DNA of 64,000 nt from Hyphomicrobiales bacterium (GTDB lineage: Bacteria; Pseudomonadota; Alphaproteobacteria; Rhizobiales; Beijerinckiaceae): the NCBI GenBank assembly GCA_028290405.1, contig JAQGJX010000102.1, positions 1-64,000 on the forward strand, written 5' to 3'. The translations under genes and the position numbers were made by a program. Positions 1-64,000 of the stretch are shown piece after piece (position 1 is the stretch's first letter; each line of letters starts with the position of its first letter). The notes below the pieces were generated by a model that was not told where the DNA came from, made no database searches, and saw only the letters and a list, made by a program, of their open reading frames with translations.

Positions 1-135
1 TGCCGTTGCGGGCGCTCGCCAAAATGTAGAACCACGCCTGAGGCATGAGAGGCTTCCCAAGGAAGTAACAATGCTACTTGCGCCAGTCAGCGCGTCCACC
101 AACTCGCGGGTTGCATTCACGAGCCACTTGCTTGC

Positions 136-176
136 GGCTCTGGATCCCGGGTTCGCTTCGCGCCCCGGGAAAGTGG
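136..176 (+). repeat. intergenic palindromic repeat (family A)
   Basis: ggctctggatcccgggttcgcttcgcgccccgggaaagtgg; stem tcccggg/cccggga. Confidence 0.55.
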
Positions 177-279
177 GAGCGAATGAAATGGACAGTGCAG
201 CACCCCCTCCCCCTTCCGTCGCATACCGGCCCCTGCCCGCCCATGCTACACAGCGTCAAACAAGCTCGGACGCGCGACC

Positions 280-1815
<1,536 letters not shown>

Positions 1816-1827
1816 GGCGGATGCGCC

Positions 1828-1859
1828 GCGGCGCGCCCTTGGCTGGGCCAAGGCGCCGC
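1828..1859 (+). terminator. hairpin downstream of pccB
   Basis: gcggcg(cgc)ccttggc-tgg-gccaaggcgccgc, about 13 bp stem with a bulge, no clear T-tract. Confidence 0.4.
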
Positions 1860-1959
1860 TCCAGTTGGCGCGGCGCGCGCAACCGCCATGTTTACATTTG
1901 ATCCAGCACAAGGCGTTTCAGGCCGCGAGCGCTAGTCTTCCTTCGGAGGAGGCGCCGCC

Positions 1960-2793
1960 ATGTCCTGTCGCGATCTTTTTTGCGTGTTCGAATCCCTTGA
2001 TGGTTCGCTCACGCCCGCCTTCGCCCAGGCGCTCGCCATCGCGCGGGCGCAGAAGGCCTATCTCACCAGCGTGGCCATCGCCCGCACCGTGTCGCCCCCC
2101 GGCTCCGCTTTCAGCTCCGGCGTCGTCGCAGGCGCCCTCGGGTCGGCCAACGAGCGTGTGCGGCACGCCGCCGCCGAAGCCGCACGGGCCGCCGACGACG
2201 CGGCGCGACTTGCGGGCGTGAACCACGCCACGGACGTCCACGAGGGCACGATGGCGCAGAGCTCGCTGTGGATCGCGCGGCGCGCGCGGGCTGCGGACCT
2301 GACGGTGGTGGACCGGCCGTCCAGCATGCTGGAGGCCCGGCAGGCCTTCTTCGAGGACGCCCTGTTCGCCTCCGGCCGGCCGGTGCTCGTCGCCTCCCCC
2401 GGGCACGTGAGCGAGCGCGTCGGCCGCATCGCGCTGGCGTGGGACGGCTCGCAGGTGGCGGCGCGCGCGCTGGGCGATGCGCTGGCGACCTTCCCTGACG
2501 TGCGGCACGCCGACATCATCGTGGTGAGCGGCGAGAAGGACCTCAGTCACGCGGTGCCGGGCGTCGAAATCGCCCGCCATCTGGCGCGGCGCGACATCGC
2601 CGCCAACGTGATCGACGTGGCCGCCGCCTCCCGCAACGCCGCGCGCACGCTGGACGACGCCGCCCGGGCGGCGGGGGCGGACGTTCTCGTGATGGGGGGC
2701 TTCGGCCATTCGCGGCTGCGGGAGTTCGTGCTGGGCGGGGTGACGCGGGAGCTGACGCAGACCGCCGGCCTGCCGCTGCTGCTCTCCCATTAG
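1960..2793 (+). CDS. universal stress protein (UspA family)
   Basis: C-terminal GADVLVMGGFGHSRLREFVLGGVTRELTQTAGLPLLLSH matches the Usp ATP-binding signature. Confidence 0.85.
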   Translation: MSCRDLFCVFESLDGSLTPAFAQALAIARAQKAYLTSVAIARTVSPPGSAFSSGVVAGALGSANERVRHAAAEAARAADDAARLAGVNHATDVHEGTMAQSSLWIARRARAADLTVVDRPSSMLEARQAFFEDALFASGRPVLVASPGHVSERVGRIALAWDGSQVAARALGDALATFPDVRHADIIVVSGEKDLSHAVPGVEIARHLARRDIAANVIDVAAASRNAARTLDDAARAAGADVLVMGGFGHSRLREFVLGGVTRELTQTAGLPLLLSH

Positions 2794-2916
2794 GGCCTTC
2801 TCAACCAAGAGGATTCTGGCCCGCTTAACCGTGCGGCGCGGAACCCCGGAGGATTCATTTTCTGGAAAGACGGGACGCGCCATCCTCATCCTCACAAACG
2901 GAAAACGGAGCGCGTC

Positions 2917-3390
2917 ATGATCTCGGTTCACACCAACCAGCCCCAGGAACTCGCCGTCCAGGCCGCTTGTCGCGCCTCCATCCTCGCGCTCGCCGGCGCC
3001 GGCCGCATCCAGAAGGCGGACGTGGCGCGCCTGCGGGACGAACTGGCCAACGGCGCAGGCGTCGGCATCGCCGAGGCGGACGCACTGTTCGCCCTGGAGC
3101 GCTCCGCCAGGGACGCCTGCCCCGAGTGGACGGCCTTCTTCGTCGAGGCGATCACCGATTTCGTGGTCTGGCAGGCGCGCCCCACCGGCGTCGTCAACAC
3201 CCCCCAGGCCGAATGGCTCATCGCCCAGGCGGACGAGACCCGCACGCTGAACGCCTTCGCGACGCTGGTGAACGTGCTGGCGGAAAGCCACCGGGTCCCA
3301 GCCTGGCTGCCGGCCGCAGTGCGCGGCCGCGGCGCCAAATGGCCGTGCGTGGCCGCAGCCCTGAGCGCGCCCGCGGCCGCCGCCGCCTGA
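2917..3390 (+). CDS. hypothetical protein
   Basis: 157 aa ORF between usp and pccA; coherent composition. Confidence 0.6.
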   Translation: MISVHTNQPQELAVQAACRASILALAGAGRIQKADVARLRDELANGAGVGIAEADALFALERSARDACPEWTAFFVEAITDFVVWQARPTGVVNTPQAEWLIAQADETRTLNAFATLVNVLAESHRVPAWLPAAVRGRGAKWPCVAAALSAPAAAAA

Positions 3391-3524
3391 GCCGCCGGAG
3401 CGAGGCTGGCATTTAGGCGTATTTACGCGCTCCCCCTGCGCACATAAGACAGAAAGCACACGGGGAGCGGACGCGGCTGAAAAGACCGCCACGCTCCAGC
3501 GGATTTCTTCTGGCCGGGGCGCAG

Positions 3525-5534
3525 ATGTTCGACAAGATTCTCATCGCCAATCGTGGCGAAATCGCCTGCCGGGTCATCAAGACCGCGCGCCGCATGGGCA
3601 TCAAGACCGTGGCGGTCTATTCGGACGCCGACAAGGACGCCCTGCATGTGGAGATGGCCGACGAGGCCGTGCACATCGGCCCGCCCGCCGCCGCCGAATC
3701 CTACCTGGTCATCGACAAGATCATCGAGGCCTGCAAGCGCACCGGCGCGCAGGCGGTGCATCCGGGCTACGGCTTCCTGTCCGAGCGCGAGGCCTTCGCG
3801 GAGGCGCTGAAGGCCAACGGCATCGTCTTCATCGGGCCCAACCAGCGCGCCATCGCCGCCATGGGCGACAAGATCGAATCCAAGAAGTTCGCCAACGCCG
3901 CAAAGGTCTCGACGGTGCCGGGGTTCCTGGGCGTCATTGAATCCCCCGAGCACGCCGTGCGGATCGCCGACGAGATCGGCTACCCGGTGATGATCAAGGC
4001 GTCGGCGGGCGGCGGCGGCAAGGGCATGCGCATCGCCAACATCCGCGCCGACGTGGCGGAGGGCTTCACGCGCGCCAAGTCGGAAGCCATGTCGTCGTTC
4101 GGCGACGACCGCGTGTTCATCGAGAAGTTCATCGTCAACCCGCGCCACATCGAAATCCAGATCCTGGGCGACAAGCACGGCAACGTGATTTATCTGGGCG
4201 AGCGCGAATGCTCCATCCAGCGCCGCAACCAGAAGGTCATCGAGGAAGCTCCCTCGCCGCTGCTGGACGAGGAGACGCGCCGCGCCATGGGCGAACAGGC
4301 GGTCGCGCTGGCCAAAGCGGTCGATTACGATTCCGCCGGCACGGTCGAATTCGTCGCCGGGCAGGACAAGAGCTTCTACTTCCTCGAAATGAACACCCGG
4401 CTGCAGGTGGAGCATCCGGTGACGGAGCTGATCACCGGCGTCGATCTCGTGGAGCAGATGATCCGCGTGGCCGCCGGCGAGCCCCTCGCGATCAAGCAAT
4501 CGGACGTGCACCTGAAAGGCTGGGCGGTCGAAAGCCGCATCTATGCGGAAGATCCCACGCGCGGGTTCCTGCCCTCCACCGGGCGCCTCGTGAAGTATCG
4601 CCCGCCAGCCGAAGGGCATGCGGACGGCGTGACCGTGCGCAACGACACGGGCGTGTTCGAGGGCGGCGAGATTTCGATCTGGTACGACCCCATGATCGCG
4701 AAACTCGTGACCCATGCGGGCGACCGGGCGGAAGCCATTGCGGCGCAGGCGCGCGCGCTCGACGAGTTCGTCATCGACGGCATTCGGCACAACATCGCGT
4801 TCCTGTCCGCGCTGATGCAGCATCCGCGCTGGAAAGAGGCGCGCCTCTCCACCGGCTTCATAGCCGAAGAGTTTCCCGAAGGCTTCTCGCCCCTGGGGGC
4901 GGAAGGCGAGCGGGCGCATGTGCTGGCGTGCGTGGCGGCCGCCATCGACCACGTGCTGAACGAGCGCAAGCGGCTCATCTCCGGCCAGTTGCGCACGCAA
5001 CATGCGGTGGCGTTCGAGCGTAACCGCTGCGTGATGCTGGACAAGCGGCGGCATGACGTGACGCTGGACGACGGCGACGGCGCGCTGCTGGTGCGCTTCG
5101 GCGACGAGAGCGGCCACGCCCACAGGATCTCGTCGCAATGGGCGCCGGGCGACGCGGTGTGGCGCGGGACGCTGGACGACGAGCAGATCGCCGTGCAGGT
5201 GCGCCCCATCCTCAACGGCTTCCAGCTCGCCCACGCGGGCGTCAGCGTCGAGGCGCGGGTGTATACGCAGCGCGAGGCGGAGCTTGCGGCCTTGATGCCC
5301 GAGAAAGTCCCCGCCGACACGTCGAGGACGCTGCTGTGCCCCATGCCGGGCCTGGTCAAGGCCATTCTCGTGTCGGAAGGACAGGAGGTGCAGGCCGGCG
5401 AGGCTCTGGCGATGGTGGAAGCCATGAAGATGGAGAACGTGCTGCGCGCCGAGCGCAACGTGACCGTGACGAAAATCACCGCCCGGGAAGGCGACAGCCT
5501 GCCGGTGGACGCCGTCATCATGGAATTCGCCTGA
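3525..5534 (+). CDS. pccA: acetyl/propionyl-CoA carboxylase alpha subunit (biotin carboxylase plus BCCP)
   Basis: MFDKILIANRGEIACRVI N-terminus; biotinylation motif EAMKM near C-terminus. Confidence 0.95.
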   Translation: MFDKILIANRGEIACRVIKTARRMGIKTVAVYSDADKDALHVEMADEAVHIGPPAAAESYLVIDKIIEACKRTGAQAVHPGYGFLSEREAFAEALKANGIVFIGPNQRAIAAMGDKIESKKFANAAKVSTVPGFLGVIESPEHAVRIADEIGYPVMIKASAGGGGKGMRIANIRADVAEGFTRAKSEAMSSFGDDRVFIEKFIVNPRHIEIQILGDKHGNVIYLGERECSIQRRNQKVIEEAPSPLLDEETRRAMGEQAVALAKAVDYDSAGTVEFVAGQDKSFYFLEMNTRLQVEHPVTELITGVDLVEQMIRVAAGEPLAIKQSDVHLKGWAVESRIYAEDPTRGFLPSTGRLVKYRPPAEGHADGVTVRNDTGVFEGGEISIWYDPMIAKLVTHAGDRAEAIAAQARALDEFVIDGIRHNIAFLSALMQHPRWKEARLSTGFIAEEFPEGFSPLGAEGERAHVLACVAAAIDHVLNERKRLISGQLRTQHAVAFERNRCVMLDKRRHDVTLDDGDGALLVRFGDESGHAHRISSQWAPGDAVWRGTLDDEQIAVQVRPILNGFQLAHAGVSVEARVYTQREAELAALMPEKVPADTSRTLLCPMPGLVKAILVSEGQEVQAGEALAMVEAMKMENVLRAERNVTVTKITAREGDSLPVDAVIMEFA

Positions 5535-5550
5535 CCGCCTGACGAGGCGG
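5535..5550 (+). terminator. short hairpin after pccA
   Basis: ccgcct-gacg-aggcgg. Confidence 0.3.
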
Positions 5551-5613
5551 GGGACCCGGCGTCCGGCCACAGCAATCAATTGCCTCCTGCGGCGAAAGGC
5601 CTACGCTGCGCGC

Positions 5614-6861
5614 TTGGGATTCGGCGCAGGTTCGGGGACATCAGGAGTGCAAAAGCGAGATTACCCGGTCGTGCCCTGGCGAACGCAGGGGCCGATTTAC
5701 GGTGCGGGGTTTTTCGCCAGCAGCCTGACGGACGTCACCTCCATCATCCTGCCGCTCTGGCTTGCGGGCACGGGCGCTTCCGCCGCCGCCATCGGCCTCA
5801 TCATCGGCGCCAAGCATATCCTGCCGTTCTTCTTCGCCATCCATGGCGGGGCGCTGATGGACCGGTTCGGCGCGCGCCGGCTGATGATCCTGTGCTCCAT
5901 GGCGAGCGTGATCGCGCTGCCGCTGTTTCCCGTCGTCGGCTGGCTTCCGGCGGTGGTGGCGCTGCAAATGCTCAGCGGCTTTGGCTCCGCGATGGGCTGG
6001 CTTGGCGCTCAAACGCTGTTCGGCCAGACGACCCACGGCAATCCGGCGCTCGCGGGGCGCTTCGCGTTCGCGCTGCGCATGGGCGGCTTCGTGGGCCCGC
6101 CGCTGGCCGGGCTGGCGTGGGACCATACGGGCGTCGCGGGCGGGTTCGCGTTTCTGTGCCTGTGGGCCTTCGGCACCGTGGCGTGCTCCTTCCTCGTGCC
6201 CCGTCAGGACGACGTGGTGCCCGAGGGCGGGCGGCGGCTGCGCGCGGCCGACCTCGCGCCCAAGGTGGCGGACTACCGCGCCGCCCTTCGGCTCGCCACC
6301 ATCCCGGCCATGAGCGTCGTGCTGATGGTCACCGTGGTGCGCATCGCGGCCAGCAGCGTGCAGGACTCGTTCTATCCGCTCTACCTGCACACCATCGGCT
6401 TCTCGGCCACCGAGATCGGCGTGCTGATGACCACCTCGGCGGCGACCGCCGCCGCCAGCGCGCTGCTGATCGGCCACGTGCTGCGCTACATGTCCGGCAT
6501 GTGGGCGCTGGTGATCGCCACCGCGGGCTCGGTGATCTTCGTCTCCATCACGCCCCTCATGACCAGCTTCACGGCCTTCGCGGTCGTGGGCGCGCTGCGG
6601 GGCGTGTGCATGGGGGTGAGCCAGCCGCTCATGCTCTCCATGCTCATCGAAGTGTCCGGCCGGGGCTCGCAGGGCAAGGGCGCGGCGCTGCGCACCACCG
6701 CCAACCGGGCGGCCGCCACCATCACGCCCATCTCCATGGGCGTCGTGGCGGCGTTCTCCGGCCTGGCGGCGAGCTTCCTCATCGTCGGCGGGGCGCTGCT
6801 GGGCGCCGTGGGCCTCATCGCCATTCACCTGCTGCGCCGCCCGCATCTCGCGCGCGACTGA
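5614..6861 (+). CDS. MFS transporter
   Basis: 415 aa, about 12 hydrophobic segments; DRFGARR loop. Confidence 0.85.
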   Translation: MGFGAGSGTSGVQKRDYPVVPWRTQGPIYGAGFFASSLTDVTSIILPLWLAGTGASAAAIGLIIGAKHILPFFFAIHGGALMDRFGARRLMILCSMASVIALPLFPVVGWLPAVVALQMLSGFGSAMGWLGAQTLFGQTTHGNPALAGRFAFALRMGGFVGPPLAGLAWDHTGVAGGFAFLCLWAFGTVACSFLVPRQDDVVPEGGRRLRAADLAPKVADYRAALRLATIPAMSVVLMVTVVRIAASSVQDSFYPLYLHTIGFSATEIGVLMTTSAATAAASALLIGHVLRYMSGMWALVIATAGSVIFVSITPLMTSFTAFAVVGALRGVCMGVSQPLMLSMLIEVSGRGSQGKGAALRTTANRAAATITPISMGVVAAFSGLAASFLIVGGALLGAVGLIAIHLLRRPHLARD

Positions 6862-6947
6862 CGCGCGGGCCGACACGCCACCAATTCGCTCGATTTACAG
6901 CTTGAGCTGTGCTTACGTCGGGCATTCCGATTGGAGGAGATATTTTC

Positions 6948-7424
6948 ATGAAGTCATTTCACGTCGCCCTCGCCGCCTGCGCGCTGGGCCTTGCGCTCGC
7001 CGCCCCCACGTCGGCGGGCGCCCTGCCGCTGGCCCCGCAAAAGACGCAGGTCTCCGAATCCCTGATCGTGGACGTGCAGGCGCGGCGCGGGCGCCCCGCC
7101 CCCCGCCAGCAGCGCCGGCGCGGCGTCTCCCAGGGCGGAGTCGCGCTGGGCATCGGCGCCGCAGCGCTGATCGGCGTCATCGGCGCCGCCGCCATGGCGC
7201 GCCAGAACCGCGTCTACGAGCAGCCCTACGGCTATCCGCCGAACGCCTACCCGGTGCATGGGGGCTACGCGCCGTACGGCTACGAAGACCCCTACGCGCC
7301 CCACCACGCCTATTCGCAACCGCGCCCGCCCCGTCCCTCGCCGTTCTGCCATATCGAGCAGCAGCAGGTGTTCGACGCCTACGGCAACCGCGCCGGGGCC
7401 CGCAACATCCGCGTCTGCCGCTGA
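6948..7424 (+). CDS. secreted hypothetical protein
   Basis: ATG at 6948 after GGAGGA; signal peptide MKSFHVALAACALGLALAAPTSA. Confidence 0.6.
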   Translation: MKSFHVALAACALGLALAAPTSAGALPLAPQKTQVSESLIVDVQARRGRPAPRQQRRRGVSQGGVALGIGAAALIGVIGAAAMARQNRVYEQPYGYPPNAYPVHGGYAPYGYEDPYAPHHAYSQPRPPRPSPFCHIEQQQVFDAYGNRAGARNIRVCR

Positions 7425-7445
7425 CGGCGCGGCGAGCGCACGCGC

Positions 7446-7502
7446 CAAGCAAGAAAAACACGACGGCGCAGCCTGCGCAGGTGGGCAGCGCCGTCGCTTG
7501 CT
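7446..7502 (+). terminator. strong hairpin after secreted hypothetical gene
   Basis: cgacggcgc (7461-7469) pairs with gcgccgtcg (7488-7496); internal cctgcgcagg. Confidence 0.5.
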
Positions 7503-7585
7503 ATATATGTGTGCAATAACATGCGTGAGGCGGATGCGGGCGCCCCCCTGTCCGTTCGCATCCGTCCGAGTCCGGGAGTCCGTGC

Positions 7586-8563
7586 ATGCCGTCGCAGCCT
7601 GATTGGAGGATTCCCTCCGGCCAGCAACCCAAGGCCGAGGACTACGCCTACGATCTCGACACGGCCCTGAATTCAATCGTGACCCTGACGGCGCAGGCGC
7701 CGGACGACGCGTTCACGGCGGAGACGCTGGGCACCTTGCGGGCCGGCAACGGCGTGGTGATCGGCGAGAACGGGCTTGTGCTCACCATCGGCTATCTCAT
7801 CACCGAGGCGGACGACGTGTGGCTACGGGCCAACGACGGGCGCACCTTCCCGGCCCATGTGGTCGCGTACGACCAGGAGACCGGCTTCGGGCTGGTGCAG
7901 GCGCTCGCGCGGTTCGACCTGCCCGCCCTGCCGCTGGGCAGTTCGGCGGACGCGCGCGTGGGCGATCCCATCGTGGTGGCGGGCGCTGGCGGGCGCGAGC
8001 ACAGCGTGGCGGCGCGCATCGCAGCCAAGCAGGAATTCGCCGGCTACTGGGAATATGTGCTCGACGAGGCCTTCTACACGGCGCCCGCCCATCCCAACTG
8101 GGGCGGCACGGGCGTCATCGACGAAAAGGGCGAGCTGATCGGCATCGGCTCGCTGCATCTCGAGCAGGGCGAGGAAGACGGCAAGCGCGGCCACCTCAAC
8201 ATGGTCGTGCCCATAGACCTGTTGAAGCCCATTCTCAACGATCTCGTGACGCTTGGGCGCCGCAGCACGCCGCCAAAGCCGTGGCTGGGGCTCTACGCCT
8301 CCGAGCTGGAGGAGCGCGTCGTGGTGGTGGGGCGCAGCCAGCGCGGCCCGGCCCGCAAGGCGGACCTGCGCAACGGAGACATCATCGTGGCGGTGGCGGG
8401 AGAGCCCGTCGCCACGCTGGCGCAGCTGTATCGCGGCATCCAGGCCCAGGGCGACGCGGGCGTGGAAGTGCCCCTCACGGTGCATCGGGACGGACGCACG
8501 TTCGACGTGCACGTGCGCTCCAGCGACCGCGCCCGCATGTTCAAGGCCCCCAAGCTGCACTAG
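7586..8563 (+). CDS. S1C-like serine protease with PDZ domain
   Basis: trypsin-like region and C-terminal PDZ (KADLRNGDIIVAVAGEPVATLAQLYRGI); catalytic Ser context GGTGVI looks altered. Confidence 0.65.
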   Translation: MPSQPDWRIPSGQQPKAEDYAYDLDTALNSIVTLTAQAPDDAFTAETLGTLRAGNGVVIGENGLVLTIGYLITEADDVWLRANDGRTFPAHVVAYDQETGFGLVQALARFDLPALPLGSSADARVGDPIVVAGAGGREHSVAARIAAKQEFAGYWEYVLDEAFYTAPAHPNWGGTGVIDEKGELIGIGSLHLEQGEEDGKRGHLNMVVPIDLLKPILNDLVTLGRRSTPPKPWLGLYASELEERVVVVGRSQRGPARKADLRNGDIIVAVAGEPVATLAQLYRGIQAQGDAGVEVPLTVHRDGRTFDVHVRSSDRARMFKAPKLH

Positions 8564-8566
8564 CGG

Positions 8567-8899
8567 CTAGATAGGTTTGCGGCCCAGCAGTTTCAGCGCC
8601 ACGTTGCGGCCGAGGCGCAAGGCTGGATAGACCGCCGCCGCCACCCGTTCCGACCGCAGGGGGCTGACGCGGCTCGACAGCCGCGACAAAAGCGCGACCG
8701 CCCGCGCGCCGTGGCGCACGTCGCCATCCATGTCCACCACCATGCCGGCGTTGAGGTCGAGCCCGTACTGCGCGGCGAACTCGGGCTCGCGCCGCGCGTC
8801 CACGAGCCGCACGTCGAACCGCTCGCGCAGCCGCAGCAGCTTCACGTAGCTGCTGCAGAACGGGCAGTCTCCGTCATAGACGATGTGCAGGTACGCCAT
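8567..8899 (-). CDS. DCC-family thiol-disulfide oxidoreductase (DUF393)
   Basis: MAYLHIVYDGDCPFCSSYVKLL; CPFC motif; start at MAYL, ORF extends to 8935. Confidence 0.85.
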   Translation of the reverse strand: MAYLHIVYDGDCPFCSSYVKLLRLRERFDVRLVDARREPEFAAQYGLDLNAGMVVDMDGDVRHGARAVALLSRLSSRVSPLRSERVAAAVYPALRLGRNVALKLLGRKPI

Positions 8900-9776
8900 G
8901 GCCTTGCATCCGGTCGAGGAAGCGATGCGCCGCATCGGGATCGAGAAGCGCCAGATAGAGCGCCATCATGGTGGCCGAATAGGTGTTCACCGGCAACAGC
9001 ACGTAAAACGTCGCGTGCAACGCCAGCCCCATGGGCAGCACGAACGCCCGCCATGGCCGCACGAAGATCGCGAAAGCGAGCGCGTACTCCACCAGCACCA
9101 CGACGACCGCCAGCGCGGGCAGCAGCGGCCCCATGGCCAGCAAGGGCTCCAGCGCCCGGCCCGTATAGGTCCAGGTGAACGCCTGTTCGAGGCGCTCGCC
9201 CGACAGGAAGGACCAGTTCGTCTTGTCCACCGCGGTCCAGAAGTAGAGCGCGCCCAGTTGCAGGGCGATGAGGCGCTGCGCCCACAGCGGCCGACGCTCG
9301 GGCGTCTCCCGCCCCCGCATGAGCTCGCGATAGCGATCCACCGAATACGACCGCCCGCAGGGGGAGAGCGCCAGCAGGCTCACGCCCGCCAGCAGGATGT
9401 AGATGTGGTGCGCGCCCCAGCCGGGCTGGCCCAGCACGTGGCCCATGTAGAAATACATGGTGGCCAGCATGATCGCGACCCCGGCGCACGCGGCCTGCGC
9501 CATGTAGCCGACGAGCATCATCGTCACCAGCGCGAAGAACGCCACGCCCAGCAGCAGGAATGAGAGCGAATCTCCCTGGTAGAGAGAGAGTTCCGCCCCG
9601 AAGCGCACGAACGTCAGCACCGCGAGCGCGATGCGCATGAGGGCGAGCGGGCGCGTGGAGCCGTGCGCCTGCGCGCCCCAGTCGAGGAAGGCGTCAATGG
9701 GCGCGCGGGCGGGCCGCCACGCAAGAGCGCTCATTTGCCGGCCTCGCCGAACTGCGCCTTCGCGGACCCGCCGCAC
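8874..9776 (-). CDS. HTTM-domain-like polytopic membrane protein
   Basis: multiple TM segments, GALYFWTAVDKTNWSFLSGERLEQAF; overlaps the DCC gene. Confidence 0.7.
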   Translation of the reverse strand: MRRVREGAVRRGRQMSALAWRPARAPIDAFLDWGAQAHGSTRPLALMRIALAVLTFVRFGAELSLYQGDSLSFLLLGVAFFALVTMMLVGYMAQAACAGVAIMLATMYFYMGHVLGQPGWGAHHIYILLAGVSLLALSPCGRSYSVDRYRELMRGRETPERRPLWAQRLIALQLGALYFWTAVDKTNWSFLSGERLEQAFTWTYTGRALEPLLAMGPLLPALAVVVVLVEYALAFAIFVRPWRAFVLPMGLALHATFYVLLPVNTYSATMMALYLALLDPDAAHRFLDRMQGHGVPAHRL

Positions 9777-10198
9777 ACGTCGTCCACCGCCAGCGGACGC
9801 CAGCCGGTGAACGTCGCCACGCTGCCTTCAAACGACAGCCGCGCGCCCTCGCCCGCATCGCCGCAAAGGCGCGCGGCGAACGCCTTCACGTCCGCAGGCT
9901 CGAAGATGCGCCGCTCCAGCGGCAGCGTCATGAAACTCGGAAGCGCCACGACCTCCAGCGGCGACAGGACGAGCGCGCCGTCGGGGCGATGCAGCGTGAA
10001 CCGCCCCTTGGGCAGGCCAATGCCGGCGCCGGCGAACATCACCCATTCGCGCAGGAACATGGAATGCGCGCCGAAGAGCTGGCCGGGCGCAGGCCCCAGC
10101 AGGATAAAGGTGGCGAGGGCGGCGAACGCGACACGGCGGGCGCTGCGCGGCCGGGCGACCGCCGGGGCGCAGTGGGGACTGTCGAAGGTCATGGTCAT
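9731..10198 (-). CDS. hypothetical protein with one TM segment
   Basis: 155 aa ORF overlapping the HTTM gene start, same strand. Confidence 0.6.
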   Translation of the reverse strand: MTMTFDSPHCAPAVARPRSARRVAFAALATFILLGPAPGQLFGAHSMFLREWVMFAGAGIGLPKGRFTLHRPDGALVLSPLEVVALPSFMTLPLERRIFEPADVKAFAARLCGDAGEGARLSFEGSVATFTGWRPLAVDDVCGGSAKAQFGEAGK

Positions 10199-10215
10199 GA
10201 AATGGTCCGGACTTT

Positions 10216-11457
10216 TTGAAAATGGCTGACGCCAAGGCTACGCCAGCACGCTTAACCGTGAGTGAAAGGGCGACTGGCCGAGGCGGGTTGTGGCCGCGCC
10301 TTCTTCTTGCCATTCTGGGCCACGGACGGGGCGTCATGATCCCGCCGACGGGGATGGAAACAATGCGACGCACCATGAGGCTACCGGCCTGCCTTGCGGC
10401 CGGCCTCGTTCTGGCGACGAGCGCTGGCGCGCAGGCGCAACAGCTCTACGAGGGCAAGCAGTTCACGATCCTCATCAACTTCACCGTGGGCGGGCCCACG
10501 GACACCGAGGCGCGGCTGCTCGCGCGCCACATCGGCCGCCACCTGCCCGGCCAGCCCACCATCATCATCCGCAACCTCGCGGGCGCCGGGGGCGCCATCG
10601 GCTCCAACTGGATGGCGCAGGTGTCGCAGCCGGACGGCATGATGCTGGGCTATTTCACCGGCATCGCCGCTATGGCGGCGGTGGACGATCCTGCGATCCG
10701 CGTGCCGCTGACGGACTTCACGTTCGCGGCCGGCAGCCCGGGCATCACCATCGCGTTCGCCCGCAAGGACACGGGCGCGGGCATCAGAGCGCCGGAGGAC
10801 ATCATGAAAGCCAGCGGCTTCTGGGCCGGCGGGCTGACGGCGGAGACCAACAAGGACATCCGCACCCGCATGCAGCTCGACATGCTGGGCATCAATTACA
10901 AGTACGTCACCGGCTACAAGGGCTCGGCGGAACTGCGCATGGCGGTCACGCAGGGCGAAGTGCAAATGATGGCGGAGTCTCTGCCCACCTATCGCTCCTC
11001 CATCGAGCCCAGCCTGGTGAAGACCGGCGAGGTGGTGCCGCTCTGGTCCGACCCCATCGACGACGGGACGAGCATGAGCCGCTCGCCTGACACGGAGGGC
11101 ATTCCGGCCCTGCCCTTCCATGAGTTCTACCGCAAGGTGAAGGGCCGGGAGCCCGAGGGCGAGATGTGGGAAGCCTACCGGCTGATGAACTCCGTCGGCT
11201 CCATCTTCCTGCGCATCCTGCTGATGGCGCCCAACACGTCGAAAGAGCACAAGGCCGCGGTGCAGAAAGCCCTGCTGGACACCCAGAACGACGCGGCTTT
11301 CCGCGACGAGGCGATGAAGACCATCAAGTTCCTGCCGAACTTCATGATGGGCGAGAGCGTGGAGCAATTGTTCCGCGACAAGCTCAACCCGGATCCGAAG
11401 ATGAAGGCGTTCGTGCGCGCCTATATCGAGGAGGGGAAGAAAGGCGTGAAGAAGTAA
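10216..11457 (+). CDS. Bug/TctC-family tripartite tricarboxylate transporter substrate-binding protein
   Basis: signal peptide then QLYEGKQFTILINFTVGGPTDTEARLLARHIGRHLPG; real start probably downstream of 10216. Confidence 0.8.
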   Translation: MKMADAKATPARLTVSERATGRGGLWPRLLLAILGHGRGVMIPPTGMETMRRTMRLPACLAAGLVLATSAGAQAQQLYEGKQFTILINFTVGGPTDTEARLLARHIGRHLPGQPTIIIRNLAGAGGAIGSNWMAQVSQPDGMMLGYFTGIAAMAAVDDPAIRVPLTDFTFAAGSPGITIAFARKDTGAGIRAPEDIMKASGFWAGGLTAETNKDIRTRMQLDMLGINYKYVTGYKGSAELRMAVTQGEVQMMAESLPTYRSSIEPSLVKTGEVVPLWSDPIDDGTSMSRSPDTEGIPALPFHEFYRKVKGREPEGEMWEAYRLMNSVGSIFLRILLMAPNTSKEHKAAVQKALLDTQNDAAFRDEAMKTIKFLPNFMMGESVEQLFRDKLNPDPKMKAFVRAYIEEGKKGVKK

Positions 11458-12199
11458 GCGCCGCCAGCCGCTGCGCGTCCGCAGGCGCCGCGCTCTTCAC
11501 GTCGTTGTCGAAGAAGCACCACACGTCCCTGCCCTCGCGGCGCCAGGCGGCGATGCGCGCCGCCCAGTCCGCCAGCGCCTCGTCGCCATACGTGCCGTGA
11601 TAGCGGCCTGAAGGGCCGTGGCCGCGCACGTAGACCCAGCTCGCCGTGACCTCCCAGGGCGCAGGCGCGTCCGCATGATCGGAAAAGCACAGGGCGCAGT
11701 CGTGCGCGCGCAACAGGTCGAGGATCGCGGGCTCATACCAGCTCGGATGGCGAAACTCGAACGTGTAGCGCCGCGCCGGATTGAGCATGCCAAGGAAGCC
11801 CGCGAGCCTGTCGGGGTTCGCCTTCATGCGGGGCGGCAGTTGAAACAGCACCGGCCCGGCCTTGCGGCCCAGCACGGCGAGCCGAGTCTCCATCAACTCC
11901 AGCGAATTGGCGCACTTGTCGGACAATTGCTTCCAGTGCGTGATGAAGCGCGAGGCCTTCCAGGCGAAGCGGAACGCGTCGGGCGTTGCGTCGAACCAGC
12001 CCTGCACGGCCTCGAGGGTCGGCGTGCGGTAGAAGGGCGCGTTCAACTCGGTCGCGCCAAAGCGCGACGCGTAATAGCGCAGCGCGTCCTTCTTCTTCAC
12101 GCCGGGCGGGAAGAACGGTCCCCACCACGAGTCGTAATGCCACCCGGAGCATCCGATATGGAGGGCGCCCTGCGCGCGCGGCCTTTGCGTCTTCGCCAT
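11384..12199 (-). CDS. DUF72 domain protein
   Basis: HIGCSGWHYDSWWGPFFPPGVKKKDALRYYASRFGATELNAPFYRTPT; start inferred at MAKTQRP. Confidence 0.85.
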   Translation of the reverse strand: MAKTQRPRAQGALHIGCSGWHYDSWWGPFFPPGVKKKDALRYYASRFGATELNAPFYRTPTLEAVQGWFDATPDAFRFAWKASRFITHWKQLSDKCANSLELMETRLAVLGRKAGPVLFQLPPRMKANPDRLAGFLGMLNPARRYTFEFRHPSWYEPAILDLLRAHDCALCFSDHADAPAPWEVTASWVYVRGHGPSGRYHGTYGDEALADWAARIAAWRREGRDVWCFFDNDVKSAAPADAQRLAALTSSRLSSPPRYRRARTPSSSDPG

Positions 12200-12236
12200 G
12201 GGCGCAAAACGCGCGAGGGCGCAAGGCGATCCCCCC

Positions 12237-12587
12237 TCAGGCGACGAGATGCTGTTCGTATGTCCCAGGCTTGAAGCCGACCAGCAGGCGTCCGCCAAGG
12301 TCGAGCACGGGCCGCTTGATCATGGAAGGCTGGGCGACCATCAGCGCGATGGCCCTGGCTTCGTCCAACCCCTGCTTGTCGGCGTCCGGCAGCTTTCGGA
12401 ACGTGGTCCCGGCGCGATTGAGCAGCGTCTCCCAGCCGACCTGCCTGGCCCAGCCCTCCAGACGCGCGCGCTCGACGCCTTTCGTCTTGTAATCGTGGAA
12501 CGCGTAAGCGATCCCATGCGAGTCCAGCCAATCGCGCGCCTTCTTCATCGTGTCGCACGCCTTGATGCCGTAGATGGTGGTGGTCAC
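12237..12587 (-). CDS. ArsC/Spx-family reductase-like protein
   Basis: GTG start at 12587; VTTTIYGIKACDTMKKARDWL...NRAGTTFRKL; GTGA overlap with upstream DUF72 gene. Confidence 0.85.
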   Translation of the reverse strand: MTTTIYGIKACDTMKKARDWLDSHGIAYAFHDYKTKGVERARLEGWARQVGWETLLNRAGTTFRKLPDADKQGLDEARAIALMVAQPSMIKRPVLDLGGRLLVGFKPGTYEQHLVA

Positions 12588-13411
12588 GCTCGGTCCTTCC
12601 CCTGCAATCGCTCGATCAGCGCCATGGCGGCCGCCGGATTGCGCACCTTGGCGCCTGAAATGACATAAAGGAACACGTCGCGCGCGCCAGCCGCTTTGCG
12701 CGCCTTGCGGCCGACCGTCGACAAATCCGGCGGGGTCTTGCCGCTGGCCCACAGGCGCGCGCGCTGCGCCCACGCGTCCAGCGCCGGCGGCGCATAGCCA
12801 AGCGGCTCGGCCTCGCGCGTGCCCATGATGCGCGCATACACGAAGGGGGCGGCGTCGTCGGCGATCTGCGGATAGGTCGAGTCGCCCGCCACTACGATGG
12901 CGACGCCGTGGGCGCGCGCAAGCGCGACAAAATCCGGCGAGCGAAAGCTCTCGTGGCGCGCTTCCACCGCGTGCCGCAGCGGCAGGCCGTCGACGCTGGC
13001 CGGCAGGAGCTTCAGGAACGCCTCGACGTCCGCCGGGTCGAACGTCTTGGTGGGCGCGAACTGCCAGTTGATGGGCCCAAGCTTGGCGCCAAGCGCGCTG
13101 AGGCCGCTCGCCAAGAACCGCTCGATGGCGGGCCCAGCCTCCGCCAGAACGCGCCGGTTGACGGCGTAGCGCGGGCCTTTGAGGGCGAACACGAAATTTT
13201 CCGGCGTCTCGTCGCGCCATTTTGCAAACGTCTCGCGCGTCTGCGTCCGGTAGAACGTGCCGTTGACCTCGATGGACGTGAGCCGTGCGCTGGCGTATTC
13301 GAGCTCGCGCCTGTGCGGCAGGTCCTTCGGAAAGAACGCGCCACGCCATGGCTCGTAGGTCCAGCCGCCGACGCCGATGTGGATGCGAGTGCTCAAAGGC
13401 TGCGCTTTCAT
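12584..13411 (-). CDS. DUF72 domain protein (second copy)
   Basis: IHIGVGGWTYEPWRGAFFPKDLPHRRELEYASARLTSIEVNGTFYRTQ. Confidence 0.87.
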   Translation of the reverse strand: MKAQPLSTRIHIGVGGWTYEPWRGAFFPKDLPHRRELEYASARLTSIEVNGTFYRTQTRETFAKWRDETPENFVFALKGPRYAVNRRVLAEAGPAIERFLASGLSALGAKLGPINWQFAPTKTFDPADVEAFLKLLPASVDGLPLRHAVEARHESFRSPDFVALARAHGVAIVVAGDSTYPQIADDAAPFVYARIMGTREAEPLGYAPPALDAWAQRARLWASGKTPPDLSTVGRKARKAAGARDVFLYVISGAKVRNPAAAMALIERLQGKDRA

Positions 13412-13472
13412 GACGTCTTCAGGCGGGAAAGTGGGCGTCGCTTGGACCGCGCCTCTCCGGAGGCCCTCCTGA

Positions 13473-13493
13473 GCGCCGGGAGGCGCGCGGTCC
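13473..13493 (+). repeat. 21-nt dispersed repeat, copy 1
   Basis: gcgccgggaggcgcgcggtcc, identical at 28992-29012. Confidence 0.6.
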
Positions 13494-13507
13494 CAGAGAC
13501 GCTTCGC

Positions 13508-13887
13508 TCACAACGCGCTTCGAACGTCCGTTCGCGCGAAGTCGTTCCCAACGAACGGCAGCGGACAATCGCGATCCATTGCGAGCTCAAAAGCGAAGCA
13601 ATCGCCGATGTTCAGGCCGGCGGGATGAACGCCCTTGCCCCAGCGCGCATAGGCTTGGGCGATTCCGCGGGCGGAGGCCGCCGTGGTGGGAACGACCTCA
13701 AAACCCAGGTCGGCGATCAGACGCTGCATCTCGTCCAGAAGATCGCGCCGCGCGCTCACCACCAAGGCCTCCGCGATCGTGCCGGCCCGAGGATGAGATG
13801 ATCCTCCCGGACCAGCGCGGCGCTGCAGGCCGCCGCATCGGGCTCGTCAAGAAGGACGGTCATGAGGGCGGAGGTGTCCACCACCAT
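13508..13887 (-). pseudogene. VapC-like PIN-domain toxin, frameshifted
   Basis: frame 1 from ATG 13887 reads MVVDTSALMTVLLDEPDAAACSAALVREDHLILGP; frame 2 resumes GTIAEALVVSARRDLLDEMQRLIADLGFEVVP...VGNDFARTDVRSAL; 1-nt shift near 13781-13788. Confidence 0.75.
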
Positions 13888-13955
13888 CACTTGGGCAGAC
13901 CGTCCTCGTCGTAGAGGAAATCCTGACTGCGCGACACTGGAAGGGAAAATAGACC
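13887..13955 (-). pseudogene. possible VapB-like antitoxin C-terminal remnant
   Basis: in-frame ...SRSQDFLYDEDGLPK stop overlapping vapC ATG (TGATG); no ORF of 60 aa or more upstream. Confidence 0.4.
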
Positions 13956-14019
13956 GCCCGGTGATCTATTTCGAGCTCTGGAAACCGGGCGGCGGGAGTT
14001 GGCGCAAGGCGCATTCACC

Positions 14020-14060
14020 CGCGCCCACTTCCCGGACGCGCAGCGATCCGGGGCCCAAGG
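14020..14060 (-). repeat. intergenic palindromic repeat (family A), reverse orientation
   Basis: minus strand gggccccggatcgctgcgcgtccgggaagtgggc resembles 28923-28960. Confidence 0.55.
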
Positions 14061-14090
14061 CCAAGTCTGCGACCTCGCGGCCGCTTCAGC

Positions 14091-15683
14091 TCACTCCCAC
14101 TCGATCGTGCCGGGCGGCTTGCTGGTCACGTCGTACACGACGCGGTTGATGCCCTTCACCTCGTTGATGATGCGCGTGGCGGCGCGGCCCAGCACGTTCA
14201 TGTCGAAGGGGTAGAAGTCCGCCGTCATGCCGTCCACGGAGGTGACGGCGCGCAGGGCGCACACGTGGTCGTAGGTGCGCCCGTCGCCCATCACGCCCAC
14301 TGTGCGCACGGGCAGCAGCACTGCGAAGGCCTGCCAGATGACGTCGTAGAGGCCCGCCTTGCGGATCTCGTCGAGATAGATCGCGTCCGCCTTGCGCAGG
14401 ATGTCCAGCTTCTCGCGGCTCAAGCCCCCCGGGATGCGGATCGCGAGGCCCGGGCCCGGGAACGGGTGGCGGCCGACGAACGCGTCCGACAGGCCGAGTT
14501 CCCGGCCGAGCGCGCGCACTTCGTCCTTGAAGAGTTCGCGCAGCGGCTCCACCAGCTTCATCTTCATGCGCTCGGGCAGGCCGCCGACGTTGTGATGGCT
14601 CTTGATGGTCACCGACGGGCCGCCGGAGAACGAGACGCTCTCGATCACATCCGGATAAAGCGTGCCCTGCGCAAGGAACGCGAGGTCGCCCTTCCCGTCG
14701 GCGGCGATCTTCTTGGCTTCGGCGTCGAACACGTCGATGAACAGCTTGCCGATGATCTTGCGCTTCGTCTCGGGGTCGCTCACCCCTTCGAGCTGCGAGA
14801 TGAACATGTCGCTGGCGTCCACATGCACCAGCGGGATGTTGTAATGGTCGCGGAACAGGGTGACGACCTGTTCGGCCTCGCCCATGCGCAGCAGGCCGTG
14901 GTCCACGAACACGCAGGTGAGCCGGTCGCCGATGGCCTCGTGGATGAGGACGGCGGCCACGGCCGAATCCACTCCGCCCGAAAGGCCGCAGAGCACGCGC
15001 CCGTCGCCCACCTGCTTGCGGATGGACGCGACCGCCTCGCCCCGGAAGGCGGCCATGGTCCAGTCGTTCTTGAGGCCGGCGACCTTGTGGACGAAATTGG
15101 CGATGAGCTTCGCGCCGTCCGGCGTGTGCACCACTTCCGGGTGGAACATGGTGGTGAAGATGCGGCGCTTCTCGTCGCTCGCGATGGCGAACGGCGCGTT
15201 CTCGCTGGTCGCCTTGACGGTGAAGCCCTCGGGCAGCTTCGTCACCCGGTCGCCGTGGCTCATCCAAACGGGATACCGCTCGCCGACCTGCCACAGACCG
15301 TCGAACAGCGCGCTGGCTTCGCGGATCTCGATGTCGGCGCGGCCGAACTCCGCCGCGTGGCCGCCCTCCACCGCACCGCCCAGCTGCACGGCGGTCGTCT
15401 GCTGGCCGTAGCAGATGGAGAGAATGGGAAGGCCGGACTCGAACACCGCCTGGGGCGCGCGGGGCGATCCCTCGTCGGTCACCGAGGCGGGGCCGCCCGA
15501 GAGGATCACCGCCTTGGGCTTCAACTCGTCGAACGCGGCCTGCGCGGACTGGAAGGGCGCGATCTCGCAGTAGACGCCCGCCTCGCGCACGCGCCGCGCG
15601 ATGAGCTGCGTCACCTGCGAGCCGAAGTCGATGATGAGCACCTTGTCGTGCTGGCTGACGATGTCTGAATGGGTGGCGGTCAT
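14091..15683 (-). CDS. guaA: GMP synthase (glutamine-hydrolysing)
   Basis: [42 protein letters not shown]-terminal [11 protein letters not shown]. Confidence 0.98.
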
Positions 15684-16031
15684 GGGTCTCTTCCGGGGGC
15701 TGGAGCCGGATTAGGCCATGGGGACGCGGGGCGCAATGCCGGCCTGTGGGCGGCGGGCAAAAACGCCGATGCGCGGCATTTGAGCGTTCCGCTTGAGCGG
15801 AGCTAAAGCGGGGTTGCGGCAGGGTGCGGGCAGATCACGGGAGCCGTCCATGTTCCACCCCGCGCAACCCTGCAGGCAACCGCGCCTCGCCACGTCCAAC
15901 TTCGGGGAATTGTTCTCCGAAGGGGTCGAGCCCGCACGCGGCGCCCCGCCATCGGTCCCATTGGCGCGCGAGCGCCGCTCGGCGTTGCGGCTGGCGCTGG
16001 CGCACGTGACCCGCGCCGCGCCCGCAAGCCC

Positions 16032-17324
16032 TCAGCCGCGCAGCATCATGGCCACGTAGAACCCGTCCGTATCGGTTGTGGCGGGCGACAGGCGCAGGCC
16101 CGGGCCCAGCTTGGAGACGTGCTCGGCCAGTTCCGGCAGGCCCGCCATCTTGGCCGCGTGGCCCATGTCGAGGGGCAGGAAGCCGGGATGGGCGCTCAAG
16201 AACGCCGTCACGCGGTCCTCGTTCTCCACCTTCAGCACCGAACAGGTGACGTAGGCGATGCGCCCGCCGGGCTTCACGAAGCGCGCCGCCTGCGCCAAGG
16301 CGGCGTCCTGCTCCTGAACGCGCTGCTGCACGGCGCCGGGGCGCACGCGCCACTTGGCGTCCGGGTTGCGCCGCCAGGTGCCGGCCCCTGTGCAGGGCGC
16401 GTCCACCAGCACGAGATCGCAGCGGCCTTCCAGGTCCGACAGCACGTCCGCCTTGCCGCGCGGGGCGCGGATCTGAATGTTGCGGGCGCTGGCGCGGGTG
16501 ACGCGGTCGAACATCGGCATCAGGCGGCGACCGTCGTTGTCGGTTGCGTAGATCTGCCCGCGATTGTCCATCATGGCCGCCAGCGCCAGAGACTTGCCGC
16601 CGCCGCCTGCGCAGAGGTCCAGCACCTGCCAGCCGGGCTCCGCGCCGGTAAGGAGGGTCGCAAGCTGCGAGCCTTCGTCCTGAACCTCCACAAAGCCGCG
16701 CACGTACGCGGGTTCGGCCGACAGCGCAGGCGCGCGGCCGTCCATGCCGACGTCGATGCGCAGACCCCAGGGGGACAGGCGCGTGGGGCGCGGGTTCAGG
16801 TGCGCGAGGTCCTCGAGCGCCTTCTCGCGGGTGATTTCCAGCAGGTTCACGCGCAGGTCGATGGGCGCGCGGGCGGCGAGCGCCCTGCCCTCCTGCGCGG
16901 CGCGCTCGCCCCAGGCTTCCTCGAGCTGCGGGGCCAGCCATTCCGGGTAGTCGCCCAGCACATGGGCGGGCGCGCCGGAGAGGTCAGCCGCCACGATGCG
17001 GGCGCGCTCCTCGTCGGTCAGCGGCTCGGGCGCGTGCTTCTCGCCGGTGAACAGCGCCGAGATGGCGTCCACGTCCAGCCCGCGCGCCCGCACATGGGCG
17101 CCCAGCACCTGAGCGCGCGGCGTTTGCGCGCCCATGATCCAGCCGGCGGAAGCGCGCACTCGCATGGTGTCCCACACAATGGCGGCGATGGCGGCGCGGT
17201 CCTTCGAGCCCGCGAAACGGTGCCCCAGGCCCCAATCCTTCAGGGATTCGGTGACGGGGCGGCGGCGGGTTTCGACATCGGACAGAACTTCGATCGCAGC
17301 GGCGACGCGGGCGGCGGGGGTCAT
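16032..17324 (-). CDS. rsmB: 16S rRNA (cytosine-C5) methyltransferase, RsmB/Sun family
   Basis: VLDLCAGGGGKSLALAAMM; VLVDAPCTGAGTWRRNPDAKW; YVTCSV. Confidence 0.9.
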   Translation of the reverse strand: MTPAARVAAAIEVLSDVETRRRPVTESLKDWGLGHRFAGSKDRAAIAAIVWDTMRVRASAGWIMGAQTPRAQVLGAHVRARGLDVDAISALFTGEKHAPEPLTDEERARIVAADLSGAPAHVLGDYPEWLAPQLEEAWGERAAQEGRALAARAPIDLRVNLLEITREKALEDLAHLNPRPTRLSPWGLRIDVGMDGRAPALSAEPAYVRGFVEVQDEGSQLATLLTGAEPGWQVLDLCAGGGGKSLALAAMMDNRGQIYATDNDGRRLMPMFDRVTRASARNIQIRAPRGKADVLSDLEGRCDLVLVDAPCTGAGTWRRNPDAKWRVRPGAVQQRVQEQDAALAQAARFVKPGGRIAYVTCSVLKVENEDRVTAFLSAHPGFLPLDMGHAAKMAGLPELAEHVSKLGPGLRLSPATTDTDGFYVAMMLRG

Positions 17325-17501
17325 ATGGGGTCAGGTTCCGGGCGTTTGGCGCAGGCTGTCGCCAGCAGGTCGCACCTCATGGCGCGTTTCAGGCGCAAAA
17401 GTCCAGCGAAGCCGCCCTGCGCGGGTCACGACAAAGCCTGAAAGCGGGAGCTAAAGGGCGTGCGGGCGAGCCTCGCCCCGACTCATCGACAAGGAAACAT
17501 C

Positions 17502-17666
17502 ATGCGCGTTCGTTTGCCCCATCTCGCCCTCGCGGCCCTTCTGGCGCTAGGCCTCTCGGCCTGCGCAAGCGCGCGCTCGCAGCCGGACGCGGGCGTGGAC
17601 CTGACGCCCCCGCCCAAGCGGCAGCTCGACGCCAAGACGCAGCTTGAGACGGGACGCCGCTACTAG
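17502..17666 (+). CDS. small putative lipoprotein
   Basis: MRVRLPHLALAALLALGLSACASARSQ, lipobox LSAC. Confidence 0.6.
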   Translation: MRVRLPHLALAALLALGLSACASARSQPDAGVDLTPPPKRQLDAKTQLETGRRY

Positions 17667-17670
17667 ACGT

Positions 17671-17859
17671 TCAGGAGACCTGACGCTTGCGCCGGCCGTT
17701 GGGTTCGCGGCCGGCGTACCAGCAGCCGCCGCACACAGCGGCGAGAAGAAGCGAAATGAGCCACGGCCCGAACAGGCCAAGCACGATGATCGCGCCGATG
17801 AACGAGGTCATCGCCTTTTCGAGAAAACGGGAACGCATCGACCAGCTCCGCAAACCCAA
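17671..17859 (-). CDS. small membrane protein
   Basis: MTSFIGAIIVLGLFGPWLISLLLAAVCGGCWYAGREPNG; start uncertain. Confidence 0.45.
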   Translation of the reverse strand: MGLRSWSMRSRFLEKAMTSFIGAIIVLGLFGPWLISLLLAAVCGGCWYAGREPNGRRKRQVS

Positions 17860-17933
17860 TACTCAGCACTTAGCCGCGCCGCCTCAATTGGCGGAACCTG
17901 AGCATTATTGTCGCGAGCTGGTTAAGGATGGCT

Positions 17934-18356
17934 TCATAGGGCCAGAAGAATGCGCGCGGCGAACACGACCCACATGGCCGCCAGCACCGCCACCCCCGCC
18001 ACGAACGCCGTGAACCGGCGCATCACCACGTTCGATCCCGTGTGGATGAGGGCATGGACAAGGCGCGTGAGCACGAAAACCCAGGACAGCACGACGAACA
18101 GCAGGTCCGCCTTGCGGGTGATGACGGCCAGAATCACCAGCACGTAGAACAGCACCGGCATTTCGAACTGGTTGGAAAAGGCGTTGGCGACCTTGGTGGG
18201 CCGCTCGGGCCAGGCGGACTGGCCCAGCGCAATGTCCTCGAAACGCACCTCGCCGGCTTTGGCGGCGGCGAAGCGCGTGCGCCCCATCATCATCAGCAGC
18301 ACGAAGGTGAGCAGAACCTGCACGAAGAGCGGCGCGAGAACGGCTTGCAGCGACAT
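17934..18356 (-). CDS. MAPEG family protein
   Basis: 140 aa with 4 TM; EMPVLFYVLVILAVITRKADLLFVVLSWVFVLTRLVHALIHTGSN. Confidence 0.85.
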   Translation of the reverse strand: MSLQAVLAPLFVQVLLTFVLLMMMGRTRFAAAKAGEVRFEDIALGQSAWPERPTKVANAFSNQFEMPVLFYVLVILAVITRKADLLFVVLSWVFVLTRLVHALIHTGSNVVMRRFTAFVAGVAVLAAMWVVFAARILLAL

Positions 18357-18460
18357 GGGGGAACTCCGGCGTGGCGGGGAGCGGATACGCGTTACGGACG
18401 GTTCGTCGTCGTGAGCGGGCGAGGGCTCCCTTGGCCAGATCCATGGCGCACCCCGCCCTG

Positions 18461-18480
18461 CCCTCCCCTGAGGGGAGGGA
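18461..18480. repeat. intergenic palindrome
   Basis: ccctcccctgaggggaggga. Confidence 0.5.
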
Positions 18481-18529
18481 GGAGGCGCGAGGGTTTGGCG
18501 GAACTGGGCTCAGCCCTGCAATCGTCGCA

Positions 18530-19210
18530 TCAAGGGTTCGGCGGCCTCGCCACGGCAACGCCGATCATCGCATCGCGCGTGACGAGCGCGGCCAGGGCCT
18601 CCTCGTCCATCGCCTCCGTGCCGGGCGGGCGCTGGGGCACGACGAGGTAGCGCAGGTCGGCGGTTGAATCGTGCACCCGCACCTCCTGCGAGGCCGGCAC
18701 CTCCAGCCCGAACTCTTCCAGCACGGCGCGCGGCTCGCGCACGATGCGGGCGCGATAGGCGCGGCTCTTGTACCAGGAGGGCGGCAGGCCCAGCAGGTCG
18801 CGCGGATAGCAGGAGCACAGGGTGCAGACGACCACGTTGTGCACGTCCGGCGTGTTCTGCAACGCCACCAATTGGGTGGTGGCGGTCTGGAATCCAAGCT
18901 CGCGGATGGCCGTGTTGGCGTCGGCGATGAGGCGCTCGTGGAAACCCGGATCGGCCCACGCTCGCGCCACAACCTTCGCGCCATTGGCGGGGGTGATGGA
19001 ATCGCGCGCCTCCATGGCGGCGCGCACCTCGTCGGCCGTGACGACGCCCTTCTCGATCAGCAGCTCCTTCAGGGCGATGCCGAGGATCTGGTAATAGGAA
19101 TGCACCTTGTCGTCAGGCTGCGGCGGCGCGTGATGGTCGTGACCGTGATGACCGTCGTGGTCGTGGTCATGGTCATGGTCATGATGATGGCCGTGCGGAT
19201 CGTTGCTCAT
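18530..19210 (-). CDS. nitrile hydratase alpha / thiocyanate hydrolase gamma-like subunit
   Basis: VVCTLCSCYPRDLLGLPPSWYKS metal site; His-rich N-terminus HGHHHDHDHDHDHDGHHGHDHH. Confidence 0.92.
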   Translation of the reverse strand: MSNDPHGHHHDHDHDHDHDGHHGHDHHAPPQPDDKVHSYYQILGIALKELLIEKGVVTADEVRAAMEARDSITPANGAKVVARAWADPGFHERLIADANTAIRELGFQTATTQLVALQNTPDVHNVVVCTLCSCYPRDLLGLPPSWYKSRAYRARIVREPRAVLEEFGLEVPASQEVRVHDSTADLRYLVVPQRPPGTEAMDEEALAALVTRDAMIGVAVARPPNP

Positions 19211-19228
19211 GTGCTTTGTTCCTGCGGC

Positions 19229-19516
19229 TCAGGGCTTTTCAAGCCAGTTGTCCATGAGGTCGATGGCCAGCGTGTCGCGCGGCGAGCCCTTGTAGGCCGG
19301 CCAGATCTCGGCTTGCTGGAAACTGACTTCGTAGACGTACTTCTTCTCGCCCGGCAGGCCGAACGCCAGCGTCTCGGGATTGCCGTAGGCGCCGAAACCG
19401 CGCGTGACCCGGCCCGTCTTGCCGCGGATGTAGACCGGCGTGCGGAAGTGGCCGATGGGGTAATCCTCGCGCACGCGCACAAGGTCGCCTTCACGGAAAC
19501 GCTGCGTCACAGGCAT
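19229..19516 (-). CDS. nitrile hydratase beta, C-terminal domain as separate subunit
   Basis: RFREGDLVRVREDYPIGHFRTPVYIRGKTGRVTRGFGAYGNPE; GGAGGAG before ATG. Confidence 0.88.
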   Translation of the reverse strand: MPVTQRFREGDLVRVREDYPIGHFRTPVYIRGKTGRVTRGFGAYGNPETLAFGLPGEKKYVYEVSFQQAEIWPAYKGSPRDTLAIDLMDNWLEKP

Positions 19517-19854
19517 TTCGTCTCCTCCTCCGCCCGCAGCTCCAGTTCGCCCGTCTCGGCGAGCCGCTGGCGCACCTGCGCCACCTTGGCGTCGATCTCG
19601 TCCTGGGTGAGCACGCCCTTGTCGATCAGCTGGCGCTGCAAGGCCGCCGTCCAGCGCTCGTAATAATTCAGCTTCTCGTAGACGTCGTGGCCAAGCTGCT
19701 CGATGTTGCGGCGGTTTTCGTGCCCGGACGCGATGCCCTTGGCGCCGACGACGCCGCGTACGGCGTCGATCTGCTTCTCCCAGAAGGCCAGTTCGTGCGT
19801 GGAGTTGTCGATGGGGCCGTCCTCCAGCCCGCCAACGTCATGGGGTCCGCGCAT
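19507..19854 (-). CDS. nitrile hydratase beta, N-terminal domain as separate subunit
   Basis: ATG at 19854 after GGAGG; MRGPHDVGGLEDGPI...NYYERWTAALQRQLIDKGVLTQDEIDAKV. Confidence 0.85.
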   Translation of the reverse strand: MRGPHDVGGLEDGPIDNSTHELAFWEKQIDAVRGVVGAKGIASGHENRRNIEQLGHDVYEKLNYYERWTAALQRQLIDKGVLTQDEIDAKVAQVRQRLAETGELELRAEEETKCL

Positions 19855-20002
19855 GTCGCCTCCTTGCAAAACAGTCGGGGCCATCTTGCCGCATCGCGCG
19901 CCGGCGACGCAAGCGTTGCGGGAGCGGCGCGCACGAGACGCTGGCGCCCGCCAAATCAATCCGCTACGCCGCTCAGGCACGTCCAGCAAAGCGGTTCAGA
20001 AC

Positions 20003-20437
20003 ATGGAACATTACTTTACGCGGTTCGCCAACCAGGTCGCCCGCGTCTCGGGGCGCCCGCTCACCTTCGTGATCTGCTGCGCGACCATCATCCTGTGGGC
20101 GGCCAGCGGGCCTTTGTTCGGATTTTCCGACACGTGGCAACTGGTGGTGAACACGTCCACCACCATCGTCACGTTCCTCATGGTGTTCCTGATCCAGAAC
20201 ACGCAGAACCGCGACGGGGCGGCCATCCAGGCCAAGCTCGACGAATTGCTCCGCGCCGTGTCGGACGCGCGCAACGACTTCATCGGGATCGAGCACCTGA
20301 CCGAGAAGGAGCTCGATGAAATCCGGAACGACATCGAACGCTCGTGCGGCGACGGCATGGCCGATCCCGAGGGCAAGCGGAAGATGGAGCTGCTGCACGC
20401 GTCTTTCGGGCGCATGTCCAGCACGCGCGGCCGCTAG
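20003..20437 (+). CDS. low-affinity iron permease family-like membrane protein
   Basis: MEHYFTRFANQVARVSGRPLTFVICCATIILWAASGPLFGFSDTWQLVVNTSTTIVTFLMVFLIQNTQNRD. Confidence 0.8.
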   Translation: MEHYFTRFANQVARVSGRPLTFVICCATIILWAASGPLFGFSDTWQLVVNTSTTIVTFLMVFLIQNTQNRDGAAIQAKLDELLRAVSDARNDFIGIEHLTEKELDEIRNDIERSCGDGMADPEGKRKMELLHASFGRMSSTRGR

Positions 20438-20445
20438 GCGGCCTC

Positions 20446-20461
20446 CTCCCGCGTGCGGGAG
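20446..20461. terminator. palindromic hairpin between convergent genes
   Basis: ctcccgcgtgcgggag between the + gene ending 20437 and guaB ending 20489. Confidence 0.45.
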
Positions 20462-20488
20462 AAGGCGCTCGCGCGGGCCGTCAGGCCG

Positions 20489-22120
<1,632 letters not shown>

Positions 22121-23440
22121 TCAGCTCAGCCAGCGGACCATGCCGAGCGCCAGCGCGGGAAACGCCATCACCAGGGCCAGCCGCACCACGTCCGCCACGA
22201 GAAACGGCAGGACGCCGCGATAGGTGGCGGAGATCGGCACGCGGGTCGCGATCGAGCTGATGACGAACACGTTGAGCCCGATGGGCGGCGCGGTGAGGCC
22301 GATGCCCACCACGATGAGCACGAGAATGCCGAACCAGATCGCCACGTCGTCCGGCGGGATGCCGAAATCGAGCGCCGACACGATGGGGAAGAACACCGGC
22401 AGGGTCAGCAGCAGCATGGCGAGCTCGTCCATCACCGCGCCCAGCACGATGTAGAAGAACAGCAGCACGGCCAGCACCGCGTAGGGCGAGAGCCCCAGCC
22501 CGGCGATCCACGCGGCGGCCTCGGTGGGCAATTGCGACAGGGCGAGGAAGGAGTTGAACACCTCCGACCCGAGCAGGATGACGAAGATCATGCCCGTGGT
22601 GGTCACCGTCTGCATGAGGCTGGCGCGAATCTCCTTCCAGCCCAGCGAGCGCTGGGCGAGGCCGATGACGAACATGGAGACGACGCCGACCGCCGCGCCC
22701 TCCGTGGGCGTGAAGACGCCGCCGTAGATGCCGCCAACGACCACGAAGGCCACGATGAGCACGGGCCACGCGGCGCCGATGACGCGCAGCGTTTCCTGCC
22801 GGGTCATGCGCTCCTGCAGGGGCGCCCAACCGGGCTTGCGGCGCACCACGACGGCGATGGTGACGCAGTAGAAGACGGCCGCCAGCAGGCCTGGGACGAA
22901 CGCGGCCATGAACAGCTTGGCGATGTTCTGCTCCGTGGCGATGGCGTACACCACCAGGATCACAGAGGGCGGGATGAGGATGCCCAGCGTGCCGCCCACG
23001 GCGATGACGCCGGTGGAGAAGCCGCCGTCGTACTTGTAACGCTCCAGCTCCGGCAGCGCCGCCCTGCCGAAAGTGGCCGTGGTGGCGACGGAGGATCCGC
23101 AGATGGCGCCAAAGCCCGTGCAGGCGAGGATGACCGCATACGCCAACCCGCCGCGCACATGGCCGACGAGCGACGCGGCGGCGCGAAACAGCTTGGTGGA
23201 TAGGCCCGAATGCTCCGCCAGCGCGCCCATGAGGATGAACAGCGGGATGACCGACAGCGTGTAGTTGGCGAACTGGTGGTACGTGTTCGTCTTCATGTAG
23301 CCGAGGAAGGCGTGCAGGCTCGACAGGTGGATGTAGCCGACGGCGCCCGTGACCAGCATGGCGAGGCCGACGTGCATGCGCGCGCCGATGAGCAGCAGCA
23401 TGGCGCCAAAGCCGGCGAGCGCGACGAAGAGAGGGCTCAT
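22121..23440 (-). CDS. TRAP transporter large permease (DctM)
   Basis: 439 aa from ATG 23440; GILIPPSVILVVYAI, PTEGAAVG. Confidence 0.92.
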   Translation of the reverse strand: MSPLFVALAGFGAMLLLIGARMHVGLAMLVTGAVGYIHLSSLHAFLGYMKTNTYHQFANYTLSVIPLFILMGALAEHSGLSTKLFRAAASLVGHVRGGLAYAVILACTGFGAICGSSVATTATFGRAALPELERYKYDGGFSTGVIAVGGTLGILIPPSVILVVYAIATEQNIAKLFMAAFVPGLLAAVFYCVTIAVVVRRKPGWAPLQERMTRQETLRVIGAAWPVLIVAFVVVGGIYGGVFTPTEGAAVGVVSMFVIGLAQRSLGWKEIRASLMQTVTTTGMIFVILLGSEVFNSFLALSQLPTEAAAWIAGLGLSPYAVLAVLLFFYIVLGAVMDELAMLLLTLPVFFPIVSALDFGIPPDDVAIWFGILVLIVVGIGLTAPPIGLNVFVISSIATRVPISATYRGVLPFLVADVVRLALVMAFPALALGMVRWLS

Positions 23441-23940
23441 GAACGGCTCCGCAGCAGGCGTTGAGCCGTGTAGAGCGCGGCGAGGACGAGGAAAATGAGC
23501 AGCGCGGTGGAGACGAGCAGCGCCGGCCAGAGCGGCACTTGCGACACCATGGTGGATTCGCCGGTGCGGAACGCGTCGATGACGCCCTGCACCATGCTCC
23601 AGGAAATCACCCCTATGACGATGGCGTAGACCACGTCCCAAAGCGCGTCGATCGCGCCCTGCGCCCTGGGCGACAGGCGCGAGGTGAACGTGTCGACGAT
23701 GATGTTGCCCCGGTCGATCTGGCACAGGGGCAGGCAGCAGAAGACCACCAGAGCCGTGCCCATCTGCACGTATTCGAAATCGCCCGGCAGCGGCATGCCC
23801 AGAAGCCAGCGCATGAGCACGCTCACGGTCACCAGCACCGCAATGCCAAAGGACAGGAGACCGCCCACGAAGGCCACGAGGGTCGCCGCCAGCCGCACAG
23901 GCGAGCGGTCTGCGGCGACAGGTTCAGCTTGCATCGACAT
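23437..23940 (-). CDS. TRAP transporter small permease (DctQ)
   Basis: 4 TM, 167 aa, 4-nt overlap with DctM. Confidence 0.88.
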   Translation of the reverse strand: MSMQAEPVAADRSPVRLAATLVAFVGGLLSFGIAVLVTVSVLMRWLLGMPLPGDFEYVQMGTALVVFCCLPLCQIDRGNIIVDTFTSRLSPRAQGAIDALWDVVYAIVIGVISWSMVQGVIDAFRTGESTMVSQVPLWPALLVSTALLIFLVLAALYTAQRLLRSRS

Positions 23941-24000
23941 GGGGCGTTCCGGCGCTCGGGGAGAGGAAGGCCGCCCGCCGGGGCGGCCTTCAGGGCGCGA

Positions 24001-25053
24001 TCAGGAGGCGGCGTACTTGGCCAGCAGCGCCTTGGCGTCCGCGATCTGCTTGGCGCCGTCGAGGCCCTTGGCCTTCATGTCCTCGATCCACTTGGCGGTG
24101 ACGGGCTCGGCGGCCTTGATCCACGCCTGCTTTTCGGATTCCGGAAGCACCGTGATGGTGTTGCCGCGCTTGCGCACGGCTTCCTTCACCTCGGCGCCCG
24201 CCTCGTCCCACATCTTGCCGGCGGCGGTGGCGAACTCCATGCCCATCGTGTCGTCAATGATCTTGCGGAATTCAGGCGCCAGCCCCGCGTACTTCTCGTT
24301 GTTCATCACGATGAAAAACGCGGCGGTGTAGAGCGTCGGGTTGCCGGGGATTTCGAGGTGGAACTTGGCCAGTTCCGCCAGCTTGATCGAGGGCACGACC
24401 TCCCACGCCACGATGGCGCCGTCGATGACGCGCTGCGACACGCTCTCGGGCACCTGCGTCACCGGCATGCCGATGGCCGCTACGCCGACGGCCTTCAGGG
24501 CCTCGCCGGTGAGGCGCGCCGGGAAGCGCAGCTTCATGCCCTTCAGGTCTTCCAGCTTCTCGACCTTGCGGGTGGAGTGCAGCACGCCGCCGTCGTGGCA
24601 CCAGTAGCAAAGGAGCTTGGTGTCCTTGGTCTCGTTGAGCAGGTGCGTCTGCGAAAACTCATGCGCCGCGCGGGCGTTCACGATGCCCTTCTGGTTCGCG
24701 ATGAAGGGCAGCTCGAACACTTCCGCCGACGGGAAACGGCCCGGGGTCGCGCCGGGCAGCGTCCACACCATGTCGACCACGCCGTCCTTGGCCTGATCGT
24801 AGAGCTGGGGCGGCGTGCCGCCGAGCTGCATGGCGGGGAACACCTGCACCTTGAGCTTGCCGCCGGAAATCTCCTCCACCTTCTTCGCCCACGGCATGAT
24901 GAGGCGCGTGTGGACGTTGGAGACGGCGGGCAGGAAGTGGTGGAAGCGCAGGGTGGTGACGGCCTGCGCGCTGGCGCTGGTCGCGCCCAGGATGGCGGGG
25001 GCGGCGATGAGCCCGCCCGCTGCGGCGACGACGCCGCGTCTCGAAATGGTCAT
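24001..25053 (-). CDS. TRAP transporter substrate-binding protein (DctP)
   Basis: signal region MTISRRGVVAAAGGLIAAPAILG; DctP-like body. Confidence 0.9.
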   Translation of the reverse strand: MTISRRGVVAAAGGLIAAPAILGATSASAQAVTTLRFHHFLPAVSNVHTRLIMPWAKKVEEISGGKLKVQVFPAMQLGGTPPQLYDQAKDGVVDMVWTLPGATPGRFPSAEVFELPFIANQKGIVNARAAHEFSQTHLLNETKDTKLLCYWCHDGGVLHSTRKVEKLEDLKGMKLRFPARLTGEALKAVGVAAIGMPVTQVPESVSQRVIDGAIVAWEVVPSIKLAELAKFHLEIPGNPTLYTAAFFIVMNNEKYAGLAPEFRKIIDDTMGMEFATAAGKMWDEAGAEVKEAVRKRGNTITVLPESEKQAWIKAAEPVTAKWIEDMKAKGLDGAKQIADAKALLAKYAAS

Positions 25054-25169
25054 GTGTATTCCCTCCTCGGAATTGCACGGGCGCCGTCCCCACGGCGCCA
25101 CGACTCCCGTGGGCACTTTAGCGGCGCCGTCAGCGTACGCCAGCCTGAAAATCCGCCCGATCGTATCCA

Positions 25170-25727
25170 ATGAAATTATTTGCCGCCGGACGCGTCCTCA
25201 TGCTGAATGGGCGCCCACAGGCGGAACAGACCATGACCGGCGGAAAATCGGCGAAGGCGGACATGCAACCGGAGGACGCGGCGAAACGGCTGTCTCTGTC
25301 CCGGTTCCTGCCCTACCAATTGTCCGTCGCGGCCGAGAGCGTGAGCCGGGTGTTCGCCCGCCGCTACGAGGAATCCTTCGGGCTCACCGTTCCCGAATGG
25401 CGCGTGATGGCCGTGCTGGCCGAGACGGACCGCATCCCCACGCAGGACATCATCGAACGCACCCAGATGGACCCGGTGCGCGTGAGCCGCGCCGCGATCC
25501 GCCTCGCCGACAAGGGGCTGGTGCAGCGCAAGACGAACCCCAGGGACCAGCGCGCCCACCTGTTGAGCCTGAGCGCCGAGGGGCTTGCGGTCTATGGCCA
25601 GATCGTGCCGCTGGCGCGCGACCTCGAGCAGGACCTGACGGAGACGCTGACCGAGGCCGAGCGCGCGCAGCTCGAGGCGATCCTGGCGAAGATCCACGCG
25701 CGGGGCCGCATGCTGCTGGCCGATTAG
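25170..25727 (+). CDS. MarR family transcriptional regulator
   Basis: winged-helix region TQDIIERTQMDPVRVSRAAIRLADKGLVQRKTNPRDQRAHLLSLSAEG; start may be internal. Confidence 0.88.
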   Translation: MKLFAAGRVLMLNGRPQAEQTMTGGKSAKADMQPEDAAKRLSLSRFLPYQLSVAAESVSRVFARRYEESFGLTVPEWRVMAVLAETDRIPTQDIIERTQMDPVRVSRAAIRLADKGLVQRKTNPRDQRAHLLSLSAEGLAVYGQIVPLARDLEQDLTETLTEAERAQLEAILAKIHARGRMLLAD

Positions 25728-25853
25728 CCGTCCCGCGCGAAAGCCCGCAAGGCGCCAATTCCGTGCGCTTCCTTGACCCCGCGACGCCGCGCGACGATGA
25801 TGCGCGCGCTTTTGAAATAGCAGGCCGAGCCGCTCGGCCGCCCGGGGGAAACC

Positions 25854-27056
25854 GTGAAAGTCTTCGTCTTCGATCTTCTGCCCTACGCCACGCATCTCGA
25901 CCATCTGCGGGTGGACGGCGAACTGCCCTACCCGCTCGGCGCGGCCCATTGCGACCCCAAGGTCGTCGCCCGCACCTATGCGGAGCACCTGGACGCCTGG
26001 GAGGAGATGGACCGGCTGGGCTACGACGGCGTGGGCTTCAACGAGCACCACACCTCCCCCTACGGGCTGATGAACTCGCCCAACCTGCTGGCCGCCGCCG
26101 CCGCGCAGCGCACCAAGAACATCAAGCTGCTGATCTACGCGAACCTGCTGCCGCTGCACAATCCGCTGCGGCTGGCGGAGGAACTCGCCATGCTCGACTG
26201 CATGTCGAACGGGCGCATCATCTCCGGCTTCGCGCGCGGCATTCCGCGTGAATACGCGGTGCACAACGTGCCGATGAGCGAATCGCGCGAGCGCTTCGAG
26301 GAAGCCTACGAGATCGTCACGCGCGCCTGGTCCGAGGACATCTTCTCCTACGAGGGCAAGTTCTGGAGCCACAAGGACATCGCCATCTGGCCGCGTCCCT
26401 ACCAGCAGCCGGGCCCGCCGGTGTGGATTCCCGTCACCGGCAGCCGCGAGTCCATCGAGTGGGCGGCGGCCCGCAACATTCCGATCACGCCCGGCGCCGC
26501 CACCGAAGGCCTGCGGCTGGACGCGGTGCGCCTGTACGCGCAGAGCCTCGCGCAGCACGGCCGCACGATCACGCCCGACCACATCTCCCTGCCCGCCAAC
26601 GTCTTCGTCGCCGACAGCAAGGCGGAGGCCGTGCGCCAGAACGCGCCGTACCACCTGTATTTCAACACCACGATCTACAGCCACGGCAATTTCACCGAGA
26701 CCAGCAAGCAGCGCGGCTCGGGCTATGTGAGCGAGCGCGCCAGCGACTACGTGAGCCAGGAAAACCTGAAGGCGTTCGAGCGCTCGCGCGACGACTTCCG
26801 CAAGCTCACCTTCGCGGACGTGGAGAAGCAGGCGCAGAACATGCCCTGGGGCTCGCCAGACGAGGTGACCCAGCGGCTCATCGACGCCGCCGAGCGCGCC
26901 GGCGCCGGCACGCTGCTGCTCAGCATGAACCGGGGCGCCATGCCGCAGGAGCTGTTCCTTGAGCAGATCCGCCGCTTCGGCCGCGACGTGCTGCCCGCCC
27001 TGCAGGCCTATCAGGTGAAATCCTCGCCCTTCGCCGCGCAGGCCGCGGCGGAATAA
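25854..27056 (+). CDS. LLM-class flavin-dependent monooxygenase
   Basis: luciferase-like fold; YDGVGFNEHHTSPYGLMNSPNLLAAAAAQRT. Confidence 0.88.
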   Translation: MKVFVFDLLPYATHLDHLRVDGELPYPLGAAHCDPKVVARTYAEHLDAWEEMDRLGYDGVGFNEHHTSPYGLMNSPNLLAAAAAQRTKNIKLLIYANLLPLHNPLRLAEELAMLDCMSNGRIISGFARGIPREYAVHNVPMSESRERFEEAYEIVTRAWSEDIFSYEGKFWSHKDIAIWPRPYQQPGPPVWIPVTGSRESIEWAAARNIPITPGAATEGLRLDAVRLYAQSLAQHGRTITPDHISLPANVFVADSKAEAVRQNAPYHLYFNTTIYSHGNFTETSKQRGSGYVSERASDYVSQENLKAFERSRDDFRKLTFADVEKQAQNMPWGSPDEVTQRLIDAAERAGAGTLLLSMNRGAMPQELFLEQIRRFGRDVLPALQAYQVKSSPFAAQAAAE

Positions 27057-27137
27057 CCGACATCAGCGCCGGCGGCCTGCGGGCCGCCGTTTTCGACGAC
27101 AAAAAAGGGCCGACGGGCGGCCTGCAGGGAGGTCACA

Positions 27138-28835
27138 TTGAAGAACTCGGTCGACGGCGGCGAAGCCGTACTTGAAGCCATGCGCAACCTGGGCGTGGAT
27201 TACATCATCTCCTCGCCCGGCTCGGAATGGAGCCCGGTGTGGGAGGCCATGTCGCGCCAGACGGTGGAAAAGAACGACGGCCCGAAGTTTCTCGATTGCT
27301 GGCATGAGACGCTCGCGGTCGACATGGCGCTGGGCTACACGGCCGTGACGGGCCGCATGCAGGCGGTTCTGCTGCATGCGGGCGTGGGCCTCATGCACGG
27401 CTCCATGGCGATGCTGAGCGCCACCAAGGCCGAAATGCCCATGCTGGTGATGTCCGGAGAATCGACCACCTACGGGGACGATCCCGAGCGCGAGGTCGAG
27501 CCGCAATTCTACGGCGGCGTCAGCGAGGGCGGTTCGGAACGCTATGTGGCGCCCATCGTGAAGTACGCCACCCACGTCAACAATCATTCGACGCTGTACC
27601 ACACCATCGTGCGCGGCGCGGAGATCTCCCAGCGCACGCCGCGCGGGCCGGTCTACGTCAACGTGTCGCTGGAGGCGCTGCTGCAGGAGTGGAAGCGCCC
27701 CGACGACCTGCGCAAGGTCGCCCCGGCGCCCCGGACCCAGGCCATGCAGCAGGACGTGGAGGAGGTTGCGGCGCTGCTGCGCGCCGCCAGGAACCCCGTG
27801 GTGGTTGTGGAACTGGCGGGCCGCGATCCCGAAGCGTTCCACGCGCTCGTCGAGATGGCGGACGCGCTGGCCGTGCCGGTCGTCAACGGCCGCGCGAGCG
27901 TCTACTCGAACTTCCCGCGCAACCACGACATGTGGCAGGGCTACCAGACCTTCGAGCACGTCGAGGACAGCGACCTTATCCTGCTGGTGAGCGGCAAGAC
28001 CCCCTGGTACACGCCCTCCAAGCGCCCGGGCGTCGGCAAGATCGTGTCCATCAGCGAGTATCCGCTGAAGACGCACCTCGGCTACCAGGTGCTGCACGCC
28101 GACAGCTATCTGGAAGGCGACGTCGCCGCCGCCCTGCGGATGCTGACCGCCGCCGCGAAGCCCGGCCCCGGGGACGCGGCGAAGATCGAGGCGCGCCGCG
28201 CCAAATGGAAGGGCGTCCATGACGCCTATGTGGCCAGCATGGCGGCCGCGCGCGAAAAGTCCGTGGCGACGGGCGCCATCGACGCGCTGGCGCTGGCGGA
28301 CGTCGCCGGCAAGGCGCTGCCCGGGAACACGATCGTCTGCGACGAGACCATCACGCACATGCCCGTCATGCGCCCGCACCTGCCGCTGGACGAGCCGCAA
28401 AGCTTCTTCCGCGTGACGGGCGGCGCGCTCGGCCAGGGCATCGGGGCGGCGCTGGGCGTCAAGCTTGCGTCGCCTGACCGCCCGGTGGTGCTGTTCGTGG
28501 GCGACGGATCGTTCCTCTACAACCCGATCATCCAGGCGCTCGGCGCGTCCAAGACGCACAAGCTGCCGATCATCATCGTGGTCTGCAACAACAAGAAGTA
28601 CGAGGCCATGCGCAAGGGCCACGTGATCTACTACAAGGGCGGCTACGCGGACACGACGCGCTTCCATCACGGCGTGGAGATCGACGGGCCGGAGTACCAC
28701 GAGCTGGGAAGCCATTTCGGCTTCTTCGGCGCCAAGGTCTCCACACCCGACGCGCTCGCCAAGGCCTTCGCCGACGCGCTTACGGCGAACCGGGACGGCC
28801 GAACGGCCATCCTCAATGTCGAGATGGTGAAGTAA
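27138..28835 (+). CDS. thiamine-pyrophosphate-dependent enzyme (acetolactate synthase-like)
   Basis: TTG start after GGGAGG; CWHETLAVDMALGYTAVTG; C-terminal VVLFVGDGSFLYNPIIQALGASKTHKLPIIIVVCNN. Confidence 0.88.
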   Translation: MKNSVDGGEAVLEAMRNLGVDYIISSPGSEWSPVWEAMSRQTVEKNDGPKFLDCWHETLAVDMALGYTAVTGRMQAVLLHAGVGLMHGSMAMLSATKAEMPMLVMSGESTTYGDDPEREVEPQFYGGVSEGGSERYVAPIVKYATHVNNHSTLYHTIVRGAEISQRTPRGPVYVNVSLEALLQEWKRPDDLRKVAPAPRTQAMQQDVEEVAALLRAARNPVVVVELAGRDPEAFHALVEMADALAVPVVNGRASVYSNFPRNHDMWQGYQTFEHVEDSDLILLVSGKTPWYTPSKRPGVGKIVSISEYPLKTHLGYQVLHADSYLEGDVAAALRMLTAAAKPGPGDAAKIEARRAKWKGVHDAYVASMAAAREKSVATGAIDALALADVAGKALPGNTIVCDETITHMPVMRPHLPLDEPQSFFRVTGGALGQGIGAALGVKLASPDRPVVLFVGDGSFLYNPIIQALGASKTHKLPIIIVVCNNKKYEAMRKGHVIYYKGGYADTTRFHHGVEIDGPEYHELGSHFGFFGAKVSTPDALAKAFADALTANRDGRTAILNVEMVK

Positions 28836-28870
28836 GGCTCGCCTGCGCGAAGATGATCCACGCACCACGT

Positions 28871-28896
28871 CCCCGGGGCGCGAAGCGCACCCGGGG
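28871..28896 (-). repeat. intergenic palindromic repeat (family A), reverse orientation
   Basis: ccccggggcgcgaagcgcacccgggg; core is near-identical to reverse complement of 136-176 core. Confidence 0.55.
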
Positions 28897-28922
28897 TTCA
28901 GGGGCGGGCGCCTCATCCGGCG

Positions 28923-28960
28923 GCTCTGGGTCCCGGATCGTTGCGCGTCCGGGAAAGCGG
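28923..28960 (+). repeat. intergenic palindromic repeat (family A)
   Basis: gctctgggtcccggatcgttgcgcgtccgggaaagcgg; stem tcccgga/tccggga. Confidence 0.6.
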
Positions 28961-28991
28961 GCTTCATCAGCTTTGAGGCGGTCTTGGGCGC

Positions 28992-29012
28992 GCGCCGGGA
29001 GGCGCGCGGTCC
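28992..29012 (+). repeat. 21-nt dispersed repeat, copy 2
   Basis: identical to 13473-13493. Confidence 0.6.
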
Positions 29013-29088
29013 AGTGCGCCGCAAACCCTTTGCGGATCGCCGCGTTTCTTCTAGTCTGCCGCGCAGCCCTCCTGCGGACAGCGCCCAC

Positions 29089-30519
29089 TTGAACAAGCAA
29101 CTCATCACGCCGCTGATCGTCGCCTGCGCGCTGCTGATGGAGAACATCGACTCCACCGTCATCTCCACCTCCCTGCCGCTGATCGCGGCGGACCTTGGCA
29201 CGGACGCGTTGTCGCTGAAGCTCGCCATCACGTCGTACCTGCTCTCCCTCGCGGTGTTCATTCCCGCCAGCGGCTGGGTGGCGGACCGGTTCGGCGCCCG
29301 CAACGTGTTCCGCCTGGCGCTCGTCATCTTCGTCGTCGGCTCCATCATGTCCGGCATGTCGAACTCCATCTGGCAGATGGTGGGCGCGCGGGTGCTGCAG
29401 GGTTTCGGGGGCTCCATGATGCTGCCCGTCGGGCGGCTCATCGTGCTGCGCTCAGTGCCGCGCGCGCAGATGGTGGCGGCGTTCGTGTGGCTCACCGTGC
29501 CGGCGATGATCGGCCCCCTCATGGGCCCGCCGCTCGGCGGCTTCATCTCCACCTATTTCAACTGGCGCTGGATCTTCTGGATCAACGTGCCGGTGGGAGC
29601 GCTCGGGGTCGTGCTGGCGAGCCTCTACATCGACGACGTGCGGGAGGAGAACCCGGGACCGTTCGACCTTGCGGGCTTCCTGCTGACCGGCGTCGGCTTC
29701 TCGGGCCTCGTGTTCGGGTTCTCGCTGCTGGGCGGGCACTTCGTGTCGCCCCTGCTGAACGCGGCGCTGATCGGCGCGGGGCTCGCGTCCCTCATCGTGT
29801 ACGTTCTGTATGCGCGCGGGCGCGACAATGCGGTGCTGGACCTCACGCTGTTGCGCATTCCCACGTTCCGCACGGCCCTTGCGGGCGGCGTGCTGTTTCG
29901 GCTGTGCATCGGCGCCCTGCCCTTCCTGCTGCCGCTGTTGCTGCAACTGGGGTTCGGCCTGTCGCCGTTCCAGTCCGGCCTGCTGACGTTCGCGGGCGCC
30001 ATCGGCGCGCTGGCGATGAAGTTCACCGGCCCGTGGTCCCTGCGCACGTTCGGCTTCCGCAACGTGCTGCTCATCAACGGCGCCATCACGGCCGCGTTCA
30101 TGGCGGCGAACGCGCTGTTCACGCCGCAGACGCCCCATGCTGTCATTCTCGTCGTGCTGATCACCGGCGGATTCTTCCGCTCGCTGCAATTCACGGCGCT
30201 GAACGGGCTTGTGTTCGCGGACGTGGAGAACCAGCGCATGAGCCGCGCCACCACGATGAACGCCGCCATCATGCAGGTCGGCGCCTCGGCGGGCGTGGCT
30301 CTGGGCGCGCTGGCGGTGGAGCTCACCCAGATCCACAGCGGCGCGGCGCAGGTGGGAGCGGACACGTTCGGGCCCGCGTTCGTCCTGCTGGGCGGCTTGA
30401 TGCTGGCCTCGACGCTGTTCTTCCTGCGCCTGCCGCCCAACGCCGCGGAAGGCATTGCAGGATCCATCAGAATGCGCGGCCCCAAGGGCGGCCCGCAGAA
30501 GGAGCAGGCGGCGGAATGA
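29089..30519 (+). CDS. MFS transporter, DHA2/EmrB-like
   Basis: TTG start; NIDSTVISTSLPLIAADLG; 14-TM-like ORF. Confidence 0.88.
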   Translation: MNKQLITPLIVACALLMENIDSTVISTSLPLIAADLGTDALSLKLAITSYLLSLAVFIPASGWVADRFGARNVFRLALVIFVVGSIMSGMSNSIWQMVGARVLQGFGGSMMLPVGRLIVLRSVPRAQMVAAFVWLTVPAMIGPLMGPPLGGFISTYFNWRWIFWINVPVGALGVVLASLYIDDVREENPGPFDLAGFLLTGVGFSGLVFGFSLLGGHFVSPLLNAALIGAGLASLIVYVLYARGRDNAVLDLTLLRIPTFRTALAGGVLFRLCIGALPFLLPLLLQLGFGLSPFQSGLLTFAGAIGALAMKFTGPWSLRTFGFRNVLLINGAITAAFMAANALFTPQTPHAVILVVLITGGFFRSLQFTALNGLVFADVENQRMSRATTMNAAIMQVGASAGVALGALAVELTQIHSGAAQVGADTFGPAFVLLGGLMLASTLFFLRLPPNAAEGIAGSIRMRGPKGGPQKEQAAE

Positions 30520-31550
30520 ATAGCAGCAAGCTCTTCTGGGCGCTCCTGCAGGGCGCCGCAGCCTTGGGGGCGGGCGCCGCGCACGCGCAGGACGCGGGCG
30601 CCTTCTACAAGGGCCGCACGGTCACCATCGTCATCGGCGCGGCGCCGGGCGGCGGCTACGACACCTATGGCCGCCTCGTGGCGCGCCACATCGGCCGCCA
30701 CATCCCCGGGGCGCCCAACGTGACGCCCGCCAACATGCCGGGCGCCGGCAGCAACACGGCTGCGGCGAACCTCGCCAACATCCTGCCCAGGGACGGCACG
30801 CAGATCGGCGCCATCTACGCCAGCGCGATGCTGGAGCCGCTGCTGGGCGACGCGGGCCGCATCAAGCATGATCCGGCGAAATTCCAGAACCTCGGCTCCG
30901 CCAGCCACGAGGTCTACACCTGCGTGCTGCGCGCGGACGCTCCGGCCGGGTCCATCGAAGACGCCAGGCGCGCCGAAGTCATCCTCGGCGCCACGGCGGA
31001 CGGCGGCACCACGGTCGATTTCCCGCTGATGTCCAACCGCTATCTGGGCACGAAGTACAAGGTGGTGCGCGGCTATGCGGGCTCGCGCGAGGTGACGCTG
31101 GCGGCCGAGCGCGGCGAGGTGCACGGCGCCTGCGGGCTGGCGTGGTCGACGCTCTCGGTGCAATACCCGAACCTGCTGCAGGACAAGCGCTTCCGGCTGA
31201 TCGCCCAGGAGGACATGGACGGCCTGCCGGAGCTGGCCGCCTATGGCGCGCCCGTCACCGGCAAGCTCACCGCGACAGAGGCGGACCGCCGCGCGCTGGA
31301 CCTGTTCTATTCGCAGAACGTGCTGGGCCGCCCCTTCGTGGTGGCGGCGGAAGCGCCCCGGGAGCGCGTGGCGGCGCTGCGCAAGGCCTTCATGGCCGCG
31401 CTGGCGGACCCGGAGCTGCTGGCGGAAGCCCGGCGCCTGCGCATCGACGTCGCCGCGACCTCAGGCGAAGACGTGGAGGCGCTGATCGCGCGGCTCTATG
31501 CGACGCCGCGCGAGATCGTCGAAAGCGTCAGGTCCACTCTGGGACGATAG
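30516..31550 (+). CDS. Bug/TctC-family substrate-binding protein
   Basis: signal peptide; FYKGRTVTIVIGAAPGGGYDTYGRLVARHIGRHIPG; ATGA overlap with MFS gene. Confidence 0.85.
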   Translation: MNSSKLFWALLQGAAALGAGAAHAQDAGAFYKGRTVTIVIGAAPGGGYDTYGRLVARHIGRHIPGAPNVTPANMPGAGSNTAAANLANILPRDGTQIGAIYASAMLEPLLGDAGRIKHDPAKFQNLGSASHEVYTCVLRADAPAGSIEDARRAEVILGATADGGTTVDFPLMSNRYLGTKYKVVRGYAGSREVTLAAERGEVHGACGLAWSTLSVQYPNLLQDKRFRLIAQEDMDGLPELAAYGAPVTGKLTATEADRRALDLFYSQNVLGRPFVVAAEAPRERVAALRKAFMAALADPELLAEARRLRIDVAATSGEDVEALIARLYATPREIVESVRSTLGR

Positions 31551-32280
31551 GCGAACGCTCGCTGACGTCGCGCGCCTCGCCCCGGAAGCCGGTGGCGAGC
31601 ACGTAAAGCTCCGCCGAATCCGCCCGGCTCGCCTTCGGCTTCACGTGGCGCACCACGGTGAAGTCGCGCTTGAGGGCGTTGAGCATCTCGCCTTCCGATC
31701 CGCCCTGGAACAGCTTGGCGACGAAGAAACCGCCGGGCGCCAGCACCTCGCAGGCGAACTCCACCGCAAGCTCGGCCAGATGCACGATACGCAGATGGTC
31801 GGTCTTCTTGTGGCCCGTGGTGTTGGCCGCCATGTCGGAGATGACGCCGTCCGCGCGCCCGCCCAGCATGGCTTTCAGCCGCTCCGGCGCGTCCGGCTCG
31901 AGGAAGTCCATGATGGTGAAATCGACGCCCGCGATGGTCTCGACATCGAGCAGGTCGATGCCCACGACCTTGCCCTTGCCGTCCGCGGAACCGACCTTCT
32001 TGGCCGCATATTGCGACCAGCCGCCGGGGGCTGCGCCCAGATCGACGATCTTCTGGCCCGGCTTGAACAGGTGGTAGCGTTCGTCAAGCTCGATGATCTT
32101 GAAGGCCGCGCGCGAGCGCCAGCCGTCGCGGCGCGCCTGCGCCACGAAGGGATCGTTCAACTGCCGCTCCAGCCAGAGCTTGGACGACATGGTGCGCTTG
32201 CCGGTGGACTTGACGCGCACCTTCAGCGAGCGCCCGCCCTCGTGCCCGCTGGAGCCGGGGCCGCCCTTCGCCGCGCTCAT
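31528..32280 (-). CDS. rlmE: 23S rRNA (uridine-2'-O) methyltransferase RlmE/FtsJ
   Basis: RSRAAFKIIELDERYHLFKPGQKIVDLGAAPGGWSQYAAKKV. Confidence 0.95.
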   Translation of the reverse strand: MSAAKGGPGSSGHEGGRSLKVRVKSTGKRTMSSKLWLERQLNDPFVAQARRDGWRSRAAFKIIELDERYHLFKPGQKIVDLGAAPGGWSQYAAKKVGSADGKGKVVGIDLLDVETIAGVDFTIMDFLEPDAPERLKAMLGGRADGVISDMAANTTGHKKTDHLRIVHLAELAVEFACEVLAPGGFFVAKLFQGGSEGEMLNALKRDFTVVRHVKPKASRADSAELYVLATGFRGEARDVSERSPIVPEWT

Positions 32281-33416
32281 GGGGCGATCTCGCGGAAAGG
32301 CGCGTGGCGCCAGACGCCGTCTGAACTCATCAATTGCACGAGTATTCCCTCTCGCAGGCCGCGGTCGGCGATGCGGATGCGCTGCGCCGGAAAGGCGCGG
32401 CGGATAGCCTCGAAAATGGCGCAGCCGGCGAGCACAAGGTCCGCACGCTCGTGGCCGATGCAGCCGTTGGCCGCCCGCTCGTCATAGCTCATATTGCGCA
32501 AAAGATCCGTGGCGTCTTCAACTTCCTCGTCGGACATCCAGAGTCCGTCGACGCGGCGACGGTCGTAGCGCGCCAGCCCGAGGTGCACGCCCGCCAGCGT
32601 CGTCACCGTGCCGGACGTGCCCAGAAGGTGGAAACGCTCGCACCGCGCCTCAGTCTTCGCCTTCTCGGCGAAAGGCGCCAGGGCGGCCGACACATGGTCC
32701 ACCATACGTTCGAAGGTCTCGTCGTCCACGTCGTGCCCGCCGAACTTCTCGGCCAGCGTCACCACCCCCATGGACAGCGAGGTCCAGATGCGGATGCGGT
32801 CGCGCAGCGCGTCGGACGCGCCCGGCCCCCGCCGCGCCAGCCAGACGATTTCGGTGGAGCCGCCGCCGATGTCGAACAGCAGGATGGATTTGGCGTCCCG
32901 ATCGGCCAGCGCGGCGCAGCCGGCGGCCGCCAGATGGGCCTCGGTCTCCCGGTCGACGATCTCAAGATCGATGCCGACCTCGTCGGCGACGCGGGCGAGG
33001 AACTCCGTGCCGTTGGACGCGGCGCGGCACGCCTCGGTGGCGATCAGCCGCGAACGGGTGACGCCCCGCGCGCTCATCTTGTCGCGGCAGACTGCCAGCG
33101 CGCCCACGGTGCGGCGAATGGCGCCCTCCGCGAGGCGCCCGCTATGCCCCAGGCCTTCGCCCAGCCGAACGATGCGCGAGAAGGCGTCCACGATGCGGAA
33201 GCCCTCGTGGGAGGGCCGGGCGATCAGCAGGCGGCAATTGTTGGTGCCAAGGTCCAGCGCGGCGTAGGTTTCAGACGTGCGTCTTTGCGCCGGCGGATGG
33301 GCCGCACCAGCGACGCCATGTCCCCCATGCGACGCCCCTCCCCCCTGCGACGACCCGGCGGGAGGCGCGCCCGCCCCGGTGGCGCCGGTCCATTGGCTCG
33401 ACACGTAATACTCCAT
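32277..33416 (-). CDS. exopolyphosphatase/guanosine pentaphosphatase family (Ppx/GppA)
   Basis: ALDLGTNNCRLLIARP; LLFDIGGGSTEIVW; LGTSGTVTTLAGVHL. Confidence 0.93.
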   Translation of the reverse strand: MEYYVSSQWTGATGAGAPPAGSSQGGGASHGGHGVAGAAHPPAQRRTSETYAALDLGTNNCRLLIARPSHEGFRIVDAFSRIVRLGEGLGHSGRLAEGAIRRTVGALAVCRDKMSARGVTRSRLIATEACRAASNGTEFLARVADEVGIDLEIVDRETEAHLAAAGCAALADRDAKSILLFDIGGGSTEIVWLARRGPGASDALRDRIRIWTSLSMGVVTLAEKFGGHDVDDETFERMVDHVSAALAPFAEKAKTEARCERFHLLGTSGTVTTLAGVHLGLARYDRRRVDGLWMSDEEVEDATDLLRNMSYDERAANGCIGHERADLVLAGCAIFEAIRRAFPAQRIRIADRGLREGILVQLMSSDGVWRHAPFREIAP

Positions 33417-33704
33417 GGCGCCGCGATTCGATCATCGCAGCGCGTTTCGCTCAGATTGTAAGCACGCGCGCGCCCCGGCGCCAAGCGCGGCCGTCGGAAA
33501 GCGTCTTTAGGGGCGAACCGCCCTCCCCCACATAGGCATGCCGACGCCCCGACGAAAGGCCGAACGAAACCAGCCGGAACGCTGTCGCGGCGGTTGACAC
33601 GCCCCGCCGGAACCCATTATGAACCGCCCACCGCACGGCGCCTCCGGCTTCCCGGACACCTGCCCTGCGCCAATGACGAGCCGCTGAAAACGCAGGCTTT
33701 TCCT

Positions 33705-33778
33705 TGGGGGATAGTTCAACGGTAGAACTGCGGACTCTGACTCCGTCAATCTAGGTTCGAATCCTAGTCCCCCAGCCA
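33705..33778 (+). tRNA. tRNA-Gln (anticodon CTG)
   Basis: TGGGGGATAGTTCAACGGTAGAAC-TGCGGACTCTGACTCCGTCA-CTAGGTTCGAATCCTAG-TCCCCCAGCCA cloverleaf with CCA. Confidence 0.95.
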
Positions 33779-34208
33779 AGCGTCCACTTCAGGCCGATCT
33801 TACTTCCTCAACCCGGCCCAAGGTCTCGGGCCCGCTGGGAAGCGCCCTGGCGACCTCTCAGACTGGTTGTAATCGTCAGCGGTACCCGGCCTCACGCGCC
33901 CAGCGCTGCGGACATTCCGTGTTGCAACTTCCTCTAGGGACCCGGCGATCGGATCGAGTCCCTCGCCCATCCCGCACGTCAATCGGAGCCGTCCGCAGGT
34001 TGACGCGGTGGATCCATGCCAGGGCACATTGCGGCGCGCATGGAGCCGCGAAAACATGGGGAGCCGAGCGGTTGCTCCCAGGCGTCGGCGCTTTCGAAGT
34101 CGCACAAGCGCTTCTTTCTCTCCCTCGTCACGCGAGGGCCGAAAGCCGCCGCTTGCGTGAGCCTTCGTCAGGCACGCGGGCCAGATCACACCGCAAACAG
34201 TGACCCGC

Positions 34209-34946
34209 TCATTTGGCGGCGTGCCGCCCCTTTGTCGCAGGCACGCCGATCAGCTTTTCGTATTCCGCTTCCGCCGGGCCATAGCTCCCGGCGGCGATGT
34301 CTATCAGCATGTCGCGGTCGCGGATGGTGACGAAGCCTCGTCCGGTTTCGATGGCGCCGCATTCCCGCAGCGTCTTGAACGCGTTCGTCACGCCGGGGCG
34401 GCGCACGGCGAGCATCCAGGAAAAGAACTCGTGCACCAGCGGGATCTGGTCCCCTTCCACGCGGTCGTGCACCATCAAAAGCCAACGCGCGAGGCGCTCG
34501 TCTATGGAGAAGCCGCCATGGGAGAGCGCGGTGAAGGACAATTGCATGAGCAGGAAGTTTTCATAACGCAGCAGCAGGTCCGAGAGCTCTGCGCTCTCTC
34601 TTGTGACGCGCATGAGCAACTCGCGGTCGACGCGGTGCGCTTCGCCTGGAACCTGCACGATCGACTCCAGGGGCGACCTGCCGGTGGGGATCATGTCGGA
34701 CATGCCTTCCCAGCCAATCATCCCCACCTCGATCGGCTCTGATTGCGCGACCTTCGCCAATACGGAGATCTGTCCGCTTTCGGGGAAGTAGACGTGATCG
34801 ATGGGATAACCTGGCCTCACCAGAACGTCGCGAAGTTTCATCTCAACCAGCCTCAGGTCAGGCTTGAGCCTGTCGAAGTCGGCGGCGGGGAACTTCTGGA
34901 GGAGCTTGTTTCGCAGGGAGTTCTGAAGCATTGCGGTCAAAGTCAC
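34209..34946 (-). CDS. Crp/Fnr family regulator
   Basis: cNMP-like barrel VYFPESGQISVLAKV...EVGMIGWEGMSD and C-terminal winged helix. Confidence 0.88.
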   Translation of the reverse strand: MTLTAMLQNSLRNKLLQKFPAADFDRLKPDLRLVEMKLRDVLVRPGYPIDHVYFPESGQISVLAKVAQSEPIEVGMIGWEGMSDMIPTGRSPLESIVQVPGEAHRVDRELLMRVTRESAELSDLLLRYENFLLMQLSFTALSHGGFSIDERLARWLLMVHDRVEGDQIPLVHEFFSWMLAVRRPGVTNAFKTLRECGAIETGRGFVTIRDRDMLIDIAAGSYGPAEAEYEKLIGVPATKGRHAAK

Positions 34947-35089
34947 ATGAAGGCGGCGCGTCCTTTAACGCGCGGCGACCAATCCCAGAAGCCGGAGTCG
35001 GGTACGAATTCGTACATGGGGTGCGTCAGCGCGGCGACAAGCGCCGCTATCCGCAACGCGCAGCCTTGGGCTTGGGGGAGGCTTGAGGG

Positions 35090-35815
35090 CTAGGGTCGAG
35101 GGCCGCCCGCGCGGCGGCTGGGGGCGACGCCCACGAGCCGCTCGTATTCAGCCTCGGCGGGGCCATAGCTGCCGGACGAAAGTTCGATCAGCGCGGCGCG
35201 GTCCACGATGGTGATCTTGCCGCGGCCGACCTCGATGCAGCCGTTCGCCCTGAGGGACTTGAACGCCTCCGTCACGCCGGCTCGCCGCACGGCCAGCATC
35301 CACGAAAAGAAATCATGGACGAGCGCAATCTCGTCGGTGTCGACGCGGTCATGAACCATCAGGAGCCAGCGCGCGAGCCGTTCTTCAAGCGTGAAACTCC
35401 CGTGGGAGAGCGCCGTATAGGACAGTTGCAACAGCATGAAGTTCTCATACCGCAGCACGAGATCGCTCAGTTCAGCGCTCGCCCGAACCGCCGCCATGAA
35501 CGTCTCGCGTTCAATCCGATGCGCGTGGCCTGCGATCTGGCACATGGTGTCGAGAGGCGTGCGCTCGGCGGGCGCCATGTCGGACATGCCCTCGCGCCCG
35601 ACCATCCCGACCTCGATCGGCTCCGAACCCGCGACTTTGACCAATACTGAAAGCTGGCCGTCCTCAGGAAAGTAGATGTGGGTTACGGGGCGGTTCGCCT
35701 GCACGACATAATCCCGCACCTGCAAGGGCGCAGGTTGAAGGCTGTCCTTGACCCGCGCGAAGTCCTGCGCCGTCATTTGCCGGAGGAGAATGTTCTTCAA
35801 TGACGATTGCGACAT
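35090..35815 (-). CDS. Crp/Fnr family regulator (paralogue)
   Basis: MSQSSLKNILLRQM...EVGMVGREGMSD; strongly similar along its length to 34209-34946 product. Confidence 0.88.
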   Translation of the reverse strand: MSQSSLKNILLRQMTAQDFARVKDSLQPAPLQVRDYVVQANRPVTHIYFPEDGQLSVLVKVAGSEPIEVGMVGREGMSDMAPAERTPLDTMCQIAGHAHRIERETFMAAVRASAELSDLVLRYENFMLLQLSYTALSHGSFTLEERLARWLLMVHDRVDTDEIALVHDFFSWMLAVRRAGVTEAFKSLRANGCIEVGRGKITIVDRAALIELSSGSYGPAEAEYERLVGVAPSRRAGGPRP

Positions 35816-36000
35816 CACGCACCGTTGGTTTCTCGGCGCTCGCGGCCGGTACGCCGCACAAGCCCCGAATCGAAAACCCATGACCGACAATATAGGTTTC
35901 AAGCGGGCGATTGCGCGTTCCGCGACGAAAGTGCGCTACCGAACAATCTATGGCCGCTTTTTGCGCGCCCTATTTGACTCAACTTGCAGATGGGACGGCC

Positions 36001-36276
36001 ATGTTCACGTATTACATGCACACGCGGCGTGAGGGCGAGATCATTCACGTGGACGAGGACGGTTATCGCCGCTCGGCTCTTGAGAGCATGCGCGCTGAAG
36101 CCTTTCATGGCGCGCGCTCGTTGATGGCGCATAGCATCACGAAGGGCCGCGCGCCCGAACTTCAAAACTCATTCGAAATCACGGATGAACTTGGCGCGCT
36201 ACTCCTGACAGTGCGTTTCGCCGACACGCTTGACGGCAGCATGCCGCCATTGGAGCGGAGACTCTCCTGGGACTAA
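36001..36276 (+). CDS. small hypothetical protein, DUF6894-like
   Basis: MFTYYMHTRREGEIIHVDEDGYRRSALESMRAEAFHGARSLMAHSI. Confidence 0.55.
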   Translation: MFTYYMHTRREGEIIHVDEDGYRRSALESMRAEAFHGARSLMAHSITKGRAPELQNSFEITDELGALLLTVRFADTLDGSMPPLERRLSWD

Positions 36277-36373
36277 GCAGTTCGCGCACGCGAAATGTCG
36301 CGCCCACATCGGGAACGCGGGCGCGATCCGGCGATTGGGTCGAAGCGCAATCGCGCCTGCCCAGGAGGACGCC

Positions 36374-36772
36374 GTGACCGAAGATACGATGGGACATCGA
36401 ACCGGGCCCGCCGCAAACCTCAGCGCCCCGCCCGAGGTACGGCCCGGCAGCGCCCATTCCGCGCCGTTCGGGACAATCGCGGATGTCGCGGGCGCCCAGG
36501 GACGCACGTCCGGCGCATCGCCGGGGCGCCCGTCCGCCAACCGCAGGGCCTCGCCCCCGCTCCCGCCCGTTATCCGCTCCAGAGGGCCAGAGCCCGCCCG
36601 CAGCCCCGGCGTCGCCGCGTTGCTGGCGACGGGCCTGGTCGGCGGCTATCTCATCGGGGCGATGATCAGCGCGCGACTCACGGCGAGCGCGCAGCATGCC
36701 GGAAATTTGCGGCCGCGCCGCCGGAGCGGCGTCGAAGACACCTACAGCGGCACCCGTCCTGACTACAGCTGA
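36374..36772 (+). CDS. hypothetical protein with one TM segment
   Basis: GTG start VTEDTMGHRTGP; TM GVAALLATGLVGGYLIGAMI; weak support. Confidence 0.35.
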   Translation: MTEDTMGHRTGPAANLSAPPEVRPGSAHSAPFGTIADVAGAQGRTSGASPGRPSANRRASPPLPPVIRSRGPEPARSPGVAALLATGLVGGYLIGAMISARLTASAQHAGNLRPRRRSGVEDTYSGTRPDYS

Positions 36773-36794
36773 TCGCCGTCGCCACGCGCGGCGT

Positions 36795-38258
36795 TCACCT
36801 GCGTGCGATCGCGAGGGCTAAGTCCGACCTCAGCGTGCAGGGAAAGCGCAGCAGGTCGCCCGGCGCGCTCGTCGAATCGAACTCCGCGACCGCTCGTCCG
36901 TCGCGGGTGTCCCACGCCACGACGCGGTAGGCGCCGGGCGCGAGTCCCGGCACGCCAACGATAAGATGAACCGGAGCGGACGCGGCGTCGCAGCGCCCGT
37001 CATGCGTCATGGCGTCCGTTCTCAAGAGCCAGACCACCGCTTGCGTCTCGCTGCCGCATCCAAAAGAAGCGACATCGCCGCAGGAGGCCTCGACCCGGCC
37101 GTTGAGGCAAGCGCGAGCGAACCCGCCCCAGTCGATCAGCGGCAGAAAATCCGCGAGCGCCCGCTGCGCCTTGCGCATGCCAGGCGTCAGCACGTGCGGG
37201 TGTCGATTGGGCCATCGCATGCCGCCGCCCGCCCCCCCTGAGGCGACGTGCGCCCATTGCATGTGCCGGAAGTATTCGTCGTCGAAGGTTTCCGGCAGCG
37301 TCTTGCGATGATCCTTGAACGTGTGGATCGGGCCATGCTCGCTATCGAGAAAGGGCCGTCCATCTTGGATTTCCGCAATTGCGCGCTGGACGATGCGCCC
37401 CATGGCCAGAGCGGGAGCGACCGTGTCGCGCGGATCGTCGATCGTGCCATGCTCGTAGATGTGCAGGCTGGCGAAATCCAGGTCAGGGTGGCGGAAGATG
37501 GGCTCTTCGAGGCGCATCTGCGGGTTCAGCGTCAGCTCAGGCCCGAACAGCGAAACGGTTTGCGGATGGGAGCGCCCATACAGGCGCATTTCAAGGGATC
37601 GCACATGTTGGCTCAAGTCATGGATGAAGTCGTCGAAGCCCGCCGCGCTGCCCTCCGCCTGCGCGGGATGGATCTCGTTCCACAAATCCCATGCGAACAA
37701 CGCGCCGCTTGCGCCCCAGCGCTCCACGGCGAACGTCAACCGCCCCTTGATGGCCGCGCGCGCGTCGGCGCACAGGAGCATGCGGGAGGGATGCGCAAGC
37801 GGGCCGCCATGGAGGCTGTTGTAAGGGTGCCGCCGCCAATGCAGCCATGTCCAGAAGGTGTCGAACGGGGTGAGCAGGATGCGGACGCCGACCTGCTCGC
37901 ATAGCGCGAAGAGGTCGTCCCACAATTGCACCATGGCGGGCACGAAGGCGCCGACCGGCCGCTCGATATAACGATGGCGCACCTGCGCATATTCGAGCAT
38001 CAACCGAATGCATGTGACGCCATGATCCCTGAGGCTCACGAGGCGATTGCGCACAGCGGGCAAGTCGCGGCGACGGAAAAGTCCCTCGAGCTCCGTCCAG
38101 CTGATCGCGTCGTTGTGCCCGATCGGCGTCCACGCGGCGCCGCTGGCCGTGACGAAGTACGGCGCGCCACGCGCGACTTCAATCCAATCAAGCTCGGGGT
38201 TCGCAGGGTTTGGGCGGGCGGCGGCGAATGGTGGAAACGCCGTGTCGTCTACATACAT
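36795..38258 (-). CDS. GH5-like glycoside hydrolase
   Basis: TIM-barrel landmarks LFAWDLWNEIHP (acid/base E) and GRPFLDSEHGPIH (nucleophile E). Confidence 0.7.
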   Translation of the reverse strand: MYVDDTAFPPFAAARPNPANPELDWIEVARGAPYFVTASGAAWTPIGHNDAISWTELEGLFRRRDLPAVRNRLVSLRDHGVTCIRLMLEYAQVRHRYIERPVGAFVPAMVQLWDDLFALCEQVGVRILLTPFDTFWTWLHWRRHPYNSLHGGPLAHPSRMLLCADARAAIKGRLTFAVERWGASGALFAWDLWNEIHPAQAEGSAAGFDDFIHDLSQHVRSLEMRLYGRSHPQTVSLFGPELTLNPQMRLEEPIFRHPDLDFASLHIYEHGTIDDPRDTVAPALAMGRIVQRAIAEIQDGRPFLDSEHGPIHTFKDHRKTLPETFDDEYFRHMQWAHVASGGAGGGMRWPNRHPHVLTPGMRKAQRALADFLPLIDWGGFARACLNGRVEASCGDVASFGCGSETQAVVWLLRTDAMTHDGRCDAASAPVHLIVGVPGLAPGAYRVVAWDTRDGRAVAEFDSTSAPGDLLRFPCTLRSDLALAIARR

Positions 38259-38383
38259 GAATTCGCCAACTCCTCGCTATTTGGCCTCGGGCCGCATAGA
38301 GCAATGCGTCGGCCCCGTGGACCGCGGCGGCGACCTAAGCGTGTCAGGAAAGGCGGAAGGACCGATGCAGCGCCGAGCGCGGC

Positions 38384-38659
38384 CTAATGCCGGTTAGCCT
38401 GGTCGCCGCCTCTGGCGATTGCGACGCTGGCCTCCACGGCCTCGCTGGACTGGGCCTTTTCGGCGGCCGCCAACAGCAGCTCGCCGAGTTCTCTGGCGTT
38501 TTCCGGCGAGAGCGCGACGGCGGTTCGCAGAGAGGGCTCAGTGTCGCCACCCGTCTCGAGGAACGCGACGCGAATGATCCGTCCCGCCGTGATGACGAAG
38601 CGATTGGCGAGCACCGCGGGACCGGACAATGCGACTTTGATTTCGGGGTTCTCGATCAT
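38384..38659 (-). CDS. small hypothetical protein
   Basis: 91 aa, coherent composition. Confidence 0.5.
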   Translation of the reverse strand: MIENPEIKVALSGPAVLANRFVITAGRIIRVAFLETGGDTEPSLRTAVALSPENARELGELLLAAAEKAQSSEAVEASVAIARGGDQANRH

Positions 38660-38791
38660 GGGAAACCAAACGGCGCTTGCGCCCGCGCGTTCCCGCCAAT
38701 GCTGGCGAAATCTTGCAGAGCGCAGTTGCGCAGGCGCGCCAGCGGGGGCGCAACTGAGCCGAACTCAGCGCGCCCCCTGCCCGGCCGCGAG

Positions 38792-39898
38792 TCACACCAG
38801 CAGCAAGCCATCCCAGTAGGAATGGGACGTGGTTACGCCAACGGCGTCGTCGAGGTGTCCGGTCCACCCCGTCGGCCCGCGATATTCGGCGTATTGGCAC
38901 GACGTCAGGTCGGCGTTGGCGACCGAGACGTTCGAGACGGCGCCATACGCGTCGATGAACCGCCCGCCGGAATGGTCTACCTCAACCGTTGGATTCAGAA
39001 CGTCAAGCACGCTGGACGCGCTGGTGGTGTGCGTCCCAATCGTGGCGACGAAGTTCGTCAGGGCAGCGCTTTCGATGAACGTATCGTCGACTGAATACAG
39101 GTTGGCTTCGCCGCTGATGTTGATGTTGCTGCAGGCGAGCCACCCGGTCGTGGGATCGGCGTAGACATTGTTTGTCGAGCGCACCTCGACTCCGTTTTCG
39201 AGACCAAGATTGAATGTCCCCCGGTCGCCCGCGTTGTTGTGCGCGATGATGTTCCCTGTAAGGTTCATGTGGCCAGCGTGGACTTGGCCGACGATGCCGG
39301 TTTCGCCGTTACCCTCGAACGTCCCGCCCGACACGTCGGCGTCGCCCATCTTGAAGTTGAGCCCCTGCTTGTCGTTATCGAGACATTGCACATTGCGGAT
39401 CGTGTACAGCGTCGCGGCTGCGTCCTCGGACACCTGAATGCCGTCGCCCGCGCCGAGCCGAAGGGTGCTGTTCTTGCAGATGGACCCGTCCACCAGCGTC
39501 AGCGCAGCGCCCCAGTCGGCGACGATGCCCGTGCCGTTGCCGTCGTAAACGCCGCCATGAACGCTCGCCGTCCCGCCATCGGTCACGTACACGCCGATCC
39601 TGGCGTGCGATACGTCGATGGAGTCGATCGTGACCCCGGCGGCCTGCACGATCACCCCATGGCGCACGCCGCCGCCGTCAATCAGCGGATCCGCGCCCTC
39701 GCCGTATGATGACACCGTGACGTTCGGTTGCCGAATCCAGAGCGACTCGTTCCACTGCTGGCCAGCATGCAGAAACAACTGTGCGCCGTCGGCGAGCGCG
39801 TTCTTGGCGGCGGCCAGGCTAGCCAGCGCTGCGTCAGGCGAGCCGCCGGAGTTTTCATCGCTCCCGTTCAGCGCGTCAACGTAAATCATTTGCGTCAT
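38792..39898 (-). CDS. right-handed parallel beta-helix protein (pectate-lyase-like fold)
   Basis: IYVDALNGSDENSGGSPDAALASLAAAKNAL then repetitive beta-rungs (GGVYDGNGTGIVADWG, GGTFEGNGETGIVGQ). Confidence 0.8.
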   Translation of the reverse strand: MTQMIYVDALNGSDENSGGSPDAALASLAAAKNALADGAQLFLHAGQQWNESLWIRQPNVTVSSYGEGADPLIDGGGVRHGVIVQAAGVTIDSIDVSHARIGVYVTDGGTASVHGGVYDGNGTGIVADWGAALTLVDGSICKNSTLRLGAGDGIQVSEDAAATLYTIRNVQCLDNDKQGLNFKMGDADVSGGTFEGNGETGIVGQVHAGHMNLTGNIIAHNNAGDRGTFNLGLENGVEVRSTNNVYADPTTGWLACSNINISGEANLYSVDDTFIESAALTNFVATIGTHTTSASSVLDVLNPTVEVDHSGGRFIDAYGAVSNVSVANADLTSCQYAEYRGPTGWTGHLDDAVGVTTSHSYWDGLLLV

Positions 39899-40089
39899 CC
39901 ACTCTTTCCTTCCGCTTGCTCGACTCGCCAGCGAGCCGGATCACCAGGCAGCCCCATGAAGGGCCGCCAAGCGGGAAGAACTTGTGGCGATGCGTGACGA
40001 TTTCTTGGCCGTTCAAGGCCATTTCATGAACGCAGACGGAGCAGGAACAGCGCCAGGACGTGGGCGTCGTCGAGGGGCGAGGAACGCGT

Positions 40090-41922
40090 TCAAGATTGCG
40101 CATGCCTCAGTACGCCGGTCTCCAAATGATGCAGCAACCTCGGCGCGCCCTCCTGCATCGTCGCTTCCGCGCCGGTACGGCTCGCCAGTTGTACGAAAGT
40201 GTCTACGCCGACCGGGGGGCTGAACAGGAAGCCTTGCCCGCGCGTGCATCCCATTTCCATCAGAAGACGCCGTTCCGCCTCCGTCTCGATTCCCTCGGCC
40301 ACAAGGTCGAACTTCAGTTCGGCCGCGATCTTAATGAGTCCATCCACGACGATGCGTTTCGTTGCGCTGGCGGTCAGCTCGCGCACGAGGCTTCTGTCGA
40401 TCTTGATCTCGCTGACGGGAAACGCCTCGAGCAGCCGCAGCGTCGAGTAGCCGGCGCCGAAGTTATCGATGGCGATGCCGATGCCCAAATCCCGCAGATG
40501 GCGGAAGGTCATGAGCATCTCGTCGGACTCGTCGGTCATCATGCGTTCGGACAGCTCGAGCTTCAACCATGACGGGTCGACCCTGCTGGCCGAGAGAACG
40601 CCCTCCACGTAGCTCACGAAATCGCGGCGCGTGAACTCCACGTCGGAAACGTTGAACGCGAATTGCAGCGGGCGCGTTTTGCCGGCGTTCACCCGGCGGG
40701 CGAATTCGGCGATGGACCTCAACCCGCGGCGGCCGATATCGAGAATGATGCCGGTGTTTTCGGCGTGAGACACGAAGCGCTGCGGTTCCTGCAATCCCAG
40801 CACGCCATGGGACCAACGCAGCAGCGCCTCCGCGCCGATCACCTCTCCGCCTTCAAGCAGGACCTGCGGTTGGAAGTGGTAGAGGAAGTCGCCATTGGCG
40901 ACCGCTTCCTGAAGCTCGTTCGTCAGCCGCAGGCGCTCGTCGGCTGACCGCGCGCCATGGACGTCGAAGCCCCGGCTTTCGCGAAGGCGCGTGGACTTGG
41001 ATTGCTCCAGCGCAGTGGCGGCGTTGCGCACGAGGGCGACCGGATTGGATCCCACCTCTCCCGTCACATAACCAATGGCGAAGCGCGGGCGAATGCTCGC
41101 GCCAGGAAGGGTGTAACGCTCCTCGAGCACTTCCACGACGTATGCAAGCTGGTCGCGCACATCGACGCCGGTTCCAGCCGTAAACGCGATGGCGAATTTA
41201 TCGCCCTCCAGCCGCGCGGCGATGTCCGCGCCCAGCATGGTCATGCGTTGCGCAATTTGCACCAAAAGCGCGTCGCCGATGTCGAAGCCGTAACCGGAGT
41301 TGACGTCCTTGAACTGGGCGACGTCGACGTTGACCACGAGAACCGGATGCACGGCGTTGATCTTGCCCAGCGCATCCACGAAGGACGAGGCGTTGAGGCT
41401 GGACGTGAGCCGGTCCAGGTGCGCGTTCCCGGGGCTTTTCGCGACGCACTGGCGCGCTGTGACGTCGCGCATGAAGCCGACGAAATGCGTCACGTCTCCC
41501 CCGTTGCCACGGATGGGCATCAGCCGCAGTTCGTTCCAAAAGGCCGTCCCGTCCTTTTTATAATTACGCAGCGTCACCTTGGCGGAGGCGCCGCTTGCGA
41601 TCGCGGCGCGCATCTGTTCGACCTGCGGCTGCAGCCGTTCGTCACCCTGAAGATAGCGGCAGTTTTTGCCTACAATGTCTGCGCTTTTATAGCCGGTGAT
41701 CGCCTCGAAGGCTGCGTTGACATAGATGATTGGCATATCGTCCAGGCGGCAATCGGCCACCAGCACGCCTTCGCTGGTGTTCTCGCCAAGGCTGGAGAAC
41801 GGATTCTCACGCGTGGCCGCCGCCGCCCCTGACGCCCTTGTGCGAAGGCCAGCTAGATTGCCAAGGTTCCGGCTCCAGTTTTCGATTATTCCCATGGCGT
41901 TAGGACTCCAGCGATTGGCCAA
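40090..41922 (-). CDS. LOV/PAS-GGDEF-EAL protein
   Basis: LOV signature GKNCRYLQGD and NYKKDGTAFWNELRLMPIRG; degenerate GGDEF (EGDKF); EALLRW and DNFGAGYSTL. Confidence 0.9.
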   Translation of the reverse strand: MANRWSPNAMGIIENWSRNLGNLAGLRTRASGAAAATRENPFSSLGENTSEGVLVADCRLDDMPIIYVNAAFEAITGYKSADIVGKNCRYLQGDERLQPQVEQMRAAIASGASAKVTLRNYKKDGTAFWNELRLMPIRGNGGDVTHFVGFMRDVTARQCVAKSPGNAHLDRLTSSLNASSFVDALGKINAVHPVLVVNVDVAQFKDVNSGYGFDIGDALLVQIAQRMTMLGADIAARLEGDKFAIAFTAGTGVDVRDQLAYVVEVLEERYTLPGASIRPRFAIGYVTGEVGSNPVALVRNAATALEQSKSTRLRESRGFDVHGARSADERLRLTNELQEAVANGDFLYHFQPQVLLEGGEVIGAEALLRWSHGVLGLQEPQRFVSHAENTGIILDIGRRGLRSIAEFARRVNAGKTRPLQFAFNVSDVEFTRRDFVSYVEGVLSASRVDPSWLKLELSERMMTDESDEMLMTFRHLRDLGIGIAIDNFGAGYSTLRLLEAFPVSEIKIDRSLVRELTASATKRIVVDGLIKIAAELKFDLVAEGIETEAERRLLMEMGCTRGQGFLFSPPVGVDTFVQLASRTGAEATMQEGAPRLLHHLETGVLRHAQS

Positions 41923-42097
41923 GGCCTAACACCGTCTGCTTGTGGCCGCGTGAACCGGAACGCTAAAACGCCATGTGGATCGTCAGCCTGTCTTTAACCT
42001 TCGGGCAGCGGTCAAGAGCGCGTGGGGGGAATGGCCCACCGCAAGGTCTTGCCCGTTCGTTAGCGCCCCGAAACACCACGGGCGCAGTCTAGTATGA

Positions 42098-42496
42098 TCA
42101 GATACGGTTCTGCTTTTTTTCAACCAAGGCGGCTCTCAGTTGGCGCACGATGGCGCGCAGCTTGACGTTCTCCTCGCCAAGCCTGCGGCATTCGACGAGG
42201 AGATCCTCGGTTCCCGCGCCGCCTGCCATCAGCGCCGGGTCAGTCTGGGTCGCCGACAGCATGAGACCCAATTCGGAATGGTTGCGCCACGCGACGCGCG
42301 CCCAATAGGTCTTCCCCCTTTGGGGTATGTTCAACTGAAATTCGTCCGGCAAGTCGATGACGGAATCCAGCGTGACCTTGGCTCCGGACGCGGAGATGTT
42401 TCGCACCATGCAATCGACGGTCGAAGACCCGTTGTTGAAGATGATGCGGGCGCCAAGCAGCGACCTTGATCTCACGGCACGTTCCGGATTGTCCAT
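42098..42496 (-). CDS. PilZ domain protein
   Basis: RSRSLLGARIIF...VRNISASGAKV, RxxxR- and NxSxxG-like c-di-GMP motif. Confidence 0.8.
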   Translation of the reverse strand: MDNPERAVRSRSLLGARIIFNNGSSTVDCMVRNISASGAKVTLDSVIDLPDEFQLNIPQRGKTYWARVAWRNHSELGLMLSATQTDPALMAGGAGTEDLLVECRRLGEENVKLRAIVRQLRAALVEKKQNRI

Positions 42497-42574
42497 GGTG
42501 GAAAACCTTTACAGCCCCCGCGCTCTTACCTGCGTCACGCCTGGCTGAAGCTCTATCAGCCAGGCGCGCCGCCC

Positions 42575-45500
42575 CTACTCCGCCGCGATCATGCCCTTGT
42601 CGGCCCCACGGGGAAGATGCAGGGATCCATCAAGCTCAAGCGAGATGACGCTCCCATCTTTGACGTTCGCCAGTCCGGACAGGCCGACGATCATCGTCAG
42701 GTCATGCTCTCGCGCCAGAATGGCGGTATGGCTCAGCCATCCGCCCACCTCCGCCGCCACGCCGCCGAGCCGCGAGAAATAGGGCAGCCAGGCGGGGCTC
42801 ACCATGGAGGTGACGAGGATGTCCCCGTCCTGCAGCCGTTCGACGGCGTCGGCGAAATCGTCGTCGGCGACCACGAGAGCGCGGCCCGTCACGGCCCGCG
42901 AACCCGCGACCCTCGCGCCTTTCAGGGCGCCAGGCTTTGCTTCGCCGGCCTGTTGAGCAGCTCCGCCAAGAGTTTCCAGATGCGCGACCGTGAGGCTCGC
43001 GGGCAGCGAGGGCGCCTTGGCGAGCGCCGCAGCCGCAGCTTTGCGCGCCGCCGCGCGGCCCTTCGCCTCGCCGGGCATGAGGGTCGCCAACTCGTCGAGG
43101 GTGAGTTGAAAGACGAGGTCCCCGAGCCCCAGCCGCTGCGAGAGCGCGAGGACGATGTGGCGGATGACCGCAAGCTCACGCGCCGCTTCGTGCTTGGCGT
43201 CTTCCTTCAATGTCTGGAACTGAAGCGCCCGCTGCACGGCCTCAAGCGTCTTGCGGGGGAGAGTCGCCAGAGACCGCGTGTGCGGATGCGCGGGCGCGAA
43301 GGCCTGCGCCACAAGGCTGAACGACTCGGGCGTCTCCGAATAACGCGGACACGCGAGTTCGTAGTCGAACGCGGCGCGGTGCCCGATAGCCCGCGCCAGC
43401 AGGGCGTCGCGCGTTTCCGGATCCCCCGTGAGCGCCTGGCCGACGAGCGCTGACACGCGCGGCTGCGCGGCGCCGGCAAACACCGCTGCTGCGTCCTCGC
43501 CGGCCTGCGCCAGCAACTTGCTGGCCTGCGCAAGATAGAAAGCCCCGGCGATGTTGATGGCGTCCGCCACCGGGTATGTTTGCAGGATGAAGCTGCGCCG
43601 CAGGTCTTCAAGGGTCCACTGCAGCCGGTCTGTCGTCATCGCGTGGAAGTCAGCGACTTCGAGCACCGACATGCGTGCGTCGAACACGGGCAAGAAATCC
43701 AGCGCGTAACCTTGCGCGATCCGATCGGCGGAACGCGCAAGCCGGCGCGCCGCGGCCGCGCTGAAACGAACGGCGCGCGCGCGCTCCTCACGCATGTCCA
43801 CATAGAGGCGGCCATACACCGGGACGAGGTAATCGCGAGACTCCTCGTCGGCGTTGTACGTGACGCCGAGCGAGCGGCACGCCAGGTCGACGCTTCCGCC
43901 AGGCGCCCAGATCTCTTGCATCAGAGACAGGGAGAGCGGCGTGGGCCGCGGCAGAACTTCCGACATACCGGTCTGGGCGAAGACGATCTCATCGACTTCG
44001 ACGCCCGCTGCGAGCGCGAGAACGCGGTCGCGCTCCTGTTCTACCGGGCTATCCAGCAGGCTTGTCACATCCCGGCTCTGTACGATGCGGAACGCGCCCT
44101 CGCAGTAAGTCCACTCGATATCCTGCGGAGCCCCGAAGGCCGCTTCGGCCTTGCGCCCTATAGCCAGGAGCGGCTGCAGATCCATCGGAGGTTCGCCGCC
44201 GGACTGGATGGCGCCGCTGAGGCGTCCGAAGGTATACCCCTTGGGCGCAGCAAGACCAGACACGAGGTCCTCGGCTGTGCCCTCAACCATCTCGATGAGA
44301 GAACTGCCTGCGCAAGAGGGATGGCGGGTGAACAACACGCCCGCATGATCCGCCTTCACCATGGCCTGCACGATGACGTTTGGGGCGCCAGCGCCGCGAA
44401 CATAGCTCGAGGCGCGTTCGGTGGAGAACGACGCGATGACCTTGTCGAGCGCATCCCCGAACGCCTCGCGGCCAACGTGGAGGACGCTGTCGAAGACGCC
44501 TGCGAAACTGTGCTGCTCGCCATCTTCGCCCGCAGCCGAGCTGCGCACCGCCACGCGGTCGGCGCCGACGCGCCGCCACACGCCCTCGAGCTGGTCGCAC
44601 TGCTCCTGCGGGCTCATGGCGGCGTACCTGTCCAGGAACGCGCTGGTAAGCACCACGCCCCTGGGAACCGGAACGCCCATCTCTATGAGCTTGCCAAGCC
44701 GATAGGCCTTGTTGCCGCAGTCCTGCCGCTCTCCCGCATGGGAGAGATCAACCACTGCGGCGCTTGCCCTGCGCGCACGGGCGTAAGCGCGCCACGGCTG
44801 CTGCACAAGCCAGCGCTGACCGAACAGGAAGACCATGCTGGCGATCATGTAGATGTTCGCGGCGGCGCTCAAAAGGGCCGCGACCGCAGCGAACGCCGGG
44901 AAGCCGATCAGCCAGGCGGCCGCGATGGACCGCCCCGTTCGTGCGAACGCCACATGCAGATAAGCGGCGACAAGCGCCCCGAACGCGATCGGCAAAACAA
45001 AGTAAGGATCGCGCTCAGCCACCTGCCCTAGCCACAGGACGCCGCCAGCGTCCCTGCCCGCAACCTCCTGCACCGCAGAAACGCACAAGGTGAGCAACGG
45101 CAGGAAGAGCAGCGCAATGAGATTGCGCGCGGGCGTGAGCCCATGACGCTTGTAGAAAGCCCGGATGGCGCGCGCGCGCCGCGCAGGGTCTTCACGCAGC
45201 CGTTCGCGCAAGGTCGAGAACTCGCCTGAAAGCGCCCGCATGGCCGCTTGGTCGCGCTCAGCCTTCAGGGATACGGGAAGGACGATCAATCGCGAAAGCG
45301 CTGCGAGGATCAGCACGCCGACGAGGAACCCGGTGCGGTCCACCATCCATTGCAGCGCCAGAGCCAACCCGGCGACAGCCTTCGTCCACAGCGTGCGCTG
45401 CGCCTCTTCCTGCCATGCGACGACGTGGGGCGGCCGGGCGCCCTCGGTGAAATACTCCCATGGAACAGTGTAGCGGCCGCGGAAATCATGGCCGGCCTGC

Positions 45501-46519
45501 GTCAATTCAAGACCGATGACCTCGCCGAAGAAGCAACTGCGGCGATCATAACAGGGAACGATGACAGGCCTGCGTGGAAGATCGCCGATTCGCGCGCGGA
45601 GCACGTCGGTCGGCGTGGTCCGCATGGTGATGTTGATGGCGTCCGGAAGGTGCCCGGCGGCGAACTCGCCCGGATAGCGCACGTCGAGGAAGTACGCCTT
45701 TTCATCCTCCACAAGGGCCTTCACGTCCGGCGTATCCAGCAACACCTTGTCGCGCGGGTACGAGGGGATAGCCCGCAACGTTTCGAGCGAGCGGCCTTCA
45801 AGGCCGGCCATCTCGCGGCCTTCCACCAGCCACTTCTCCAGGCCGCCGACCACGAAGCGGCAGTCGATGCCCAGCGCGGCGAGCGCGGCGCAAGTCTCTG
45901 AACTTCGGTTGCCATTGTGGCAGAAGAGGATCGCGCGCTTGCCTTCGACCTGCGCCTTGAATTTCTGCAGCTCGATGTCGGCCCACCGAACCACACGGGC
46001 GTTCTTGAGAGTGCCCATCGTGGTTTCTGCGTTTTCCCGAACGTCGATGAAGACCACGTCGGACGCTTCTCCCCGGGCGACCTGATGCTGGAGACGCTCG
46101 CTTTCCTGCGTGCTGATGCCACGTGGGTGGGAGATCTGCTCCTTGTAGCTGATCTCCTTCAACGTAGGATCGGTGACAGGCATTCCGGGCGTACGCGACG
46201 GCCGGGCCAGCGTCGCTTCAAGTCGCGCGCGTTTGACCGCTGCGGCGTCCATGTACTGGTAGACGTTGAGACCGCCGGAAACGCACAACAGCGCAATCGC
46301 CACGACAGCGAGATGGCGCGGCATGCCGGAGCGCCCGCGCCGCACGCCAAGGCCGATCACCGCAGCGCCGCCGAACAGGCCGGAAGCGAGCGCGAACAAT
46401 TGCGAAAGGCTCGACAGCGAACCAACTATGATTTCTGGCGAAGGAATAGCAAAGCTGGCGGTAGGAACGCATGCGATGAATACTAGCGCTATAGCCAGGA
46501 CGCGCGTTATCGAACTCAT
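42575..46519 (-). CDS. membrane fusion: tandem rhodanese, YidC/Oxa1-like segment, PPDK/rifampin-phosphotransferase-like ATP-grasp and swivelling His domain
   Basis: rhodanese loop CHNGNRSSETC; YidC-like ALSRLIVLPVSLKAERDQAAMRAL...RAFYKRHGLTPARNLIALLFLPLLTL...RDPYFVLPI; VAVRSSAAGEDGEQHSFAGVFDSV; GGWLSHTAILAREHDLTMIVG. Confidence 0.88.
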   Translation of the reverse strand: MSSITRVLAIALVFIACVPTASFAIPSPEIIVGSLSSLSQLFALASGLFGGAAVIGLGVRRGRSGMPRHLAVVAIALLCVSGGLNVYQYMDAAAVKRARLEATLARPSRTPGMPVTDPTLKEISYKEQISHPRGISTQESERLQHQVARGEASDVVFIDVRENAETTMGTLKNARVVRWADIELQKFKAQVEGKRAILFCHNGNRSSETCAALAALGIDCRFVVGGLEKWLVEGREMAGLEGRSLETLRAIPSYPRDKVLLDTPDVKALVEDEKAYFLDVRYPGEFAAGHLPDAINITMRTTPTDVLRARIGDLPRRPVIVPCYDRRSCFFGEVIGLELTQAGHDFRGRYTVPWEYFTEGARPPHVVAWQEEAQRTLWTKAVAGLALALQWMVDRTGFLVGVLILAALSRLIVLPVSLKAERDQAAMRALSGEFSTLRERLREDPARRARAIRAFYKRHGLTPARNLIALLFLPLLTLCVSAVQEVAGRDAGGVLWLGQVAERDPYFVLPIAFGALVAAYLHVAFARTGRSIAAAWLIGFPAFAAVAALLSAAANIYMIASMVFLFGQRWLVQQPWRAYARARRASAAVVDLSHAGERQDCGNKAYRLGKLIEMGVPVPRGVVLTSAFLDRYAAMSPQEQCDQLEGVWRRVGADRVAVRSSAAGEDGEQHSFAGVFDSVLHVGREAFGDALDKVIASFSTERASSYVRGAGAPNVIVQAMVKADHAGVLFTRHPSCAGSSLIEMVEGTAEDLVSGLAAPKGYTFGRLSGAIQSGGEPPMDLQPLLAIGRKAEAAFGAPQDIEWTYCEGAFRIVQSRDVTSLLDSPVEQERDRVLALAAGVEVDEIVFAQTGMSEVLPRPTPLSLSLMQEIWAPGGSVDLACRSLGVTYNADEESRDYLVPVYGRLYVDMREERARAVRFSAAAARRLARSADRIAQGYALDFLPVFDARMSVLEVADFHAMTTDRLQWTLEDLRRSFILQTYPVADAINIAGAFYLAQASKLLAQAGEDAAAVFAGAAQPRVSALVGQALTGDPETRDALLARAIGHRAAFDYELACPRYSETPESFSLVAQAFAPAHPHTRSLATLPRKTLEAVQRALQFQTLKEDAKHEAARELAVIRHIVLALSQRLGLGDLVFQLTLDELATLMPGEAKGRAAARKAAAAALAKAPSLPASLTVAHLETLGGAAQQAGEAKPGALKGARVAGSRAVTGRALVVADDDFADAVERLQDGDILVTSMVSPAWLPYFSRLGGVAAEVGGWLSHTAILAREHDLTMIVGLSGLANVKDGSVISLELDGSLHLPRGADKGMIAAE

Positions 46520-46700
46520 GCGTTGCCCCTCAGATTCACAATCCGGCCAACGCATTACGAATATTGCGATAAATTTTTAGTTAATTGTAACTATGGATGA
46601 CACGAACTCCGCTCCCCCCGGCCTTCGTTTGGCGGCTCGACGCTAACATTTTCATGCGTGCCGCGCGGCCATGTGATTACATTTACCTACAGAAAGCGTC

Positions 46701-46790
46701 TCACAAGATGAGCAAAACAAGCGGCAAAAAGGCGATGCCGAGCACGGCCGACAGGTTGGGCAGATCGAACGAAAACTGAGTGCTGGTCAT
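46701..46790 (-). CDS. 29-aa hydrophobic small ORF
   Basis: ATG at 46790 with AAGGA about 8 nt upstream; MTSTQFSFDLPNLSAVLGIAFLPLVLLIL then TGA. Confidence 0.5.
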   Translation of the reverse strand: MTSTQFSFDLPNLSAVLGIAFLPLVLLIL

Positions 46791-47032
46791 GTAGGTTTCC
46801 TTCAAGTTGAAGGGCTTTTGTATGGCCTCCGCGTTTCTTCGGCTTGAAGGAAATAGATAAAAACCGAACGACCTTGTCGATTTTTCTCATGGCGAGGCGT
46901 AACGTAAAATTCACTACGCGAACGACAATAGACACGAAAATTCATTAGTATAATTGCCAAGCTTATTGCTTTACCTTTCCTTCGTCGTCTCAGCGCACGG
47001 TTTCGAAAGGTAATCAAACTCCGGAGACACTC

Positions 47033-47815
47033 GTGAGCACTCGATGCGCCATGCGCCTTTCCGGCCTCAAGTTGAGCGCGCTCGCCACTGCGGCCGTCAT
47101 CCTCGTCTCCGGGACGGGGCGCGCCGAAACGCTGAGATTGCAGGGATCGTCCACGTTCAACCGCCACATCCTCGAAAAGCACCGCGTGGCCATCGAGCGC
47201 AGTTCAGGACAGATCCTCAACATCGTGCCCAACCGCACGGTGCTTGGCCTGCAGGCGCTCGCTGAGGGACGCGCCGACATCGCGATGATCTCGGCGCCCC
47301 TGGCGAACGAACTGCTGTCGATGGCGCCCGCCACCCGGCTCGCGGCGGAGAAGTTCCAGGTTCATCCAATTGCGGTCACCCGCGTCGCCATCGGGGTGCA
47401 TCGCTCCAACCCGGTTCATTCAGCCACGCTGAAGCAAATCACCTCCGTGGTGCGGGGCGAGACGACAAATTGGGCTCAGCTGGGCGGCAACGATGCGCCG
47501 ATCCGCGTGGTGGTCGTCGGCAAGGGCGGCGGAGTCACGACGACGCTCGAGGCCGTGCTGCTCGGCGGCGAGCGCATCGCCGCCAAGGACGTTCTGAAGG
47601 TCACGACCGCCGTGCAACTGGCGTGGGTAGTCGAGCAGGATCCCAACACGCTCGCGTTCGGGCAGCTCTCGCTTCTGAAGCAGCGCGGCGTCCCTGAGAT
47701 CACGACGGACGAGCCGATTGAGCAGCCGCTCGCGCTGGTCACCATGGGCCCGCCGACCAGCGCCATGGCGGCGGTGATCGCCGCAAGCCGTGACGCCGCC
47801 GCACTGGACCTGTGA
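47033..47815 (+). CDS. PstS-like periplasmic substrate-binding protein
   Basis: signal peptide; ETLRLQGSSTFNRHILEKHRVAIERSSG; ITSVVRGETTNWAQLGGNDAPIRVVVVGKGGG. Confidence 0.8.
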   Translation: MSTRCAMRLSGLKLSALATAAVILVSGTGRAETLRLQGSSTFNRHILEKHRVAIERSSGQILNIVPNRTVLGLQALAEGRADIAMISAPLANELLSMAPATRLAAEKFQVHPIAVTRVAIGVHRSNPVHSATLKQITSVVRGETTNWAQLGGNDAPIRVVVVGKGGGVTTTLEAVLLGGERIAAKDVLKVTTAVQLAWVVEQDPNTLAFGQLSLLKQRGVPEITTDEPIEQPLALVTMGPPTSAMAAVIAASRDAAALDL

Positions 47816-47822
47816 GGACGTT

Positions 47823-50348
47823 ATGACGACGCTGGCCCTGACGCGGTTCGCCAACTGGAGCTGGAGGCGCGCATCCATCTCGTCCCGGCTCTATCTCTAT
47901 TTGCTCCTCTCGCTGTGCGCCATCACGGCGCTGTCGGGCGCCTCGATCTATTTTTCAAAGCACACGGAATATGCCGCGCAGCGTCTCTATGAAGACGGCT
48001 TCGTGGGCGTCCTCAGCTCTGCGCGCCTTGAAATGCTGCTGGAGCAGCACGGGCGCATCATCGAGAGCCTGCCCTCCCAAATGGATCGCGCGGAACTGCA
48101 GCGCAAGGAGGCGTCCATCGACGCCATCGAAGGCAAGTTGCGCGACCTGCTGAGCGCCTCGGAAATCGGCGAAGCGGCGACCGACGACCCGCAGGTGCGC
48201 ATATCCCTTATCTTGCCGGCGCTCTTCAACGCTGCGGACGACGTGTTCTTCTTTGCGCGTGAATTCGCGCAGGACAAGGCGGCGGAAGAAGTCGAGACCT
48301 ACAACAAGGTCGCAGCCCGGCTGAAGCAGCTCACGTTGCGCTATCGCGACGTACGGTTGCAGGAGGCGAAGGCTTCCATCGACAACGTCACCAACACCGT
48401 CGGATCGCTCATCGCCTGGGTGGTGGTGTGCGCCGCGTGCGCCACCCTCCTTGTGGGGCCGCTGGGGTTGGCCACGATGCAACGCGTTCTCTACCGCCTG
48501 CGCCAGATCACAGCAGCCATGACGCGGCTGGCGAGCAACGACACCAGCGTGCGTGTGCCCTATCAGCAGGACACGGACGAAGTCGGCGCGATGGCGCGGG
48601 CCATCGCGGTGTTCAAGGCGAACGCGATCCAGCTCACCTGCCGCGAAGCCGAGCTTCAGGCGCTCAACGGGCGCCTTGACGTGGCCATGAACAACATGAC
48701 CCACGGGCTATGCATGTTCGACTCCGACGCGCGGCTGATCATCTGCAACAAAGCGTATGCGCACATGTATGCGTTGCCCGAAGCGCTCACGCGGCCCGGA
48801 GCCACGTGGGACGCGATCATGGAACACCGCATCGCGGCGGGGTCCGGCGGCGCGGCGGGAGCGCACGTGGTGCGTCCAGATCCCAGCTTCGGCGTCGTCA
48901 CCATCGGGCGCAAGCTCGCCGACGGGCGCGAAATTTCCGTCACCCAGAGCCCCATGCCGGGCAATGGCTGGGTGGCGGTGCACGAAGACGTCACCGTGCG
49001 CCGGCGCGCGGAAGCCGAGGTGCTGCACCTCGCGCGGCACGACGCCCTGACGTGCCTGCCGAACCGACTGTACTTCAGGGAATTTCTCACGGACTCGGTG
49101 GCGCGCGCGGGGGCGAAGAACGGCTGCGCGCTGCATTGCATCGACCTTGACCAGTTCAAGAACGTCAACGACACGCTGGGCCACCCTGTCGGCGACGAAC
49201 TGCTGAAGCAGGTGGCGGCGCGCCTTTCGGAGGTGACGCGGCCGCAGGATCTCATTGCGCGCCTGGGCGGGGATGAATTCGCCGTGGTGCAGTCCGACGT
49301 CGCCGACGTGACGCAATGCGAAGCTCTGGCGCAGCGCCTCATTGAAGCGGTCTCCGAACCGTATCTCATCGACGGGCGGCTCATCACCATCGGGGCGAGC
49401 GTCGGGTTGGCGATGGCGCCGTTCGACGGGGGTGACCCCGACCAGTTGCTCAAGAACGCCGACATGGCGCTGTACGAGGCCAAGAGCCAAGGCCGGGGCG
49501 TCCATTGCTTCTACAGCCCCGCCATGGGAGCGCAGCTCAGCGACCGCGTGGACCTTGAAAACGAGCTGCGCGAGGCGATGGCGCAGGAGCAACTCAGCCT
49601 GCACTACCAGCCCATCGTGTGCCTTGCGACAGGGCGGGTGAAAAGCCTCGAGGCCCTGCTGCGGTGGCGTTCGCCCCAACGCGGCTGGGTGGCGCCGTCC
49701 GACATCATCCCGGTGGCGGAACAATGCGGGCTCATCAATCCCCTGGGCGAATGGATCCTGCGGCGCGCGACGGCGGACGCGGCGCAATGGCCGGGAGACG
49801 TTTCGCTCGCCGTCAACCTCTCTGCGGCGCAGTTCAAGGGCTCCAACCTGCTGGAGCTCACGCGCAGCGCGCTGGAGGATTCAAGCTTCCCCGCCAGCCG
49901 GCTGCATGTGGAGGTGACGGAATCCGCCCTGCTGCAGGACGAAGGCCAGGCGTTTGAAGTGCTCGAGAGCCTGCGCGAGATCGGCGTCCGCATTTCGCTC
50001 GACGATTTCGGAACGGGCTATTCCTCGCTCTCGCACCTGCGGACCTTCCGCTTCGACAAGATCAAGATCGACCGTTCGTTCGTCAGCGAAATCGTCACGC
50101 GCGAAGATTGCCGCGCCATCGTGCGCGCCGTGACAAGCATGGCGCAGAGCCTCGGGGTGGAGACGACCGCCGAGGGCATCGAGACGCAGCCGCAACTGGA
50201 CGCCGCGCGGGCCGAGCAATGCAGCGAGGGACAGGGCTATCTGTTCTCCAGGCCGATGGCGGCCGCGGACGTGGCGCCTTTCCTGAGCGCGCACGCGCTC
50301 GAGACCACGGGGGCCGGCGAGCCGCGCGGCAAGACGGCGGCGGCGTGA
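47823..50348 (+). CDS. membrane HAMP-PAS-GGDEF-EAL protein
   Basis: N-terminal TM, HAMP, PAS (NNMTHGLCMFDSDARLIICNKAYAHMY), RLGGDEFAVV, SLEALLRW, DDFGTGYSSL. Confidence 0.92.
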   Translation: MTTLALTRFANWSWRRASISSRLYLYLLLSLCAITALSGASIYFSKHTEYAAQRLYEDGFVGVLSSARLEMLLEQHGRIIESLPSQMDRAELQRKEASIDAIEGKLRDLLSASEIGEAATDDPQVRISLILPALFNAADDVFFFAREFAQDKAAEEVETYNKVAARLKQLTLRYRDVRLQEAKASIDNVTNTVGSLIAWVVVCAACATLLVGPLGLATMQRVLYRLRQITAAMTRLASNDTSVRVPYQQDTDEVGAMARAIAVFKANAIQLTCREAELQALNGRLDVAMNNMTHGLCMFDSDARLIICNKAYAHMYALPEALTRPGATWDAIMEHRIAAGSGGAAGAHVVRPDPSFGVVTIGRKLADGREISVTQSPMPGNGWVAVHEDVTVRRRAEAEVLHLARHDALTCLPNRLYFREFLTDSVARAGAKNGCALHCIDLDQFKNVNDTLGHPVGDELLKQVAARLSEVTRPQDLIARLGGDEFAVVQSDVADVTQCEALAQRLIEAVSEPYLIDGRLITIGASVGLAMAPFDGGDPDQLLKNADMALYEAKSQGRGVHCFYSPAMGAQLSDRVDLENELREAMAQEQLSLHYQPIVCLATGRVKSLEALLRWRSPQRGWVAPSDIIPVAEQCGLINPLGEWILRRATADAAQWPGDVSLAVNLSAAQFKGSNLLELTRSALEDSSFPASRLHVEVTESALLQDEGQAFEVLESLREIGVRISLDDFGTGYSSLSHLRTFRFDKIKIDRSFVSEIVTREDCRAIVRAVTSMAQSLGVETTAEGIETQPQLDAARAEQCSEGQGYLFSRPMAAADVAPFLSAHALETTGAGEPRGKTAAA

Positions 50349-50366
50349 ACCGCCGCGCAAGCGCGT

Positions 50367-50801
50367 CTAGCGACGAGCGAGCAAAGAGAGGGTCGCAGCG
50401 TCAGGCGCGCCGCCGCAGAAGCCCTGGAGCGCTTTCTCGAACAGGCCTGGATCCGGCGCCGCCTGAGCGAAGAGGGTCATCGAGGACCTGAACTTCAGAT
50501 CGTCGGGCGGACCGAAGATGTCGCACAAAGCCGCGCCTTCGTGCTGCAACACCGCCTCCACGCAGCGCGCCAGCCGAGGCCCGAGCGTCGGATGCCGCAG
50601 ATAGGCGCGCGCCTCCTCAAGGGATCGCAGCCCGTAGTATTCAGCCGAATGCGAGCGCCCCAGCCCGCACAATTGCGGAAACACGAACCACATCCAGTGG
50701 CTCCTCTTGCGCCCGGCCTTCAGCTCTTCGAGCGCGGTCTCGTAAACGCCTTTTTGCGCCGCGACGAAACGCCCGAGCTGGAAACGATCCTCATCGCCCA
50801 T
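50367..50801 (-). CDS. DUF1810 family protein
   Basis: RFVAAQKGVYETALEELKAGRKRSHWMWFVFPQLCGLGRS. Confidence 0.88.
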   Translation of the reverse strand: MGDEDRFQLGRFVAAQKGVYETALEELKAGRKRSHWMWFVFPQLCGLGRSHSAEYYGLRSLEEARAYLRHPTLGPRLARCVEAVLQHEGAALCDIFGPPDDLKFRSSMTLFAQAAPDPGLFEKALQGFCGGAPDAATLSLLARR

Positions 50802-50826
50802 CGCCGCACCGCCATCGTTGGCCCGC

Positions 50827-51423
50827 TCAGCCCTTGCCTGCGCGCCGCGTCCGGAAGGTGACAGAATAGCGCTCCTGCGCGTGCGGCGGAATACTGTGCT
50901 CCCACGTGTCGCGCGAGGCGCCGCGCAGCAGATACGCGGAGCGTGGCGGCAGCGCGACGGACGCGCGGCGCCAGCCGGAGCCCGCGCGCAGGCGAAAGCG
51001 CAGCGTGCACGGCGCGCTCAGCGACACGCCGATCACGTCGCCGAACGCCGCCTTGTCCTTGTGCCAGCCGATGCCGGCCCCTGCTGGGTAATGCGTGAGC
51101 AGCACGTGTTCCAGCTCATCGGCCTGCAAGCCCGCGAACGCAGCCGCGCGCTCCCGCAGGGGCGTCAGGAATTCAGGCGCTGGCGGCGCCGCATGGACCC
51201 GCTCGCGGGCGAAGTCGTACGTCCAGCCATAGGACAGCGTGCGGCGCTTTCCCTCGTAGCCGTGAAACTGAAACGGCTGGAGCGGAAGCGCGCGAAGCGT
51301 TTCGACAAGAGCCGCTTCGTCGGCTTCGGGCAGCACGTCTTCCTGGAGGACGAACCCTTCCGGTGCGTCCCTGGCGGACAAGCCGTGCTCCGCGCCGAAC
51401 AGATCGAGCTGACTGGCTTTCAC
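50827..51423 (-). CDS. AlkB-like 2OG-Fe(II) oxygenase
   Basis: VLLTHYPAGAGIGWHKDKAAFGDVIGVSLSAPCTLRFR (HxD); GTG start VKASQLDLFG inferred. Confidence 0.85.
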   Translation of the reverse strand: MKASQLDLFGAEHGLSARDAPEGFVLQEDVLPEADEAALVETLRALPLQPFQFHGYEGKRRTLSYGWTYDFARERVHAAPPAPEFLTPLRERAAAFAGLQADELEHVLLTHYPAGAGIGWHKDKAAFGDVIGVSLSAPCTLRFRLRAGSGWRRASVALPPRSAYLLRGASRDTWEHSIPPHAQERYSVTFRTRRAGKG

Positions 51424-51451
51424 GTCCTGCCCGTTCGCGCCTGAAGGTGCT

Positions 51452-52912
51452 TCAGCCGCCGCAACAGGGCGGCGGCGCCAGGCGGCCCCCTGCGGTTTTC
51501 CTGATGCGAAGCGAAGAGTCCTTGGCGGCCGCCACGATGCGGGGCACGTCGTACCCGACAAGGCGCCCGCCGCGTTTGACGAAGCGTCCATCGACGAGCA
51601 CCGTATCCACGTTGGCCGGCGTCGCCGACAGCACCACCGTGGCCTCGATGTTCGCCATCGGCGCCGTGTTCACGTCGTTGGCGCGGATCAGGATGATGTC
51701 GGCGCGCTTGCCGGGCGTCAGCGAACCCGTCACGTCTCCAAGGCCAAGCGCCTTCGCGCCGTTGATGGTTGCCATGGCGATGACTTCCGAGAAGCCAAGC
51801 GGGCTTTCCTTTTCGAGGGGCTTGCCGCGCCAGGGGATCGCCATGTTCCATGTGAACCGCATGTTCTCGAGCATGTTCGGCGGCGCGATGGAGGTTGCGT
51901 CGGACGACAGCGAGATCAGCAGGCCGGACTTGCGCATGCGCATGAAGGCGTCGCGCGGATCGCCCGCCAGGCCAAGCCTGTGCTCGGAATGGGTCGCGAA
52001 GCTGAGCGGCGAACCCGCGCGAACCATCGCGGCGTAGTCCTCGTCGGAACCGGGCAGGTAGTGGCAGATGAGGAAATTGGGGCCGAGATAGCCGCGCTTT
52101 TCAAAATCGGTCGCCGGCATGTTATTGGGCGGCGTCTGTCCGGCGTGAACGGAAATCGCCAGCTTGCGCTGCATGGCGGCTTCCACGTCCTTGTGAAAGA
52201 TCGCCTCCGTGGCCTGCCCGATGCCGCGCAGGTTCACGCCCAGATGCACAAGGCCGCCCATGGCGTCCGACGACCCGAACCATTGGGCCCGCACGCGCTC
52301 GATGTCGGAAAAGTCCAGCGGCGTGTCGCGCGCCAGACCGTCGATATGGCCGTAGGAATAGCGGGCGCGCAGCCGTGAATCCCGGTGCGCGCGCAACTCC
52401 GCGTCCGCGTGCGCGGGCGAGCGGACGTTGTGCGCCCAGTTATGCACGGTCGTCACGCCGTTGGTGGCGAGTTCCGCCATGGCGAGCATGATGCTGTTGT
52501 AGAAATCGTCCGGCGTGTAGTGCGGCGAGGTCGCGGCCTTTGCGGGGAAGTATTCGAAACCGTCCGCAAGGTAGTTGCGCCCGATGGCGCTCCACATGTG
52601 ATAGTGGGTGTCTATGAGGCCGGGCATGACGATCATGTCCGCGGCGTCGATGATTTCCGCGCCCGGTTCGGACAGGTTCTCGCCCACGGCTGCAATCACG
52701 CCGTTTCTGACGAGCACGTCAGCCCGGGGAAGCACGCCGAGTTTGGGATCGGCGGTGACGACCGCGCCGTTCTTGATGAGGTAGAGCCCCTGCCCGCCGC
52801 CTGGCGCGTCCTGCGCGACCGCTTCTGCGATGAACCCTGCGGGCGCGGCGCACGCGCACCCGGCCACAGACCCCATCCCCAGCAGTTTCGAAAACGAACG
52901 ACGCGTGAGCAT
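51452..52912 (-). CDS. amidohydrolase with Tat-like signal
   Basis: MLTRRSFSKLLGMGSVAGCACA; VMPGLIDTHYHMWSA; GSLTPGKRADIILI. Confidence 0.85.
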   Translation of the reverse strand: MLTRRSFSKLLGMGSVAGCACAAPAGFIAEAVAQDAPGGGQGLYLIKNGAVVTADPKLGVLPRADVLVRNGVIAAVGENLSEPGAEIIDAADMIVMPGLIDTHYHMWSAIGRNYLADGFEYFPAKAATSPHYTPDDFYNSIMLAMAELATNGVTTVHNWAHNVRSPAHADAELRAHRDSRLRARYSYGHIDGLARDTPLDFSDIERVRAQWFGSSDAMGGLVHLGVNLRGIGQATEAIFHKDVEAAMQRKLAISVHAGQTPPNNMPATDFEKRGYLGPNFLICHYLPGSDEDYAAMVRAGSPLSFATHSEHRLGLAGDPRDAFMRMRKSGLLISLSSDATSIAPPNMLENMRFTWNMAIPWRGKPLEKESPLGFSEVIAMATINGAKALGLGDVTGSLTPGKRADIILIRANDVNTAPMANIEATVVLSATPANVDTVLVDGRFVKRGGRLVGYDVPRIVAAAKDSSLRIRKTAGGRLAPPPCCGG

Positions 52913-53111
52913 GGCGGTCCCCAAGTCCCGGAGCGGCAAAGGCCGTATGCTCGCGAGACTAGGTTTGACGCGCGGTTCTGGCAAGGCGCGGCGGCGACAG
53001 GCGGGCGGCGCATTCAAGGGTGGCCCGGCGCGGCGGCGCCGATTACAACAGGGCGCAGATGTGCGTCGAAGCGCTTTCGAGTCGCGGCCGCAGGCGGAAA
53101 AGGGGCTTTGA

Positions 53112-54380
53112 TTGTTACCCACGGCAGTCTTCGGCAACGCCGCACAGGCCCTGCGGATCCCCCTCTTCCGTCGCTACTGGGTCGGGCATCTCCTCGCCAG
53201 CACCGGGCGCTGGATGTATCGCATGTCGATCGGCTGGCTGGCGTGGGAGCTGACAGGCTCCACGGTCTGGCTTGGGCTGATCGCGTTCGCGGATCTCGTG
53301 CCGACCGCCATCGTGACCATTCTGGCGGGCGCCATCGCGGACCGCTTCGGCTGCGTGCGCATCATCCGCATGAGCCTGCTCATGACCACGATTCTCGCGG
53401 CGACGCTGGGCGTGCTGGTGCTGACCGGGTGGATCACCATCGAACTGCTGCTGCTGATCGCGCTGCTCAACGGCTGCGCGGAATCTCTGGGCCAACCCGC
53501 GCGGCTGGCGATCGTCAACGCGCTGGTGGGCAAGCGCGAGCTTCCCTCGGCCATCGCCATCGGGTCGGCGTCGTTCAACGCGTCGCGCATCATCGGGCCC
53601 GCCATCGCCGGGGGGCTCATCGTGTGGACCGGCACAGGCGTGGTGATGCTGCTGTGCGCCGTGTCCTTCCTGGCGTTTTTCCTCGTTATCCGCACCATCC
53701 GCATCAATGACGCGCCCGCCCCATCCAAGGACCAGGCCAGCCTGTTGCGGGAAGTCGCGCTTGGCTTCGTCTACGTGATGGAGCACAAGGGCATCCGCTT
53801 CGTGATGATCCTGCTCACCGCCACGAGCCTGCTCATCCGCCCGGTGATCGAGCTTCTGCCCGGCGTGGTGGAGAAAGTGTTCCACGTCGGCCCCACGGGC
53901 CTGTCGCTCATCCTAGGCTCCATTGGCGCGGGCGCCGTGGTGGCCAGCCTGTGGCTGGCGAGGCGCGGGGAATCGTCAGGCCTCACGCGGCTTCTGGTGC
54001 TCTCCACCCTCGCCACTGGGCTGGCGGTTGCGCTCTCGATGCAGTTCGACCAGATCTGGCTCGCCGCCATCTTCTTCGGCGTGATGGGCGTGTTCATGCT
54101 GTCGGGCAACGTCGCCGCGCAAACGCTGATCCAGAACAACGTCACGCCTGCGCTGCGCGCGCGCGTGATGGGCCTGTTCATTGTCTTCGGCCATGGCCTG
54201 CCCGCCGTCGGGGCGCTGATCCAGGGCTGGCTCGCGACCTATGTGGGGCTTCAGGCCGCCATCGGGGGCGGCGCGTTGCTCATGCTGGGCGTATGGGCGT
54301 GGGCGTTCAGCCTGCGCAAGACCATGGCGCGCGAACTTGAACACGCGAGCCCTGCCCGGCGCGGCGACAAGGGCGGCTGA
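53112..54380 (+). CDS. MFS transporter (EntS-like MFS_3)
   Basis: FRRYWVGHLLASTGRWMYRMSIGWLAWELTGSTVWLGLIAFADLVPTAIVTILAGAIADR. Confidence 0.85.
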   Translation: MLPTAVFGNAAQALRIPLFRRYWVGHLLASTGRWMYRMSIGWLAWELTGSTVWLGLIAFADLVPTAIVTILAGAIADRFGCVRIIRMSLLMTTILAATLGVLVLTGWITIELLLLIALLNGCAESLGQPARLAIVNALVGKRELPSAIAIGSASFNASRIIGPAIAGGLIVWTGTGVVMLLCAVSFLAFFLVIRTIRINDAPAPSKDQASLLREVALGFVYVMEHKGIRFVMILLTATSLLIRPVIELLPGVVEKVFHVGPTGLSLILGSIGAGAVVASLWLARRGESSGLTRLLVLSTLATGLAVALSMQFDQIWLAAIFFGVMGVFMLSGNVAAQTLIQNNVTPALRARVMGLFIVFGHGLPAVGALIQGWLATYVGLQAAIGGGALLMLGVWAWAFSLRKTMARELEHASPARRGDKGG

Positions 54381-54484
54381 GCCAAGGCTTCGCTTTCCCT
54401 TACGGCCCGTCGCTTGTCCCGGTCCATCTCGCCCTTTACTTCTATGCGTTCGGCGCGCTTCACCGGTCGTCAGGCTTATCCATC

Positions 54485-55660
54485 ATGACTCCACGTCCCA
54501 TCGTCATCTCCGCAGGCGTCCTCCTTCTTGCAGGGGGCGGCTACGTGTGGTGGGCCAGAGAGGCGCCGGCCCGTCCGCCCGTTGCGCCTCTCGCGCCGCC
54601 GCCGGCGGAAGTCGGCGTCGTGACCGTCAACGCCGCCGAGGTTCCGCTGCCGGTCACCTACGCGGGCCGTGTGGCGGGCTATCGCGACGTCGAGATCCGT
54701 GCGCAGGTCAGCGGCATTCTGGTCAGCCGCAACTACGAGGACGGCGCCAAGGTCGCACAGGGACAGACGCTGTTCACCATCGACCGGCGCCCGTTCGAGG
54801 TCGCGCGCGACCGGGTGCGGGCGCAACTGGCGCAGGCGCAGGCCGCCGCCAGGCAGGCGGAGGAGAACTTCAAGCGCATCGAGGAATTGTCGCGCCGCCA
54901 AGTGGCGACCGAGCAGGCCATGGACCAGGCCCGAGCGGGGCGCGACCAGTCGCAAGCGGGCGTGCAGCTTGCGCAGGCTGAGCTGAACAACGCGGAGCTG
55001 AACCTCAGCTACACCACCATCAAGGCGCCCACCGCCGGCACCACCGCGCTCCAATCGCCGCAGGTCGGCAGCCTCATCCAGGCGCAGCAGACCCTGATGA
55101 CGACGCTGACGCAGCTTGATCCGGCCTACGTCAACTTCTCCGTCACAGACACCGAGTTCCAGTCGTTCCGGCAAATGAACCAGCAGCGCGAGAAGCCGCT
55201 GAACGAGAGCGACCTGACGGTGGAGTTGCAATACGGCTCGGGCGCGGTCTATCCGCAGCGCGGCAAGGTGCAGGTGTCCGCCAGCTCGGTGGACCTGCGC
55301 ACCGGCACGATCCAGGTGCGGGCCGTGTTCCCCAATCCGAACGCGGACCTCCTGCCCGGCCAGTTCGTGCGCGTGATCGTGCGCGGCATCACGCTGCCGC
55401 ATGCGGTGGTGGTTCCCAAGCAGGCGGTTTCGCAAGGGCCGCAGGGACCGTTCGTCTACGTCGTCGGCGACAAGCAGACGGCGCAGGCGCGGCCCGTGAA
55501 GCTTGGCTCGGAGCTCGCCGGCGGCTGGCTGATCCAGAGCGGCCTGACGGGCGGCGAGCAGATCGTGGTCGACGGACTCATCCGCGTCCGGCCCGGCGCG
55601 GTGGTGCGTCCCGTGAGCATGGAGAGCAAGGGCGCGGACGCGAGCGGAGCGGCGAAATGA
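54485..55660 (+). CDS. RND efflux periplasmic adaptor subunit
   Basis: [44 protein letters not shown]-type lipoyl/hairpin region. Confidence 0.92.
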
Positions 55661-58600
55661 TTTCCCGCTTCTTCATAGACCGGCCCGTCTTCGCCTCCGT
55701 CCTATCCATCGTCATCGTGCTGGGCGGCCTGCTCGCCATGCGCGCCCTGCCGGTGTCGCAATATCCGCAGATCGTGCCGCCGGAAGTCGTCATCACGGCG
55801 AACTATCCGGGCGCCAACGCGCAGACCATCGCCGAGACCGTGGCGGCTCCGCTGGAGCAGCAGATCAACGGCGTCGAGAACATGATCTACATGCGCTCGA
55901 CCTCGACGGGCTCGGGCACGCTGAACCTCAGCGTCTCGTTCGCCATCGGCACAAATCCCGACCAGGCGACGATCAACGTCAACAACCGCGTGCAGCGCGC
56001 GCAGGCCCTGCTCCCCGAGGAAGTGCGCCGCCAGGGCGTGACGGTCAACAAGCGGTCTAGCTCCATCCTGCAATTGCTCGCCATGTCGTCGCCCAATGGG
56101 CGCTACGACACGATCTTCATCTCCAATTACGCGCTCATCAACGTCATCGACGAATTGCGGCGCACGCCGGGCGTCGGCGACGCCTCCCTGTTCGGCGCCT
56201 CCGATTACTCGATGCGTCTTTGGCTGAAGCCGGACAAGATGGCGCAGTACAACCTCACGCCAGGCGACGTCGCCGCCGCCGTGCGCGAGCAGAACGCGCA
56301 GTTCGCCGCCGGCCGCTTCGGCGAAGAGCCCATGCGCGAGCCGCAGTCCTTCACCTATTCGGTGACGACGCCCGGCCGCCTCGTCGATCCGCGCGAGTTC
56401 GAGAACATCATCGTGCGCTCGGACGCCAATGGCGGCGCCCTGCGCCTGAAGGACGTGGCGCGCGTGGAGCTTGGCGCGCTGAACTACGGGTTCTCGGCCA
56501 CCTACAACGGCGCGCCCACCGTGCCCATCGGCGTTTATCTCCAGCCCGGCGCCAACGCGCTGCAGGTTGCGGACGCGGTGCGCTCGACCATGGACCGGCT
56601 CTCGCAGCGCTTCCCGGACGGGCTCGCGTACGACATTCCGTTCAACACCACGCGGTTCGTGGAAGTGTCCATCCGCGAGGTCATCAAGACCTTCATCGAG
56701 GCGATCATCCTCGTCATCCTGGTCGTGTTCCTGTTCCTGCAGAATGTGCGCGCGACGTTCATTCCCATCATCGCGGTGCCGATCTCGCTCATCGGCACGT
56801 TCGCCGGCATGTATCTGCTGGGCTTTTCGATCAACCTGCTCACCCTGTTCGGCATGGTGCTGGCCATCGGCATCGTGGTGGACGACGCCATCGTGGTGCT
56901 GGAGAACGTCGAACGCATCATGGCGACGGAGAGGCTGCCGCCCCGCGCGGCCGCCATCAAGGCGATGGAGGAGGTGAGCGGGCCGGTCATCGCCATCGTG
57001 CTGGTGCTGTGCGCGGTGTTCATTCCCGTGTCGTTCCTCGGGGGGCTGGCGGGCGAATTGTACCGGCAGTTCGCCGTCACCATCGCGGTGTCGGTCATCA
57101 TTTCCGGGATCGTCGCGCTGACGCTCACGCCAGCCTTATGCGCGCTGCTCCTCAAGGAGACCCACCGCGAGCCCGCCCTGCCCTTCCGGGTCTTCAACCG
57201 GGGCTTCGCGTGGCTGACGAACCGCTTCGCGGGCGGCGTCGCGTTCCTGCTGCGCAACGCCGCCGTGGGCGTGCTGCTCGTGGCGGCCATGCTGGGCGCG
57301 ACCTACGTCTTGTTCCAGCGGGTGCCGTCCGGCCTCGTGCCGAACGAGGATCAGGGCTACGTGTTCCTCGTCACCGCCCTTCCGCCCGCCGCATCCCTCA
57401 GCCGCACGCGCGCCGTCACCACGCAGGTCACGGAAGGCGCGCGCGCCAACGACGCGGTGCAGAACGTCGTCACGTTCACGGGCTTCGACCTGCTCTCGGC
57501 GGCGCAGAAGACGAGCTCCGGCGTCTCGTTCGTCACGCTGAAGGACTGGGCGGAACGCACGGAGGCGCGGCAGGACGCCCGCAACCTGCCCGCCTCGTTC
57601 GCGGCGCTCAACGCGCGGTTCCGGGACGGCGTGGTGATCGGCTTCAATCCGCCGCCCATCCAGGGCATCAGCACCACGGGCGGATTTGAATTCTTCCTGC
57701 AGGACCGCACGGGCGGCTCGCTCGAAAGCCTGTCGCAAGCCGCCCAGCGGGTCATCGCAGCCGCCGGCCAGCGCCCGGAGGTTCGCGGCGTCTCCACCAC
57801 GTTCAACACCGGCGTGCCGCAATACCGCATCGACGTGGACCGCGAGAAGGCGAAGGCGCTTTCGGTGCCGATCTCGACGATCTTCGACACGATGCAGAGC
57901 ACGTTCGGCAGCCTGTACGTGAACGACTTCACGCTGTTTGGCCGCACCTATCGCGTCAGCCTGTCGTCTGAGGGCGAATTCCGGCAGTCGCCGGACGATC
58001 TGCGCCACGTGTTCGTGCGCTCGGAAGCGGGCAGCATGGTGCCGCTGAACGTGCTCGTCAGCGTGACGCGCATCACGGGCGCGGACGTGGTGGACCGGTT
58101 CAACATCTTCCCCGCGGCGCGCGTGCAGGGCAATCCGGCGCCGGGCTTCTCGTCCGGCCAGGCGATCGCAGCGATGCAGCAGGTGGTGGCGCAGACGCTC
58201 GGGGCCGACTACACGGTCGGCTGGACGGGCTCGGCCTACCAGGAGCTTTCGACCGCCGGCACCGGCAATAAGGGCTTTCTGTTCGGCCTCGTGATGGTGT
58301 TCCTCATCCTGGCGGCGCAATACGAGCGCTGGTCGCTGCCGCTGGCGGTGATCACCGCCGTGCCGTTCGCGGTGTTCGGCGCCATTCTGGCGATCTACCT
58401 GCGCGGCATCGAGAACGACGTCTATTTCCAGATCGGGCTCGTGACGCTGATCGGGCTGGCGGCGAAGAACGCCATTCTGATCGTCGAGTTCGCCTCAGAG
58501 AAGCACCAGCAGGGCGCGAGCGTCTACGAAGCCGCCATGACGGCGGCGCGGCTGCGCTTCCGGCCCATCGTGATGACCTCGCTGGCGTTCATCCTTGGCG

Positions 58601-58794
58601 TCGTGCCGCTGGCGCGCAGCACGGGCGCAGGCTCGGCGAGCCGTCATTCCATCGGCACCGGCGTGATCGGCGGCATGCTGGCGGCGACGTTCATCGCCAT
58701 CTTCTTCATCCCGATGTTCTTCAAGCTCGTGACGCGCGAGCGCAAGGCGAAAGCGCCCGCGCCCGCCGCGCCTGTGGACGCCCCACTACCCTGA
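55657..58794 (+). CDS. RND efflux permease, HAE1/AcrB family
   Basis: [44 protein letters not shown] overlap with adaptor. Confidence 0.95.
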
Positions 58795-59874
58795 TCAGTG
58801 CGCGAGACGCGGAAACAGCCGCATGGCGTTTTCGCGCGCTATCAACGCAATCTCCTTCGCCGAGAAGCCGAACTTCAGCAGGCCGGGCAACGTGGCCTCG
58901 AAGGGAAGGAACGGGTAGTCGCTGCCGAACAGCAGCTTGTCCGCGCCCACCAGGCGCAGGATGGCGCCAAGATTCTCGGGAGCCGTGGAGGTCGCGGTGT
59001 CGAAGTGCAGACGCTGCAATTCCGCCAGCGGCCCGTCCGGCAAGCGCGCCGCCACGGCCTTGTCGAGCGTCGCGAGGCGCACGATGCGCTGCACGATGGG
59101 CGCCGTGGCGCCGCCCGAATGCGAGAAGATGAAATTGATGTCGCGATATTTGGCGAGCGCGCCGGTGAACAGCAGGCTGGTGATGGCCCGCGTGACGTCG
59201 AACATGTATTCGACCACGGGATCGGGCGCCTCGCGGATGAGGCCCGAGCAGCAATCGGCCGCCGTGGGATGAAAGTAGACTGTCGCGCGCCGCCGGTTCA
59301 ACTCCTCGAAAACGGGCGCGAACGCCGCATCGCCCGGCCATTTGTCGCCATAGCTCGTCATCAGGGCGACGCCGTCCGCCTTCAGCACATCGAACGCATA
59401 GGCGATCTCGTTCAGGCTGCCCTCCACGTCCGGCAGCGACAGCGCGGCCATCGACCCGAAGCGGCCGGGATGCTCGCGCCGCAGGCTCGCGGCGTATTCG
59501 TTCGACATGCGCGCCAGCTCGCGCGCCTCCTGCGCGTCGCCGAACCAGGTGCCCGGATTGGACAAGGACACCATGGCGGTGCGCACGCCGAAGCGGTCCA
59601 TCTGCGCGAGAGACGCTTGCGGCGTCCAGTCGAGCACGCTGGCGAAGCTGGGCGCGAACGACAGGATGCGCTCGCGCGCCACCTTGATGTAGGCGGGCGG
59701 CAGGATGTGGTGATGCACATCGATGAGCGCGCCCGCGCTGGCGGGAGCGGCTTGCGCGGCCCGCGCGTCGCTGGCCGCGCCCTGCCCTGAGCCGGCGGCC
59801 TCCGCGGGAGCCGCCATGAAGCCCGGACGCAGGCGGCGGCCGCAGGCGCAATCGCCCATCATGCGCATGTGCAT
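58795..59874 (-). CDS. amidohydrolase, ACMSD-like
   Basis: ALIDVHHHILPPAYIKVARERI; INFIFSHSGGATAPIVQRI; LLFGSDYPFLP. Confidence 0.85.
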   Translation of the reverse strand: MHMRMMGDCACGRRLRPGFMAAPAEAAGSGQGAASDARAAQAAPASAGALIDVHHHILPPAYIKVARERILSFAPSFASVLDWTPQASLAQMDRFGVRTAMVSLSNPGTWFGDAQEARELARMSNEYAASLRREHPGRFGSMAALSLPDVEGSLNEIAYAFDVLKADGVALMTSYGDKWPGDAAFAPVFEELNRRRATVYFHPTAADCCSGLIREAPDPVVEYMFDVTRAITSLLFTGALAKYRDINFIFSHSGGATAPIVQRIVRLATLDKAVAARLPDGPLAELQRLHFDTATSTAPENLGAILRLVGADKLLFGSDYPFLPFEATLPGLLKFGFSAKEIALIARENAMRLFPRLAH

Positions 59875-59882
59875 CGCGGCGC

Positions 59883-60869
59883 CTATTGCTGCTGTTTGGC
59901 GTTCGGCACGGACTGCCGGATGAGCTCGCCATAGACGTTGACGCCTGTCTCGATCAGGTCCGCGAAGACCTTCGGGGGGCCGCCCATGACGGACAGGCCG
60001 AGTTCCTCCAGACGCGGCTTCAGGTCCGGCGCGTTCAGCGCCTGCTCCATGGCGGCGTTGAGGCGCGCGACGATCGCGGGATCCATGCCGGCGGGCCCAA
60101 GGAAGCCGAACCACGACGAGGGCTTGGCGAACCCGGGCACCAGTTCGCTCATGGACGGGATGTCCGGCTGCTTGGAAAACCGCTGCGGCTCCAGCACCGC
60201 AAGAATGCGCACCTCGCCGGATTCCGCCGCGCCAAGCGCGTTGGAGATGGAGATGAACGTCATCGGCACATGGTTGGCGCGCACGTCGTTCATCGCGGGC
60301 TCCACGCCGCGATAGGGCAGATGGTTGAGCTGCACGCCCGCGGTGCGGTTGAACATCTCGCCCATGAGGTGGAACACGGAACCGACGCCCGACGACGCGT
60401 AGGACAACTGGCCGGGCCGGGCCTTGAGATAGGCGATCAGCTCCGCGACGGTCTTCACTGGCAGCGACGCGTTAATGGCGAGGCACGTCACCGGCTCCAC
60501 GGCGGCGATGATGGGCGTGAAGTCCTTCACCGGGTCGTAGGGCAGGTTTGCCGAGAGATGCGGCGCGGTGGCGTGGGTGCCCGCGGTGCCCGCCAGCAGC
60601 ATGTAGCCGTCCGGCTTGGCGCGCGCGACGGCGGTCGCCGCAATGGCGCCGTTCGCCCCGATGCGGTTCTCGATGACGATGCTCTGCCCCAGCGTCTCGC
60701 TGATCTTGCGCCCCACCTGACGGGCCACGTAATCCAGCGCCGGGCCGGGCGGAAACGGCACCAGAAGCGTGATGGGCCGGTTCGGCCAATCCTGCTGGGC
60801 GGCGGCGGTCGTCGCCCCCAGGCCGCTGGAGGCCAGCATGGCCAGCGTGGTGCGCCGTGTGACGTTCAT
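59883..60869 (-). CDS. Bug/TctC-family substrate-binding protein
   Basis: WPNRPITLLVPFPPGPALDYVARQVGRKISETLGQSIVIENRIGANGAIAA. Confidence 0.92.
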   Translation of the reverse strand: MNVTRRTTLAMLASSGLGATTAAAQQDWPNRPITLLVPFPPGPALDYVARQVGRKISETLGQSIVIENRIGANGAIAATAVARAKPDGYMLLAGTAGTHATAPHLSANLPYDPVKDFTPIIAAVEPVTCLAINASLPVKTVAELIAYLKARPGQLSYASSGVGSVFHLMGEMFNRTAGVQLNHLPYRGVEPAMNDVRANHVPMTFISISNALGAAESGEVRILAVLEPQRFSKQPDIPSMSELVPGFAKPSSWFGFLGPAGMDPAIVARLNAAMEQALNAPDLKPRLEELGLSVMGGPPKVFADLIETGVNVYGELIRQSVPNAKQQQ

Positions 60870-60908
60870 GTTCGCCTCCCTGATGTTTTATGGATGTTCA
60901 TTGCGTCG

Positions 60909-61955
60909 TCATGCGCGCCGCAGGGCGCGTTCCGCATTGTCGCAGAGTATCGTGTGGCGCGTGGGTTCGTCGAACCCCAGCGCGGCCAGCGACGCGAGCG
61001 GCTGCTCCTCGCCGAACGGATAGTCGGTGCCGAAAACCAGGCGATCGAACCCCACCCGGCGGCCGATGATCTCGAGAACCAGCGGATCGTACACCACCGT
61101 GTCGTAATAGAAGCGCTTCAGGCACTCGCTCGGCAGGCGGCTGATGTTGCGCATGCTGACGGGATGGGCGGCCGCGTTCCGGTCCAGCCGCCCCACATAG
61201 GCGGGCAGATATCCTCCGCCATGGGCGAAGACGATGCGCAGGTCGGGGAAACGCTCCAGCACGCCTTCGTAGATGATCGACGCCATGGCGCGAGTCTCCT
61301 CGATGCCCTGCCCGACGCCGTTCCACAGCGAGAACTCCTGGAAGGCGGGGTCCTTCACGCCGTCAGGATGCACGAACGCCGTCAGCCGGCGCGCCTCGAT
61401 CTCGCGCCAGAGCGGCGCAAAGCGCGCGTCGCCCAGATAGCGTCCGTCCACGCAGGCCGGCAGGTTGACGACGCTGAGGCGCAGCGTCTCGTCGCAGCGC
61501 GCAAGCTCCGCCAGCGCAAGGTCCATGTCCTGCAGGGGCAGCGTGAAGGCGCCCGCGAACCGGTCCGGATATCGCGCAACCCAGTCGGCGATGCGGTCGT
61601 TGGCGGCGCGGTCCAGCTCGGCTGCGAGCGGGCCCTGCGCCCAGAACACGCTCTGCGACACGGTGCTGGTCGAGATCACCCCAAGGTCGATTCCGCGCCG
61701 GTCCATGTCGGCGATCTGGACCTCGGGCAGGACCATCTTCGAGAACATGGCCCAGCGCGGGCCCGCCGGGTCCGGGCGCTCCTCCATGGGGCGCGCGCCG
61801 AACCCGCTGATGACGTTGTGGTTGACGGTGAGCGCGTAGACGTCCGGATGCAGCACGTGCGCGTGAAAGTCGATCACGCGCGGCGTGCGCCCGCCCTGCT
61901 CCATGGTGTCCACCCGCGTCCCTCCCTGGTTCATCCGCTGCGCCGCAGGCGTCAT
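60909..61955 (-). CDS. amidohydrolase, ACMSD-like
   Basis: RVIDFHAHVLHPDVYAL; LRIVFAHGGGYLPAYVGRLDR; LVFGTDYPFGEE. Confidence 0.87.
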   Translation of the reverse strand: MTPAAQRMNQGGTRVDTMEQGGRTPRVIDFHAHVLHPDVYALTVNHNVISGFGARPMEERPDPAGPRWAMFSKMVLPEVQIADMDRRGIDLGVISTSTVSQSVFWAQGPLAAELDRAANDRIADWVARYPDRFAGAFTLPLQDMDLALAELARCDETLRLSVVNLPACVDGRYLGDARFAPLWREIEARRLTAFVHPDGVKDPAFQEFSLWNGVGQGIEETRAMASIIYEGVLERFPDLRIVFAHGGGYLPAYVGRLDRNAAAHPVSMRNISRLPSECLKRFYYDTVVYDPLVLEIIGRRVGFDRLVFGTDYPFGEEQPLASLAALGFDEPTRHTILCDNAERALRRA

Positions 61956-62923
61956 TCCTGCTGGGGGATCTTTGCGTCGCGCACGATCCTGGCGAACATG
62001 GCGATGTCGCTCTTCACCAGCTGCGTGAATTGCTCGGGCGTGCTGCCCACCGGGTCCGCCCCGAAGGACGCGAGGCGCTTGCGCACCTCCGGGTCTTCCA
62101 TCGCCCTGGCGATTTCCTGCTGCACCCGGGTCACGATGTCGGCGGGCGTCTTCGCGGGGAAGAACAGCCCCTGCCAGCTGGCCGACGCGAAGCCCGGCAG
62201 GCCCTGCTCGGCCACGGTGCGCACGTCCGGCATGGCGCCGGAGCGCTGGGCGCTCGTCACCGCGATGGCGCGCATGGCCCCGGCCTCCACCTGCGGGCGC
62301 GCGGTGGCCAGGGGCACGACCGCCATTTCCACGTCGCCCTGCACCAGCGCCTGGTTCAGCGGCGCGTCGCCCCGGAACGGAACCATCTGGATGTCGACGT
62401 TCGCCGCGTGCTTCAGCATCTCCATGGTGAGATGCAACGGGTTGCCGACGCCGGTCGATCCGTAGTTGAGCGCGCCCGGCTTGGCGCGGGCCAGGGCGAG
62501 CAGTTCCGGCAGGTCCCTGGCGGGCACCTTCGGATTCGTCACCAGCAACAGCGAGGACGCGATGACCTGGGTGATGGGCGCAAAGTCCGCCAGCGGGTCG
62601 AACGGCAGCTTCTTGTACAGCGAGGGGCTGATGGCGTGGCCGTTGGTGGTCAGCAGCATCGTGTAGCCGTCTGGGGCCGCTTTCGCGACCGCGTCCGTGG
62701 CGATGTTGCCGCCGGCGCCCGGACGGTTCTCGACAAGCACGGGCTGCTTGAACGCGTCCTGGAGCTTGGCGCCGAAGATGCGCGCGAGCGAGTCCACCGC
62801 GCCGCCGGCCGCGAACGGCACGATGATCCGGATCGGCTTGTCCGGATAGGCCTGCGCGCGGGCGGCGCCGGGAGCGGCCGCCGCCGCGATGGCGCAGGCG
62901 AGCGCCGCAAGAAGCTTCCTCAT
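61952..62923 (-). CDS. Bug/TctC-family substrate-binding protein
   Basis: YPDKPIRIIVPFAAGGAVDSLARIFGAKLQDAFKQPVLVENRPGAGGNIA. Confidence 0.93.
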   Translation of the reverse strand: MRKLLAALACAIAAAAAPGAARAQAYPDKPIRIIVPFAAGGAVDSLARIFGAKLQDAFKQPVLVENRPGAGGNIATDAVAKAAPDGYTMLLTTNGHAISPSLYKKLPFDPLADFAPITQVIASSLLLVTNPKVPARDLPELLALARAKPGALNYGSTGVGNPLHLTMEMLKHAANVDIQMVPFRGDAPLNQALVQGDVEMAVVPLATARPQVEAGAMRAIAVTSAQRSGAMPDVRTVAEQGLPGFASASWQGLFFPAKTPADIVTRVQQEIARAMEDPEVRKRLASFGADPVGSTPEQFTQLVKSDIAMFARIVRDAKIPQQE

Positions 62924-62986
62924 CGTTTCCTCCAGTGTGGGCGGGCCTGCGGCCTCGCGATTGCTTCGTGGTCTACGCGCTTCGTC

Positions 62987-63748
62987 CTATCCGCTCCAGC
63001 CCAGACGCCGCGACGTGCGCGCCGCAGTCTCGACAAGGTCCGTCACGATCGCGTTGGGAAAGCGCACCAGCGAGGGCTGGTTCGCCACCAGCGACATCGA
63101 CGCCCGCAACACGCCCTGGGGATCGAACACGGGCGCTGCCACGGCGCGGATGCCGTGGAACACCTGCCCGTCGATCCACGCAAAGCCCCGCTCTCGCACG
63201 CTGGCGCGCTGGGCCTCGATATCGGCGGGCGTCGGCGCCGGGCCTTCCATGCGGGCCAGCTCCGCGCCCAGCACCGGCTCCACGGACGCGCGGTCCTGCC
63301 AGGCCAAAAAGACCTGGCCGGCGGCCGATTCGTACAACGGGAGGATTCCCCCCAGCCGCAGGTTCGACAACAGCGGCGCGGGCCGGTTGTGGATGCGCAC
63401 GATGGTGACGCCGTAATCGCCCCAGATGGACAGATGCCCGTCCACGTTCACCCGGCGCACCAGCTGGCTGAATTCCTCGTCCGCGATGGCGATGAGGTCC
63501 GTCCGGTTCAGCGCCGCCATGCCAAGGCGCAGCGCGAGGGGGCCCAGATCGTAATGGCCGCTGGCGGCGTCCTGCTGCACCACGCCGCCGCGCACAAAGC
63601 TCGTCAGATAGCGATGGGCCATGCTGGGGGACATGTCGGCGGCCGCCGCGAGCCACTTCAGGGGCCGCGCTTCGCGGGCCTCGATCAGCGCCTCCAGCAG
63701 CTTCAATCCGTGCTCGACGGACTGGATTCCCTTCTGCCCCTCCCGCAT
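62987..63748 (-). CDS. IclR family transcriptional regulator
   Basis: GIQSVEHGLKLLEALIEAREARPLKWLAAAADMSPSMAHRYLTSFVRGGVVQQDAASGHYDLGPLALRLG. Confidence 0.93.
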   Translation of the reverse strand: MREGQKGIQSVEHGLKLLEALIEAREARPLKWLAAAADMSPSMAHRYLTSFVRGGVVQQDAASGHYDLGPLALRLGMAALNRTDLIAIADEEFSQLVRRVNVDGHLSIWGDYGVTIVRIHNRPAPLLSNLRLGGILPLYESAAGQVFLAWQDRASVEPVLGAELARMEGPAPTPADIEAQRASVRERGFAWIDGQVFHGIRAVAAPVFDPQGVLRASMSLVANQPSLVRFPNAIVTDLVETAARTSRRLGWSG

Positions 63749-63862
63749 CCCTCAGCCATTCCTCCTTGTGCAATTCATTTGCCTAAGGTGAACCGGTTTG
63801 CTACCTCTTTGTCAACCGCGGGCGTGCGGATGCGACAACAAACACCGGGAGCGAGCGCTTTC

Positions 63863-64000
63863 ATGGCTGACACGACCACAGCGGCGCCTGGCCGCTCACC
63901 CCTGCGGCTCGCCGCCGACATCGGCGGCACGTTCACGGACGTCGCGGCGTTCGACGAGGCGAACCACCGCCTGCTGCTGGGCAAGAGCCTCTCCACCCCC
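63863..64000 (+). CDS. hydantoinase/oxoprolinase family protein, N-terminal part (truncated by window end)
   Basis: MADTTTAAPGRSPLRLAADIGGTFTDVAAFDEANHRLLLGKSLSTP. Confidence 0.85.
   Translation, partial: MADTTTAAPGRSPLRLAADIGGTFTDVAAFDEANHRLLLGKSLSTP

Follow-up and report, generated by a model that had tools for sequence, protein, structure and literature searches.

A three-subunit architecture is not new in the nitrile hydratase (NHase) and thiocyanate hydrolase (SCNase) superfamily, being already known from SCNase, toyocamycin NHase and the NHase of Streptomyces canus. The SCNase of Thiobacillus thioparus (scnB-scnA-scnC; 2DD4, 2ZZD) has a beta subunit made of two polypeptides and a separate metal subunit, which carries CTLCSC followed by Tyr-Pro-Arg and a His-rich N-terminal tail. 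The enrichment of Alphaproteobacteria in a homology-based SCNase tree has already been remarked upon (PMC10098168). AnhDEA from S. canus CGMCC 13662 is encoded in the order beta-N, beta-C, alpha, with a cobalt-type claw and no reported accessory gene, and this NHase has been purified and its maturation studied (PMC7329996). Toyocamycin NHase (ToyJKL), which belongs to a nucleoside antibiotic cluster, was represented here by split operons adjoining QueC in two Streptomyces genomes, assigned by this context, and these putative ToyJKL loci had three subunits in the identical order. The two-subunit cobalt NHases (P. thermophila, 1IRE; P. putida, 3QXE; Bacillus, 2DPP) have a fused beta, a Trp in the pocket and an accessory gene, while the eukaryotic NHase of Monosiga is a single polypeptide in which beta precedes alpha and a His-rich stretch precedes the alpha part (PMC2603476, PMC3323583).

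The operon described here lies at 18530-19854 on the minus strand of the window, by which is meant the whole 64,000-nucleotide stretch analysed (contig JAQGJX010000102.1, from a Hyphomicrobiales bacterium). It comprises three genes, each with an ATG start, in the order beta-N, beta-C, alpha, as in AnhDEA and the putative ToyJKL, and like SCNase it has a two-polypeptide beta and a metal subunit; the Monosiga enzyme shares the precedence of beta and the His-rich stretch, but is one polypeptide rather than three. Beta-N (115 aa, 19507..19854) matched the N-terminal half of NHase beta (PF21006, 74.9 bits, E 7e-21) and is the counterpart of SCNase beta, beta-C (95 aa, 19229..19516) matched the SH3-like C-terminal half (PF02211, 74.4 bits, E 1e-20) and is the counterpart of SCNase alpha, and alpha (226 aa, 18530..19210) matched the metal-binding subunit (PF02979, 270.9 bits, E 5e-81) and is the counterpart of SCNase gamma. 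All three matches were far above chance level. The beta-N stop and the beta-C start overlap by 10 nt (19507..19516), an arrangement that may couple their translation. Ribosome-binding sites were read directly upstream of beta-N (CAAGGAG, 19860..19866) and of beta-C (GGAGGAGGAG, 19522..19531, which includes GGAGGAG). The metal claw of alpha, CTLCSC (residues 129-134, 18809..18826), was also read directly; in the comparison set this motif occurred in the Co-type structures, as opposed to CSLCSC in the Fe-type structure. The initial annotation had reported these frames and sizes, the overlap, the GGAGGAG of beta-C and the cobalt-type claw, and each was found in place; its reading as a three-subunit, split-beta, cobalt-type NHase-family operon agrees with the frames, the Pfam matches and the claw motif.

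The best PDB match of beta-N, and its nearest solved structure, was SCNase beta (2dd4_B), while beta-C matched the C-terminal halves of NHase beta and 2dd4_A, and the structures nearest to beta-C and alpha were NHases. An AlphaFold model of alpha (pLDDT 93) matched both the NHase alpha and SCNase gamma folds and does not discriminate between them. For the residue comparisons, the sequences used for SCNase gamma and SCNase alpha, and for the alphas of P. thermophila and Rhodococcus, were verified by PDB search. Beta-N Arg48 aligned with SCNase beta-Arg91, and Arg25 of the GHFR motif in beta-C with P. thermophila beta-Arg157; the two-subunit cobalt NHases share these conserved beta Arg positions, together with CTLCSC and the alpha fold. 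The PF02979 match with a CxxCSC claw, and the beta-N and beta-C domains with both cysteine-binding Arg positions, are those expected of a member of the NHase/SCNase superfamily, while the beta of the window occupies two reading frames rather than the single fused frame of two-subunit NHases. Alpha residues 79-118 and 149-208 additionally matched the NHLP-type RiPP leader families TIGR03793 and PF14407. Such leaders are known kin of NHase alpha, and the match reflects this kinship; alpha was not considered a RiPP.

The alpha gene was detected in 36 of 51 genomes of the window's genus, and in those sister-genus loci that were examined and offered enough sequence beta-N and beta-C were separate frames, in the order beta-N, beta-C, alpha. 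A scan of named genomes, biased towards close relatives of the query, gave 80 loci of mostly the same architecture in Rhodobacteraceae, Hyphomicrobiales, Streptomyces, Rubrobacter, Binatota and others. More than 100 distinct split loci of the window type were found in Pseudomonadota, Streptomyces, Rubrobacter and Binatota, and the type is not rare. The overlapping frames at the beta-N/beta-C junction could be taken to mean that an ordinary beta gene has been interrupted by a sequencing or assembly frameshift, or that the operon is decayed. However, the identical split is present in dozens of independent assemblies, beta-C keeps an intact ribosome site and start codon, and both halves are ~60-80% identical to the proteins of sister species. 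An assembly artefact can be dismissed, because separate frames in this order occur across the genus and well beyond it, and an explanation by frameshift or decay has practically no probability left.

Variation in this architecture was also observed. Certain genomes hold two operons, one split and one of the classical alpha-beta-accessory type. The order beta-C, alpha, beta-N occurs within the group with Arg after CTLCSCYP, in a Rhizobium leguminosarum plasmid (L205) and in L073, L173, L196, L197 and L203. In L074 (2749-3714), L075 and L081 beta-N and alpha are naturally fused in a single polypeptide; beta-C was looked for near the fusion in L074 and none was found.

Phylogenetic analysis was performed on alpha and, separately, on the joined beta halves (beta-N+beta-C); all trees are unrooted. 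In a tree of 90 alphas the two-subunit NHases were divided from the window-group split types and SCNase gamma with 100/100 support, and the beta tree gave the same 100/100 division. The window remained with SCNase at 100/100 when the S. canus type, represented by Streptomyces loci matching the published anhD primer, and later the putative ToyJKL were added to the alpha tree. The putative ToyJKL sequences, included in one alpha tree only, grouped there with the S. canus AnhDEA type (99/97) on the two-subunit NHase side. The window lies outside this ScNHase/Toy clade with 100/100 support in the alpha and beta trees, and the two SCNase rows unite, at 100/100, in a long-stemmed branch of their own that leaves out the window. 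Since the ScNHase/Toy types fall on the NHase side and the window with SCNase at 100/100, the trees divide the three-subunit enzymes into two groups, with the window in the SCNase-side group and SCNase itself a long separate branch. The initial annotation had proposed a third lineage, and phylogeny with ScnABC and the putative ToyJKL upheld this insofar as the window was not placed inside the two-subunit NHases; the lineage is, however, not equidistant from ScnABC and ToyJKL, as it falls on the SCNase side of a 100/100 branch. In the best trees the ScNHase/Toy group stands beside L267 and L268 (99/92), which suggests that the split arose independently in that group, while a single origin of the split was not rejected in two AU tests (p 0.56 and 0.27). 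L267 and L268 are fused-beta NHases of Streptomyces with YPL and no adjoining accessory gene.

The residue after CTLCSC-Tyr-Pro in the window alpha is Arg137 (18800..18802, minus strand) in place of the NHase pocket Trp, and it aligned with gamma-Arg136 of SCNase and alpha-Trp116 of NHase (2DD4, 3VYG, 3VYH). This position has already been swapped by others in both enzymes: 3VYG (3vyg_C) is SCNase R136W and 3VYH (3vyh_A) is NHase W116R, as identified by exact sequence match and entry titles. Among loci with separate betas, those of the window group had Arg in 104 distinct loci and Lys in four, and those of the ScNHase/Toy group had Leu, Val or Ile in 21, with YPV in the putative ToyJKL; the anhD-primer loci also differ from the window in a motif, LLGPSPxWYK. 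Loci with a fused beta had Trp, His or Phe (68 loci), Leu (two) or Arg (one, an Azospirillum scn locus with a seemingly fused beta). Because of the Azospirillum scn locus and the ScNHase/Toy types, a strict rule by which Arg always accompanies a split beta was rejected. As a clade marker, Arg represents about one evolutionary event, so that its association with the split provides no independent functional evidence. Two further loci, L063 and L104, have separate betas yet carry YPW and an accessory gene and lie within the two-subunit clade, while the apparent combination of separate betas and Trp in L257 was a scoring artefact from a weak beta-N match. On an Azospirillum ramasamyi plasmid (L207), scnC lies beside a single 283-aa SH3-like gene, seemingly a fused beta-N/beta-C, with neighbouring HupE-type and TauE-type genes and flanking transposases.

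SCNase has the accessory protein P15K. A match to the accessory gene model TIGR03889 over its cut-off was obtained in all 19 genomes carrying a two-subunit operon, which served as positive controls, and in none of 26 genomes (drafts) with the split operon alone, where weak matches were mostly beta-N itself. In the window genome no accessory gene (TIGR03889) was found and beta-N was present once only; the window thus combines a split beta in the order beta-N, beta-C, alpha with the lack of an accessory gene, as do the ScNHase/Toy types. In S. canus, AnhD, the counterpart of beta-N, forms AnhD2-AnhA and acts as a metal and self-subunit-swapping chaperone, and cobalt insertion is possible without an activator (PMC7329996). 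The simplest reading, by analogy with an S. canus enzyme from a different branch, is that beta-N of the window takes an AnhD-like chaperone role. Alpha also has a His/Asp-rich N-terminal tail, read directly (residues 7-27, 19130..19192, minus strand), which may serve as a cobalt reservoir. Similar tails are present in most relatives, in SCNase gamma and in many two-subunit alphas and are not specific; the tail was rejected as a sign of accessory-free maturation, as two-subunit alphas with an accessory gene carry one too. Genes for the cobalt transporter CbtAB adjoin the relative's operon on the R. leguminosarum plasmid (L205), as do cytochrome P460 and sulfite oxidase genes, and a gene for a HoxN/NixA-type cobalt transporter adjoins a relative on a Streptomyces plasmid.

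In the window the genes flanking the operon encode a low-affinity iron permease and a MAPEG protein, and a TRAP transporter is encoded upstream. From sequence recognition we take the surrounding region to be guaB ... rsmB-guaA; the neighbours guaB, iron permease, MAPEG, rsmB and guaA gave no clue to the substrate. Elsewhere in the window, two long open frames on the minus strand (25176-26684 and 27063-29552) had no Pfam match and are possibly not genes. In five sister-species loci (L049, L051, L052, L053 and L089) the start of an SDR gene overlaps the alpha stop codon by 1 nt, and in a close relative, the sister species G001 (L034:8459-12148), genes for a TctC receptor and for [2Fe-2S] and molybdopterin-binding hydroxylase subunits lie between beta-C and alpha. 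The presence of SDR, molybdenum hydroxylase and TctC receptor genes in the operons of relatives suggests that the enzyme serves catabolism, with different oxidoreductases as its partners.

These data appear to favour, with somewhat better than even confidence, a cobalt hydrolase of the nitrile/thiocyanate type with a charged pocket, predicted to be matured by its own beta-N. Beta-N, beta-C and alpha would build one cobalt(III) enzyme of the superfamily, in which the CTLCSC claw of alpha would hold cobalt, with two of its cysteines presumably oxidised to sulfinate and sulfenate as elsewhere in the family. By alignment, beta-N Arg48 and beta-C Arg25 would bind the oxidised cysteines and jointly replace the single beta of NHase. 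The enzyme would hydrate a carbon-nitrogen triple bond, with an amide or amide-like compound as the product. With Arg137 in place of the pocket Trp, a feature shared with SCNase, the pocket is predicted to be positively charged, and it would most likely favour an anionic or strongly polar nitrile over thiocyanate itself. The most likely route of metal loading is that beta-N, a homologue of the accessory protein, delivers cobalt through a beta-N2-alpha intermediate in the manner of AnhD, and the His/Asp tail of alpha perhaps concentrates the metal.

A lesser but appreciable likelihood attaches to an ordinary, broad-specificity NHase acting on neutral nitriles, similar to that of S. canus, in which the effect of Arg would be limited to tuning the pocket and the split would be functionally meaningless. 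Alpha scored 262 against the NHase model TIGR01323 (cut-off 249.85), its identity was greatest to NHase alpha (53% to that of P. putida vs 43% to SCNase gamma), and the split, accessory-free AnhDEA hydrates acetamiprid, thiacloprid and benzonitrile (PMC7329996); against this, a 100/100 branch separates the window from all characterised NHases used, the S. canus type included, and a group-wide replacement of the pocket Trp by Arg or Lys is unlikely to be neutral. The same division of subunits, the shared Arg at the gamma-136 position, the joint position in the alpha and beta trees and the His-rich tail would all suit a true thiocyanate hydrolase, converting SCN- to carbonyl sulfide and ammonia. 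Two features speak against SCNase proper, however: alpha scored 207.4 bits against TIGR03887, under the cut-off of 291.45, and beta-Arg90 is replaced by Asn47, directly before Arg48. The FYTR motif of SCNase alpha is GHFR in beta-C, the two SCNase rows exclude the window from their long-stemmed branch, no sulfur or cyanate gene was recognised among the adjacent genes, and the SCNase model, run against 399 genomes of the phylum, returned nothing over its cut-off; thiocyanate hydrolysis proper is accordingly considered unlikely.

Far less probable still is a nucleoside-nitrile hydratase resembling the toyocamycin enzyme and acting in purine metabolism, although the putative Toy-type enzymes are likewise encoded as beta-N, beta-C, alpha and the window operon lies between guaB and guaA, as recognised by sequence. 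The putative ToyJKL join the ScNHase type among the enzymes of the two-subunit side and have YPV where the window has YPR. The gua-region position is common to seven sister-genus loci and is lacking in the others examined; a purine link through guaA and guaB was rejected, the position being found in just some sister species. The two QueC-adjoining Streptomyces loci (L265, L266) are themselves probable toyocamycin/sangivamycin clusters, in which the split NHase is followed by what we take, from sequence recognition, to be phosphoribosyltransferase-, PurA-, PurB- and IMPDH-like genes.

In a literature search with thin coverage of subscription papers, no characterisation (activity, metal or complex) of the Arg-type, accessory-free branch was found. 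The predicted charged-pocket hydrolase may tentatively be extended to a third functional class, which we regard as possible rather than probable: three-subunit cobalt enzymes that lack an accessory protein, have a pocket lined by Arg and are loaded by their own beta-N, acting on an anionic nitrile in natural catabolism, with SCNase as a specialised offshoot and not a family apart. The substrate question is open to a direct test by a single Arg/Trp exchange, and activator-free cobalt NHases would be handy biocatalysts. Window-type proteins are named in databases simply as nitrile hydratase alpha and 'SH3-like domain' protein. If they do constitute a class of their own, with a charged pocket and an inherent capacity for metal loading, more than 100 loci in Alphaproteobacteria, Actinomycetota and others would be misleadingly annotated, and the origin of thiocyanate hydrolase would be revealed.
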